Assembly: GCA_946699065.1 (NCBI GenBank)
Contig: CAMPDV010000131.1
Location: 62,001-126,000, forward strand
Reading direction: 5' to 3'
Source of the DNA: Loxodes magnus
Lineage: Eukaryota; Ciliophora; Karyorelictea; Loxodida; Loxodidae
DNA length: 64,000 nt
A model generated the notes under the pieces. It saw nothing but the letters and a program-made list of their open reading frames with translations, did no database searches and was not told the origin of the DNA. This document shows positions 1 to 64,000 of this stretch, piece after piece. How positions within the stretch are numbered: the stretch's first letter is position 1; every line of letters begins with the position of its first letter. The position numbers and the translations under genes were made by a program.

Positions 1-1627
1 TTTATTATTTTTAAATTAATTGTAAAAGCTATTTTATTTACTTATTTTTAGCTTTTTTTAATTAGAAATATTTATTCTTTTATATTTAATTTTATATGTG
101 AAAGTTAAAATAGAATGAGGTAATGCTACTTTATTTAACTTGAGTATAAAAGAAAAAATTTAAATATTATGAGTAAAAGATAGATGGATCGTTGGAAAGT
201 ATTTAAGTATATCAAATATATATATAATGGCTTTTCATATTTTGCTATTTTAATAGAGATATATGAACTTTATCTTATGACTAAATGGATTCGATAAACT
301 ACTTAAATTATCTTTGAAATATGATAAAATTAAATTAATTAAATAAACAAAATTATCGGAATATCTCTGTAGATAATCGATACAATGTTAAATTTAAATT
401 ACATAATAAAAATAAAATCATGAGTTTTTAGCTACAATTAAGATTTAAAATTAAAATATAAAATTTAGGATTTTATAAATAATATTAAGACTATAAAAGT
501 TAAAAATTAACAATATCTAAGACAGAAAATACATAATAGATTCAGATCGGTAATAGGATGGAAATAAAAAAACAAAAGTGACAAAGAAATAAAGATAGTA
601 ATGATATCTATAGTAGCAACATTACAAAGAAAATATTAAATGCTATGAGTGCTAATAGACTAACTAAAAAATGAAAGATTTACTAAGAAAATTATTTCTA
701 TAGCAATAGCAGTCCAAATAAAATCTATAAAATCAAAGAATATTTTATTTATCAAGAATAAATAAAAAAAAGCGAAAACTAATCAAAATTAAGAGTTTAG
801 ATTAAAATGAATTTTTTAATTTAAAACTGAGAAATTTGAAACTCAATAGAGGAGAGATTAAAGAGCATCCTTGGGAATAAAATTTTTTAATTATAATAAA
901 TTTTGAAATAATAAAATCTTTTATCTAATTTTATCTATTTCAGTAAATAAAAAATATCTATAAAATAACTAAAATCTTCAAAAAAATCAGGAACTAAAAA
1001 TAGAAAAATTTTATTAAATACAAAGAATCAGAAGAAGAAAAAAGAACAGAAAGATTTGAACAAAGAAAATCTAAATATTAAATAAATTAACAGAAAAAAA
1101 ATTGAAAAGAAGTTTTGCTCTTCATAAATTTATAATAGATAAGAAAAATAGATATGAAAATTATATATAAAATGAAATAATAAAAGTTTTTTTAGTAGAA
1201 TTAAAAAATAAATAAAAGAATGAGCTTAATTTAAAAATGAAATTTTATCTGAAAATAATTTCAGCGTCAAAACGATAAAGGAAATTAAAAACCTAATCGA
1301 AGCTTATAGAATTCAATAAAAAAAAAGTTGAAAATAAAATAAAACTAAAACAAAGTTTTTAAAGTAAATTTATATAAACCACTCATAAAAGTAAAAAAAT
1401 AAAAATATTAAATTAAAATTTCGATAAAATCTCTTGATTTTATATCTTTTTGACAAGACTCTGAAAATATTAAGCAATAGTTAGCTTTTATTAAACATAA
1501 TTTAGACTTATATTAACTTTAATTTATAAATGAAAGCACATATCTATTTAATGCATAGTCATATATATATCATTCTATTTAAATTAAATGCATTTATTTA
1601 TGATTTTTTATTTAATTAATTTAAAAA
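1..1627 (+). repeat. 5' flank of zinc-finger copy A, repeated upstream of copy D
   Basis: AT-rich sequence with no supportable gene. It is colinear with about 34870-36300, the region upstream of copy D, with many small indels. Shared landmarks include the run gttaaaatagaatgaggtaa near 105 and 34955, the run caaaacgaaaaag/caaaacgataaag near 1268 and 35942, and an almost identical stretch directly before the start codon (tgcatagtcatat near 1551 and 36221). The match continues into the gene, so copies A and D were duplicated together with at least 1.5 kb of upstream DNA. The left edge lies outside the window. Confidence 0.75.
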
Positions 1628-2118
1628 ATGTAAGAACAAAAGGAGTGTTTGTCAGCTTTGTTTTTTGTTAACTTGGATTGAACTTTAAAGAAGTTTGATA
1701 TTACCAAAGAAAAAGCTTAATAACTCATTGAAGACTTATAAAGTATTCAAAGAATGAATTTTGTTGAAAAAATTAAAAATAAAATCTTTAGACTAAAAAT
1801 TTAACTTTCATTAAATGAAATATCAAAAAAGTAGGACTTCCTCTGAGCGTTTTTAATTATGTTCTTTCTTAATCTCAGTCAAATTAATAATAAAATGTCT
1901 AATAAATAAATAAAGAAAATATAAAAGAGCTTAAATAAAATATTTGCCTCTAGTAGAAAAATTAAAATCTAAACTAGTAAAAAATAAATAAAAGTGAAGA
2001 TCTAAATAATTTACAAGAATAAAGTAATTTACAAAATGGAGATAGAAAAGATAAATAATTAAAAGATTAAAAATTATAAGAAGAAATATTCTAGAATATG
2101 AACAATTTTTAAAATCAT
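1628..2118 (+). pseudogene. Zinc-finger gene copy A: truncated and frameshifted N-terminal part
   Basis: This is the 5' part of the same gene as copy D (36301), read with TAA/TAG as Gln. The start ATG at 1628 opens a peptide beginning M-Q-E-Q-K-E-C-L-S-A-L. TGA stands at codon 18 (1679-1681), as in copy D. A one-base deletion near 1832, relative to D, shifts the frame just inside the helix-turn-helix-like segment, and further indels follow. Similarity to D ends near 2118, before the zinc fingers, so no finger is present. Downstream readings around 2085-2260 and 2390-2540 are rich in N, Q, Y and F like the family's C-terminus and could be remnants after an internal deletion, but this is weak. 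The copy is certainly not functional. Confidence 0.8.
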
Positions 2119-2994
2119 AGTAATTATCCTTTTATCATAATACCTTTTGCAAATAATAATTTTTATCCTTAATCTTTCGTTTAGATAATCTTCGTATGGC
2201 TTAAATATTTGCTTTTGATAGTTTAGAAAACTTTAGATTATAAACTTATTCAGTAGCTATATAAGATAAACATCATAAGATTATTTCAAAAATAAACAAG
2301 TATAAAGTTTTATAAGTTAAGATACTTTTTATCTTTAAATAACAAATCCTTCAAAGAATAAATAAAGTAGAATTTAAGATCGAGATAAAATGAATTATGG
2401 GGAGATGGTAAATTATCAAAGAACTTAAAATTATAAACTAATAAACTTTAATCCACTTAATTTACCTTAGTAAGATATTATTTATATTAAACCCTAGTTA
2501 GATAATAAAGGCTAGGATTTTTAATTTTTTGCTGCTTAAAAATTCAACTTTTGTTGTAAATTATTTTATATATATTCTTATAATTTATTCATTGCAATAC
2601 AATTTATAAGTATTTAAAGAGAAAAAATAAGCAAAAGCATAATAAGATAAAAAACTAAGTATAAGATGTGAAAGAATAAACTAATTGATAAAGAGATTAT
2701 TTGGTAAAAACTATAATATATGCTAAATAAGTTTGTAGCATTTTTTGTTTTTTACGTTAAATATTGCTTCTAATTTCTAAATTCAAATTATTTAATTTTA
2801 AAATCAGAATTAAATCAATCTTTGTAATCCAGAAAATTATCTCTCTATCTGAAATTTTGCATATTCTCATATTTTTTATCTTAATGGATTTAAATATAAG
2901 AAATGTTTAAAGAAAATTTCTAGATTATTCTTTACTCAATATGTTCTCTTATACAGTATAAAATATAATTATTGTAAATATTTAAAAAAAAATT
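2119..2994. other. AT-rich stretch after the break in copy A
   Basis: This follows the point where copy A loses similarity to copy D. N/Q/Y-rich readings on the plus strand (about 2085-2260 and 2390-2540) faintly resemble the C-terminal composition of the zinc-finger proteins. In such AT-rich DNA with only TGA as stop, open frames are expected by chance, so no gene is called. Confidence 0.3.
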
Positions 2995-3003
2995 CTGTTA
3001 AAA

Positions 3004-3189
3004 TCAGGTCATTTCTGACCTTCCAGAAATTGGGCAGAGCCACATATTGGATGTAGTTCTCAATTAGCAATAATCGCGCATCAGCAGAGCTTCACTTGCT
3101 ACGATATTGCCCCTAGCACGAGGATACTCTTTACTAACCTTCTTTAATTTAAATCCTTTTCTTTTTACTTTATTAAGGTTTTATTTCAT
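3004..3189 (-). CDS. Small basic hypothetical protein in a GC-richer island
   Basis: A 61-codon reading runs from an ATG (complement of 3187-3189) to a TGA (complement of 3004-3006) and covers a compact GC-richer patch (about 2995-3145) in very AT-rich DNA. The product starts M-K-Q-N-L-N-K-V-K-R-K and is lysine/arginine-rich at the N-terminus. The second half is mixed and includes one Trp encoded by TGG and two Cys. One TAA near the start and one TAA later are read as Gln. I recognise no family, no signal peptide and no membrane segment. The same patch could instead be a non-coding repeat, since other GC islands here are SINE-like, and I see no second copy in the window. Coding status is inferred only from composition and frame. 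Confidence 0.35.
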
Positions 3190-3419
3190 AATGGAAACAA
3201 ATTTAAACTTAAAAATGATAATAAAAGGTAGAAACCTAAAAATTACTTTTAATTGCATGTATGCATAACAATATTTTTATTAAAAGAAAATTTATTAAGA
3301 TATTAATCTTAAGTCTATTAGTAATTATCCAATCTCTTTAATACTCACTTTTATTCTTTTTTGATATCTTACACTTTTAATCTAACAAAATTAAGATTAA
3401 AAGCTGCTAAATCTAATAT

Positions 3420-6400
3420 GTTAAAATATTAGAATAGCTCAGCATATCTATTTGCAATAGTGAAAAATTTTAAATTAGAGATTTTTTGGTTTTGGTCATA
3501 AATATCTAATTTATTTATTATTAAAGTATTATGCTAAATTCATATAATTAAGGGATTATATTAAAATATAAAGAAAATATCTAAGTTTATAAGGATATAG
3601 AAATAAATTAAAAAATGTTTAAAGAAAATATTTTCTCTAAATTTATAACATCAAAGTAAGAAGTTAAATTAAATTGAATAAATCATATATCATTATTATT
3701 TATTTACTCTGAAAACATAGATCTTCATAAAACATTTTTAACACTAAATTTAAATTAAAATAACAATTTTTAAACATAATTCTACAAATATTTTTGATAA
3801 AATAAAAGTTGATTTTCAAGAGATTTCTGCTTTTTAAATTATTTTAGTTACAGATAAAGAGTTTAATTATAATATTTAGTGTGGTTATTAATTAAAAAAT
3901 GTAGAAAGTAATTGAAGCAAATGATGCTTGGCTTAATTTTTAAAGAAAGAAACATAAATATTTGATTATGATATTATAGCAAGTTGCTTAACGTAATAAA
4001 TTTAAATAAACTATCATATAAGAAAGGATAAATAATTGATTTTAAATTTAAAAATAAAAAAATTTAAAATGATATACTTAGAGATGAAACCAAAGTTTAT
4101 TGATTCAAATAAAATAGAATTTACTAATATATCTTATTTAATTTATTTTAATTTCTAACAATTGTCTATTAATTTGTTTAGATTTATACCCTATTTTTTT
4201 AATCTTTTTTATGAATTTCTACATAAAAAAATCAACTCATACTATATATCTTTTTTAATATAAATTACAATATGATTGAAGGTGTATTTAGTTCTATATT
4301 TGAATTGTTTTGAATTTGATTTAGAATAAATCTCACAATCACTTTCTATTTAATTCTATCAATTCCTTTATTACAATTTTTTATTAAAGTATCTTTAATA
4401 ATTTTATTTATGAACTAACAATTTAAATAACAATATTTTCAAAGTTTACAAGTAAGGAAATTCAAGATACACCCTATATAGATTTTAATAATTATCTATA
4501 AGATACAAGTTAACCAGAATTTTTAGCTTTTGTCATTTAATAAAGATTTAATTGAATAAATAATCTAAAAATAAAAATTTTTAATTTATTTAGTTATTAA
4601 AATTAAATAATTTAAGTTCCTTACTTTATAAATCACCAAATTAATATAATATACCAGCTACTTCATAACACAATTAAAAATTAGTTTTTATAGCATTTTT
4701 TATATTTTCCTTTGAGTTTTTAGCTGAAATATAAAATTTGTTTATGAAAGGATTTTAATTTTAAATGTAATATAAATTTATTCTTTATCTTTTGCTATTT
4801 TTCCTTTTATTTTATTCATTTAGATCAAATATTTTAGTTGATATATTAGGTTCTGAAAATTATAATTAGTGACTATATGTTTTTAAAAGTTATTATATTC
4901 AATCAAAGTATTAGTGAAAGAAGTTAAGCTTAGAATTTTAAAGAGTTAATAAATTATTTTTTATACATTCACTAACTTTAAAATTTAAAATTTTATAAAT
5001 TAATAGTGTTAAATAAATGAATTCGTAATTTATAGTAAATATCTATTAAATAATAAAACATCTAGAAATTTCTCTATTATAAAATAATATAAATAAATGT
5101 TTAAATTCTAATAGAATATGTTTTTAGTAAATCAGCTAATTATATATGATATTAACTATTTAAAACTTGGTAAGGATTATCTATATTTGTTGAGTTTATT
5201 TAAAAATGTGAATATATTTAATGATATTAACAATTATACAAATAGGTATGATTTAAATTTGTAACTATATGGTTTATTGTTAAGATGCTTAAAATTACTA
5301 AATTTACATCTTAATTTATTTAAATTTTTAACTATTTTATAATTAGCACTTTATATTTTTGCTATATCTTAAACCATTTGAATTAAAAAAAGTTATTTAA
5401 AATTTAGCTTAAATACTTATTTATTAATAATTAAAAATTTATTAATTATAATAGCACAGATAGTTGATTATATACAGTTGAGGATGTAAAACTTAAATTA
5501 AAAAAGGGATTTTTTAATTAATTAAAAGGAATAATAAAACTAATGAGAATTTAAAAAGGATTATTATTGAAAACTTTAGGAAGTATTTTAGTAATTAATT
5601 ATATATAGTTATAACTAAACTAATTTATAAATCTAAATTTTAAATCATCCTTTTATTTTTCCTTCTACTTGCCTTTTGCTATTACTTTTTCCAGGTATCA
5701 ATAAATTATAGCCTGCTATATATGAAAATTATATAAAATAAATCTGTTTTATCTTATTTAATATAGTATCAACATAAAATTGTACTAGCAACCAAATTAC
5801 TAAATATATCCCTTAAAATCTTATAACTAGCTATTTAGCTTCTAATATCAATTAATAAACATATAATCTAAAAACTCTTGCATCTCATAAAATAATCTAA
5901 TAACTAAATAAATAAGGATATTAATAACCATTATTTATAGATATTAGGATTATACTTTACATTTTAAGTTTATATAATCTACTAACTAACAAAATAAGTT
6001 TCCATGCTTTTAATTGTAAAGTAAAATAAAGTCTTTTAAAATTTGCATAAACCTAGGGTAGAGATATAGAAATTATTTTATTATATGATATTAAAAAGAA
6101 ATTAATTTTAGCTATATCAAAATATTTTATGATAGATTTTAGATTTTTTAAGAAAATTAGCTTACATAGCAAAAAAAAATTATAGTGCATTATCTTAAAA
6201 ATATTTCGTTATAAATGAAGCTAAACAAAATAAATAAAAAAATAGAGAATGCAAAACTAATATTAAAAATATTCTATTAAGATATAAGTATATAGAAACT
6301 ATACAAAGCTTACACCTGAAATAATAAAATAAGATATAATTGAAAACACTTTCTTATAATAGATTAAACTAAAAATATATTTAAAAAATATAATGTTAAA

Positions 6401-6430
6401 AACTCTGAAATATCATTAAGCAAAAATATA
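3420..6430. repeat. Long direct repeat, 3' flank of copy B, paired with 45120-48560
   Basis: No gene is visible. The stretch is colinear with about 45120-48560, next to copy E. Examples are tttggttttggtcataa near 3486 and 45175, gaataaatcatatatcatta near 3676 (gaataaatcacatatcatta near 45367), and aaatcaaagtattagtgaaa-like sequence near 4900 and 47062. Both copies lie downstream of a minus-strand zinc-finger gene. The second copy contains an extra ~490-bp element (46382-46876) at the position matching about 4740 here, so this copy gives the empty site. Confidence 0.8.
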
Positions 6431-8487
6431 ATAAAGATTATTTTTTTCCTTTATTAACAGAATGAGTTTGAATCACTATAAAATATTAATTAATCAAAAA
6501 AAAAGAATTAACGAAGATGTATTAAAAATATTAATTTATGATTCTTTCAAATTTAAAAAAATTAAAGAATTTTAAAGCAATTTCTTAAGTTACTTTTTAT
6601 AAATACATTGATTTAGATATAAAACTGAATTTACATTAATTTTAAATGAATTGAAAAGTAAATCAAAAAAATAATCTCTAAATTATTATGCTTTAATTTA
6701 TTAATATATTCAATCTTTATTCTAATCTAAAAAAGTGTATAAAAGCTAGCTCAATCATTATTAAGTATATTGAAATTAAATAAACTTTTTTCAGATGAGT
6801 TTGAACATAATTCTATTTTATATTTTTTACTTTAAAATAATCTCTCGATGCTACAAATGAATAAAGCTAATTTTTTTACATTAGCATTATAATTTTTTAA
6901 ATATCTATAACTAAATTTTAGAAATTTTTGTTAGATTGAATTTTATCATAATTCCTTCAAACTAATGATTTCAAATATAAAATATAAAGGAATAGCAAAA
7001 TCAATGAAGCTATTAAAATTTGAAATAACAAATGCTTAAAAAAATATTTCTTAATTTAAATAAAACAAATTATAATAAAAAATTATAACTAGGTAAAAAT
7101 TTTAAAATTTGACTAACAAGATAATAATTTACTTATAAATCTTCTATTATACTTCATCAAAATTAACTTGATAATTAACTAATTTACATGCGAAATAATT
7201 GTGCTTATTTAATTATTAAGAAAAAAGAAATTGCTTAACATATTTAAACTTGCTTTGATTTTTAAAACAATAATCATAATTATATTGCTTAAATCACAAT
7301 CTGAGCAATTTATTTCTCTTGTGATCTTCCAAATATATATAATAATATGCTTAAGTTTTGCTTTAAAAAATATCTAATATATTAGCAAGAGTATAGCGAA
7401 AGAAATTAGATTGATAAATTTATTTTAATGAAAACTTAAAATTAAGTTAAATTCTATTTAATTATTTGAATAATTTTGCTCTTTATCATGTAATAAATAT
7501 TTTTAGATTTATTATACATTTTTTTTAATTTTTACCCGTTTATTTGCTTTAATATTCTTCTTCTTTAAGTTTTTATTTTTCTAGGCTTTTTTATTAAAAT
7601 TTATTATAAAATTTATCAAAATATTTGAAAGATGGTATTTTAAGAATTTCATTATCAATAAATATTTAAGTCTATTTGTTCTAAGTTAAAATTTATTTAA
7701 CCAATTTTAAAATTTATTTTCTAAATAATAAAATTCTTCCTTTTTGACTTACATTTAAAGTTTTTAATATTTTTTATTAAATTTATTGAGTAACAAAAGA
7801 GAAAAAATGCTAGACTTATAAAATAAACTCAACTCATAAAAATCTAATTTATCTAAATTATTTTTATTTCTTCATTTTTTAATGTTTTTAAATGCAAAAG
7901 TAAAAGATTTGTTTGACTTTTAATTTAGGATAAACTTCAAACTTTGTGGATTAGATAAAAAGCTAAAAAATCTGAAAATACTAATTTATCAGACAAGAAA
8001 AAAAGTGTAAAATGATGACTAAATCCTTAAAAAATATTTTATTTTAAAGATTTAATATTATATAAGCTATTTTTTTCAAAACAAAGAAAAAACAAACATT
8101 AAAATTATAATATTTTAAATCTATCAAAGATAAAATAAAGCATAAAGTAAAATAAATTAAAGGCAAAACAATCTTAAATATATTTTAGGAATAAAGATAA
8201 ATTTATTAAATTAGTTTTAAGAAAGTTATACCATTAAGCGAATTTTCCTTATTTTTATAAAAATAACTTGATGTTTTTTCTTAAATTTTAATATTTTGAT
8301 AAGCTTATTGTTCTTTAAAATTTGATTAAAGTTCTGTTAATATGAAATTTCTTTGAATCTGATATTTAAGCAAAAGTTAAAAAATTATATTTAATAAATT
8401 AATTAGTATATTAAAATAAATATTTCATTATCATAAGGAGTTAATATTAATAGAAAATTACATTAAATAAGAGAAAAAAGTAGTTTT
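6431..8487. other. AT-rich stretch without recognised features
   Basis: Very AT-rich sequence between the long repeat and the end of copy B. I found no convincing coding reading, RNA gene or repeat. Similarity to the matching part of the second unit (48560-50100) is lost here. Confidence 0.4.
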
Positions 8488-10665
8488 TCAGTGATAGTGA
8501 GACATGTAATAGGGATAATACATATTCTGATGCTAATACCTTAGCTAATTTTAATTATATTGATATTAATTCATATAACTTGAAGGCAAACTTTACTAAA
8601 AATTAGGCTAAAAACTCGGCTATAAACTTGGCTAAAACATTTATCTATTATTTTATAATGGAACATATGATCTATTGGGTTATTGTTAAAAATTAATATA
8701 TCTTATTTAGTTAAATTAAGTTGGCACTCTTTCTTTATTTTAAGTTAGATCAACTACTTTCCTGAACTTTTAAAATCCTATTTCTTGCTAGTTTATTTCT
8801 TTAGGTAAACTTTAATAACTTTATTTGAAAACTACTTTTTTTAATTCTCTTTTTTCTTAAATATTAACTATTTGTTATTTTTCTACTTCATATGGTATGT
8901 AGTTTTTAACCTTTTCTTCATCTTAATTTAAGTCTTCGCTATCTTTATGTTATTTTTTGCTTCCTTGCTTCTTATTTTCTTCTTCTTCAATTTCAATAAT
9001 TTTTGGGGCATTTATTTTGATATTTTCTACTTTTTCTTCTTTTTCCTCTTTTTTATCTTCCTACTTTTTATCTTAAATATCATTTTTTATTTATTCTTAG
9101 AGCTAATTAATTTCTTGTGAATTATTAGTAGGTGTTAATTTATTTTTCTTTGTTGCCAAACCTTCCTCTTCTAAGTTTATTATTTCTAACTTTTTCTATT
9201 CTTTAAACGAATGTCTAGTTAAATGTCTAAGTAAATTTTTTCTCCCAATAAATTACCCTTTACAAACTGAGCATCTTATATTATTAAATTAGGAGCTTGA
9301 ATGTTCCTTTTCGAAATGAGTTTGTAACTTCAAATTTGTTTTAAATAAATTTTCACACTCTTTACATTTATAGACCTCAATATCATCCTTATTGTAAATG
9401 ATGGTACCATATTTTACCGTAGTGTTTTCTCTTTCTAATTCTTGATAAGTTTTGGTTGTTCTAAGTTTGTAATTTTAATTTTTCTTTTCGTGTATTTTTT
9501 GATGTAAAATAAATTACTCTTCTTCTGGATAATTTTTCTCACACTCTACACATTAGTATTTTCTAGTTAAGACATGAAGAGTAGATTCATCGCTTGATTT
9601 TTCTCCATTTCGATTCTTGTCTTATTCTTTTATTGCTTCTCCTTTCATCTCTTGATTCATATCATTATTTTGTGTATTTAAGTATTTTTCTACTTAATTT
9701 AATTAAGAGGGTATTTAAACTTAAGGAAGTTAAAATGATTTTATTTGTTATAGAGTGTATTTTATAATTTATCCTTATTTTTGATGCTCATCTAAATGAG
9801 TGTTATATGAAGAAACATTTTCAAACGGGAGATCTTTGCATAAGGGACAGAAAAGATTAGTTAACTTTTCTTGAGCGTGGCGATCTATGAAATGTTTTGA
9901 AAGTAAGACTCCATCGTTAAAGATTTATTCGCAATATATACAGGCAAATAATTCTTTATTTTCAAACTCTTTAGTTACGACTCCACTTTTAGTTAAGCGA
10001 ATGATTTCTTTATTTTATAATTAAATTTATTCTTAGCTTTAAATTATTTGAGATGAATCATTTTCTTAATTTTAGGCTGTATTTTAAATTTGCTGATGTT
10101 GTTGATCTAAATTAGAAATTATATTTAGCTTTACTTTTTCTGGTAAAATTATTGCTTTCTACTTTATTTCGTTTCTTGGTCTTTTTTTATTACTATATGT
10201 GCTTTCTTATTTTTATTCTACTTTTAAAAATTCTTCGAAGCACTAAAAAATATCTTCTTATATTTTTTAAACTTCCTTCTCCTGGCCTTTTGTAGTTAGT
10301 TATTAAAGATAAATTGCTTCTTAATTATTTTATTGTATAGTATTAATATTTTTAAGTTCTAATATTTTATTAATTTTTTATTCTGTGATCTAACTTTCTT
10401 TTTTTTTAAGTTGCTGTGATTCTAAGAGTATTTAGTTAACTATACTTAGAGGAAGTCCTACTTTTTCGGAAATTTAATACCTAGACTTAGTGTCTTTAAG
10501 TTTTAGAATTTTCTTTTTGATTAGATTAATGAATTCCAGGTTTTAAAGAGCATTAAAATCCTTAATAAGTAATTTCGCCTTTTCCTAATTAATTCCATAT
10601 TCCTATATAGTTCAGTCCATGCTAGTGAAGACTAAAGCCGATATACACTCCTTCGAAGCTGACAT
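8488..10665 (-). CDS. C2H2 zinc-finger / helix-turn-helix protein, copy B (most intact copy)
   Basis: Reading TAA/TAG as Gln, a frame of 726 codons runs from ATG (complement of 10663-10665) to TGA (complement of 8488-8490). The only internal TGA is codon 18 (complement of 10612-10614). I checked the whole frame for TGA. The N-terminus M-S-A-S-K-E-C is followed by a helix-rich part and, near residues 62-81, a helix-turn-helix-like segment (S-R-Y-Q-I-S-E-K-V-G-L-P). Five CxxC...H-x3/4-H fingers follow, at about residues 240-485 as in copy C, with acidic, Lys/Gln-rich linkers. The tail is Q/N/P/Y-rich and ends H-Y-H. The combination suggests a nuclear DNA-binding protein. No transposase, nuclease or polymerase motif is visible. 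It is nearly identical to copy C, but only from about 50 bp upstream to about 40 bp past the stop. Its farther flanks match neither C nor F. Confidence 0.75.
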
Positions 10666-10714
10666 TTTTTAACAATTATTTATATAAAATTTATTTAGTT
10701 TATATATCTTAAAC
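10666..10714 (-). promoter_or_regulatory. Conserved 49-bp block directly upstream of copy B
   Basis: The 49 bases immediately before the start codon (reading gtttaagatatataaac and onward) are the same, apart from single changes, before copies C (24616-24664) and F (62412-62460). In B all upstream similarity stops at this block. It probably holds the core promoter or 5' untranslated leader, or simply marks the edge of a copied tract. Confidence 0.45.
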
Positions 10715-13700
10715 TCCTTAATTAATATATTTAATTTTTACATTTATTATGTATTTTTTAGTTATTTTCAAATTCCAAATTTTAAGTTATAAATAGGTGA
10801 ACAACAAAAATAAAAGTTATTAATAAAAATTTAATAAAACACACTAATATCTTTTTAAAGAATTAAATTCCTAGCTTTACTATTTATTTATAAAATATAT
10901 ATCAGATTAAATTAAAATATAAATCTTAAGCTTAAAAATATAATCTTATAAATCCATATAGTTAAATTTATCATACTTTTAAATAGTAATAAACAAATAT
11001 ATAGAGTTAAAGATATATTTAGAATTTTATTTTATAATTTTATAATTAGTTTACTTTATTAATTTTTAGATTTTAATTGAAATTTTAAAAAAATAAAAAA
11101 ATGAATCAAATGTAAAAAATTCATGCTCTTGTCTTAGCTATTAACGTATAAACAGAAGCAAATGCTATGTAAATTTAATGTTTTCTGAATATCTTTTATT
11201 TAAATTAAAATAAAAGAGACATATATTATTTAAATCTAATTTAGTTCCATTTAATTTTAATCTGATTATTTATCATTAATTAACTCAAATTTCATACTTT
11301 TATACTTTCATACTTTCTCAATATTTATATATATTTTGTATATTTTCCTTAAAAAATACCTAATAGTTAATTTAAAAATAAAAACAAAGAAAACTTTAGA
11401 CTCAATTTTTTTCAATCTACTAAAGAATAAAGTATTATTTTTATAAGTAGCTTAAAACATATACTTAGTTAGTAAAAAGAGAAATTGAATACTTTAAATT
11501 TAATTTAATTGAGACTCTAAGAAATTTAATTTAATAATAAAATCAAACTTTTTTATTGTGATAGAAAATTGTAAAAACTAATAAATTCTTTAAAAAATAA
11601 GTTATGAGCTAGTAGATGATGAAAAAAGCGTAAAATTATAATATAAAACAATTTATAAATAGTTTAAAATTAAATAAAAAAGTTAACCTTAATTTCACGC
11701 TTTATCATAGAAAAATTTACAAAATCTAAAGCAGGCTTTAAATTAAATCTTTCGTTTTAATGATATATATCTAATTTTATAAAAAATTAGCAATAAAAAG
11801 TGAAATATTCTTTAAAGAATCCAAATGAAAATAAATAAAATAACTCATAAAAAGTATTATTTAAAATTTTAAAATTAATGAATGATTTAAAAGAAAAATC
11901 TAAATTAAGAGATCAAAATTAGATTACCTTTGAAGTTAAATATTTAAATAAAAATTAATTTAAAATATCATTATTTTTAAATCATGCTTACTCGATTTAA
12001 ATATTAGTTAATCTTAGTTAGTTTATCACTTTTTTATCCAAAAAGACAATTTTCCTTTAATTAATTCAATAAAATTAAAATTTCTTTCTACCTTTTACTT
12101 AAAGTATGATTATATTTTTATTTATATAATTGCAAGTTGAAAACTATTAAAAAAAACAAAAAAATTATAAATAATTTTAAGAATTTACGATAAAACTGAA
12201 AAAGGCTTTTGCTGATTTCAAAGAAATAATTTTTTATTAATTTAAGAAATTGTTTAGATTATATAAATATATCCTATTTTAGCTTTAATTTTGCTATATT
12301 AATTAGCTTTGTTTTCCTTAATGATTATATTATATTTAATTTTCTATAAGATGTTAATGGATAAATTGAGTTTATAATTGTTTATTTTTTTGTTATTAAT
12401 AAATAATTTTTATAATTTGATTCAAAGCTAAATTCTAATGTTTGAGAGATATCCTTATTTATACGTATTTCAAAATATATTCACACAAAATTGACTAAAA
12501 AATAAAAAAATCTTAATTTTATTAATTATGTAAATAATAAATAAATAAGTATATGTATTTTCCTCATTTGAGAGCAAAGCAACTGCTAAATTAAAATTTT
12601 TATTTTATACAATAAATAAAAAGCCCATTAAATGAATAAATATAAGGAAAAAACAAATATAATTACTCAATTGTTAATATTTTATTATTTAGAGAAAATT
12701 TATTTACATTTAGTTCAAATAAATATTTGAGCTTATAAAATAGCTGAGAGAATATATAAAATATTTCTATTAATAAATTAAAAAATATAAAAAGGAATAT
12801 AATTTTTCATTTAGAAAGGAATAATTTCACTAATATTATAAAGAGTTAGTAAGTGCTTAAATTAAGAGGTTATTATTTGATGAATTTTTTAAAAGATTTG
12901 AATATCATGTGAAATAATAATTAAAGTATAATAAAAATAAATTTTAATTTTATGAATAATCATAAAATTTAAAATGATTATTTCATTTTGATAAAAGGAA
13001 AAAGTTCAAGATTTCACTGAGATTTTTTTATAAAGGGAATTTTTAAAAGTTTACTGAATAGAAACTTAAGATATTTATAAATTACTAGTAATTTATAAAC
13101 TTAAATTTTTTCTTTCTACAATTTGTTAATAGTCTAGCAAAACTTAATTATTTAACTGATGAAGAAAAGATGTAAGAGTATTAATTATAAAATAACTAAA
13201 TTATAAAGAAGATAATTCAAAATAAAAATTAATACTCTTTTTAATTTTAAGTTTTTTGCCTATGATATATTTGAAAAAAAGTAAAAGCATTTATAAAATT
13301 TAAAGACAATTAATAAATTTTAGAGAGATAAGGAGTTTTAACTAAATTAATTAAATAATATTCTAAATAATTTTTTAAATTGGCATAGAAAGAATGTAAA
13401 AGTTAAAATTAAAAAAATTCATTTTTTTAAAACATTCTTTTAGAGCTTGAAATTTTTTTTTCATAACAAGAAAAAAGATAAGTGAATAATACAATAAAAT
13501 AAAGGAAAAACTTACATATGATTAAAAATTTGAAAAATTATCTTATAAATAAATTAAAATTTTTTATTTGGAACTAAATAAAATAAATCCATATCAAGCA
13601 TTAAGAGTGTAAATCTTTCATTTAATTGTTTAAATAATAGTTATTTATAATAGACTTAAATTAGAAAATAATAAGTTCTAAAATCTTTTGAAATTTATTT

Positions 13701-14830
13701 TAAAAAAAGAATGACTTAATATATTTGAGCAGTTCTAGTAAAATATTAAAATTACTTACACAAAAAATTTAAGATTAAATGTAATAAAAATAGTGTATAA
13801 ATAAAATCCTTAATACCAGCCTATTTCAAAAAACTAAGTTTAATTGTAATTTATAATTAACTCAATTTAAAAAATAATTATAAAATCTTAGTAATATTAA
13901 ATTGGATAGATATTTTAGAGAAATATGAAAATATTCAACATTTTAAATTCAAACTATTTTATCTTTTATTTTTAAAAAGATAGATAATTTTACTCGAACG
14001 AGCAATCTAACTAACATTTTATATTAAAATTTTAGAGATTTATAAAGATAAAAAGCAAGTTTTTATCAAATAATCAACTTAGAATCTAAAAATTCAAGCA
14101 ATAAAAAATGTAAATCAATTTTAATTTTTTAAATAAAAAATCTGAACAAATTTAGTAAACAGTAAAAGCGGGTTTTGATTTAATTTTGTTTAATAGAGAT
14201 CTGAATAAGATAAAATTTATTAAAAATATCTTAATAATATTTATTTTTAATAGATCTTTTGAATTTTTTATTTATAAATAATTTTTTATTAAATTAATTA
14301 AATTAAAAATAAATAGATTACCTTTTAATTTTATTAATGAATAGTATCTTTTAAAAAAGATTAAAAAAGAAGGCTATATGAAAAGCTCTTACAGATCGAA
14401 TTATAATAAAAGATAATAAAAATATTATCTATATAAGGTATTTCGCTTCAATTTTTTTTGAAGTTCATAATATCTGAGAGTAAAAATTATTTTAGTAGTA
14501 TTTTTTTAATAAATAAAATAATAACTAGAACTTATATAAAATTTAAAAATCAAACATTAAAAAAAATAAGCAAAAAATTATTTCAAATGTTACATAATGA
14601 TTCATCTGATTAAATCTCAAGACTCTTCTTTTAGATTTAAAAAAACTAAAAAATTAAATTTATTATTTTAAGCTTATTTTTATTTTAAAATGAAGGATTT
14701 AAGTATATAATACCACTTTTCTTTAGTTTTTTCTTAATTTATTTAAAATTATAGTTATTAATATTTAAATAAAAATTAAGATTTAAAATATAATTTAAAG
14801 AATGGTGGAGCAAGATTTTAGTTAGTTTTA
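10715..14830. other. Long AT-rich stretch upstream of copy B
   Basis: Over 4 kb of very AT-rich sequence with no supportable gene, RNA or known repeat. It does not match the region upstream of copies C, E or F. Long frames open when TAA/TAG are read as Gln, but with so few TGA triplets in this base composition that carries no weight. Confidence 0.4.
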
Positions 14831-15055
14831 TTATACCTCCAATCTTAATTTTTTTCCCTGGTTAGATTCAAGATCTAGAATAGAATGCATTTGAAAATTA
14901 TCTGGTTTTGGTAGGAACTTGAAGTCTATGATCATGGAGTATATATTCAATACATATGGTAGTTCCTGTTCGCAGAAACTGATCAGCAGAATATTCCCTT
15001 TATTTTTATCAAAATATCTTTCAGAGAATTTCGCATAGTGGGAGATTTTTCTCAA
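14831..15055 (-). CDS. Hypothetical protein fragment in a GC-richer patch
   Basis: The reading has mixed, protein-like composition (…S-H-Y-A-K-F-S-E-R-Y-F-D-K…, then C-E-Q-E-L-P-Y-V-L-N-I-Y, then L-P-K-P-D-N-F-Q-M-H) and no Gln encoded by TAA/TAG inside it. The patch is clearly less AT-rich than its surroundings. There is no ATG at the upstream edge. The same frame stays open leftward and rightward only if TAA/TAG are Gln, and upstream it continues with a basic peptide to about 15200, so this may be an internal piece of a longer or broken gene. No family is recognised and no membrane segment is clear. Real coding origin seems likely; function is unknown. Confidence 0.4.
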   Translation of the reverse strand: MRKISHYAKFSERYFDKNKGNILLISFCEQELPYVLNIYSMIIDFKFLPKPDNFQMHSILDLESNQGKKLRLEV

Positions 15056-16102
15056 GAACTCAAAGTTAGAAATTAATTAAGCCTTAAAATATAGATATAA
15101 AAATCTCTCCTTAAAAATCTTTTTAAATATTTTCTATGTATGTCTTAATAAAAAATAAGCATTCTACTATTTTCTTATTTTATATTAAAAATTATTATTT
15201 TATATATATTTAGTGTTAAAACTATTAAAAAATAGATTTTGTCCGAAAATTTAATAAATTATACTGTTTCAATTTGATATCATAATTTCCTCTAAAAAGT
15301 TTAATATATATAAAAACTATTCAAAATTTTAAATTTTCCCTAAATGATTTAATTTTAAAATATAAATGAAGTTAACTAGTTTAAGATATAGCATATTTTC
15401 TGATATTTCATATAATATCTTTTTTAATTTTTTAAGCATGGTATTCAAACTTTAATACGAGACTATTAAAAACCAAAAAATTAAATTTTTATAAATACAC
15501 CTATAAAAAAATATCAAATACTATTGTTTGTGTTGAATGTATAAAAAATATAAATCTTTTTCAGTTCTGAATAATTAATTATTTAAATATACAATTTAGT
15601 CTTTTTTAGTTAATTGAAATTTGGTAATTAAAAACGAGAAATTTTTTATTCAAAAATAAATGAGATAATCTTTTCAAATAAATAAATACTTCATCATGTC
15701 ATATATTTTATTTAATATTTGATAAGTAAAATATTTTAGATCTAAAGATATTTAGACAAAAAATTATATTAACTACTTTGATTTTTAAATGTATTTGTTT
15801 AAAAGATCGAACTAAAATCTATAAAAATGAATAATTAAAGCTATTATTTAATAACTAAAAAAAATTTAAAAAAGATATATAAAATTAAAAAATAAATATA
15901 TCTGATATATTTAAGCGAAAAAATTGTTTAAATAATTTAGTATAACTAAATATTTTTACAGGTATTAAAATATAATAATTTAAAATATATTTAGTTAAAA
16001 TTTTAAAGTTAATAAAAAACAAAAATTGAGATAATTGATAAATAAAATTTTGAAATTAATAAAAGTAAGGAAAGCAAGAAATAATAATAGGATAAATTAA
16101 GT
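15056..16102. other. AT-rich stretch without recognised features
   Basis: Very AT-rich sequence between two coding-like islands. I see no gene, RNA or repeat that I can support. Confidence 0.4.
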
Positions 16103-17014
16103 TTAGCAATCATCGAGGATTTTCACCTCTTCATGCTGGGCACCAAATTGCTCCGGTATTAAAATTAAAGTCTTAAAAGCCTCTCTTCCTCTTTCTTCCC
16201 ATTGCTCATGTTATTTCCAATTCTATCTTCATTTCTAATTAAATTTTCTCTTGCAGATGAAAACTAATTCATTTAAGTATAATCTCTCTCTGATTTGTCT
16301 CTACTGCATTTGTTTTTTCTTCCTCTGCTGAGCTTGTATTCTTCTTTATTTATTCCAATACTACGTTTTGAAATTTGGAATTTCTTGCAGCGTCTTCACA
16401 AGTGTTTTGTCGAATTGTAGTAACAATTCTTCACTATTTTTTGGTCTAACCCTAGTCTTCATGTTGATCTCTTCAATCATCATTGGATCTCTCCTTTGTT
16501 TGTCTAGCTTCTTTTCTAATTTTTTCAGTCTTTTATTTAGATCAGATTGTTTCTGAAGCTAATTTTAGGATTAATTATTCTGGTCTTAGGATATGTTTCA
16601 GAAAGCGCTTAGTTCTCTTTCTTAGGACATAAGTCTGGATTCTATTACTTCCACTAGGCTGAGTTGCTCCATAAGCTTCTCATTATCTTTCCTCACTTTC
16701 CTAACCTCTTCCTGAAGGTTCAGCACCACTTTGATGAGCTACTCCATGCTAATCTGGCCAGAAGGATTAAATTCTGACACCTCCTGGTGAAAAACAGACT
16801 TCATCTGCTTTCTTGGCTTTTCCTCCGATGTAGGACTTATTACATGAGTCGCTTTCTAGGATTTCTTCTGATCATCATATCCTGCTTGAATTCCAGGTTG
16901 TTAAGATTAAGAAGAAGGTTAAGGTTAAGAAAAAGACGACTGGCCAAAATTGGATTCAGGTTTCCTCTCCAACTTTTTTGAGGTGGTATAGAAACCTCTT
17001 TTGAATCCTTCCAT
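16103..17014 (-). CDS. Coiled-coil hypothetical protein with two internal TGA codons
   Basis: A GC-richer island coincides with one minus-strand reading from ATG (complement of 17012-17014). It begins M-E-G-F-K-R-G-F-Y-T-T-S-K-K. A Ser/Pro/Gln-rich stretch follows, in which several TAA codons give Gln. Next come a strong heptad-like coiled coil at about residues 90-137 (Q-L-I-K-V-V-L-N-L-Q-E-E-V) and a second near 150-173 (L-N-K-R-L-K-K-L-E-K-K-L), then a basic Q/R/K-rich part and a C-terminus ending L-D-D-C. TGA lies at codons 139 (complement of 16598-16600) and 262 (complement of 16229-16231). Protein-like composition stops at a TAA (complement of 16103-16105), after which the DNA becomes very AT-rich. 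A structural or retrotransposon ORF1-like role is possible but unproven. It is a pseudogene if TGA is always stop. Confidence 0.5.
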
Positions 17015-20000
17015 ATTTTTTTAAATTTTATGGGAAAGCAAGAAATTAACATGATTTTTAACTATCTAATATATGTTTAAAATTTATTAATTATACTTAA
17101 CTAATTTTAAAGATTTTATATTTACTTTTAAGAATAAATTATTATAAAATTATATTAAAACATAAATAAAAGAATTATACATTAATAATTATAAAAAATT
17201 AATAGAGCAAATAGGATAAATAAAATAACGTAAACTGATTTATTTTATAAATTTAAGAAGATATATATATTATAATTTATTATAAACTGAAGAGTAATTA
17301 TTTACTTTCTGATTCCAATAAATCTACTGCAAAGATTATTTTAATTTATAAATATTTGAAATGTTTAAAGAATTGTGTACTTGGTTGAAAATTGAAAATA
17401 TATGAATGAATTTTAATTATATTAGAATTATATCTTTTGCCTAAATACTTTTATATTCAACTTAATTTACTCTATAGCATGTAGATATTGTAATAATACT
17501 CTTAAATATAAATCGTTTAGAACAAATTTTAAATAGCATTATGAAAAGATTCAAATTTCTATTAGCAACTAACTGGCTGTAGATCTATTGTATTTATTAA
17601 ATATTATTTAAATAAATTCTTTCTTAAACAAAAAGTTTTATTATTATCAATGTTATATCCTAATTTAAATTTTATCTCTAGTATAAGTATAAAAGTTAAT
17701 TTCCATATACCTATTTAATGTATAAAAATTTAAATGTTTATACAAATTAATACTAAGTCATAATTAGTAACTTTATTTAAGTAGTCTTTTCTGTATATAA
17801 TTATCACATGTGTGAAAATTATTTATGAAGATATTTTTACACTAATGCTTAAATTTAGAAAATATATTCTATAAAATTTAATTAATCATTTCCACATGAT
17901 AGAAAAATAACTAAAATGCATTATCTAACTTAAAATATTATATTTAGATGCTTATTTATAAAATAAGAATTAAATAAAAAAGAAAAAGACTTTACATTAA
18001 TACAACTAGCAATTCTAAGGCAAAATTATAGATACTCTGAACAAATAAATCCGCATATTAAATTTTCTATCTTCTTTTATATAAGATTCTTCAATCTAAT
18101 TTCGTAAAAGACGTTGAAAAAATTACAAATTTTAGATAAAATTTAAAATTTGCTTTAACCTTTAGTTTCAGAAAATAATATAATATCTTATTTAAAGGTT
18201 ATTAGTTCTAGAAAATAATAAAAAGTAAAAGAAATAAATATTATTAATATATTAAATAAATTTTTCACTATTAAATTTAATTTTAACTATAAATTTTATT
18301 TATTTGATAAGCTTTCTTTAAATATTGTATAGGTTATAATTAACTTTAGAACTATAATTTAAACAATTTTAATATTAAAGAGCAAATTTTATTTTATGCT
18401 TTTTTTTTATTATTTAGTTTATTCTTTATATTTTTTCTATTATTCAAATTTTATTTTGTCAAAATTGATGTATTTTTATTTAAAATCTAAGTATCATGGC
18501 TTTAAGATGAATTTAAAATTTTCATAGAAACTAAATATTCTTATTAGACTTACTAATAAATTAACTCTATTTAAATTATAATATAAATTAATTTCAATTA
18601 TTGATTCAAGTTTGCTAAATGTCATATAATACTAACCCAAATAGAATTTAGATTTTATAAATTTAGTCTTAATAATATTAACTAATTTAATATAAACTTT
18701 ATCTATTTTGCTTGCTAAAAGAATTCACTACTAGTACCTTAGGATATAAGCATTACAGATATTGTTTCGAAAGCTGAAGAATACTCATATCCGCTAATAA
18801 AAATATTTATATGAATCAATTAGATTTATAGCAATTATTCATCATTTATCCTTAATTTTTATTTACTAATAAATAAAATAGAGTCAACTAATTAAAGTAT
18901 TAATCTTCGTTCTTTCATTTATTTAAAGTTATATAAAACTAATTTTAAACTTTACTCTCATTTAAATTTATTTATGATTATTTGTTAAGTTATATAAATT
19001 AAGAGAATATTCAGTTTTATTTTGCTTGATAAACATAAGTTAAATTTTTAAACTTAGAACTTTTATTCCATTCATAACATTTTATTAATAATTAACTTTA
19101 GATTTTATGATTTTCTATCGTATAAATTCAGAAACTTATAAAAAGCACAAACTTCTTTACATTTTAAATTTTTCTACTATTTATAATTTAAATCAAATAG
19201 TTTTGTCTATATGTTTGCATCTATAAAGATTTTTCATTAAATCTAATTTGAATATTTTGAATTTGAGATTATTTTATTTATCTATTTTAAATTGTAGTTA
19301 TGTCTGTTGGCTTATTAGTGATATAATCTAAAAGAATATTCCTTATGTTTATTTATAATTAAAATTAAGACTTTCAACGAAAGTTTATACCTGATTTTTT
19401 TATTTTTTCATATTATAACAATTTTTTCTTTAATAATTTGTATATTTAATTTTAATTAAATAAAATAAATTCTTTTCAGATAATACATATTTGATAAATA
19501 ATTATAACTATGAAAATAATTTATATTATCAAATTATCTAAAAATAGAAATAGAATTTAACCAATTTTAAAGCAACTTCTTTATTTTTATTCAATTTAGT
19601 GAAATATTTATATTATATTTATCTTTTTAAATTATTTCTCTTTTAAGATAACCAATATTTAATCTATTTTATTAAAATCGTTATTTATCAATAAGTTATT
19701 ATATTTTGATTATTTTTTCTAAGTATTTCTTATGTTCAAATCCTAAATGAAATTTATCGCAAATGATTCTTAAAAATAGATTCATTACTTGACTATAATT
19801 TTTTGCTTTATTCTCTAAATTTATAATTTCTAAAATTCTTTTCCATTTCCATTTTCCTTTTCTTAAGAATTAGATTTTTATCTAAATAGATTTTTTTAAT
19901 TCTCATACTTTATTGCTACTATATATATTTATTAAATCTTTTTATATAACTATATAAAGTTTTATAGCCTTTGATAATAAAGTTTTAAAAATTAAAAGTT

Positions 20001-20299
20001 AAACAATTTGTATGTTTTAAGTAAATAATCCTAAAAGCTTTTTTGTGAATTAATTTTTTTCAGCATCTAATAAACTCTCTATTAGATTTTTTTCTATTTT
20101 TTCTATTATTTTTAATATTATACATTTATTAATAATTAGTTTATGAAATATCAATTATAATTAGAGACTAAATCTTTAAAAGTTAAATAATACTTTTTTA
20201 ATTCAAATTTCTTATTAATGTAAGATAATCTAAGCTTTCTATTTTTTCACTTAGTAATTCATTCTCAAATAATAAATAGCAAATTTAATTAATTTATAA
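17015..20299. other. AT-rich stretch without recognised features
   Basis: More than 3 kb of very AT-rich sequence, thymine-rich on the plus strand around 19800-20300. I found no coding reading, RNA gene or repeat strong enough to report. Confidence 0.4.
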
Positions 20300-23200
20300 A
20301 ATACTTTACTAAGAAACTTTATAATTATTAAAATGCATTTTTTTTAATTTCATTCATTAGAAGATAATACATCTATCTTAATTTAATCTATAAATATCTT
20401 TATATTTTAGATGGTCTCACTTAACCTTTAAGCTATACCTTCAAATTTATTTTCTTTATATATTAATAATTTTCTTAGGTTCAAATTTATTCTTTAAATT
20501 TTAGTAGATTTTATTTATTTTTTATAATAATGCTATTAATTAAATTTAAATTCTATTATTTTATTAATTAAAATCTTAATTATTTTTTATAATTATTAAA
20601 AAGATAATAAAACATAAAGAAAAATAAGGGAAATAAATAAAATGCTTCACCTTTTGGAAATAGTTATTTTAATATTTTAATAATTTCTTTATTTATAAGT
20701 TTCTAAACTGTAAAATTATTAATATGCTTGTATTAATCAATATTAAATTATTTATGATTAAGTAGCTACTAAGCAATATAAAAATTTAAATTAAATAATA
20801 TAAAAATTTAAAATTGTCAAAAGTTAAGCAAAGATCTCAAAGATTATTTTAGATATAGTGACTAATTTATTTTTAAATTTTAAATATTTGTTTTAATAGA
20901 TAATGGCTAGTGAAGATTTTTTTCTTTTTAATTTTTGATTCCTTATTTTTTAAGTTTTAATAAAAATTTGCTAGATCAATGAATTTTAAGAAAAGATATT
21001 ATTTTAAAATCAATTAAAAGACTTAAAAACTTTATTTTATTTCCTTTAAAATAAAAATTTAAGAATGTTGCTTCAATTATAATTTACAAATAAATATTAT
21101 CTAATTATATTAACAACTTGATAAAGAATAAATTTTATTCTTAAGTTAATAAAAATATTTATTTATTTTGAATATCGTAGAAATGTCAAATGAATTAAAA
21201 TATAAATATAGGATATTCAATTTTTAATTAATTAATTTCAACTAAAAAGTTTTTGGACCGAAACTCCTTTCCGATTACACGATCTGACGCTCTCTTTTTA
21301 TGGAATAACGGGGATATCCTGTTGTACTCCAGGCACAGCTGCTAGGGAGCTCCATCGCTATGAGCAGCCAGGCTTCAAGCCCCTACCAAGAGCGGATAAT
21401 CTCAAAGTCAGCGTTCCCTTCAGAAAATGACTCTGACCAGGGACTTTCTCAGCGACAGGAAAGGAACTTGTTCCTAGCCATAAAACCAGAAAGTTTACTC
21501 ACGAAGGTCATTCTCAGCTCCCACCATCTTTTCAATTATTTGTTCAATTTTTAATAGTTTTAGAAATAAGATCTTTAAAAAGTAGCAAACACAAATTATA
21601 AAAGAGAGAAATTTACAAATCCTTATTTCCCCTATATTAATTAAAAATTTCTTTATTAATTAGAAAATTTATTTATTTATTTATAAATTTAAAGATTATT
21701 TAGAAATCAAACTAAATAACAGATAAATTCAACTTTTATCTAAATTATTTAAAAAAAGGGTGAGAAAAACGAAAAAAAAGATAAGAAATGGATCTTAAAG
21801 TTATAAAAGTCTAAAAATAAATCCTATTAATTTTTATCTAATAAGTATTAAAGAACTTATTTAATAGATTTAACTTGATATTTCATTATTCTTAAAATTC
21901 TAAACTAGAGTAATTATAGCAAGTAATAATCTACATTTATATTTGATTAACTTTAAAAATAAAATAAAAAATAAAGTTTACTCTTGGTAAAATAATTTAA
22001 TGAGGCTTTTTAGTTATATATGTTTATTTAAATTTGAAAGCTTCTTTATTGTTCAAATTTTATAAATAACAAATATCTTCTAATTTTTAATAACAAAAGG
22101 AATGTAGATTTTAGTGACAATAAATTCAAAATAAATTAATAGCTTATATAATAAAACAGATAATTACAATAAATAAGGATATTAAATCATTTTTACAATG
22201 TCAAAATGATTATAAAAAATCTAGAATCTAAAACAAAATTATGTTCTTTTAAAAATTTAAAAGCTTTAACACTTTGATTTAAAAAATTTACTCGATTGAT
22301 CTAATATTGCTTATAGCGAAATTAAATTTTTAGTTACTAAATTTAAAATTTATTAATAGTTGAAAATATTGATTACATAAAAAGTTAATAAATAATTTCT
22401 AGTTATTTTTAGTTTATTTCTAATTAAATTTGTGAAAATCTAAGTATCATTTTTAAATTAAATCTTTATTGCTCTAAAATGATTTCGTTGTTAGTATAAT
22501 AATCTACCTTAATTATATTAGAATCTAAATTATATAACTATTTTTAAACAATTGTTTATAAAGATTAATAGTTAACTAAATGATAGAGTAATAAATCTTA
22601 TATCCAAGATATTTAGAGTGAATTAATTAAAAGCTTAGATAAATGTTAAATTTATTTAATTTTATCTAAGGATATCTAAAATTTTATTAAAATATTAAAG
22701 CTTCTAATAAAAATTGCTAAATTAAATATGTTTATACTCTTAGATTAATTAAAGCTTACTATAACTTCATTAGATTTTAATTTACAACTATAAATTATAA
22801 ATATTTATTTAAATTTTTTAAAAGTATTTATTAATTTAAAAATTTGTTTAAGGAAATCAGCTACTAAATAAGAAGAAAAACTTTAATAAGAAGTATAATA
22901 ACAATAAATATAAAATAAATTTAAAATAATTAAAAGATAAAATAAAAATAAGCTAATATCTATTATAATTAATATCTATCTTATATTTTTAAGATAAAAT
23001 AATTAAGCATTTTGCTTTAATTATTTTAGAAGATTTATAAAATAAAATCTCTATTTTTGATTGGATTAAAAGATTTCAAATTTGAATTATTTATTTCTTA
23101 TATTATATCTATATAAATATCTAGGTAAGCAAATAAAAGCTTGTTACTTCATTGATTGAAAAGAGTTCTCTAATTTTATTTTAATGTAATTAAAATTTCT

Positions 23201-24615
23201 AAAATATATCCTCTTACATTCTAGTAATTAATTGAAATTACCTTTATAATTAAATTTATTTTTCACTAACAAGCAAATACAGCTTATATCTTATTTCTTA
23301 AACATAATTTTTCTTAATTATTTTACCTTTCCATTATATAAAATTTTACATCACTAGAGAATCAACTTGTAAATTAGTAAATATCTTTAATTTATGGAAG
23401 ACAGCTGATTGATTTACTTTATTCAGATTTAACCTTGCTGAAAAAAGTGGATGCTAGTCTTTTAAATCTTAATAAATATTGGTTAGAGTAAACTGAATTT
23501 CAATTAATTACAATTTTTTAGTTATATGAAACATTAAAATTATATAATTATAGGTTTATAATATCCCAAATATTTAAATAAGATTTAGATCTCTTATTTT
23601 AAAAAAGGTAAGTTATTATTAAACTATTATTGAGATTTCTTTCATTTAATAAAAGTTATTAAACCAATTTATAATTAAATATTAATAATTAGTTTATTTA
23701 GACTACCATTAATTAAATAAATTCGTATTTAGTTAAAGTTTATACGAAAATAATACAATACTTTAATATTATTTTAGACTCGTATTCATATAATTTATAG
23801 TAATATTCAAAGTATTTGCATAGAACTTAAGTTTTATTATACATTTTTTATAATTTATGTTGTTTAAAAATAGAATTTCATTCATTAATAAAGTTATAGA
23901 AAAAACTAAAATTTATTAAAATAAGTATTATCTTCAAGTTATATAATACAAGAATTTTATGAATATAACGAAAAATTTTTTGCTAAAAGGAAAATTTTAC
24001 GCAAGCAGGAAATTACTAGTTAATCCAATTGCAAATAGATCTTAGCTTATTTGGTCTAATTGAAAAGTTTTATTTATATTTTTGTATTTAATTTATGATT
24101 AAAGTATGTGCAAATTATCTTTATATTTATTTTATTTTTATAAAGCTTAAATCTAAATAATAGCTATAATGCTCTTTAAAACATTAAAGAAATATTTTAT
24201 AAAGAATAGAGTAAATAATCAAATTTTTACTAGAAAAAGATAATTATTAATATATTTTAGTTAAAGCTTAATATTCTGAATATCCTTCTAATAAATCTTT
24301 AATTAGTTTATTATTCTTCTGCTTAATTAAAGAAATGATGATGCTGTAATTTATTTATGATAAAACTAATTTTTATTATTTAGAAAAATAAAATTTAAAT
24401 TTAGGATCTTTTTAATATTTTAACTTAAGTATAAAATTATTTTAATGTGATAAAAAGATAAAAGCTAAATTAAAAATTTCTAGTTACAAGTGATTTTAAC
24501 TTAATTTTTAAATTTTTGTATTAATTAAAAATTTATTAAAGCTGCATGCTACTTTTAAATTACGAGATTTTAAATTTAGATATTAAAGTAAATGAAAATA
24601 ATTATTATTAAATTA
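20300..24615 (+). repeat. 5' flank of copy C, repeated upstream of copy F; interrupted near 20985-21700
   Basis: The sequence from about 20300 to 20985 matches about 58310-58760, and from about 21700 to the gene it matches about 59540-62460. Landmarks include aaataagggaaa near 20622 and 58404, and aatcaaactaaataacagat at 21706 and 59547. Between these two blocks C and F carry unrelated DNA of similar length. In C that DNA includes the GC-richer element at 21225-21560. Like copies A and D, copies C and F therefore share over 4 kb of upstream sequence. No gene is visible in it. Confidence 0.8.
21225..21560 (+). mobile_element. SINE-like element alpha, copy 1
   Basis: This GC-richer ~310-bp block occurs three times (here, reversed at 27655-27970, and at 28865-29185) with shared ends, ...aactaaaaagtttttggac at the left and cagctcccaccatcttt at the right. 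It contains a sequence close to a Pol III A box (tggaataacgg, 21301-21311) and one close to a B box (ggcttcaagcc, 21371-21381), as in tRNA-derived SINEs. Two 8-bp palindromes, ggatatcc and ggagctcc, lie between. One reading from ATG 21300 (M-E-Q-R-G-Y-P-V-V-L-Q-A-Q-L-L) stays open here and in copy 2, but copy 3 has a one-base shift, so a coding role is doubtful. Reading it as a SINE is inference. Confidence 0.5.
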
Positions 24616-24664
24616 GTTTAAGATATATAAACTAAATAAATTTTATATAAATAATTGTTAAAAA
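24616..24664 (+). promoter_or_regulatory. Conserved 49-bp block directly upstream of copy C
   Basis: This is the same block as before copies B and F (gtttaagatatataaac and onward up to the ATG). It is the only upstream sequence shared by all three members of this subfamily, so it may hold the transcription start region. Confidence 0.45.
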
Positions 24665-26848
24665 ATGTCAGCTTCGTAGGAGTGCATTTCAGCTTTAGTC
24701 TTCACTAGCATGGACTGAACTATATAGGAATATGGAATTAATTAGGAAAAGGCGAAATTACTTACTAGGGACTTTAATGCTCTTTAAAACCTGGAATTCA
24801 TTAATCTAATCAAAAAGAAAATTCTAAAACTTTAAGACACTAAGTCTAGGTATTAAATTTCCGAAAAAGTAGGACTTCCTCTAAGTATAGTTAACTAAAT
24901 ACTTTTAGAATCACAGCAACTTAAAAAAAAAGAAAGTTAGATCACAGAATAAAAAATTAATAAAATATTAGAACTTAAAAATATTAATACTATACAATAA
25001 AATAATTAAGAAGCAAATTATCTTTAATAACTAACTACAAAAGGCCAGGAGAAGGAAGTTTAAAAAATATAAGAAGATATTTTTTAGTGCTTCGAAGAAT
25101 TTTTAAAAGTAGAATAAAAATAAGAAAGCACATATAGTAATAAAAAAAGACCAAGAAATGAAATAAAGTAGAAAGCAATAATTTTACCAGAAAAAGTAAA
25201 GCTAAATATAATTTCTAATTTAGATCAACAACATCAGCAAATTTAAAATACAACCTAAAATTAAGAAAATGATTCGTCTCAAATAATTTAAAAGTAAGAA
25301 TAAATTTAATTATCAAATAAAGAAATAATTGGCTTAACTAAAAGTGGAGTCGTAACTAAAGAGTTTGAAAATAAAGAATTATTTGCCTGTATATATTGCG
25401 AATAAATCTTTAACGATGGAGTTTTACTTTCAAAACATTTCATAGATCGCCACGCTCAAGAAAAGTTAATTAATCTTTTCTGTCCCTTATGCAAAGATCT
25501 CCCGTTTGAAAATGTTTCTTAATATAACACTCATTTAGAGCAGCATCAAAAACAAGGATAAATTATAAAATACACTCTATAACAAATAAAAACATTTTAA
25601 CTTCCTTAAGTTTAAATACCCTCTTAATTAAATTAAGTAGAAAAAAGTTTAAATACACAAAATAATATGAATCAAGAGATGAAAGGAGAAGCAATAAAAG
25701 AATAAGATAAGAATCGAAATGGAGAAAAATCAAGCGATGAATCTACTCTTCATGTCTTAACTAGAAAATACTAATGTGTAGAGTGTGAGAAAAATTATCC
25801 AGAAGAAGAGTAATTTATTTTACATAAAAAAATACACGAAAAGAAAAATTTAAATTACAAACTTAGAACAACCAAAACTTATCAAGAATTAGAAAGAGAA
25901 AACACTACGGTAAAATATGGTACCATCATTTACAATAAGGACGATCTTGAGGTCTATAAATGTAAAGAGTGTGAAAATTTATTTAAAACAAATTTGAAGT
26001 TACAAACTCATTTCGAAAAGGAACATCCAAGCTCCTAATTTAATAATATAAGATGCTCAGTTTGTAAAGGCTAATTTATTGGGAGAAAGAATTGACTTAG
26101 ACATTTAACTAGACATTCGTTTAAAGAATAGAAGAAGTTAGAAATAATAAACTTAGAAGAGGAAGGTTTGGCAACAAAGAAAAATAAATTAACACCTACT
26201 AATAATTCACAAGAAATTAATTAGCTCTAAGAATAAATAAAAAATTATATTTAAGATAAAAAGTAGGAAGATAAAAAAGAGGAAAAAGAAGAAAAAGTAG
26301 AAAATATCAAAATAAATGCCCCAAAAATTATTGAAATTGAAGAAGAAGAAAATAAGAAACAAGGAAGCAAAAAATAACATAAAGATAGCGAAGACTTAAA
26401 TTAAGATGAAGAAAAGGTTAAAAACTACATACCATATGAAGTAGAAAAATAACAAATAGTTAATATTTAAGAAAAAAGAGAATTAAAAGAAGTAGTTTTC
26501 AAATAAAGTTATTAAAGTTATTAAAGTTTACCTAAAGAAATAAACTAGCAAGAAATAGGATTTTAAAAGTTCAGGAAAGTAGTTGATTTAACTTAAAATA
26601 AAGAAAGAGTGGCAACTTAATTTAACTAAATAAGATATATTAATTTTTAACAATAACCCAATAGATCATATGTTCCATTATAAAATAGTAGATAAATGTT
26701 TTAGCCAAGTTTATAGCCGAGTTTTTAGCCTAATTTTTAGTAAAGTTTGCCTTCAAGTTATATGAACTAATATCAATATAATTAAAATTAGCCAAGGTAT
26801 TAGCATCAGAATATGTATTATCCCTATTACATGTCTCACTATCACTGA
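24665..26848 (+). pseudogene. C2H2 zinc-finger / helix-turn-helix protein, copy C, two internal TGA
   Basis: A 728-codon frame from ATG 24665 to TGA 26846-26848, TAA/TAG read as Gln. The helix-turn-helix-like segment is at about residues 62-81. Finger 1 has C242, C245, H258 and H263; finger 2 has C273, C276, H290 and H294. Fingers 3, 4 and 5 start at C371, C433 and about C464. The linkers are acidic (D-E-S-T, E-E-E-E-N-K-K) and the tail is Q/P/Y-rich, ending Y-Y-M-S-H-Y-H. TGA at codon 18 (24716-24718) is shared with A, B, D and F. TGA at codon 477 (26093-26095) is private to C: copies B and F have TTA (Leu) there, inside finger 5, so it is a true nonsense change. The gene sits between two opposed alpha elements about 6.7 kb apart. 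Without translation through TGA it is not functional. Confidence 0.75.
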
Positions 26849-27654
26849 AAGACTATTTTTGTTTTATTTAATTAAGTTTTAGATAATTTCTTTAAACAAT
26901 TTGTAGATTCATTAAATAAAAAGCCTTAAACTCAAAACTTTTATAAATAAATTTTAATAATTTCTGGAATATTTGTTGCAAATCCAGAGAAATTAAAATA
27001 TTTAAAATTTTTCAATACTTTGACTGATTTTTATTATAGCTTCTAAAATTAAAATTATATAAAGATTGTTATTAATAGTTTTTGAACTTAATCATTTATA
27101 TATGTTTTTATTTTAAATGACTGCTAATTAATAAAAATTATAAAATCTAAATTTTATACTTAAATGTTTTAGTTATTATATGTGACTAAATTAGATTTTA
27201 GACAAATAATTATAAAATAAAATATTCATCTAAAATATTAATTTAGAATCTTTTTTGCCTCAATAAATGAAATTTATACTCTAATCATTTAGATCTATAA
27301 ACTTTTTTTTATGAGCAATTTTGATTCAATAGAAAGACTAAAAAAAACTAAAAAATAAAAGAGAAAATTATTATTATTACTCTAAAGAAAATTTTTTCTA
27401 AAAATATTTCTTTACAAAGAATATTAACTAGTTATTTCTAAAAATTTTAAATCATCTAAAATAAGATAAATCTCTAAATGAAAGTCCTAGAAAATATTTA
27501 TAAATTTTTAATGTAATAAAATAGAAAAAAATGTTGCGCAACTTTCAAATCTGATTTTTTTAATTATTTCTTGGTAAATATAATAATTTAAAAACATTTT
27601 AACAAATTTTTATGTTTATTATTTACATTTGATAAATATTCTTTTTTAGTATGT
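26849..27654. other. AT-rich 3' flank of copy C
   Basis: Only the first ~40 bases after the stop resemble the 3' flank of copy B. The rest is AT-rich and I recognise nothing in it. Confidence 0.4.
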
Positions 27655-27970
27655 AATTGAAAAGATTGTGGGAGCTGAGAATGACCTTCGTGACTAAACC
27701 TTCTGGTTTTATGACTAGGAACAAGTTCCTTTCCTATCGCTGAGAAAGTCCCTGGTCAAAGTCATTTTCTGAAGGGAACGCTGATTTTGAGATTATCCAC
27801 TCTTGGTAGGGGCTTGAAGCCTGGCTGCTCATAGCGATGGAGCTCCCTAGCAGCTGTGCCTGGAGCACAACAGGATATCCCCGTTATTCCATAAAAAGAG
27901 AGTGTCGGGTCGTGTAATCGGAAAGGAGTTTCCGGTCCAAAAACTTTTTAGTTGAAATTAATTAATTAAT
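27655..27970 (-). mobile_element. SINE-like element alpha, copy 2 (reversed)
   Basis: This is the reverse complement of 21225-21560 with only a few substitutions over ~310 bp, including both palindromes and the A- and B-box-like motifs. The M-E-Q-R-G-Y reading is also open here. Together with copy 1 it brackets the copy C gene as an inverted pair. The close match between copies 1 and 2, compared with the more diverged copy 3, suggests recent spread or conversion between the pair. Confidence 0.55.
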
Positions 27971-28864
27971 TCTTTTTTAGTAAAATAATTTCCATTTTCT
28001 CATCTATAAAACTTAAGCAGCCAAGATAAAGTTTTTACATAAGCCAATAAAATAAATTTTGTTCTCTTTTTTAGTTAAAAATTTTAATTTTATTCTTTTA
28101 AATAATTAAAAAATAAACTAGGTATAAGTTTTGGAATTTATGCGCGAAAAAATAAAATATTTAATAGATTTAAAAGTTTTAATTTAATTTAAAATAATAC
28201 CTTGCAAAATGATAATATCGTAAATTTATATAGTTATTTCTCTAAAGTTTTTATTTAGGTTTTTTATTAATAAATTTGTATTGAAAATTGAGATTTTTAT
28301 ACTTAAAATTTAAAAATATTGTAATATTTTATGCTGATAAACTTTCGTTTTTATTAAGGTTTTAGTAGATGAAAAATAATTATCTTCATTAATTAAAAAA
28401 GAACATGATATATTTGATTTTCTTACTAAAATGAAATGAGTAATAGAGTTATTTTATAATCTAGAAAATAATATTAGACAATGTATTTATAATGCTAAAA
28501 ATTAAATAAATAATTACTAAAAATCTAATATTTTAAAAAAGTTTTGCTCTGATTTAATTTTGTTTTTGAAATGAATTTTGTTTTATCAACTCTCAAATTA
28601 AGAAAACACTTTTCAATAAAAATAAAGTTGATAACTAAAATATTATTAAGAAAGTATTATGATTATAAAATAAAGCAGACTTTATAATTAAAGAATTAAA
28701 TTTATATTTAATGAAAAAGATATTTAAAAATATTTAAGAAAACTATACCATATAAAAAACGCAATAAAAGAGAATACATAAAATCAAGTATTAGATTTGA
28801 TTTTGCCTTGCATAATTTGCTTAAGTAAACAAATTTATTTATTAGATATTTTAAAAGAAATTAA

Positions 28865-29185
28865 TTAATTTATTTTAAACTAAAAGAGTTTTTGGACTGC
28901 AACTTCTTGCAGTTTAACGACCCCAACACACCCTTCATGGGATAACGGGGATATCCTGTTGCTTTCGAAAAGCAGCTGCCAGGGAGCTCCATCGCTATGG
29001 GCAGCCAGGCTTCAAGCCCCTACCAGGAGTGGATAATCAAGAGGAAGGCGTTCCCTTGCAAAGGTTGACTTTGACCAGGGACTTTCTCAGCGACAGAAAA
29101 AGAACTTGTTCCTAGTCATAAAACCAGAAAGTATGATTCAGAAGGTCAATCTCAGCTCCCACCATCTTTTTAATTATTTAATTAT
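28865..29185 (+). mobile_element. SINE-like element alpha, copy 3 (diverged)
   Basis: Third copy of the alpha element, clearly more diverged. It keeps the left end (aactaaaagagtttttggac), tgggataacgg as A-box-like motif, both palindromes (ggatatcc, ggagctcc), ggcttcaagcc as B-box-like motif and the right end cagctcccaccatcttt. A one-base length difference in the middle (after ttccctt near 29050) breaks the reading that is open in copies 1 and 2, and TGA follows. What is conserved is the DNA with its box-like motifs rather than the frame. Confidence 0.5.
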
Positions 29186-29195
29186 TAAATTAATT

Positions 29196-29256
29196 ATTAG
29201 TTGCTTCACTTTAATTATTAATGGTATTTTATTTTAATGAAAAGTGAGCAACTAAT
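29196..29256. repeat. Short inverted repeat (hairpin)
   Basis: Arms ttagttgcttcacttt (29196-29211) and aagtgagcaactaa (29243-29256) are near-perfect reverse complements separated by about 30 AT-rich bases. They lie just right of alpha copy 3 and at the left edge of the 29.2/32.5 kb direct repeat. This could be the terminal hairpin of a small element. Confidence 0.5.
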
Positions 29257-30370
29257 TCTAAAGTAACTACAATCTACTTTCAATTTTGAAATAAACTTCA
29301 CTATATCTAGATTAAAATCTATTATGAATAGTAAGCTTTATTATTACTCTGTTCAATCTTTAAAAAATATTATGTCTATGATCAAAGATAAAATAAATAT
29401 AAGGGAAATAATTGATATAATTAAAAGGAGAACTTTTATTTAATTAATTAAATTTTAGAGTAAATATAAACAAATATATAAACTAGAACTACTAGAGTTA
29501 GTATAGTAAAATCTTTAACTTAATCTAATATAATTTATATAAATAAAGATAAATCATTATTCTAGAAGCAGTCTTGTCTCTCGATTCTAAATAAGAATAT
29601 CTCTTTAAGTAAAGAAGTTTGCAAATGTTGATCAATTTTCTAAAGATTATATTGAATCTAAAAAGCTTATAATTGAGGGTTTTGATAAAGAGTAAGAAAA
29701 AAAGATAAATTCTACATAAATGATATATCATAAAATATTTTAGTTTGGGATTAGATTAAGGGAAATATTATGAAGATCTCTTCTATTTATCTAAAAGTAA
29801 ATTTTATTAAGCTAAAAATAATTATTAAATCTAAAGCTAATATTATTATAATGTAGCCGAAAAAATAAACATCGCGCATTAATAATTAGGTTGAGTTAAA
29901 GCATAAATAATAATAAAAAAGAGAAAAATTAAATTATCTAAACAATCCATGAAAAATATTAAAAAAAATTAAATATTTTATATTAAAATTAAAGTTTTAT
30001 TTAGATTTTTAAGTTATCTAAGTAATTATTAGCTAAAAGATTTTTAAAAAAAGTTTAGAATAAAAAATAACTCATTATCTACAAATAATTTTAGAATATA
30101 TATAATTATTTTAACTTTCTTATTGTAAGACGTATTTTAAATGTTGCAATTTGCTGCTACTGTTGTGAAAATTTTTCTTCTATTAGTTTTAAATCATTAT
30201 AAAGAGTAAACTAACGTAAAAATGTTTATTTAAATTTTCATATTAATATTACTATATCACTAATTTAATTTCTAAGATTTGCTTACGTTTTTCATGCTAG
30301 GAATTTAAAATTTTATTAACAAGATATTGAAATATCTAAGATTATAAGTATATTTATTTAAAAAGCTTGG
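29245..30370 (+). repeat. Direct repeat, left copy (paired with 32488-34020)
   Basis: Colinear with 32488-33627 and, across an inserted element, 33974-34020. Examples are ctaaagtaactacaatcta near 29259 and 32500, and gatttgctgc near 30149 and 33460. No gene is visible. This copy lacks the element found at 33634-33967 and so gives its empty site (ttattaacaagatatt near 30312). Confidence 0.8.
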
Positions 30371-30690
30371 AGTTTCTACGATCTTTATAAATTTTCATTC
30401 AAGATATAATCTAAAAAACTCATATATGGTATTTCCTTTTGATTCAAAAGTTCTATCAATAAAATTTTATAAAGAAGGTATTTTACATACAAATATTATC
30501 ATGATTTTTTTACAGAAATAGAATATAAAAGATATTCCAAAAGCTAATTAATATCATTAAGTTTAGTCTATTTAATTTAATTTATACAATAATATTATTA
30601 AAATAGGAAAGATCAACTATCCAAATGCTTATTTAGCACTAGTACTGATTTATTGTACCAAAGTGGTTACAAATGTTGAAATAGTTGATC
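30371..30690 (+). repeat. Arm of an inverted repeat with about 34115-34440
   Basis: This stretch reappears as its reverse complement at about 34115-34440, for example ccaaagtggttacaaatgtt here against aacatttacaaccactttgg there. The flanking part to the left (30310-30370) is instead repeated in direct orientation at 33970-34020, so one copy has suffered a local inversion or a fold-back event. Confidence 0.75.
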
Positions 30691-30800
30691 ATTATAGAGT
30701 TCTTTCTTGTACAGTTATTAATTCTTGTTACTCTATTATATTTTAATTAATTAAGATAGATATATAATAGAAAAATAATGGTAAATAAAAATAAAAGTAG

Positions 30801-31476
30801 ATGACTACATCAGAATCTAGTTCTTCTTTCAAAGGTAAAGTGATGGTTGGAATGTAATAAGTAGAAGAATAAAAAATGACCCAAATTAAAAACTCTAAAA
30901 TTAAGTTGAGTAAATGAAAAAATAAATTTCCAAATACGAAGAAACCATATATAACCAAAGCATATAAATAAGAGAACTTATGAGTAATATTTATTTTCAG
31001 GATAATGAATTAACAATTTTAAGAAAATAACTAGCATAAAATCAATTAATTAAAGAAAAATAATTATGAAGATAATCTTAATCAAATTTACCCAGTAAAC
31101 AAATAAAGGAATTAGAAAAAATTCCAACTTGAATAAAAAAAGAAGAAATCTCATAATTAGAAATTTAAGATTAGAATATAATAAAAAGATTAGAAAAGAT
31201 AGAAAACAAGATATTTATAAAAAATTAATCAAGATTTCATTTATTAAGAAAATGCATAACTTGAAAAAAACTGAACGAAAAAGAACAAAACAGAACATGA
31301 ACTTAAATTAACAAATTAAGAATTACATCAAATGGAATTTATAAGAAAAATATTTGCTGGATAGACTGAGAATCAACAATGGTTATCTACCACTTAATCA
31401 AATTAAGTCGTGGTATCCATCCTCGTTAAGAAAATGGCAGCAAGTACCTGGTTGAGATTCCAGAGAATGCTAAACT
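30801..31476 (+). pseudogene. Decayed gene for a coiled-coil protein
   Basis: ATG 30801 opens a plausible N-terminus (M-T-T-S-E-S-S-S-S-F-K-G-K-V-M-V-G-M). Near 30880 the coding signal passes to another frame, which continues with heptad-like coils (L-Q-N-Q-V-E-Q-M-K-K-Q-I, then E-L-T-I-L-R-K-Q-L) and then a GC-richer end (about 31345-31476) reading L-V-E-I-P-E-N-A-K-L-F-F. At least four TGA interrupt the second frame. With TAA/TAG as Gln the rest reads well as charged, helical protein. No family is recognised. It shares general features (short N-terminus, coils) with the 16103-17014 product, but I cannot show homology. At least one frameshift plus several TGA make it a relic. Confidence 0.5.
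31365..31415 (+). repeat. Hairpin in GC-richer patch
   Basis: Near 31388-31415 the arms acttaat and attaagt (7 bp, 3-base loop caa) extend, after a 3-base bulge, into tacc and ggta. The hairpin falls inside the C-terminal part of the decayed coiled-coil gene and may be chance. Confidence 0.35.
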
Positions 31477-31479
31477 CTT

Positions 31480-32487
31480 TTTTACATTTAGTTTATAATT
31501 AATTAATTAATGATTTCATCAAAAATAATTTTCAAAAATAGTCGAAAATTATAAAAGCTACTCAATAATTACAAAAATACATCAGATTCTAAAATTTTAG
31601 TAATGCAAAAACTTTGCATACTATATAAAAATTGAGAGTATTTTATTTACAACAGAGGAAAACATAAAAAGATTTTATATAATGTAAGAGAGTAAATATT
31701 TGACTGAAAATGATTAAGAATTAGGTGATTATGAATAGCTTAGATATAAGGAATTAAAAATTAGTCGCAACAACTATTAAAATATTTTACTTAAAAATTG
31801 AGTTATGAAAAATAAATTAAACTATCTAAAGTGACTATAAATATATTTAATATAATAACTACACATTCCGATTTTATCAATCTGTTATTAAATTTTTTTT
31901 AATTTGTTAGTATAAAGTAATATAACTGGAAATATTATTAAGTTTTAGATTAAAGTTATATTAATGCCTTTTCGTATTTTCATTCTTTTATAGATTTTTT
32001 ATTGCTTAAGAAATTTGATCTTTTATGTTTCTTAGGAGATATAAACTGGATTGATTATGATAAAATTTATTTTCATATATTTATTAATATAATTTTCTTT
32101 TAACAAAGTTGCAAGAAAAGCATAGAAACATTTCTACACGAGAAGCTTAAAATGAATGAATTCTTTTAATGTAACTACATTATAAAAATAGAAAATTGCA
32201 TAGTTTAATATACATCATAGTTAATTTCTATATTTATTAGTAATATGATGTAGCTTATTCTCAATCTTTGCTTTAGTCATAAAAAATTATTTATTTCTTC
32301 TTTTATTTTTCATGATTTCCTACTTTGGAAAAGTTGACATATTTTTTTAATTTTGGTTTGGTTTAAAAAGTAGATTTAAAATTGGGAAAATAGGTTTAAA
32401 TAAAAGATATAAAGAAATCTCAATTATTATAGAAATAAAATATCTAAATTTTATATAAACTTAGATAAATCTTTAATTAAGGAATGT
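31480..32487. other. AT-rich stretch without recognised features
   Basis: About 1 kb of AT-rich sequence between the decayed coiled-coil gene and the right copy of the direct repeat. Nothing is supportable here. Confidence 0.4.
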
Positions 32488-34020
32488 TTAGCAATTAATT
32501 CTAAAGTAACTACAATCTAATTTCAATTTTGAAATAAATTTTACTATATCTAGATTAAAGTCTATTATTAATAGTAAGCTTTGCTATTACTTTGCTTAAT
32601 CTTAAAAAAATCATTTTTAAGATTAAAATTAAAACTAAACTTAGGTAAATAGTTGGATAATTAAAAAAGAGCCCTTTTTAAGTAAATTAAATTTTAGAGT
32701 AATCATAAATAAATATAAACTAGAACTACTAAAGTCAGTATTTTAAAATATTTAATTTAACCTAATAAAATTTATATAAACAAATATAACCTGATTCTGG
32801 AAGAATTCTTGTCTTTCATTTCTAAATAAGGATATCTCTACAAGTAAAGAAGATAAAGAAGATTATAAATTTTCATCAAATTTTCTAAATATTATATTGA
32901 AATTAAAAAGCTCATAATTAAGAGTTTTAAAATAGAGTATGAAAAAAAATTCTCCATAAATAGATATATCAAAAAAATTTAGTTTGAGATTAAGGGAAAT
33001 TTTATTATGAAAATCTCTCCTATTTATCTTAAAGTAAATATATTAAGCCAAAAAAATTAAAATTAAAGCTAATATTATCATTATGCAACCAAAAAAAATT
33101 GCACATTAATAATTAAGTTGAGTTAAATCATAAAATAGAGAAAAAGAGAAAATTTAAATTATCTAAACAATCCATGAAAAATATAAAAAAATTTTAAATC
33201 TTTTTACAATAAAAGTTAAAATTTATATAGAGTTATAAGTTATCTTAGTAATTATATCATCTAATTTTTCAATTAAATTTTTCTTTTTAATAACAGAAAA
33301 ACTTATAAAACTAAAGTATGATAAAATTATCTAAGTAATTATTAGCTAAAAGATAAAAAAACTAAGTTTAGAATAAACAATAGTTCATAGGCTGGAAATA
33401 ATTTTAGAATATGAATAATTATTTTAACTTTTTTATTGTAAGAAGTATTTAATATGTTGCGATTTGCTGCCACTGTTGTGAACATTTTTTATTTTATTAT
33501 TTTTAAACCATTTTCAAGAGTGAACTCACGTAAATATATTTATTTAGATTTTCATATTTTTTTATAATATCATTAATTTAATTCTAAGACTTACTTACGC
33601 TTTTTAAACTTAGAATTTATTTTTTTATTAACATTATATAATATTGTAAATAGGGAGTAGCAATCCTCAAACTGGAATTAGCTTAACTCAAGTATCAGCA
33701 AGTATTTCAGGAGCGAACTGAGCAAGAATCTTGGCAGTTCCGAGCAAGAAAGAACTGGAGACATTGAGTAACAGTTGATGAAAGATGCCAGACGATTAGA
33801 TCTCTTGGGGCATCCCTCCGAATATGCTCTATTAGAAGACAGAATTTCCTAGGGAGTGAAGCACTAGAGGAAACTTCCATTGAGAAATTTTATTTACATT
33901 AAATAAATTAATTTAAAGAGTTGCACTCCATCAAGAGTGCTATAAGTCTATAATCCAATTTATCCATTTAACAAGATATTGACATAACTTGGATCATAAG
34001 TATATTTATTAAAAAGGCTT
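32488..34020 (+). repeat. Direct repeat, right copy, with an inserted element
   Basis: Right-hand partner of 29245-30370. The match runs to about 33627, is interrupted by a GC-richer insertion, and resumes at about 33968 (ttaacaagatattgacat). Comparison with the left copy defines the insertion precisely. Confidence 0.8.
33634..33973 (+). mobile_element. SINE-like element gamma with LINE-type 3' tail
   Basis: An insertion of about 335 bp, absent from the homologous site near 30312. It is flanked by a short direct repeat, ttaaca (33628-33633 and 33968-33973), a possible target-site duplication. Its 3' end (33914-33967: aaagagttgcactcc, then agtctataatccaatttat) closely resembles the 3' ends of the beta elements and of the LINE at 54482. 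The interior is GC-richer; motifs loosely like Pol III A and B boxes (tagcttaactcaag near 33687, agttccgagc near 33741) are weak. A plus-strand frame (K-L-E-L-A-Q-L-K-Y-Q-Q-V-F-Q-E-R) is open over much of it apart from one TGA, so a protein-coding origin of the body cannot be excluded. Confidence 0.6.
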
Positions 34021-34114
34021 GGAGTTATTTTTATATGAAAGTTATTTATTAAAAAAAGATTGAATAAAATATAATGAAGTAACAAGAAAATATCTGTGCA
34101 AGAAAAATTTTTTT

Positions 34115-34440
34115 ATTATAATCAACTATTTCAACATTTACAACCACTTTGGCACAATAAATCAGCACTAAAACAAGTAAACATTTAGCTAGGTTTTTTC
34201 TTGCCTATTTTAATAATTTTATTGTATAAACTAAAAAATAAACTTAATCTTAATGATATTAATTAGCTTTTTGAATATATTTTAAATTTATCTTTATTTT
34301 AAAATCACGATGATATTTGTGTGTAAAATACCTACTTTATAAAATTTTATTGATGACACTTTCGAATGAAATTATATAACCATAAATGTATTTACTAGAT
34401 TATATCTTGCACGAAATTTTATAAAAAAATTGTAGGAACA
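34115..34440 (-). repeat. Inverted copy of 30371-30690
   Basis: Reverse complement of about 30371-30690 with moderate divergence. With the directly repeated part to its left it gives a composite direct-then-inverted arrangement. No gene is visible. Confidence 0.75.
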
Positions 34441-34869
34441 ATGCTTAATCAAAAAATTTAACTAAAAACGCTTTTTATTGCATGCACTATTAAAGAATCA
34501 CGAAAATTTAAGAAGTAAGGATATTATAAGATAAAAAGGTTTAAGGAAAAACTTTAAACTAAAGAAAATTATAGCTAAAATCTAAATATTATTTAATAAA
34601 CCTAAAACAATAAAAACTTAATTTTGCATCCAAATAATAATAAAAAAAGTTGAAAAATTGTAGAGTTGATTGGTAATTAATTAAAAGATCTATAAAATAA
34701 AGTTTGAATAATAGCAGAATATAAATAAAGATATTTGATAATTAAAGAAATAGATAATACTCAATAATATATTTCTATTACGATTTCTATTTAATTTAAA
34801 GATTATAATTAAATAATAAATAAATCTAGTTACTATTTAAAATAGAAGAAGAATCTCTTTATTATTTTA

Positions 34870-36300
34870 TAATTAATTGTAGAATTTATTTTATTTATTA
34901 TCATTTTTTAATTATAAATGTTCATTCTTTTATATTTAATTTGCTATGCAAAAGTTAAAATAGAATGAGGTAATGTTAGTTAAATTCAAAATGAACATAA
35001 AAGAAAAAAATTATCGGAATGTCTCTCTAGTTGGAAGATATAAAGTCAAATTAAAGTTACAAAAGAAAATGAAAATTATGAGTTTGTAGCTTCCAGAACG
35101 ATTTAAAATTAAAGTATAAAATTTAGGATTTAATAAATATAAATATTAAGACTAAAAACGTTAAATATTAACTAGAACTAAATCATACAATTAATTATAG
35201 ATTCAGATCGTTAAAAGTATGAAGATACAAAAAAAAGTAAAAGAAGAAAAGTTGCAAAGAAATATAGATAGTAATGATATCTATAGTAGCACTATAGAGA
35301 AAATATTAAATATTTTTAATGCTAATAGAATAAATAAAAACATAGAAGATTTACTAAGAAAATTATTGCTATAGCATAATAACCTAAATAAAATCTATAA
35401 ACTAAAGAATATTTATTTACCAAGAATAACTAAATAAAAGCTAATAATCAAAAATTTGAGTTAAAATTAATTTTTTAATATAAAACTAAGAAACTCTGTA
35501 ACTCAATAGAGAAGAGATTCAATCTTACTTTGAGAATAAAATTATTTTAATTATAATAAATTTTTAAATATTAAAGTTTTTTGTCTAATTTTATCTAAAA
35601 TGGTTGTACAAATTATCTATAAAATAACGAAAATTTTCAAAAAATTCAGAAACTACAAAATAGAAAAGTTTTATTAAGAGCAAAAATTCAAATTAAAAAT
35701 AGAATAAAATCAAATATAATTAGAAAGATCTGAACAAAGGGGATCTGAATAAAAGATACAATAAAGATGAATTAATTGAAAAGAAGTTTTGCTCTTCATA
35801 AATTTTTAATAGATAAGTAAATAGATATGAAATTATTTATAAAATGACATAATAAAAGTTTTCTTTAGTAGAACTAAAAAATAAATAAAATGATGAGCTT
35901 AGCTTAAAAATGAAATTTTCTTTGAAAATAATTTCAGTGCCAAAACGAAAAAGGAAATTAAAAGCCTAATCGAAGTTATAGAAATCAATAAAATTAAAGT
36001 TGAAATTAAAATAAATCTAAAGCAAAGTTTTAAAGTAAATTTATATGAAATACTCTTAAAAATTAAAAAATTAAAAATATTAAATTAAAACTTCGATAAA
36101 ATCTCTTAATTTGATATCCTTTTGACAAGACTCTGAAAATATTAAGCAATAGCTAGCTTTTATTAAACATAATTTAGACTTATATTAACTTTAAATTATA
36201 AATGAAAGCACATATCTATTTAATGCATAGTCATATGATATATCATTCTATTTAAATTAAATGCATTTATTTAAGATTTTTTATTTAATTCATTTAAAAA
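34870..36300 (+). repeat. 5' flank of copy D, paired with 1-1627
   Basis: Colinear with 1-1627, upstream of copy A. The last 90 bases before the ATG are almost the same in both. Neither resembles the leader of copies B, C and F, so the A/D and B/C/F subfamilies have different upstream regions. Confidence 0.75.
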
Positions 36301-38517
36301 ATGTAAGAACAAAAGGAGTGCTTGTCAGCTTTGTTTTTTGTTAACTTGGATTGAACTTTAAAGAAGTTTGATATTACCAAAGAAAAAGCTTAATAACTCA
36401 TTGAAGATTTATAAAGTATTCAAAGAATGGAGTTCGTTGAAAAAATTAAAAATAAAATCCTAATATTAAAAAATTAACTTTCAATAAATGAAATATCAAT
36501 AAAAGTAGGACTTCCTATGAGCGTTGTTAATTATGTTCTTTCTCAATCTCAGTCAAATTAATATGTCTAATAAAGCAATCAAGAAAATATTTAACTAAAA
36601 GAGTTTAAATAAAATATTTGCCTCTAGTAAAAAAATTAAAACCTAAACTAATAGAAAATAAATAAAAGAGAAAAGATAAATAATTTGCAAGACTAAAGTA
36701 ATTTACAAAATGGAGATAGAAAAGATTAACAATTAAAAGATTAAGAAATACAAGAAGAAATATTCTAGTAAATTGAATAATTTTTAAAAGAGCAAGGGAA
36801 AAAATAAGATACTCAAAGCACTAAAAAAAGATAAAGAAAAGAAGAAAAAAAGAAAATTATAATACTTCCATAATAAATAAATCTAAATAAAATTATCTTA
36901 TAAAGTTAAAATTTAAATAAAAAATCAGCAAACTAAGAAAAGTAAGTCCAAATCAATGAATAAAAAGAAACAGATTAGAAAGAACTTAATGAAATATAAT
37001 CTTTAAATGCTAAAGAAATAATAGCAGATGAATAAGAGGATATTCAATTAGTTTAGAGTGGAATTGTCATAAAAGATTAAAACTAAAATAAAGTTTATGT
37101 GTGCATATTTTGTGATAAAAAATTCAAAGAAGAATCTGATCTCTCATAACATTTGATTGAGTGGCATACTTAAGCAAAAGTGATAAAGTTATTTTGTCCC
37201 TTATGTATTAATCTTATATTTGAAGATATAGAATCTTATAAAAATCATTTAGATAATCATAAGAAATAAGGAGAAACTATAAAATATACTATACAGCAAA
37301 TAAAAGAATTCTAATTCTTTTAAACTAAAAGAACTTATTAGTAGGTTATTGAAATAGAATAATAACCACCAAAAGTTAAATTTTATACAAATCTATAAGG
37401 AATGTTATTAGTTGATAAACTATTTGGAAAACATGTAAATGAAGAATATTCTAGTGACGAATCTACTCTCTATATAGAAACTAAAAAATAAAAGCAAACG
37501 GATAGTGAAAATGTATATGATAAGGATAAAGACCAAGAAGCTATTTTAAACTAAAATAAAAGAAAAAGCTATAAAACTAGAACTAGCAAAACCTTTAAAG
37601 AGTTATAAAGAGAAAATAGTACATTAAAATATGGAAATATCATTTATGATAAGGATGATAACATTTTATATCAGTGTAAAGAATGCAAAGATCTATTTTC
37701 AAGAAGCTTAAGATTATAAAAGCATTTTTAAATGAGTCATCCTAAAGCTAAATTAAATGAGATTATATGCTAGGTTTGTGAAAGCTCTTTTAGTAAGAGA
37801 AAAAAATTTATTATGCATTTAACAAAGCATTAAGTTAGAGAATCAAATAAAAAATAATTTAAAGAAGACATAGAAACAAATAATAGCTAAAGTCTAAAGA
37901 AACCAAGTTAATGAAAGAATCAGCAAAATTAAGATTTAAAAAAATAAACTTATGAAATAGAAAATTTCATGAATAATAGTCAAGTAGAGGAAAATTTAGA
38001 ATTAAAAAAGTAAAAATAAATTTTTGAAAAGATTCATAACGAAGATATTAATTAAAATGAGAGAAACTCGAAAAAATTAATTTCTAAATAAATTTAAAAG
38101 GTATAAAATATTAATGTATAAAAGAAAAAAGAAGTATAAGATATATCATTCAAATAGAACCATTTTGAGTAAAAATTAAATTAAAAATCAAAACGTAAAT
38201 AGAGAGAAGTTATTGATTTGAGCAATGCTTATTAAACTATAACAAATTATGATTAATAGGGGAGTTATCCTAGCTTTTAAACTTTAAATTATAGTTAGTT
38301 CATTCCAGTATAAAATAATAGATAAACATTGCTTCCAAATATAGGGAATTTATCTCAGCAAAACTATCTTAATGGATCATTACAGTGGCAGAATATGTAT
38401 AATCCTTATATGCCTTATCACTAACGAATTTCTTTACATTTCTATAATTTAAAATATTAATTAAAATTAATAAACTTAAAGAAAAATATTAAGTCTCTTT
38501 TTTATTTAATTGATTGA
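36301..38517 (+). CDS. C2H2 zinc-finger / helix-turn-helix protein, copy D
   Basis: ATG 36301 begins M-Q-E-Q-K-E-C-L-S-A-L-F-F-V-N-L-D, with TGA at codon 18 (36352-36354). The helix-turn-helix-like segment (N-E-I-S-I-K-V-G-L-P-M-S-V-V) and fingers typified by C-I-F-C...H-L-I-E-W-H, F-C-P-L-C...H-L-D-N-H, C-K-E-C...H-F-Q-M-S-H and C-Q-V-C...H-L-T-K-H match the other copies. The finger 3 region has lost its cysteines (reads T-K-K-Q-K-Q-T-D). A second TGA is codon 538 (37912-37914), in the low-complexity part after the fingers. The family's C-terminal Y-M-P-Y-H is present and is followed by TAA (38422-38424), exactly where B and C have TGA. Reading that TAA as Gln extends the frame to TGA 38515-38517. 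Trp is encoded by TGG at two other places. Confidence 0.7.
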
Positions 38518-38939
38518 TTGATATAAAGATATTTGTAAATAATCTTTTAATCTAGTGAGTAAGGTAAAGATTATGTATTTTTAGTATATGTTAAACTTAC
38601 AAATAACTCTTTAATTTTAACTAATACTTAAAACTTTTTTATCTTTGGACTGTGGTATATTTAAATTTTGTGCATTTCTTTGATTATTTAATTAATAATA
38701 GTTAAACCTAAGATTTTAAGCATAGTTTTACTTAAATTTCAAAGAAATAATAGCTTGTAGCATTAATATATTATAAATCTAAAATAATTTGCATGGGATT
38801 AGTTTTTATCGTTTTCTAGATTTAAATTTTTTTTTACTTTTGCTTGCAAAAAAAATCTTAGAATATATATCTTTCATGATATATTTTAATATTTGTTTCA
38901 AATGTTTAAAAAAAACCTTATAGAAGAATTTTGTATAGT
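38518..38939. other. AT-rich 3' flank of copy D
   Basis: AT-rich sequence with no feature that can be supported. A minus-strand frame is open here under TAA/TAG = Gln, but it would run antisense into copy D and is not convincing. Confidence 0.35.
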
Positions 38940-39180
38940 TGTGCTTGATCTTTTCCACCTTTTTTTATCATTTTAGAATGATAGGGTTTTTGCGTGAATA
39001 TTTCAAATATGCTATGAATATTAAATTAAAAATAAGAATGTTATGTAATAATTGTTCGCTCATCTGCATGTTTTTCAAGAACAGGTAGCTAACACATTCC
39101 ACTAATCAAATCAATATAACGAGCCAGAAGACTCCATTTGCATTTGTGAAATTTTAAAATTTTATTGAGATGACTTAGAT
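38940..39180 (-). CDS. Hypothetical protein fragment in a GC-richer patch
   Basis: On the minus strand a high-complexity reading (…K-F-H-K-C-K-W-S-L-L-A-R-Y-I-D-L, then S-G-M-C-Q-L-P-V-L-E-K-H-A-D-E-R) covers a GC-richer patch at about 39050-39160. It continues with S-K-M-I-K-K-G-G-K-D-Q-A-Q-L-Y-K toward 38940. One TAG and some TAA give Gln. The frame stays open on both sides, upstream to a TGA at the complement of 39464-39466, but there the composition is as expected of AT-rich noise, so I cannot set the true ends. No family is recognised. A fragment of a real gene seems more likely than chance; function is unknown. Confidence 0.35.
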
Positions 39181-42100
39181 GCTCTAATTTTTTTGAAGTG
39201 AGAATATTCGATTTTAACGCTGCTATTTAATTTTTTAGCTTGAAAGATAAGAAAATAATCGATTTTATAAGCTTTATTTTTTTATTGATTTCATTACAAT
39301 TTTATTATTTTGCTAAACATAGATAATTTTCTTAAAACTTAAAATTTTATTTAAGTTTTCTTTTCTTTATATATGAGTTCCAAATTTTTTCTTATCTTTG
39401 AAGATTTTCTTAAAAGTTTAACAACTTGATTGAAAAATATTAGTTAGAACTCTCTCCAAAATATCATTAATATGTTTATCTAATAAAATTTTAACTATAA
39501 TTAGTCTCTTTTTTAAGCATACCTTTAATAGTTCTTTTGAAATTTTGGTATATTTTTGAATTTATAATTTTAAGATATTTCATAAGCCTATATGAATTGA
39601 TGCTTTTTATATTTAAATTAAATAATAAGTTCTATTTTATAAATGAACCTCTAAGCTTAAAATATTATTTTTTCTTTGTTGGCTTAGATCTTATAATGAG
39701 ATTAGAGTATTCAGAATTTAAGTCTAAATATTATAAATAACATGTTTTTTCTTTTATGGATTTGATTGATAGTTAAAAAGACTTGCATAATTTGACTTCT
39801 CTTTTTATTTTTAAACATCTAACCTGAATTTTTATTAAGCTAGAATTTGATTATCTAACCTTTTCTGTTTTATCTTTTTTATAAATTATTTAAATAACTT
39901 AACTCAATCTAAATACTCCGCTGAAATATTAACAAATCTCAATTATTTAGTGTATAACCATATTCTCAATTTTGAATTTTGTGTGTAAATGAGCGCGATA
40001 ATATCTAAAAATAGTAAATAAGATAAAATAAAGAATCTTAAATCAATAATTCCCTGTTACTTTATGGGATTAAATTCTTAATGTTCTCTATATTCAAAAA
40101 CATTTTTATTATTTCTTATACATTTTACACTAAAGTGAATATGATTTTGATGAATGTGAATTCTATTATTAATTAACTCTAACACTTTATTATTTAATTT
40201 TTATATATCTATTATTTGCTATATTGCTCCAGTTTGATTTACTCACATTATAATTATTCTATCATTTTATTTTCCTACTCTGCTAAAATGCTCTACTTGT
40301 ACTTTAATTTTAGAAGATAATAAATATTATCTAATAGATGGAAGATACTTATATAAATTATTATTCTCTTCTTAATATGATAAATAAATAGATATTTCTT
40401 TCCCTATTTTGTTAAATTTAAAAGAAAATACTTTTTTCTTGCGTATATTAGAATAATATTGATATAGATATATGATCAGTCACTAATTAAGAAATCAAAA
40501 AATAAGAAGAGATTAATATCATTTTCAGTTAATAGATTAAAGATATTTCCTTAAAATTTAATAGTTAATATATTAAAATTACTATGATTACCTTATAATT
40601 TACTTATGATAAAACTATTCATACTCTTTTATAATTAATTTACTATTAACTTTCTTCATCATTATATTAATTATGATTAAGGGAGGTTATAAAGGTAAAA
40701 TTATTTAATAAAGATTATAAATTAGTGTTTAGATGATATTCTAATAAATTATAATACTTTAAAATAAATACCTTTAGTTATTAAATTCTTATTAACTCTT
40801 CTCTAAATCTAATTTCCTATTTTGTTCTTGTCTATTTTATGGACCAAGATTAATTCTACCTTTTAAAAGAAATTCAGTTTAGTATAATAATTTGACTACA
40901 AATATTTAAAACTTGCTATTCTTATAAATAATTTTAACATTTATAAGTCTAAAATAATAATTACTTCATTATAGTTTCTAGTTTTCTACCATTATTGTAA
41001 AAAGTATCTATAAAAGGGGATTTAATAATGCATTGTCTTTTAAGGGATTTGATTATTCTGATAATTCACTGCTTTTGTAAGGTATACTAAATATATTAAA
41101 ATTAATATTATATCACTAAGTTAAATTTGCTTAGTAAGCCATATAACTACTTAATAAGGGTATTTTATTACAATAAATACAATGAAAGTTAATTTAACTT
41201 ATTGTTTTCCAGGTAATAATTTAGAACTATAAGCAATTTAATAAATCTAAAATAGTTAGATAAAGAGAATTTTTATAAATCAAAATTAATGAAAGAATTA
41301 GTAGTAAACCTATATTAAAATACTTAGCTAAAAGAAATTTAATTTAATGTTTCCAATAAAAAGTAATAATCCTTAAAAGGATGCCATTTCTTTTAAGAAA
41401 TTAGATCAAATATAAAAGAAAACATTTTTCAATAGAATATCAGAAAAATAAGTATTATCATTACCTCTTTCGCCTAAGATAAACTAAAATCAAGGGTAGA
41501 TCAATTTTATTTTTTAATTAAAGGAGTTCAATTTAAAATATATTAATTTAATGATTTCAAATTAAGATAATAGCTCCTATACTAAAAAATCATAGAAATA
41601 TACATGAGACATGAAACTAATAAAATATAGCTATAATTTTTGTAGATAGAAAGGTAATTTAAATATAAAGAAAAATAAGATTGGTAAAACTTAAATGCAT
41701 TAAAGAAAAATAATAAAGAAATGAAAAAATGAAAATTTGAATAGAAAAAATGAGAAAGAAAATAAAAACAATTCTTCATAGCAAAAAGAATAAGAAATCC
41801 ATTACAAGCATGAATAAAAAATAAATAATTTCACTATTTACTATATTCTGTATCTTAAATATATGGAATTTAGGAATTTGATTTTATAATTTATAAATAA
41901 TAGGAATCACATAGATATAAAAATTTTAATTATTTTTTAAATAAATATTCTTTAGAATATAGTTATTTAAAATAAAATAATAGAGATAAATTAATTTTTA
42001 ATCTCAATGCAATTTATAATCATACTTATATATTTAAATAAAAGAAAAGTTGATATACCAATTATTTACTATTCAGTTTTAATTAAAAATTTTAGTTTAA

Positions 42101-42335
42101 ATAAAGTTCTACGATGTAAATTTTTAGTTATAATAACTCTAATTTAAAATTAATTTATTATTTTTTTATTTTTTCTATGAAGAGCTAGTTATAAATATTT
42201 TTTATTTGGAATATTCATCTTTTTAGGTTTATTTTAAAAATGTTTGAAGTAAGCTAAAACTTTCATCGTTATTTAAATAATTTTAAGTCATTTTAGTTTT
42301 TTAGTTTATTAAGCTATTATAATATAATTTAAAAT
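39181..42335. other. Long AT-rich stretch without recognised features
   Basis: About 3.1 kb of AT-rich sequence. Minus-strand readings between 39200 and 40000 are open except for two TGA and are K/N/Q/I-rich, as expected by chance here. No repeat or RNA gene was recognised. Confidence 0.4.
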
Positions 42336-42770
42336 ATGGACGGTGAGTCTAAAGCTAGTCTTTAGGTTGAGACTAAATATCGGAATAAGCAAGTCTTATT
42401 CTGTAGTCCAAGTCTCAGAAGCTCTCCTATTCTCTATGCCGTCAACTTGGATAAAAGAAAGCATAGCTGAGACCAAATTTAATTTAACTAAGATTTTTTT
42501 TATATCCAAATGGGGAATCTGCTTAATAAAAATTATTCTTTAATTTTAAACTAAATGCTCCAGTCTTCTTAAATAAATCAAAATAATAATTAGTAATTAA
42601 GTAATTAAATAATAGGCTCATCAGTCAAACTTTCAGAGTGCTACCGAGAGCCTTCGTACAAGTTAGTCTTGTCTCTTCAGAGCTTGTCCGCCCTTTCCGT
42701 GGTGGCATCTAGTACGAGATTACTCGTAATGCACTATACAGCGCACCAGATTGCCTACTAATTCTCCTGA
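42336..42770 (+). CDS. Hypothetical 144-residue protein with one internal TGA
   Basis: A GC-richer island begins at ATG 42336 and ends close to TGA 42768-42770, an exact 145-codon interval. The product starts M-D-G-E-S-K-A-S-L-Q-V-E-T-K-Y-R-N-K. A central part is N/Q/L-rich (Q-M-L-Q-S-S-Q-I-N-Q-N-N-N-Q-Q), and the C-terminal part is Ser/Leu-rich (L-V-L-S-L-Q-S-L-S-A-L-S-V-V-A-S-S). TGA at codon 45 (42468-42470; H-S-stop-D-Q-I-Q) interrupts it. The central third is AT-rich and the two ends are GC-richer, so it could also be two separate islands that happen to share a frame. No family is recognised. A plus-strand reading in a second frame (from about 42343) also exists over the first third. Confidence 0.4.
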
Positions 42771-42789
42771 CCGTGGCCTATATCCATAT

Positions 42790-45119
42790 TTTTATATAAA
42801 ATAAGACAGGAATTTTATCTGAGTACTTTATATAAAATAATTAAGTTAAGAATACAACTTACTAACTATTAAAGCTTTTATTATTAAATATTTAAACTCT
42901 AAGCTTTAAGTAGAATTCTATTAATCTTAGTTTATTAGATGCATAGTAGAATAACAGAATAAACTTTAAACTTATAAGTACTTTAATCAAACATTACACT
43001 TAAAATAGATATTTATTAGCCAATAAACTTAAACTTTAGTCCCAAATCTAATACAAAGCTATTCTTATTTAAGCAATGGCAATATAATATTTTAATTAAT
43101 TGATTTACTTTGCTAAATTATAAAGAAATAGTCCTTTATAATTAATTTATTAATTTAAAATAAACTAGCATTTCTAATTGTCTATATCATAGTAGTCTTT
43201 AATTAAATAATAAAAGCTTAAAGAATTAACTATTTATTTAAACTATTTAAAGTTTTAATTATTATCTAATTTAGAACTAGAAGTTTATTCACTTAGCTGC
43301 TATATTTTACTTATATAAAATAAACAAAAGCATTAAATAATTTCATATAAACTTTAAATTTTATTTATCATTCTTTTAAAATTTAATAATAGCATTTTAA
43401 ACTAAAATATTGTGAATAGTTAGATATATACTCTAAAAAGGAAAAATAATTAGTAAAAAATACTTATATTTTCATAATAAATCTCATACATTTTAGTTTT
43501 AAAGACATAATTATATATCTTACATTTTTTCTTTATTTAAAAAAGAAACTTATTTGAGTCTGATAATATTGCTCAAAAAAACAACTTTAAAAAGTAAAAG
43601 TATAAGACAAGGCCAAATAAGTTTGATAGATTATTTAGAATATTTTAAATCTTTAAACTTTTGCATTAGTTATAATATTAAAATATCAATTTATCATAAA
43701 ATAATTATTGCTATAAAGAAATTTAAATCAGCAAAGTTATATTAGCTTTAGTTCTTTATTATTAATATTTTAATTTAAGATGCTAAAGCAATATTAATTA
43801 GTATAAATATAACTATAAAAGGTTTTTATTTAGACTTATTAGTTAATTTCACTTTTATACTTTTATACTTTTAAATTAATTATATAAGTATCCAAATAAG
43901 AAAATTATTCTTTAAAGAAACTTAGAAATCTTAACTTTCATAAGCATTAATATTTAGGTTTTATATTTTAGAAATAATCCTTAAGCATACACTTTTTATA
44001 GAATAAAAAATACCTTTTATAAATAAGATAATATAAACATAGTAATGAAAGAAATTATATTTCTAATATAATAAATAAAATAACTAATAATTATTAAAGA
44101 AAAAAAACCTTAGTAAAACAGATAAAACTTAATAATTTATATAAATTACTTTGAAGAGTGTGAAATGCTGCTGCTTAATTATTGTGCTTCTTTACTAATA
44201 ATTAAGAGAAAAATACTAAAAAGTAAAATTAATAATTTATATTTATTAATTAATTGCCTCAATAATCAAAATTTAGTGACTTAAATTTCTTTTCTTATGA
44301 TTTTGCCAACAAAAAATAATCTCAATTTAGTAGCTAATAAAAATAAATTTTCTAAGCTTAAAATTATCTCTTTATTCTAAAAAATGATAATAGTCTTTAA
44401 TAATTTTGAAATAAGGTATGCCTATATAAAAATAAGGTAAAATAATTAAATTTGTATATAACATGAAATAAAGAGATGTTTACTTTTAAAAGATTTATTA
44501 CTAAAGTGTAAGATATACTAATAAACTAATATATCTATGTTTCTTAAAGTTTATTTATCAAATAATTAAATTCAAAATAGCTTAATGAATGCATCAAGAA
44601 CTTTTAGAATATTAAAGCTTAGCTTAAATATAATAATTAGCAGATATAATAATTACTTAATAATTATCCTTTATCTAGCAATAAAGAATCTTTTATGGAT
44701 AAAGGAATTATAATCTGTATAATAGATAACTAGGTAATAAATTATTTGTAGCATTTTAAAAATAGCTTAATTTTTATTAAGTCTTTAAGGTAAATGAATG
44801 GACTAATAATAACTATAAAGCTATTTAAGATATAGCAAGGACTAAATATAAATTTATAATATTTATTTAAGTATTTTCCTTATTTATTCTTTATAACTTA
44901 ATAAAAAGAGTTAAAATAAGAAAGCTATAATAAGATAAAATCAGATATTCAAATCATTCTAAATTAAATTTTTAGAAGTTAATTAATATGAAATAAGAAA
45001 ATCTGAAGGACTAAAAGAGTTTTTTCACTTTCAAGTATTTATTCATAGAGTATATAAAAAATAAATTATTACAATCTAAACTTTAACTATCTTGCAACCA
45101 GTCAGCTAACAATATTAAA
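42790..45119. other. AT-rich stretch without recognised features
   Basis: About 2.3 kb of AT-rich sequence. A 63-residue plus-strand frame at 43554-43745 has no TAA or TAG but is K/I/S-rich and starts without ATG, so it is not called. No repeat is recognised. Confidence 0.4.
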
Positions 45120-48100
45120 TATAACTAAGCATATCTATTTGCACTAGTTAACATTTTTAAAATTTGAGAAGTTTTGGTTTTGGTCATAATTGTCTAATAA
45201 TTTTATTATTAAAGTACTTAAGTTAAATTTATCTAGTTAAGTGAATACTAAAGTTAAAGGAAATATCTTTAGTTTATAAGGATGTAGAAGTAATATAAAA
45301 TTTATTTTAGAAATAAAAGTTTTTTCTCTAAATTTATTACATCAAAGTGAGGAGTTAAATTAAATTGAATAAATCACATATCATTATTATTTATTTACTC
45401 TGAAAACCTAGATTTTTATAAAACATTTTTAACACTAAATTTTAAATTAAAATAACAAATTTCAAATATAATTCTACAAATATTTTGCTAATAATAAAGA
45501 GTTTAATGTAATATTAGTGCATTTATTACTTAAAAAAGTTTAGAAAATTATTATATTATATTAAGTTTGGCTTAATTTTAAAGAAAGAGACATAAGTAAT
45601 TTAATTTATGGTAAAATAACTAGTTTCTTAACCTAATAAATTTAAATAAACTGGCAAATCAAAAGGAGTAATTAATTGATTTTAAATTTAAAAATAAAAT
45701 TTCAAATGATGTACTAAGAGATGGAACTAAAATTTAATGATTAAAATAGAATTTACAAATGTATCTTAGTTAATTTATTTTAATTTATATCAGTTAATTA
45801 TTAAATTTTTTAGTTATTATTTTCTTATTTTTTCTGATTTCTTATGATTTTATATTTTAACATCAACAAAGAATCAACTTACGCTATATATCTTTTTTCA
45901 ACATATATTATAATATGATCGAAAGAAATTGTAGCTATATCTTGGAGTTGTTTTGAATCTGTTATAATAAAGATCTCACAACTATTTACTATTTAATTTT
46001 ATAAATTCCTTTATTACGATTTTTTGACTAAAATATCTTAATAATTTAATCTATGAACTTACAATTTAAATAATTCTTTTCAAAGTTTACAAGTAAGAAC
46101 TCTCCAAATATTCCTAATATAAATTTTAATAATAGTGTATAAGATACAGTTTAACTAGATTTTAACTTTTATAATTTAATAAAGATTTCTTTGAATAAAT
46201 AATCTAAAATAAACATTTTTTTATTTTATTTAGCTATTAAAATTAAATCATTTTAATTCCTTACTATATAAATCATCAAATTAATATAATATACCAATTG
46301 CTTCACAACTCAATTCGAAATATATTTTTATAACTTTTTTAATTTTACTTTGAGTTTAATAGCTAAAATATAAAATTTTTATAAATAAATAAATTTGATT
46401 ATAGAGCGCGTAGCACTCTCATTGGTGCACAGCTCTTTAAAAAATATGTTTCATACTGACAAGAATGTTTGTTACTAATAAAATTATCAGATACTGGTAA
46501 ACCTTGTTCAATACTGGTATAATTATTCAGTACTGATAAAAATGTTCAATACTGATATAATTTAAGAATACTCGTAATCTTATCTACTTGTTGGAGGTCC
46601 AAGGACATGGCAGGATTGTGTCTCATTGCATCACCAAAGCAGAGGATGACATGTGTCAATTATGGGTACTTAAAATCCCCACCTCTGATGAAGCTTGCAA
46701 TATTATTTCTTTTTCGTTCCAGAATTATATTAAATTTAAATTAAGCCAGTGCTGAAGGTCTAAGAATCTTATGTCTCGATGCCAAACCAAAGCAGAGGAA
46801 GACATAAAGTCGATTATGGGTACTTAACTTCCCCAACCTCTGATGAAGATAACCTTGTTGTTCACCTTCGAACAATTATTTAATAAAAAATATATTATAT
46901 ATATAATAAATGATTTAAATCTTATAATACTATAAAATTTCCTCATTATCCTAGTTATTTCTTTTCTTTGTTTTTCGTTTTGAACTAATATCTAGTTACT
47001 GCCTTAAATTCTAAAAATTAGCATTATTAACTATAACATTTTTAAAAGATGTTTTTAATTAAATCAAAGTATTAGTGAAAGAAATTAAGCTTAGATTTTT
47101 AAAGAACTAATAAATTATTTTTTATACATTCCTTAACTTTAAAATTATTTAATTTCATAAATTGACTGTGCTAAATAAACGAATTCGTGATTTATAGTAA
47201 ATATCTTATTAAATGAGCAAACATCTGGAAATTTCTCTATTATCGAATAATATAAAATAAATGTTTTAATGCTCATAGAATATAATTTTAGTAAATAAGC
47301 AAATTTTATATCATATTGTTATTTAAAACTTGCTAAGGATTATCTTTATTTGTTGGCTTTTTATAAAAGTTAAATATATTTAATGATATTAACAATTATA
47401 CAAATAGGTATCATTTAAATTTCTAACTATATGTTCCTTATTGAGATGCTTAAGAGAATTACTAAATTTACATCTTAATTTATTTTAATTTTTAACTATT
47501 TTATAATTAGTTCATTATATTTTGGATATATCTTAAACCATTTAGATTTAAAACAAAAGTTATTTAAAATAAAGCTTCAATACTTAGTTATAAATAATTA
47601 AACTTTATTAATTATAATAATAATAATAGCTGATTATAGAATGTTGATGATGCAAAACTTTATTTAAAAAGGGGTTTTTAATTTAATTAAAAGGATTAAT
47701 AAAACTTATGAGATTTAAAAAGTATTTTAATTATGAATGATATAGTTATAACTAAACTTTTATTATAAATCTAATCTTTAGTTCATACTTTAATTTCTCT
47801 TTAAGATGGTATTGTCTATTCCTTTCTCCAGGCATAAATAAAATTCTAGTCTGTTATATATGAAAACTATAAAAAATATATAATTTTTATCTTATTTGAT
47901 TTAATATCAACGTAAAATTTGCACTAGTAACCAAAATCTTAATATTCCTTAAAATCTTATAGCTAGCTGAATTATTTTCTAATATAATTTAATAAACATA
48001 AGTTCTGCAAACTCTTAGTCTCATATAATAACTTAATATATAAACAAATAAGAACATTAGTAAGCATTATTTATAGATATTATGTTTATATTTTTAATTT

Positions 48101-48560
48101 TAGCTTTATATAATCTACTAACTAACAAATAACTTTACAATGCTTTAATTAGAAAATTTTAATTCAAATCTGTCTTAAATTTGCATAAGCCAAGAGTAGA
48201 GATAGCATTTATTATATGGTATTATAATGAAATTAAGCTTAGATATAGAAAAAATATTTATATTATTTATTTAATTATTTTTAAAGAAAGTTTACTTAAA
48301 TAACTAACATTTTATAGATGTATAAGTTTAAAATTATTTTAGTTATAAATGAAGTTAAGATATAATAAATTAAAAATTAGAGATTGTTAAGCTAATATGA
48401 AAAATATTCCATAAAGAAAATACATAGAAACTATACAAAGTGTGCACCTAAAATAATAAAATCATATATAATTGAAAAAACTTTCTAATACTAGATTAAA
48501 TTCAAAATATACTTTAAAAATATAATGTAAAAACATTACAAGCATCATTACTAGAAAAAA
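45120..48560. repeat. Long direct repeat, 3' flank of copy E, paired with 3420-6430
   Basis: Colinear with 3420-6430 except for the element at 46382-46876, which is absent from the first copy. To its right lies a further moderately diverged stretch (46880-47050, compare 4745-4895), after which similarity is clear again (aaatcaaagtattagtgaaa near 47063). No gene is visible outside the inserted element. Confidence 0.8.
46382..46876 (-). mobile_element. SINE-like element beta, copy 1 (3' end at left)
   Basis: A ~490-bp GC-richer insertion missing at the homologous site near 4740. Read from its 5' end (right) it holds two diverged units, each with cagagg...cctctg closing a small structured region and motifs loosely like Pol III A and B boxes. 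Next comes a run of about seven spaced copies of a tactg-type motif, then a GC-rich hairpin tail (gagctgtgcaccaatgagag, then ctacgcgctctataatcaaa) shared with the LINE at 54482. Part of the minus-to-plus reading also encodes H-C-I-T-K-A-E-D-D-M-C-Q-L-W on the plus strand, repeated in degenerate form, but indels break it. A tRNA-type SINE using LINE machinery is the best fit, by inference. Confidence 0.6.
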
Positions 48561-50100
48561 TATAAAATAATTAAAAATATTTTTTACTTTTGAATAAAAA
48601 TAGATGGGAGCTATCAAGATAAATATTAAATCTAAAAAAAAACAAAATTTATCATAAAGAAAATTAAAGAAATATATATTTAATCAAAGAAGAGAGAACT
48701 ATGTATTTAGTTTTGCTTGTGATAATAATCTTATGTTAAAATATCGATAATGGTATATTTTTCCTTTAATAAGTTGAGATGATAAATTAATGATTAGAGT
48801 TATTGTATAAGATAATATATATTGGTTAAAAGGTTTAAATAACTAAGGTAGAAATTAAATTATTTTCATAATCTTAAGTTTTGTAAAATTAAAGAGCTTT
48901 ATTTTTATTAATTAAGCAAGATATGAACTTAAAAAAATTTAAATTCAGATAAAATAAAATTTTATGGATTAAGATTAATATTTGAAAATAAGTATGCTAG
49001 AAGAGATTTAATTTTAATTAGAATTATGATGATAAAAGATTTAGAAAAAGTAATAAAGTCAAATTCTAGAACACTAGTACAATAAAGCATTTCTCTAATA
49101 TGATAAAATCTTAAGTTCTAAAATTTTTCTTAAATATATGAAAGTTGAGTATTATGTATTGAAATTAGAGAATTATTCTATCAAATGTTTTTAATTAAAA
49201 TAAATTTATAAAGTTAAAAATAATATTTATCTATCATTCATATTAGAAACGATTAAGAGGTTTGATACTTAGAACTAAAATTAATAATCAAGGTTCATTA
49301 GTGATTTATTTATTTTATAAAACCAAATAAAATAATACCCAAATTAAAATATGAAAAACTAAGGCATAATAAATAATAATAATGCTTGCATTAAAAACGA
49401 ATAACTCATGCTTTATAGGATAAAATTAAAATAACTATATGGATAGATTTATCAAATATTATTAAATTATAAAGATAAATAAAGCTATTAATTAAGAGTC
49501 ATTAATAGACAATAATTTCATTAAATAACTTAGTTAAATAAGATAATCATAAATCAAATTTAATTTTAGCACTTTTATTTATTTAAGATAATAGAGATTA
49601 AACTATTAAATAAAAAATAGTGATACTGATAGTTCTTTAAATAAGATTATTTTATAAATTTATTAAATGATATGAAATAAGTTAATAGAAATAGTAATTA
49701 AAATAAATAATTAAGCAAAATAAATTTAATAATTAAAGGTATATGATATTGATAAACTTTAAGAGAATAGAATGCTAAAACTTCATAGATTAATGGTTCA
49801 AAGGGAATTTATTAAAATAGAAATAAGAAACTAAATTTTCTATTTTAAATTAATTAACTAAAGAGATTAATAATACATCTAATTTAAAAAATTACGAGGC
49901 AGAATTAAAAAATATAATAACAGAGTCTGCTCATCATTTTGAGAAAGTTAATAATAATTAAGTTTTAAGAAATTTAGTATTTAATAAATAAGCTTTAATT
50001 GTAAAATTAAATTGTAGAATTTTTATAATTTTACTTAGTTAATAAAATGTAAACTTAAATCATATTTATTAAGTGGAAATATTAATTGAAAGATAAGTTG
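48561..50100. other. AT-rich 3' flank of copy E
   Basis: AT-rich sequence between the long repeat and copy E, with no recognised gene or repeat. If TAA is read as Gln, the copy E frame runs on through here to a TGA (complement of 49798-49800), but the added residues look like chance sequence. Confidence 0.4.
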
Positions 50101-52206
50101 TTATTGGTAGTAAGGCATATAATAAGGATAATACATGTTCTAATACTATTGCCTTGAAATGTATTGGTTATTATAAATTTAGTTCATCATGCTTTGCTAA
50201 ATCATCTAACTAGTATTTTAAACTGGAAGATATGGCTTATTATTTAAAATTTCAAAGTTCATTTGTTATGTTTACTAAACTTAATTTGGTATACTTTATT
50301 AAGGTGTAGTTAAGCCATTTATTTTTCTAAATTTTCTAAAACCTTGCTCTTAATAATTTGTTTCCTAAGGTTTATTAAAGACATTTTACCTTAAATTTAT
50401 TTCTTAAGGTTATATTCTTTATTATATTTTATCTTCTTATTCTTTTTAAACTTATTGCTGCAAAAGATTTTTTATTTTTTTCTCATCTTAATTCAAATCT
50501 TCACTATCTCTTTCCTATTTCTTACTTATTTATTGTTTACTCTTTTCAATTAATGTTTATTTTGGAATTTCTTATACTTCAATTTTTTTTCCTTCTTCTT
50601 TTCTATTTTATTCTTAAATGAAACTAACTAACTTTTCTGTCTGCTAAATTATTTAGTTCTTCTTATTAGCGTTTTCTATATTAAGTTCTGTTTTTGCTTT
50701 TATTTCTTCTTCCTTATTAATATTTGCTTCTTAATTTTATTATTTAAACTGATGTCTCTCTAGGTGCTTAAGTAAGTATTATCTCTTATCAAACTGACTT
50801 TCGCAAACTGAGCATTTAATAACATTTAGCTAAGAACTAAGATGTTTTTTTTCGAAATGAAGCTATAGCTTTATTTTTGTATTAAACAAACTTTCACATT
50901 CTTTACACTTGTAAAAAATATTCTCACTCTTGGTTCAAATAATAGTTCCATGTTATATTTTATTATTTTCTTATTCTAAGTCTTTTATGTTCTTGTTAGT
51001 TTTTAGTAAATTTTAGGCTTCATTTTCATGTCTCTTTTAATGTAAAATTAAATCACTTTCTTTACTAAAGTTTTTCTCACACTCTTCACATTAGTATTTT
51101 CTAGTTTCTATTGTAAGAAAAGATTCATCACTAGAATACTATTCTTTTATATGTTTTCCAAATATTTTTTATTTCCTTTATTATCCTACAAGTTTTATAT
51201 AATTAACTTTATCTACTTGTTTATCAAGCTCTATCAACTATTAAGCTACTTTCTCAGTTCTAAGAATTTAGAATATTTTTATTTGCTTCAAAGTGTATTT
51301 TATGGAATCTCCTTATTTTTAATGCTGGCCTAAATGGCAGTTATAGGAAGAAATATCTTCAAAGATAAGATCTTAACATAGAGGACAAAAGAGGCAGATC
51401 TTCTTTTCGTTAGCATGTTAATTAGTGAAATGATTAGAAAGTAGTGCTTCTTACCCAAAACTCTGCTCGCAATATAAGCATATGAAAACTTCTGTTTATT
51501 TTGGTCCTTAAACTACAACCCCAGCTTAAGTTAATCGATGTATTTGCTGATTCTATAAGCAAATAGTTTCTAATATCGAATTTGATGTTTGCTTTTAATT
51601 AAATTCTAAATTGATAGATTATTAAGAATTGAGTTGATTTTAATTTATTTAACTAATAGATAAAATTTAATGATTTTATATTGGTGAAGCTAATGAAGGG
51701 TTATTTTATAGACTGATTTATTCTGGTAAAATAACTATTTTATTAATTTATTATTTTCTAGTTTTTAAGCTTTCTTAGTTATCTTAATTTTCTTGGGGTC
51801 TTAAAAATAGTTCATATTACTAGAAGATATCTTGCTGTATTTGTTAAGCTTTTATTTATTTTAGATATGAGTTATTTTATTATTTAGAGGTATTATTTTA
51901 GAGTTCTATTATTTTATTATTTTCTTAAGGATTATTCTAAGTTACTTCTTGCTATTATGCTTCGATAAGTATTTAATTAACTATGCTTAGTGGAATTCCT
52001 ATTTTTTCAGATATTAAGTACCTTGGCTAAGTGTCTTTTAGCTTTCAAACTTTCCTCTTTATTTTATCTATAAAATCCAGGTTCTGAATACCTTTAAGAT
52101 TACGAATTAGTGAAATGGCTTTCTCTTTAGTAATTCCATGTTCCTATGAAGTCCAATCTAGATCCGCAAAGATTAAAGCAGACAAGCAGTCCTTTTATAA
52201 TGACAT
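50101..52206 (-). CDS. C2H2 zinc-finger / helix-turn-helix protein, copy E (codon 18 is Trp)
   Basis: ATG is the complement of 52204-52206; the product starts M-S-L-Q-K-D-C-L-S-A-L-I-F-A-D-L-D-W-T. Codon 18 is TGG (complement of 52153-52155), unlike every other copy. The helix-turn-helix-like segment (R-Y-L-I-S-E-K-I-G-I-P-L-S-I-V) and five fingers are present: C-L-Y-C...H-F-T-N-Q-H, F-C-P-L-C...H-L-G-Q-H, C-E-E-C...H-Q-K-R-H, C-K-E-C...H-F-E-K-K-H, C-S-V-C...H-L-E-R-H. The tail is Q/N-rich and ends Y-Y-M-P-Y-Y-Q. One TGA, codon 54 (complement of 52045-52047), falls where relatives have CTA (Leu) or similar. The family's usual end is TAA here (complement of 50101-50103), 701 codons from the start. 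It is a diverged third subfamily, flanked by opposed beta elements about 7.2 kb apart. Confidence 0.75.
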
Positions 52207-53093
52207 TTATAAGAATATTAATAATTAAAATAAACTTAAATTAAATCAATTTACTTATCTATCTAATTTATATACTCTAAATCATTCCTTTAACTATACT
52301 ACTATCTTTACTTAAATATATCATCATTGTATATCATTAGATAATAAATTTATTTACATCTATTCTAGTTAATCAATTAATAAAATCTTATAAATAAAGA
52401 GAAAATAAGAGGATGGAAAATAATTATTTTGGCAAGAGTAATGATTTATTAAGTTATAAGCTAATAAGATTCTATCTCCTAGTTTCTATTTAATAAATAT
52501 GATAAATGTATATAAAACTATTTAGTTTCTAGTTTACTTTTATATTTAAAAGTTTGGTGTTTTAAGTGATAAAGTGATTTAATTATTTTTAAAGTTTGAT
52601 ATATGAATTAAGATTTATATTGTATATATAATTAAGCTATTATTCTTAAAATTAAATTTATTAATACTAAATTTATTTGTAAAAGAGAAATTAAAGCTAT
52701 AATTAAAAAATATTAAACTTCTAAATATAAAAGATATAATTTAAATTTTATAGTAGCTGCTAGATTTATTTAATTTATTAGTTCCTTTTTCTTAATTATA
52801 GTTTCTTAATTATTAGTAACTTCCTTTTTATATCTTTATTTTTTTGGAACTAAATATTCTCTAAGTAATATTTTTTATACTTTAATAATAAAAACTGTAA
52901 TATAAACCATACCTTCTTAAAATTTTTCTTTTTAACAAGCTTAATAAAGTTTCTAAATAGATGATTATTTATTAATTAATATATTAGTAAATAGTAATAT
53001 ATTTTATTATATATCTTTATAACTAATAAAAATCTTTATAAAAGCAATTTTATTATATTTATTTATTTTTTAAAACCACCATAGTTGCTCGAA
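52207..53093. other. AT-rich 5' flank of copy E
   Basis: AT-rich sequence upstream of copy E with no match to the leaders of the other copies. I recognise no feature in it. Confidence 0.4.
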
Positions 53094-53577
53094 GGTGAAC
53101 AACAAGGTCATCTTCATCAGAGGTTGGGGAAGTTAAGTTCCCATAATCGACTTTATGTCTTCCTCTGCTTTGGTTTGGCATCGAGACATAAGATTCTTAG
53201 ACCTTCGACACTGGCTTAATTTAAATTTAATATAATTCTGGAACGAAAAAGAAATAATATTGCGAGTTTCATCAGAGGTGGGGAATTTAAGTACCCATAA
53301 TTGACACATGTCGTCCTCTGCTTTGGTGATGCAATGAGACACAATCCTGCCATGTCCTTGGACCTCCAACAAGTATTAAAGATTACGAGTATTCTTAAAT
53401 TATATCAGTATTAAACATTTTTATCAGTACTGAATAATTATACCAGTATTGAACAAGGTCTACCAGTATCTAATTTTATCAGTAACAAACATTCTTGTCA
53501 GTATGAAACATTTTTTTAAAGAGCTGCGCACCAATGAGAGTACTACGCGCTCTATAATCAAATTTATTTATTTATAT
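53094..53577 (+). mobile_element. SINE-like element beta, copy 2
   Basis: Reverse complement of 46382-46876 with few differences. The 5' half has two related units. Unit 1 has cagagg (53118-53123) pairing with cctctg (53162-53167), and inside it the hairpin ggggaa-gttaag-ttccc and a second small stem gac...gtc. tggggaagttaag (53125-53137) resembles an A box and atcgagac (53180-53187) a B box. Unit 2 repeats this at about 53270-53350. About seven spaced tactg/cagta-type motifs follow (53385-53510), then the tail gagctgcgcaccaatgagag, then cgcgctctataatcaaattt, ending in attt repeats. A 79-residue reading on the minus strand (53133-53372, containing two K-A-E-D/E-D repeats) is open here but shifted between units. 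The element is antisense to copy 1. Confidence 0.6.
53385..53510. repeat. Array of short tactg/cagta motifs inside beta copy 2
   Basis: On the minus strand, variants of atactg-a/g-ta recur about every 16-25 bases (atactcgta, atactgata, tactgataa, atactggta, atactggta, tactgataa, atactgaca). Beta copy 1 has the same array (about 46441-46575). The array could be a protein-binding array or an expanded microsatellite-like segment. Confidence 0.6.
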
Positions 53578-54481
53578 TTATTTTGATAAGGCTAGTTATA
53601 TGATCTATTTATATACTTTATTTAAGTGGTATTAACTCTTAATTTAATATATTTGAGTGTTATCTAAATTTATTTATTTATCATTAAACATAATTTAGAT
53701 ATCAGTTTAAAGTATTTAATTTATATCTATCTACTTAATATATAGCCAAGATTATCATAATCAATAATTATGCTATTTTTTATTTTTACCTTTACATTTG
53801 CTTATAAATCAAATTTTACATTTAGCTTTATAATTATCATCTAACTTTTTATTTTACAACCACATTAGACTAAAATTAAGAAATATCAATTTAACTATCA
53901 AATAGAAATTAAGTTTTTATTGAGATAACTTAGAGTAATTGAATTATATTCTAAACAGTTAAGCTTTAATAATAATTTTGTTTATTTGAGGATTTTCCTT
54001 TTTTAATATAAGACTATGAAATAAAGTTGATAGTAAAGGAAAATTAATAGCTTACTCATTAGAGACTTGCATAGTATAAAGTGATATAATAAATGTTTTA
54101 TTATGCTTAATTCTTTTTAACCATACATAGCAGTTAGCTTTATTAAATTAGTAGCAATCTTTATTTTCACAATTTTAAGGATTCTTAATAATAGCTAGGA
54201 GCACTACATAATAAGAAGAATATTGAGATAAAAGGAAATGAGATATAATTATTTAGTTAGTTAGATTTATAGATGAATTATGAAACTAATGACAATAAAG
54301 AGATATTATTATTAAGATTAACTAAAATATTTAATTATTGGCTATTTATTAAAGTCTTATTATTTTTATTTAAAACCATGCTTTAACAATTAGAAAGTAT
54401 AAGATATTACATTCTTCTTAATAAAACAGCTAGCATTTATTTAATTTGCTATATTTTACTATTAAAATTGCTTTATAATAA
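53578..54481. other. AT-rich stretch without recognised features
   Basis: AT-rich sequence between beta copy 2 and the 3' end of the LINE. I see no gene, RNA or repeat. Confidence 0.4.
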
Positions 54482-57045
54482 TAAATAAATTTGATTATAG
54501 AGCGCATAGCACCTCAGCCCTTTCCATATCTCAATATATGTCCGTTTCTTCAAGTAAATCTTAATGTAATAGAAATTTTTCTCTCATTAGTTACATATCT
54601 TCCTCATTTTCCTATAAATTATCTCTTGTTCTTCTGTCTTCTATCTATCTACGCTTTTTTAGATCTTTATTGCAAGCTTAATTTATTTTTTCTTATATAT
54701 CTTACTAATTTTCATTTCTAATTGTTTTCTTTTTGATCAAGCTTTTATATACTCATAAAAATTATCCTTTTCCTGCTCTATAGTCTTTTCCTATTTCTTT
54801 TTTTCTTCAATTTTCTTTTCTATATATCCTTTTTCCTTTTTTCTAATTTATTTTTGATATAATATTTTATTATCTAGTCAGTTTAGCTCCTTTTTTACTC
54901 TTCTTAGATTCTAATGAATTTCTCGAATTTGGCCGTACTTTGTATTATATCAAATAGTTCCATTCCTTGTCTCTCTACTCCTATTGTTCTTAACTTTCTA
55001 ATACATATTTATCTACTTTCTTTGTCTGAGCATTTTTCTATGATATGCCTTTCGTTTTCTCTTGCATCATTACAGAAAGGGCATTTGCTTATCGCAACTA
55101 GGTGTCTTTCTTTTAAACAATCCTGGCTCCCATTACATCTCGTTCTTATTCTAAATATGTAGCATATTTCTTCTTTTCTATTTTTATTGTATCTCAGGTA
55201 GTTGGGTGATCCTACTACATATTCATCAAATCATGTTTTTCTATACTGTAGAGTTGTTATTATTTACTCCATTCTTTCTCTATCTTCTACGTATACTCTA
55301 TGTTCTCAAATTGCACGATTAATATTTTTCTTCCCTTTTTGATTATTATTACCATCATCTATAAATATATTTTTGTCTTTAATTTTTAATTTTAATTTTA
55401 TTGTCGTGCAGTATTGTTCAAACATAAAGTTCTCTTCTTTACTTAGGTCGAACATTAATCCATCTACTGTTTTTCCTTAGTTACCTATTAGTCTGCCTCT
55501 TAATCTCAGCGTTTTCTGCCATAGGTAATGTTTAAATTTCATAAACTGTAAGTCGTATTCTAGCATCTCATTTTACACTTAGAAAGGGGCATCTATGATT
55601 GCTCGTAAAGATCTTCTCTATATTATTTCTAATTGTTCCATCACTTATTTTCCTACAAATTATTCACAATAGGGGATAACTTCTGTCCCATAGCTGAATA
55701 CTGAGCTTACGAACGTTTTTATCATTATTCCTGCATTATATGGTATTAGTTCTTTATTTATTGTTATTTTTTCCAGTATTCATGCTTACATCTTTTATGC
55801 TGTTTCTAGTCTATTATCCATATGACCTAGGTACTAAAAGGTCGTTACTTTTTCGATCCTTAAATTTCCCACCTCGATAGTATTTCCAATATTTACTTAG
55901 TTACTAATTTCTGCTGTTTTTCATATCATTCATTCCCTTTTATCTACAATTTCCAATTGTACTTTTCTGCCCATGAGGTTAAATTTTCGATTACTTCGTC
56001 TAATTATTCCCATTCACTTATTAAGGCTTGGTCATCTGTGTATGCTAAACATTTTGCATATATTTCTTATGTTCATCCCTCTTCGTTTTTATAGTCTATC
56101 GTAATTCCGAGTTTTTAATCTTCCAAACTATGGAGAAATCTTGCTATTATCAAGTTAAATAGTCTTGGAGACGTTATGCTTCCCTTTTTTAGTCCTTTAT
56201 TTGTCGCGAATGATTTTGCTATTTAATCATTGATTTCCAGTTTAAGTTCTTCTTCACAGTTGAAGTTTGCTAGAAGTTTAATTATCTATTCTGGAACTTT
56301 AGATCGTTTAGGATTTATCATATATCTTTTCTTTGCATTTAGTCATAAGCTTTCTTAATATCAACAAATATTATAAAAATATCTTTTTTGTTCCGCATTG
56401 ATCACTCCTATACTGTTCTTAGATTGAAGATTTATAGTGCACATGTTTTCCTTTTTTGAAACCATATTAATTTTCGCTTTCATCATTATGAAGATATCCT
56501 TACAATCGCTAGAAAATTCATTCGTCTGCAATTTTTAAAGCATGATTCAATAAAGAGATTTGTCTATAGTTCATCTGGTTCATCTACTCTCCTTTTTTGT
56601 ATATTATTATGTATTATTATTTCATCTCCCAAGATATTATACCCTCTTAAATCATCTTAGCTATCATTTTGCAAGTTACTTTTATTAATTTTTTCTCGCC
56701 TGCTAAAATTGTTCCTACTTATTTTTCATCAGGTCCAGTTGCCTTTCATTTCGCCAATTAGTTCATGTTTTCACAAATTTCATATTCGTTTACCATTATT
56801 TGTCTTTTGTTAAAGAATTTAGTTGGTAACGTATTATCATCATCTTCATATAACTGCTATAATTCGTCCCTGAAAATCGTAACATCTTCTTTTGAAAAGG
56901 GTACTCACTAATTATTTTTTCTATTAAGCATGTTTTTTAATTTCTTCCACATTTCTGTAAGATTTCCTTTATTTGCATTGTCCATAAATAGGTTAAGTTA
57001 GTTTCTTTTATCTTTTTTTCTTGATTAAATCTATTGTTGTCTATA
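54482..57045 (-). mobile_element. 5'-truncated, decayed non-LTR retrotransposon (LINE)
   Basis: Minus-strand readings (TAA/TAG as Gln) give the ordered hallmarks of a LINE reverse transcriptase: K-A-T-G-P-D-E (about 56731-56750), Y-K-K-G-E-Q and N-Y-R-Q-I-S-L-L-N (about 56570-56620), F-V-D-I-K-K-A-Y-D (about 56340-56365), K-G-S-I-T-S-P-R-L-F-N-L (about 56160-56200), the catalytic A-Y-T-D-D (about 56027-56046), and Q-Y-L-G-H-M-D-N-R-L-E (about 55800-55830). A C-terminal C-P-F-C...H-I-I-E-K-C zinc-binding motif lies at about 55028-55085, before a charged tail. The motifs lie in different frames, so there are several frameshifts, plus about seven TGA. No endonuclease domain is present; the copy starts around 57045. 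The 3' end (54482-54520) is a hairpin-like tail ending in ctataatcaaatttattt, shared with beta and gamma. It resembles LINE relics of ciliate germline genomes and is not active. Confidence 0.9.
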
Positions 57046-58309
57046 TTATAGCTATATAAATTAGGAATAAGCTACTAACTAACTATCAAATAATAGTTAT
57101 AGTTATTTGCAGATTGTTTTAGACATAAGAAAATTGTATTTTTAAAGCTAAGAGAAATAACAGAGAAAACAATAACTTGATAACTAGATAAAATAAAGAC
57201 TTTTTAAATTTGGGGATTTGCAGTGTTATTATACCTTAAAAGCCTAAAACAATAATAAATAAATAAAAATATACTATTTTGCTGAATCTATTAAGACTAA
57301 AGCTACTCAAGATACATCTTACTTAGCTTTATTCTTTTGAATAAATTCCTTAAGTTTATGTTTCTTATTATAATTAAAAATTTTAAGATGTGATTTGAAC
57401 AATAAATAAGTTCTACATATAAGACCATTTTTTATTCTTAGTAACTTTTAAGATTATAAAGTTCTAGTTAGTTTGAATATTGTCTGGTAATTTTATAAAT
57501 CTCTTTAAATATACTAATAATAAATAATTCTCTATAATAAAACATTTCTAGAACTTTTATTAAAATCTCAGACTTTATTAAATGTTTTATCTTTCATATC
57601 ATAAAATTTTCAAATTTAATTCTTCTATATTAAATAAAAATTAAGTAAATATACAATAATTCTAGAAGTTTAGAGTTTAACTTATTTTTCATAGTAATTT
57701 TGATCTTTATGTTTAGTTTATTTTAGCCAAAGATACTTTTAATAATTTTAATTTATTTTATGCTTTATATATAAAATCCCTTGGGTTACTTTATGATTGC
57801 TTCTGTTTATTAATTATCCTTTTTATATTGGTAAAATTATTATCTTTTTATGAATATTTTCTTCTTTAATTTTATTTTAAAATTGTTCTTGGCAAATTAG
57901 ATGGAATCTTAAAAAGAATGATAGAAAATTAAGAATATTTGAATGAGTATATTAATGCTTTTTAAATAAACAAGCAAAAGTATTCTTAAATAAAAATTCC
58001 TTATTGTCTTAAGAAATAATTGCTAAACTTATAATTAAGTACTATTTGCAAATTTACGTAAATATTAATTTAGAGCTTTTCATATTGAAAGAATCTAAAA
58101 TATGAAAACTTAAAAATTAAATTCCACACTAATTACTTTATAATAGACTCATAGAGTTATAAGAAATATTATTCACTAATTTTTATTTTAGCTTTCTTAA
58201 TCATTTAATTATTAGATATTTATTAAATAACTATTTTAATTATTTATAATTTTATAAATAGATTTAAAGGAAAATATTAAATTTAATATTTTTAATTGTT
58301 TTTAGAATG
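57046..58309. other. AT-rich stretch without recognised features
   Basis: AT-rich sequence between the LINE and the duplicated flank of copy F. Nothing is supportable here. Confidence 0.4.
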
Positions 58310-61300
58310 ATGCTATTAATTAATTCTAAATTTTTATTCCATTAATTAAAATCTTCATTATTTTTTATAATTATTAAAAAACATCATAAGACATTAAAGA
58401 AAAATAAGGGAAAATAAATAAAATACTTCACCTTTTCTAAATAGTTATTTTAATATATTCATAATTTCTTAATTTATAAGCTTCTAAACTGTAAAATTAT
58501 TAATATACTTGTATTAACTAATATTCAATTATTTATGGTTAAGTAACTACTTAGCATTAACAACAATTTAAATTAAATATTATAAAAATTTAACTCTGTA
58601 AAACATTAAGTGAAGATCTCAAAGATTATTTTAATTATAGTGACTTATTTATTTTTAAATATATGCTTTTAATAGATAATTGCTAGTGGAACTTTTAATT
58701 TAATTTAATTTAGTATTTTTAAGTTTTAATAAAAGTTTGCTAGATCAATGACTTTTTAGAAGTAAAATAAACTACTTCTTAGTATAAAACTTTTGAATCT
58801 TTTTAGCTTAATTTTAGAAATATCGATCTTTATCTGTTCTATAATTATAAAATTTTAATTAGCTATAAAATTTTATAATTTAAATTTTTCTCTTTAGTTT
58901 TTTATTAATAAAATATTGGTTAACAAATATAATTTCTTTCATTATATTTTTAATTTATTTAGTTCTTTTTTTAATTTGATGATGTTTAATTATTTGGAAA
59001 TTAAATAAAAAACTCTAGCATAATATTTAAATTAATTTAAATCTTTTGGCAATAATAGTAAAAATTAATTTTTAGGCTTTTTATCGTTTTATAAACTTAA
59101 AATTTAAGATATTTTTGTTCTAAATTATTTTTAAGATTTTATATTTTAAATAAATAAAAAATACTAATGATACAATTCTTTAAATATTTCCTTCTCAAAA
59201 ATCCAAAGACACAGAAACAAGGTTTAGAGTAAACAAATAGCTTAATAAAAATCTAAACTATTGATGATCTAAAATCTTAAAGCTTGACTTTAGGTATTTA
59301 ATATGGTAATATATTAACTAGTTAAACATTTTCTATTTTATACTAGATAGAAATAGAAATTTATAAATTTCTCTAGTGCTTTCAACTAGAATATAGCAAA
59401 AATTAAGAGGTTAAATATTTTTATCGCAGCCATTTGCTGAAGAAAGTAGATTTAGGATAAATGTACATGTAATTTTATTTTTCTTAATATATAAAATTCC
59501 AAAAATAAATGATAAAGATTATATAATGAAATAAACCTAAGGTATAATCAAACTAAATAACAGATAAATTCAATTTTTATCTAAATTAATTAAAAAAAGG
59601 GTATGAAAAGCGAAAAAAATTTAAGAAATAGATCTTAAAGTTATAAAAGATGAAAATAAATATTATTAATCTTTATCTAATATGTATTAAAGAACTTATT
59701 TAATAGATTTAACTTGATATTTAATTACTCTTAAAATTCTAAACTAGAGTAATTATTCAAGTAATAATCTACATTTATATTTGATTAACTTTAAAAATAA
59801 ATAAAAAATAAAGTTTACTCTTAGTAAAATTATTTAATGAGGCTTTTTAGTTAAACGAGTTTATTTAAAATCTAAAAGCTTGTTTTATTGTTCAAATTTA
59901 TAAATAATGAATATCTATTTTTAATAACAAAAGAAATAAAGATTTAGTGACAATAAAATAAAAGAAAATTAATAATTTATAAATAAACAGATATTTACAA
60001 TAAATAAGGATATTAAAATATTTTTTTAATGTCAAAATGATTATAAAAAATCGAAAATCTAAAACATATTATGTTCTTTTAAAAACTTGAAACAACTTTG
60101 ATACTTTGGTTTTAAAAATTTACTAGATTGGCCAAATATTGCTTATAGCGAAATTAAAATTTTTAGCTGCTGAAATAAAATTTATTAATAGTTGAAAATA
60201 TTGTTTACATAAAATATTAATAAAGAATTTCTAGTTATTTTTAGTTTATTTCTAATTTAATTCGTGAAATATAAGTATTATTTTAAATTAGATCTTTAGT
60301 TTGTCTAAACATTCTTTTAACGTTAGTATAATAATCTACCTTAATTATATTAGATTCAAAATTATATAACTATTTTATAAAAAATTTACAAAATGAATAG
60401 TTAAATAAATGATAGTGTAATAAATCTTATATCCAAGATACTTAGAGTAATTAATTAAAGTTTTGATTAATGTTAAATTTATTTAATTTTTAATTTTATA
60501 CAAGGATATCAAAAATTTTATTAAACAGTTTTAAGCTTTAATGAAAATTATTACATTAAATACGCCTATACTTTCAGATTAAATAAAGTTTACAACTAAC
60601 TTCATTAGATTTGAACATTACAACTATAAATTATTAATTTTTTTTATTTTTTATTAATTAAAGTTTTGTTTAAGGAAATAAGCTACTAAATAAGAAGAAA
60701 AATTTTAATAAGAAGTATAAAGCAATAAATCTAAAATAAATGTAAAATAATTAAAAGATCAAACCAATAATAAACTAATATTTATTTTTCTATTTTTAAG
60801 AGAAAATAGCATTATGTTTTAATAATTTTAGAAGTTTATTAAATAAAATTTTTATTTTTGATTGGCTAAAAATATTTAAAATTTTAATTATTTATTTCTT
60901 ATATTATATCTATATCTATATCTATATAAAGATATAATTAAGCAAACAATAGCTTGTTACTTCATTGATTGAAAAGAGTTACTTTTATTAAATTTTAATG
61001 TAATTAAAATATCTAAAAAATATTCTCTTACATTCTAATAATTAATTGAAATTACCTTTATAATATCATTAATATATTAATTCATATTTCACTAGCAAGC
61101 AAATGCAGCTTATATCTTATTTCTTAAACATAATTTTTCTTAATTATTTTACCTTTCCATTATATAAAATCTTATATCACAAACTCTTAAGATAGTAATA
61201 TCTTTAATTTATGTAAGACAATTGATTGATTTACTTTATTCAGGTTTAAATTTGCTAAAAGTGGATGCTTAGTCCTTAATTATAATTTGTTTACTTATAT

Positions 61301-62411
61301 GAAAAATTAAAATTATATCATTATAAGTTTATAATATCACTATTATTTAAATAAGATTAAGCTCATTTATTTTAAAAAAGGTAAGTTATTATTAAACTAT
61401 TATTGAGATTTCTTTCATTAATAAAAGTTATTCAAACATTAATAATTAAATGCTAATAATTAGATTCATTTAGACTACCATTAATTAGATAAAATCTTAT
61501 TTAATTAAAGTTTATACGAAAATAATATAATACTTAGTATGATTTTAGATTCATATTCATATAATAATTTATAGTCATTTTCAAAGTATTTAGATAGAAC
61601 AAATGTTTTATTATACATTTTTAAAAAATTTAATTGTTTAAAAATAGAATTTCATTATTAATAAAGTTATAGAAAAAACTAAAATTTATTAAAATAAGTA
61701 TTATCTTCAAGTTATGTAAAATAAGAATTTTATTAGTATATTAAAAAATTTTAGCGAAAAGCAAACTTTTACACAAGCAGGAAATTTCTAGTTATTTCTT
61801 TAAACTAATAAATCTTAGCTTATTTGGCGTAATTGAAAAGTTAAATTTAATTTTAATAACTTTTATTTATATTTTTATTATTTAATTTATAATTAAAGCA
61901 TGTGCAAATTACCTTTATATTTATTTTAATTTTATAAAGCTTAAAGCTAAATAATAGCTATAATGCTCTTTAAAAAAATAAAGATCATACTTTTATAAAG
62001 AATAGAGTAAATGATCAAATTTTTACTAGAAAAAGATAATTATTAATATATTTTAGTTAAAAGCTTAATATTCTGAATATCCTTGTAATAAATCTTTAAT
62101 TAGTTTAGTATTCTTCTATTTAATTAAAAAATATGATGATGCTGCAAGTTAATTTATGATAAAACTAATTTTTATTTTTAAGAAAATAATTAAATTTAGC
62201 ATTTTTTTATATTTCAACTTAAGTACAAAATTGTTTTTATCTGGTAAAAAGATAAAAATTGATTTTAAAATTTCGAGTTGCGAAGTGATTTTAACTTAAT
62301 TTTTAATTTTTAATTTTTACTAATAAAAAAATTTTGAAGTTGCATGCTCGTTAAATTTCGAGATTTTAAATTTAGATATTAAAATAAATGAAATCAATAA
62401 TTATTAAATGA
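58310..62411 (+). repeat. 5' flank of copy F, paired with 20300-24615
   Basis: Colinear with the flank of copy C, except that about 58760-59540 replaces the part that holds alpha copy 1. Landmarks include aatcaaactaaataacagat (59547), ttatatttgattaactttaa near 59780 and 21940, and tgtgcaaatta near 61900 and 24107. No gene is visible. Confidence 0.8.
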
Positions 62412-62460
62412 GTTTAAGATATATAAACTAAATAAATTTTATATAAATAATTATTAAAAA
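62412..62460 (+). promoter_or_regulatory. Conserved block directly upstream of copy F
   Basis: Same 49-bp block as before copies B and C, with one substitution (attattaaaaa instead of attgttaaaaa). Confidence 0.45.
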
Positions 62461-64000
62461 ATGTCAGCTTCGTAGGAGTGCATGTCAGCTTTAGTCTTCA
62501 CTAGCATGGACTGAACTATATAGGAATATGGAATTAATCAGGAAAAAGCGAAACTACTTATTAAGGATTTTAATGCTCTTTAAAACCTGGAATTCGTTAA
62601 TCTAATCAAAAAGAAAATTCTAAAACTTAAAGACACTAAGTCTAGGTATTAAATTTCCGAAAAAGTAGGACTTTCTCTAAGTATAGTTAACTAAATACTT
62701 TTAGAATCACAGCAACTTTAAAAAGAAGAAAGTTAGATCACAGAATAAAAAAATAATTAAGAAGCAAATTATCTTTAATAATTAGCTACAAAAAACCAGG
62801 AAAAGGAAGTTTAAAATATATAAGAAGATATTTTTTAGTGCTTCGAAGAATTTTTAAAAGTAGAATAAAAATAAGAAAGTACATATAGTAATAAAAAAAG
62901 ACCAAGAAATGAAATATAGTAGAAAGCAATAATTTTACCAGAAAAAGTAAAGCTAAATATAATTTCTAATTTAAATCAACAACATCAGCAAATTTAAAAT
63001 ACAACTTAAAATTAAGAAAATGATTCATATCAAATAATTGAAAGCTAAGAATAAATTTAATTATAAAATTAATTATAAAATAAAGAAATAATTCATTTAA
63101 ACAAAAGTGGAATCGTAACTAAAGAGCCTGAAAATAAAGAATTATTTGCCTGTATATATTGCGAATAAATCTTTAACGATGGAGTCTTACTTTCAAAACA
63201 TTTCATAGATTGACACACTCAAGAAAAATAAATTAATCTTTTCTGTCCCTTATGCAAAGGTCTCCCGTTTGAAAATGTTTTTACATATAACACTCATTTA
63301 GATGAGCATCAAAAACAAGGATAAATTATAAAATACACTTTATAACAAATAAAAACATTTTAGCTTCTTTAAGCTTAAATACCATCTTAATTAAATTAAG
63401 TAAATAAAAGTTTAAATACACAAAATAAGGATATGAATCAAGAGATGAAAGGAGAAACAATAAAAGAATAAGACAAGGATCGAAATGTAGAAAAATCAAG
63501 TGATGAATCTACTCTTCATGTCTTAACTAGAAAGTACTAATGTGTAGAGTGTGAGAAAAATTTTCCTGAAGAAGAGTAATTTATTTTACATCAAAAAATA
63601 CACGAAAAAAAAATTTAAACTACAAGCTTAGAACAACCGAAACTTATTAAGAGTTAGAAAGATAAAACACTACGGTAAAATATGGTACCATCATTTACAA
63701 TAAGAACAACAGCGCAGTTTATAAATGTAAAGAGTGTGAAAGCTTATTTAAAACAAATTTGAAGTTACAAAATCATTTCGAAAAGGAACATCCAAACTCC
63801 TAATTTAATAATATAAGATGCTCAGTTTGTAACGGCTAATTTATTGGGAGAAAGAATTTACTTAGGCACTTAACTGGACATTCGATTAAAGAATAGAAAA
63901 AGTTAGAAATAATAAACTTAGAAGAGGAAAATTAAACAATAAAGAAAAATAAGATAACACCTTCTAATAATTCACAAGAGCTTAATTAACTATAAGAATA
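62461..64000 (+). pseudogene. Zinc-finger gene copy F, partial at the window edge, broken
   Basis: ATG 62461 begins M-S-A-S-Q-E-C-M-S-A-L, nearly the same as copies B and C. Codon 18 is TGA (62512-62514). An in-frame deletion near 62750 removes a Q/N-rich stretch present in C. A private TGA at codon 251 (63211-63213) replaces the Arg before the last His of finger 1. A one-base deletion in an A run near 63605, relative to C, shifts the frame after finger 3. Fingers 4 and 5 are then still recognisable in the shifted frame (C-K-E-C near 63727; finger 5 near 63820, with Leu codons where C has TGA). The window ends before the C-terminus. It is a decayed copy that shares over 4 kb of upstream sequence with C. 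Confidence 0.75.

Follow-up and report, generated by a model that had tools for sequence, protein, structure and literature searches.

A conserved tryptophan codon written as TGA or TGG in a zinc-finger gene family of Loxodes magnus, and evidence that UAA very probably also ends its genes

What does an in-frame TGA mean when it recurs at the same early codon of related, otherwise open genes? Six copies of a zinc-finger gene, here called A to F, lie in the analysed stretch of 64,000 bases of the Loxodes magnus genome (the window), and codon 18 is TGA in five of them and TGG in the sixth. This pattern, which the original prediction had pointed out, was confirmed position by position from the sequence: TGA occupies 1679-1681 (+) in copy A, 10612-10614 (-) in B, 24716-24718 (+) in C, 36352-36354 (+) in D and 62512-62514 (+) in F, and TGG occupies 52153-52155 (-) in E. 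For copy B, the alignment of copies and a census of the family were used in addition to the sequence itself. In B, as had been claimed, codon 18 is the only internal TGA among 725 codons, codon 726 being the terminal TGA (8488-8490). Over the stretches that could be matched, one additional internal TGA was found in each of A (codon 73), C (codon 477), D (codon 538) and F (codon 251), and two in E (codons 54 and 424).

We conclude, with a probability of roughly 95%, that codon 18 is a conserved tryptophan codon, and that the TGA of B, C, D and F is read as Trp like the TGG of E. TGA and TGG are synonymous at this codon because UGA means Trp inside reading frames under the code of this species, NCBI table 27. 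In the 2024 L. magnus genome paper, UAA and UAG are assigned to Gln and UGA to Trp or stop, UGA is read as Trp when the poly(A) tail is sufficiently distant downstream and as stop otherwise, and it is described as the only stop codon; the same paper reports that UGA and UAA are depleted just upstream of the stop, and that 3'-UTRs average 53 bases (PMC11441545). According to that paper, Parduczia and Loxodes share this karyorelict code, with UAA/UAG as Gln, UGA as Trp or stop, and depletion of UGA and UAA before the stop (PMC11441545). UGA would then be decoded as Trp within the frame and act as a stop only near the 3' end of the mRNA, and codon 18 would drift between the synonymous TGA and TGG. 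The conclusion draws on observed codons, open frames, purifying selection, repeated changes between TGA and TGG, and other genes in which TGA stands at a Trp position; the code itself comes from the literature, and that the protein is produced we infer. The finding at codon 18 is real, and it is explained by an already known genetic code; any novelty lies at most in the evidence for termination at UAA. The premise that TGA must be nonsense unless something special occurs does not apply, as the known ambiguous code of L. magnus reads internal UGA as Trp.

Copy B spans 8488-10665 on the minus strand. Copy C is found at 24665-26848 (+), with 727 codons and a terminal TGA at 26846-26848, while copies D (36301-38424, +; 707 codons) and E (50101-52206, -; 701 codons) carry TAA at the homologous terminus, at 38422-38424 and 50101-50103, respectively. 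Copy A consists of just the 5' part of a D-type gene (1628-1888, +), with about 87 codons matched and no further family match downstream of it. Copy F is a B-type gene (62461-64000, +) that extends beyond the end of the window and changes frame near codon 395, in the region of about 63600-63640. Other B-type copies also match in two pieces (C131:139593-141709, C131:340386-342556, and copies on C1034 and C1510). These look as if they had undergone a frame change in mid-gene, for which decay, assembly error, an intron or frameshifting are all possible.

Window copies B to E share Cys2-His2 fingers that exceed Pfam cut-offs for the C2H2 families. PF13894 scored 39.7, 39.8, 32.3 and 35.9 bits in B, C, D and E (cut-off 27 bits), with two, two, two and three stretches passing individually, and PF05605 reached its cut-off in all of these copies except E (26.1 vs 27.5 bits). 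Unlike the C2H2 part, the first 90 residues, which contain Trp 18, fall outside any match to a listed Pfam family; Trp 18 itself is invariant across window copies B to F. Going by its motifs, the protein may be a DNA-binding regulator.

The assembly searched for further copies comprises 705,730,643 bases in 7843 contigs; it had been thought of as germline, and is instead probably macronuclear (somatic). Two protein searches, in which the best 62 of 441 and the best 63 of 279 candidate places were scored, gave a family of at least 77 copies, and the true number may exceed this count. In many of the matches listed, the frame is open for ∼670-770 codons and contains few TGA or none. The genes form a large array of mixed orientation: 39 places are listed on C131, from 1876 to 531292, and further family contigs are C297, C358, C489, C878, C1450, C1510, C3035 and C3116. 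On C131 from 270 kb, pairs of D (+) and E (-) copies recur with a spacing of 5.0-5.9 kb, some with an intervening B copy.

Codon 18 was readable in 77 copies, corresponding to 62 distinct start sequences; the census does not include L035-L038 and L052, which have no match over codon 18, or the copies on C1034 and at C1510:104785-106525. TGA was found in 51 copies, TGG in 23, and TTT, TGC and TAA in one each, and the three copies with neither Trp codon count against a conserved Trp. In the 29 different full-length copies the codon is TGA in 21, TGG in seven and TTT in one. Internal TGA occurs in seven columns of these copies, and outside codon 18 none holds more than four: a second Trp column has four TGA and two TGG. 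Against the Trp reading, the other five have one to four TGA each and no TGG in any copy. An eighth TGA column is, judged by its place, the stop of L054-L056. The recurrence of TGA at codon 18 (21 of 29, against at most four at any other internal column) is more than chance.

In a tree calculated from the DNA of codons 1-60 with codon 18 omitted, at least five changes between TGA and TGG are needed, and TGA-bearing and TGG-bearing copies are intermixed across it; the tree was made by a quick method with no bootstrap, has 26 of 59 inner branches open, and leaves aside L019 and L022 (window copies B and C) as well as L027, which has a 5' frame change. L095 (TGG) and L096 (TGA) differ at codon 18 but share all of the remaining 177 bases up to codon 60. 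A conserved Trp that flips between TGA and TGG across a family numbering at least 77 copies offers a clean natural demonstration of sense UGA.

Selection was estimated by the Nei-Gojobori method from 190 non-independent pairs among 20 hand-chosen copies. When the pairs were grouped by identity into five classes, pooled dN/dS over columns 19-760 was 0.45, 0.39, 0.34, 0.35 and 0.47; no pooled class past codon 18 approaches 1, and the ∼700 codons beyond codon 18 are under purifying selection. Codons 1-17, where there are few sites, gave 0.27, 0.63, 0.17 and 0.11 in the four computable classes. Some single comparisons over short stretches came near 1, with 1.04 from eight differences in codons 1-17 of L028/L029, and 0.92 in columns 19-60 alone of E and L054. 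Neutral decay, for which dN/dS had been suggested as a test, is refuted by the pooled values of 0.34-0.47 after codon 18.

These values also bear on the idea, raised in the original prediction, that an old nonsense mutation spread by duplication, leaving five pseudogenes and a copy E that reverted or retained Trp. Broken copies do exist, as the fragment A and the frame change in F demonstrate, and TGG turns into TGA easily in an AT-biased genome. However, the TGA copies retain ∼700 more codons under purifying selection, and dN/dS is low even where both members of a pair carry TGA (0.39 for L019/L022, 0.51 for L028/L029, 0.25 for L039/L040 and 0.18 for L042/L043; the near-identical L049/L050, with 0.98 from 10 differences, are too close to count). 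The intermixing of TGA and TGG copies on the tree is likewise at odds with a single old lesion. Given dN/dS far below 1, at least five TGA/TGG changes and TGA at Trp positions of actin, described below, nonsense spread by duplication is extremely improbable.

Actin genes provide an unrelated comparison. Each near-full-model actin match has at least five in-frame TAA or TAG codons, and some have in-frame TGA. Seven loci were fetched and five divergent actins used, L062 and L063 having been dropped by a similarity filter. Five of the nine internal TGA in these genes align to Trp of the reference actin; the other four align to F, F, Q and G, so that a conserved Trp cannot be assumed at each internal TGA. 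TGA is also the last codon of all five genes, at the usual C-terminus, and one codon thus serves as sense within these genes and as stop where they end. Decoding of internal UGA as Trp, a feature of table 27, was found in both the codon-18 census and the actins. The sense use of UAA and UAG as Gln was found in the actins and in the zinc-finger family, where each of the 12 columns that hold Gln in all copies present (at least 24 of the 29) uses more than one of TAA, TAG, CAA and CAG. Full-length actin matches number 43, with near-equal scores (450-460 bits) and in both orientations, many of them on a few shared contigs (C266, C437, C524, C707, C711, C1162, C1812 and others). A Tetrahymena-type code, with TGA as the sole and unambiguous stop, was also considered, and is ruled out by the internal TGA of actin together with the zinc-finger family data.

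It had also been suggested that codon 18 is a programmed readthrough site or an early regulatory stop that limits expression. In its favour, TGA is commoner than TGG at this codon, and the codon lies near the gene start. Against this, 23 of the 77 copies have TGG at the site, internal TGA is found at Trp positions of unrelated genes, and the published L. magnus code already accounts for the TGA. The low dN/dS after codon 18, the interchange of TGA and TGG and the actin TGA at Trp give a regulatory stop no support, and we consider it very improbable. Translation of TGA as Trp, the remaining suggestion, is the one borne out by the code, the census, the switches on the tree, purifying selection and the actin Trp positions.

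The other end of the genes appears to differ from what the published code leads one to expect. The homologous C-terminal codon, read in 45 distinct ends, is TAA in 31, TGA in 14 and never anything else, as counted from the aligned column whatever codon stood there. Counted by copy, 72 readable ends divide into 50 TAA and 22 TGA, with at least three changes of state on the tree (ends are missing for A, L035-L038, L041, L052, L102, L103, L104 and the C1034 and C1510 copies). TGA ends the B-type genes, L049/L050 and L054-L056; TAA stands at this position in the D-type and E-type genes, L039/L040, L042-L048, L107 and L117. TAA stands at a homologous stop where relatives have TGA in window copies D (38422-38424, +) and E (50101-50103, -) and in L117, and the copy with the L117 end is sister of L049/L050, which have TGA.

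Judging from these aligned ends together with the evidence below, UAA is very probably also a position-dependent stop in L. magnus. We hold it to be highly likely that both UGA (Trp or stop) and UAA (Gln or stop), but not UAG, are dual codons resolved by position. In this extension, drawn from the zinc-finger family, UAA would encode Gln within a reading frame and terminate it at the 3' end; about two-thirds of the copies with readable ends (50 of 72) would terminate at UAA and the remainder at UGA, and genes would drift between the two kinds of end. If so, the published code with its single stop, and gene models based on it, would put the wrong end on a minority of genes and on most zinc-finger copies.

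The use of Gln codons near the ends is consistent with a stop function of UAA. Among the Gln codons of 11 hand-chosen representatives, TAA makes up 3 of the 33 that fall within the final 20 codons, compared with 637 of the 1017 that lie more than 40 codons upstream (Fisher p = 4e-10, a value that, like the next, ignores relatedness); in the six representatives that end in TAA, the corresponding figures are 0 of 18 and 365 of 570 (p = 2e-8). TAG shows no such depletion: it accounts for 16 of the 33 Gln codons close to the end and for 163 of the 1017 further upstream. Depletion of UAA before a stop UGA, reported in the genome paper (PMC11441545), fits UAA as a stop. Past the end, G+C falls from 0.22-0.29 to 0.09-0.18 in the TAA and TGA classes alike.

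Alternatively, TAA could always be Gln, with the TAA-ended copies simply continuing to the next in-frame TGA. The published table 27 indeed has UGA as the sole stop (PMC11441545), and at some loci a TGA follows closely: 3 codons past TAA in the D-type loci L130-L134, which could run on slightly, 5 codons past it in the H3-like gene L164, and 14 in L045. The distance to the next in-frame TGA is 14-107 codons in the six TAA-ended representatives and 15-47 in those that end in TGA; past the TAA of copy D it is 31 codons, and past that of E 101. Since 3'-UTRs of L. magnus average 53 bases (PMC11441545), a stop hundreds of bases downstream is unlikely. Moreover, a sense TAA would be expected to interchange with TAG, CAA or CAG, as Gln codons do in the 12 all-Gln columns, and none of these appears in the terminal column of the 45 distinct ends, and the lack of TAA among the last Gln codons of the TAA-ended representatives points the same way. 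Among the 14 copies of the E clade, gaps follow the TAA, of one base shortly past it in three copies, and of 2 and 9 bases between groups, so that the frame is lost downstream; L051 has a one-base gap upstream of TAA too. The H3-like gene L165 has no in-frame TGA past TAA in the remainder of its fetched 711 bases. Read-on through a TAA that always means Gln is thus unlikely, and termination at UAA remains the preferred reading of these ends.

Ends elsewhere in the genome were examined in histone, histone-like and E2 (ubiquitin-conjugating enzyme) genes, for which 40 pieces were fetched; eight genes needed a second piece, and L171 and L172 reach no end. Taking the end as the first TGA or TAA past the conserved part, with TAG unscored, 28 of 30 readable ends are TGA and two are TAA. 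UGA as a stop at gene ends, as in table 27, is supported by these 28 ends and by the five actins. Both TAA-ended genes (L164 and L165) are H3-like, the histone types being assigned by motifs we take to be typical; they end in LTDM-TAA where a paralogue has LTDV-TGA, and similarity drops off beyond the LTDM-TAA. Across the genome, UAA thus appears to end a minority of genes, while being frequent at the ends of the zinc-finger family. UGA was not found to be the only stop, as TAA occupies 31 of 45 zinc-finger and 2 of 11 H3-type ends, in alignments alone. As a separate observation, 32 E2 matches lie head to tail at C32:80272-102824, repeating every 716 bases. All but the last extend over the full model, score equally and contain two internal TGA; the last is partial and also has two.

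The karyorelict code as published has UGA as its sole stop (PMC11441545), whereas the zinc-finger family and two H3-like genes are apparently ended by UAA as well. In Condylostoma magnum, UAA and UGA are both sense and stop codons, separated by nearness to the transcript end (PMC4967479). UAG is also a stop there, in contrast to the Loxodes zinc-finger genes, in which TAG ends 0 of 45 and is not depleted near the end; the use of all three codons as stops near the end was accordingly not found in these 45 distinct ends. Blastocrithidia resembles the code proposed here for L. magnus in a dual-meaning UAA and in UGA as Trp (PMC12153298), but is a trypanosomatid in which UAR is Glu and not Gln. 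In the zinc-finger family, termination at UGA and at UAA can be compared over many copies, UAG serving as an internal control; such a comparison could reveal which codons are still recognised as stops by a position-dependent ribosome, and tell if UGA-only gene models need correcting. The Condylostoma magnum code carries table number 28. Seah et al. (2022) reportedly noted possible use of stop-UAA in a small minority of karyorelict transcripts. A literature search for stop-UAA did not find the term in the papers listed.

Some observations concern the surroundings of the genes. No transposase, reverse transcriptase or viral domain that would mark a mobile-element carrier was found by Pfam in six frames of three 5-kb stretches (15 of the 64 kb) or in three long open reading frames, and a BED finger gave a single match, under its cut-off, in the six-frame scan of the same 15 kb. 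A scan of the window for tRNA genes found none. Inside the array, a U4 spliceosomal RNA gene was detected at window positions 3008-3125 on the minus strand, with a score of 93.8 bits.
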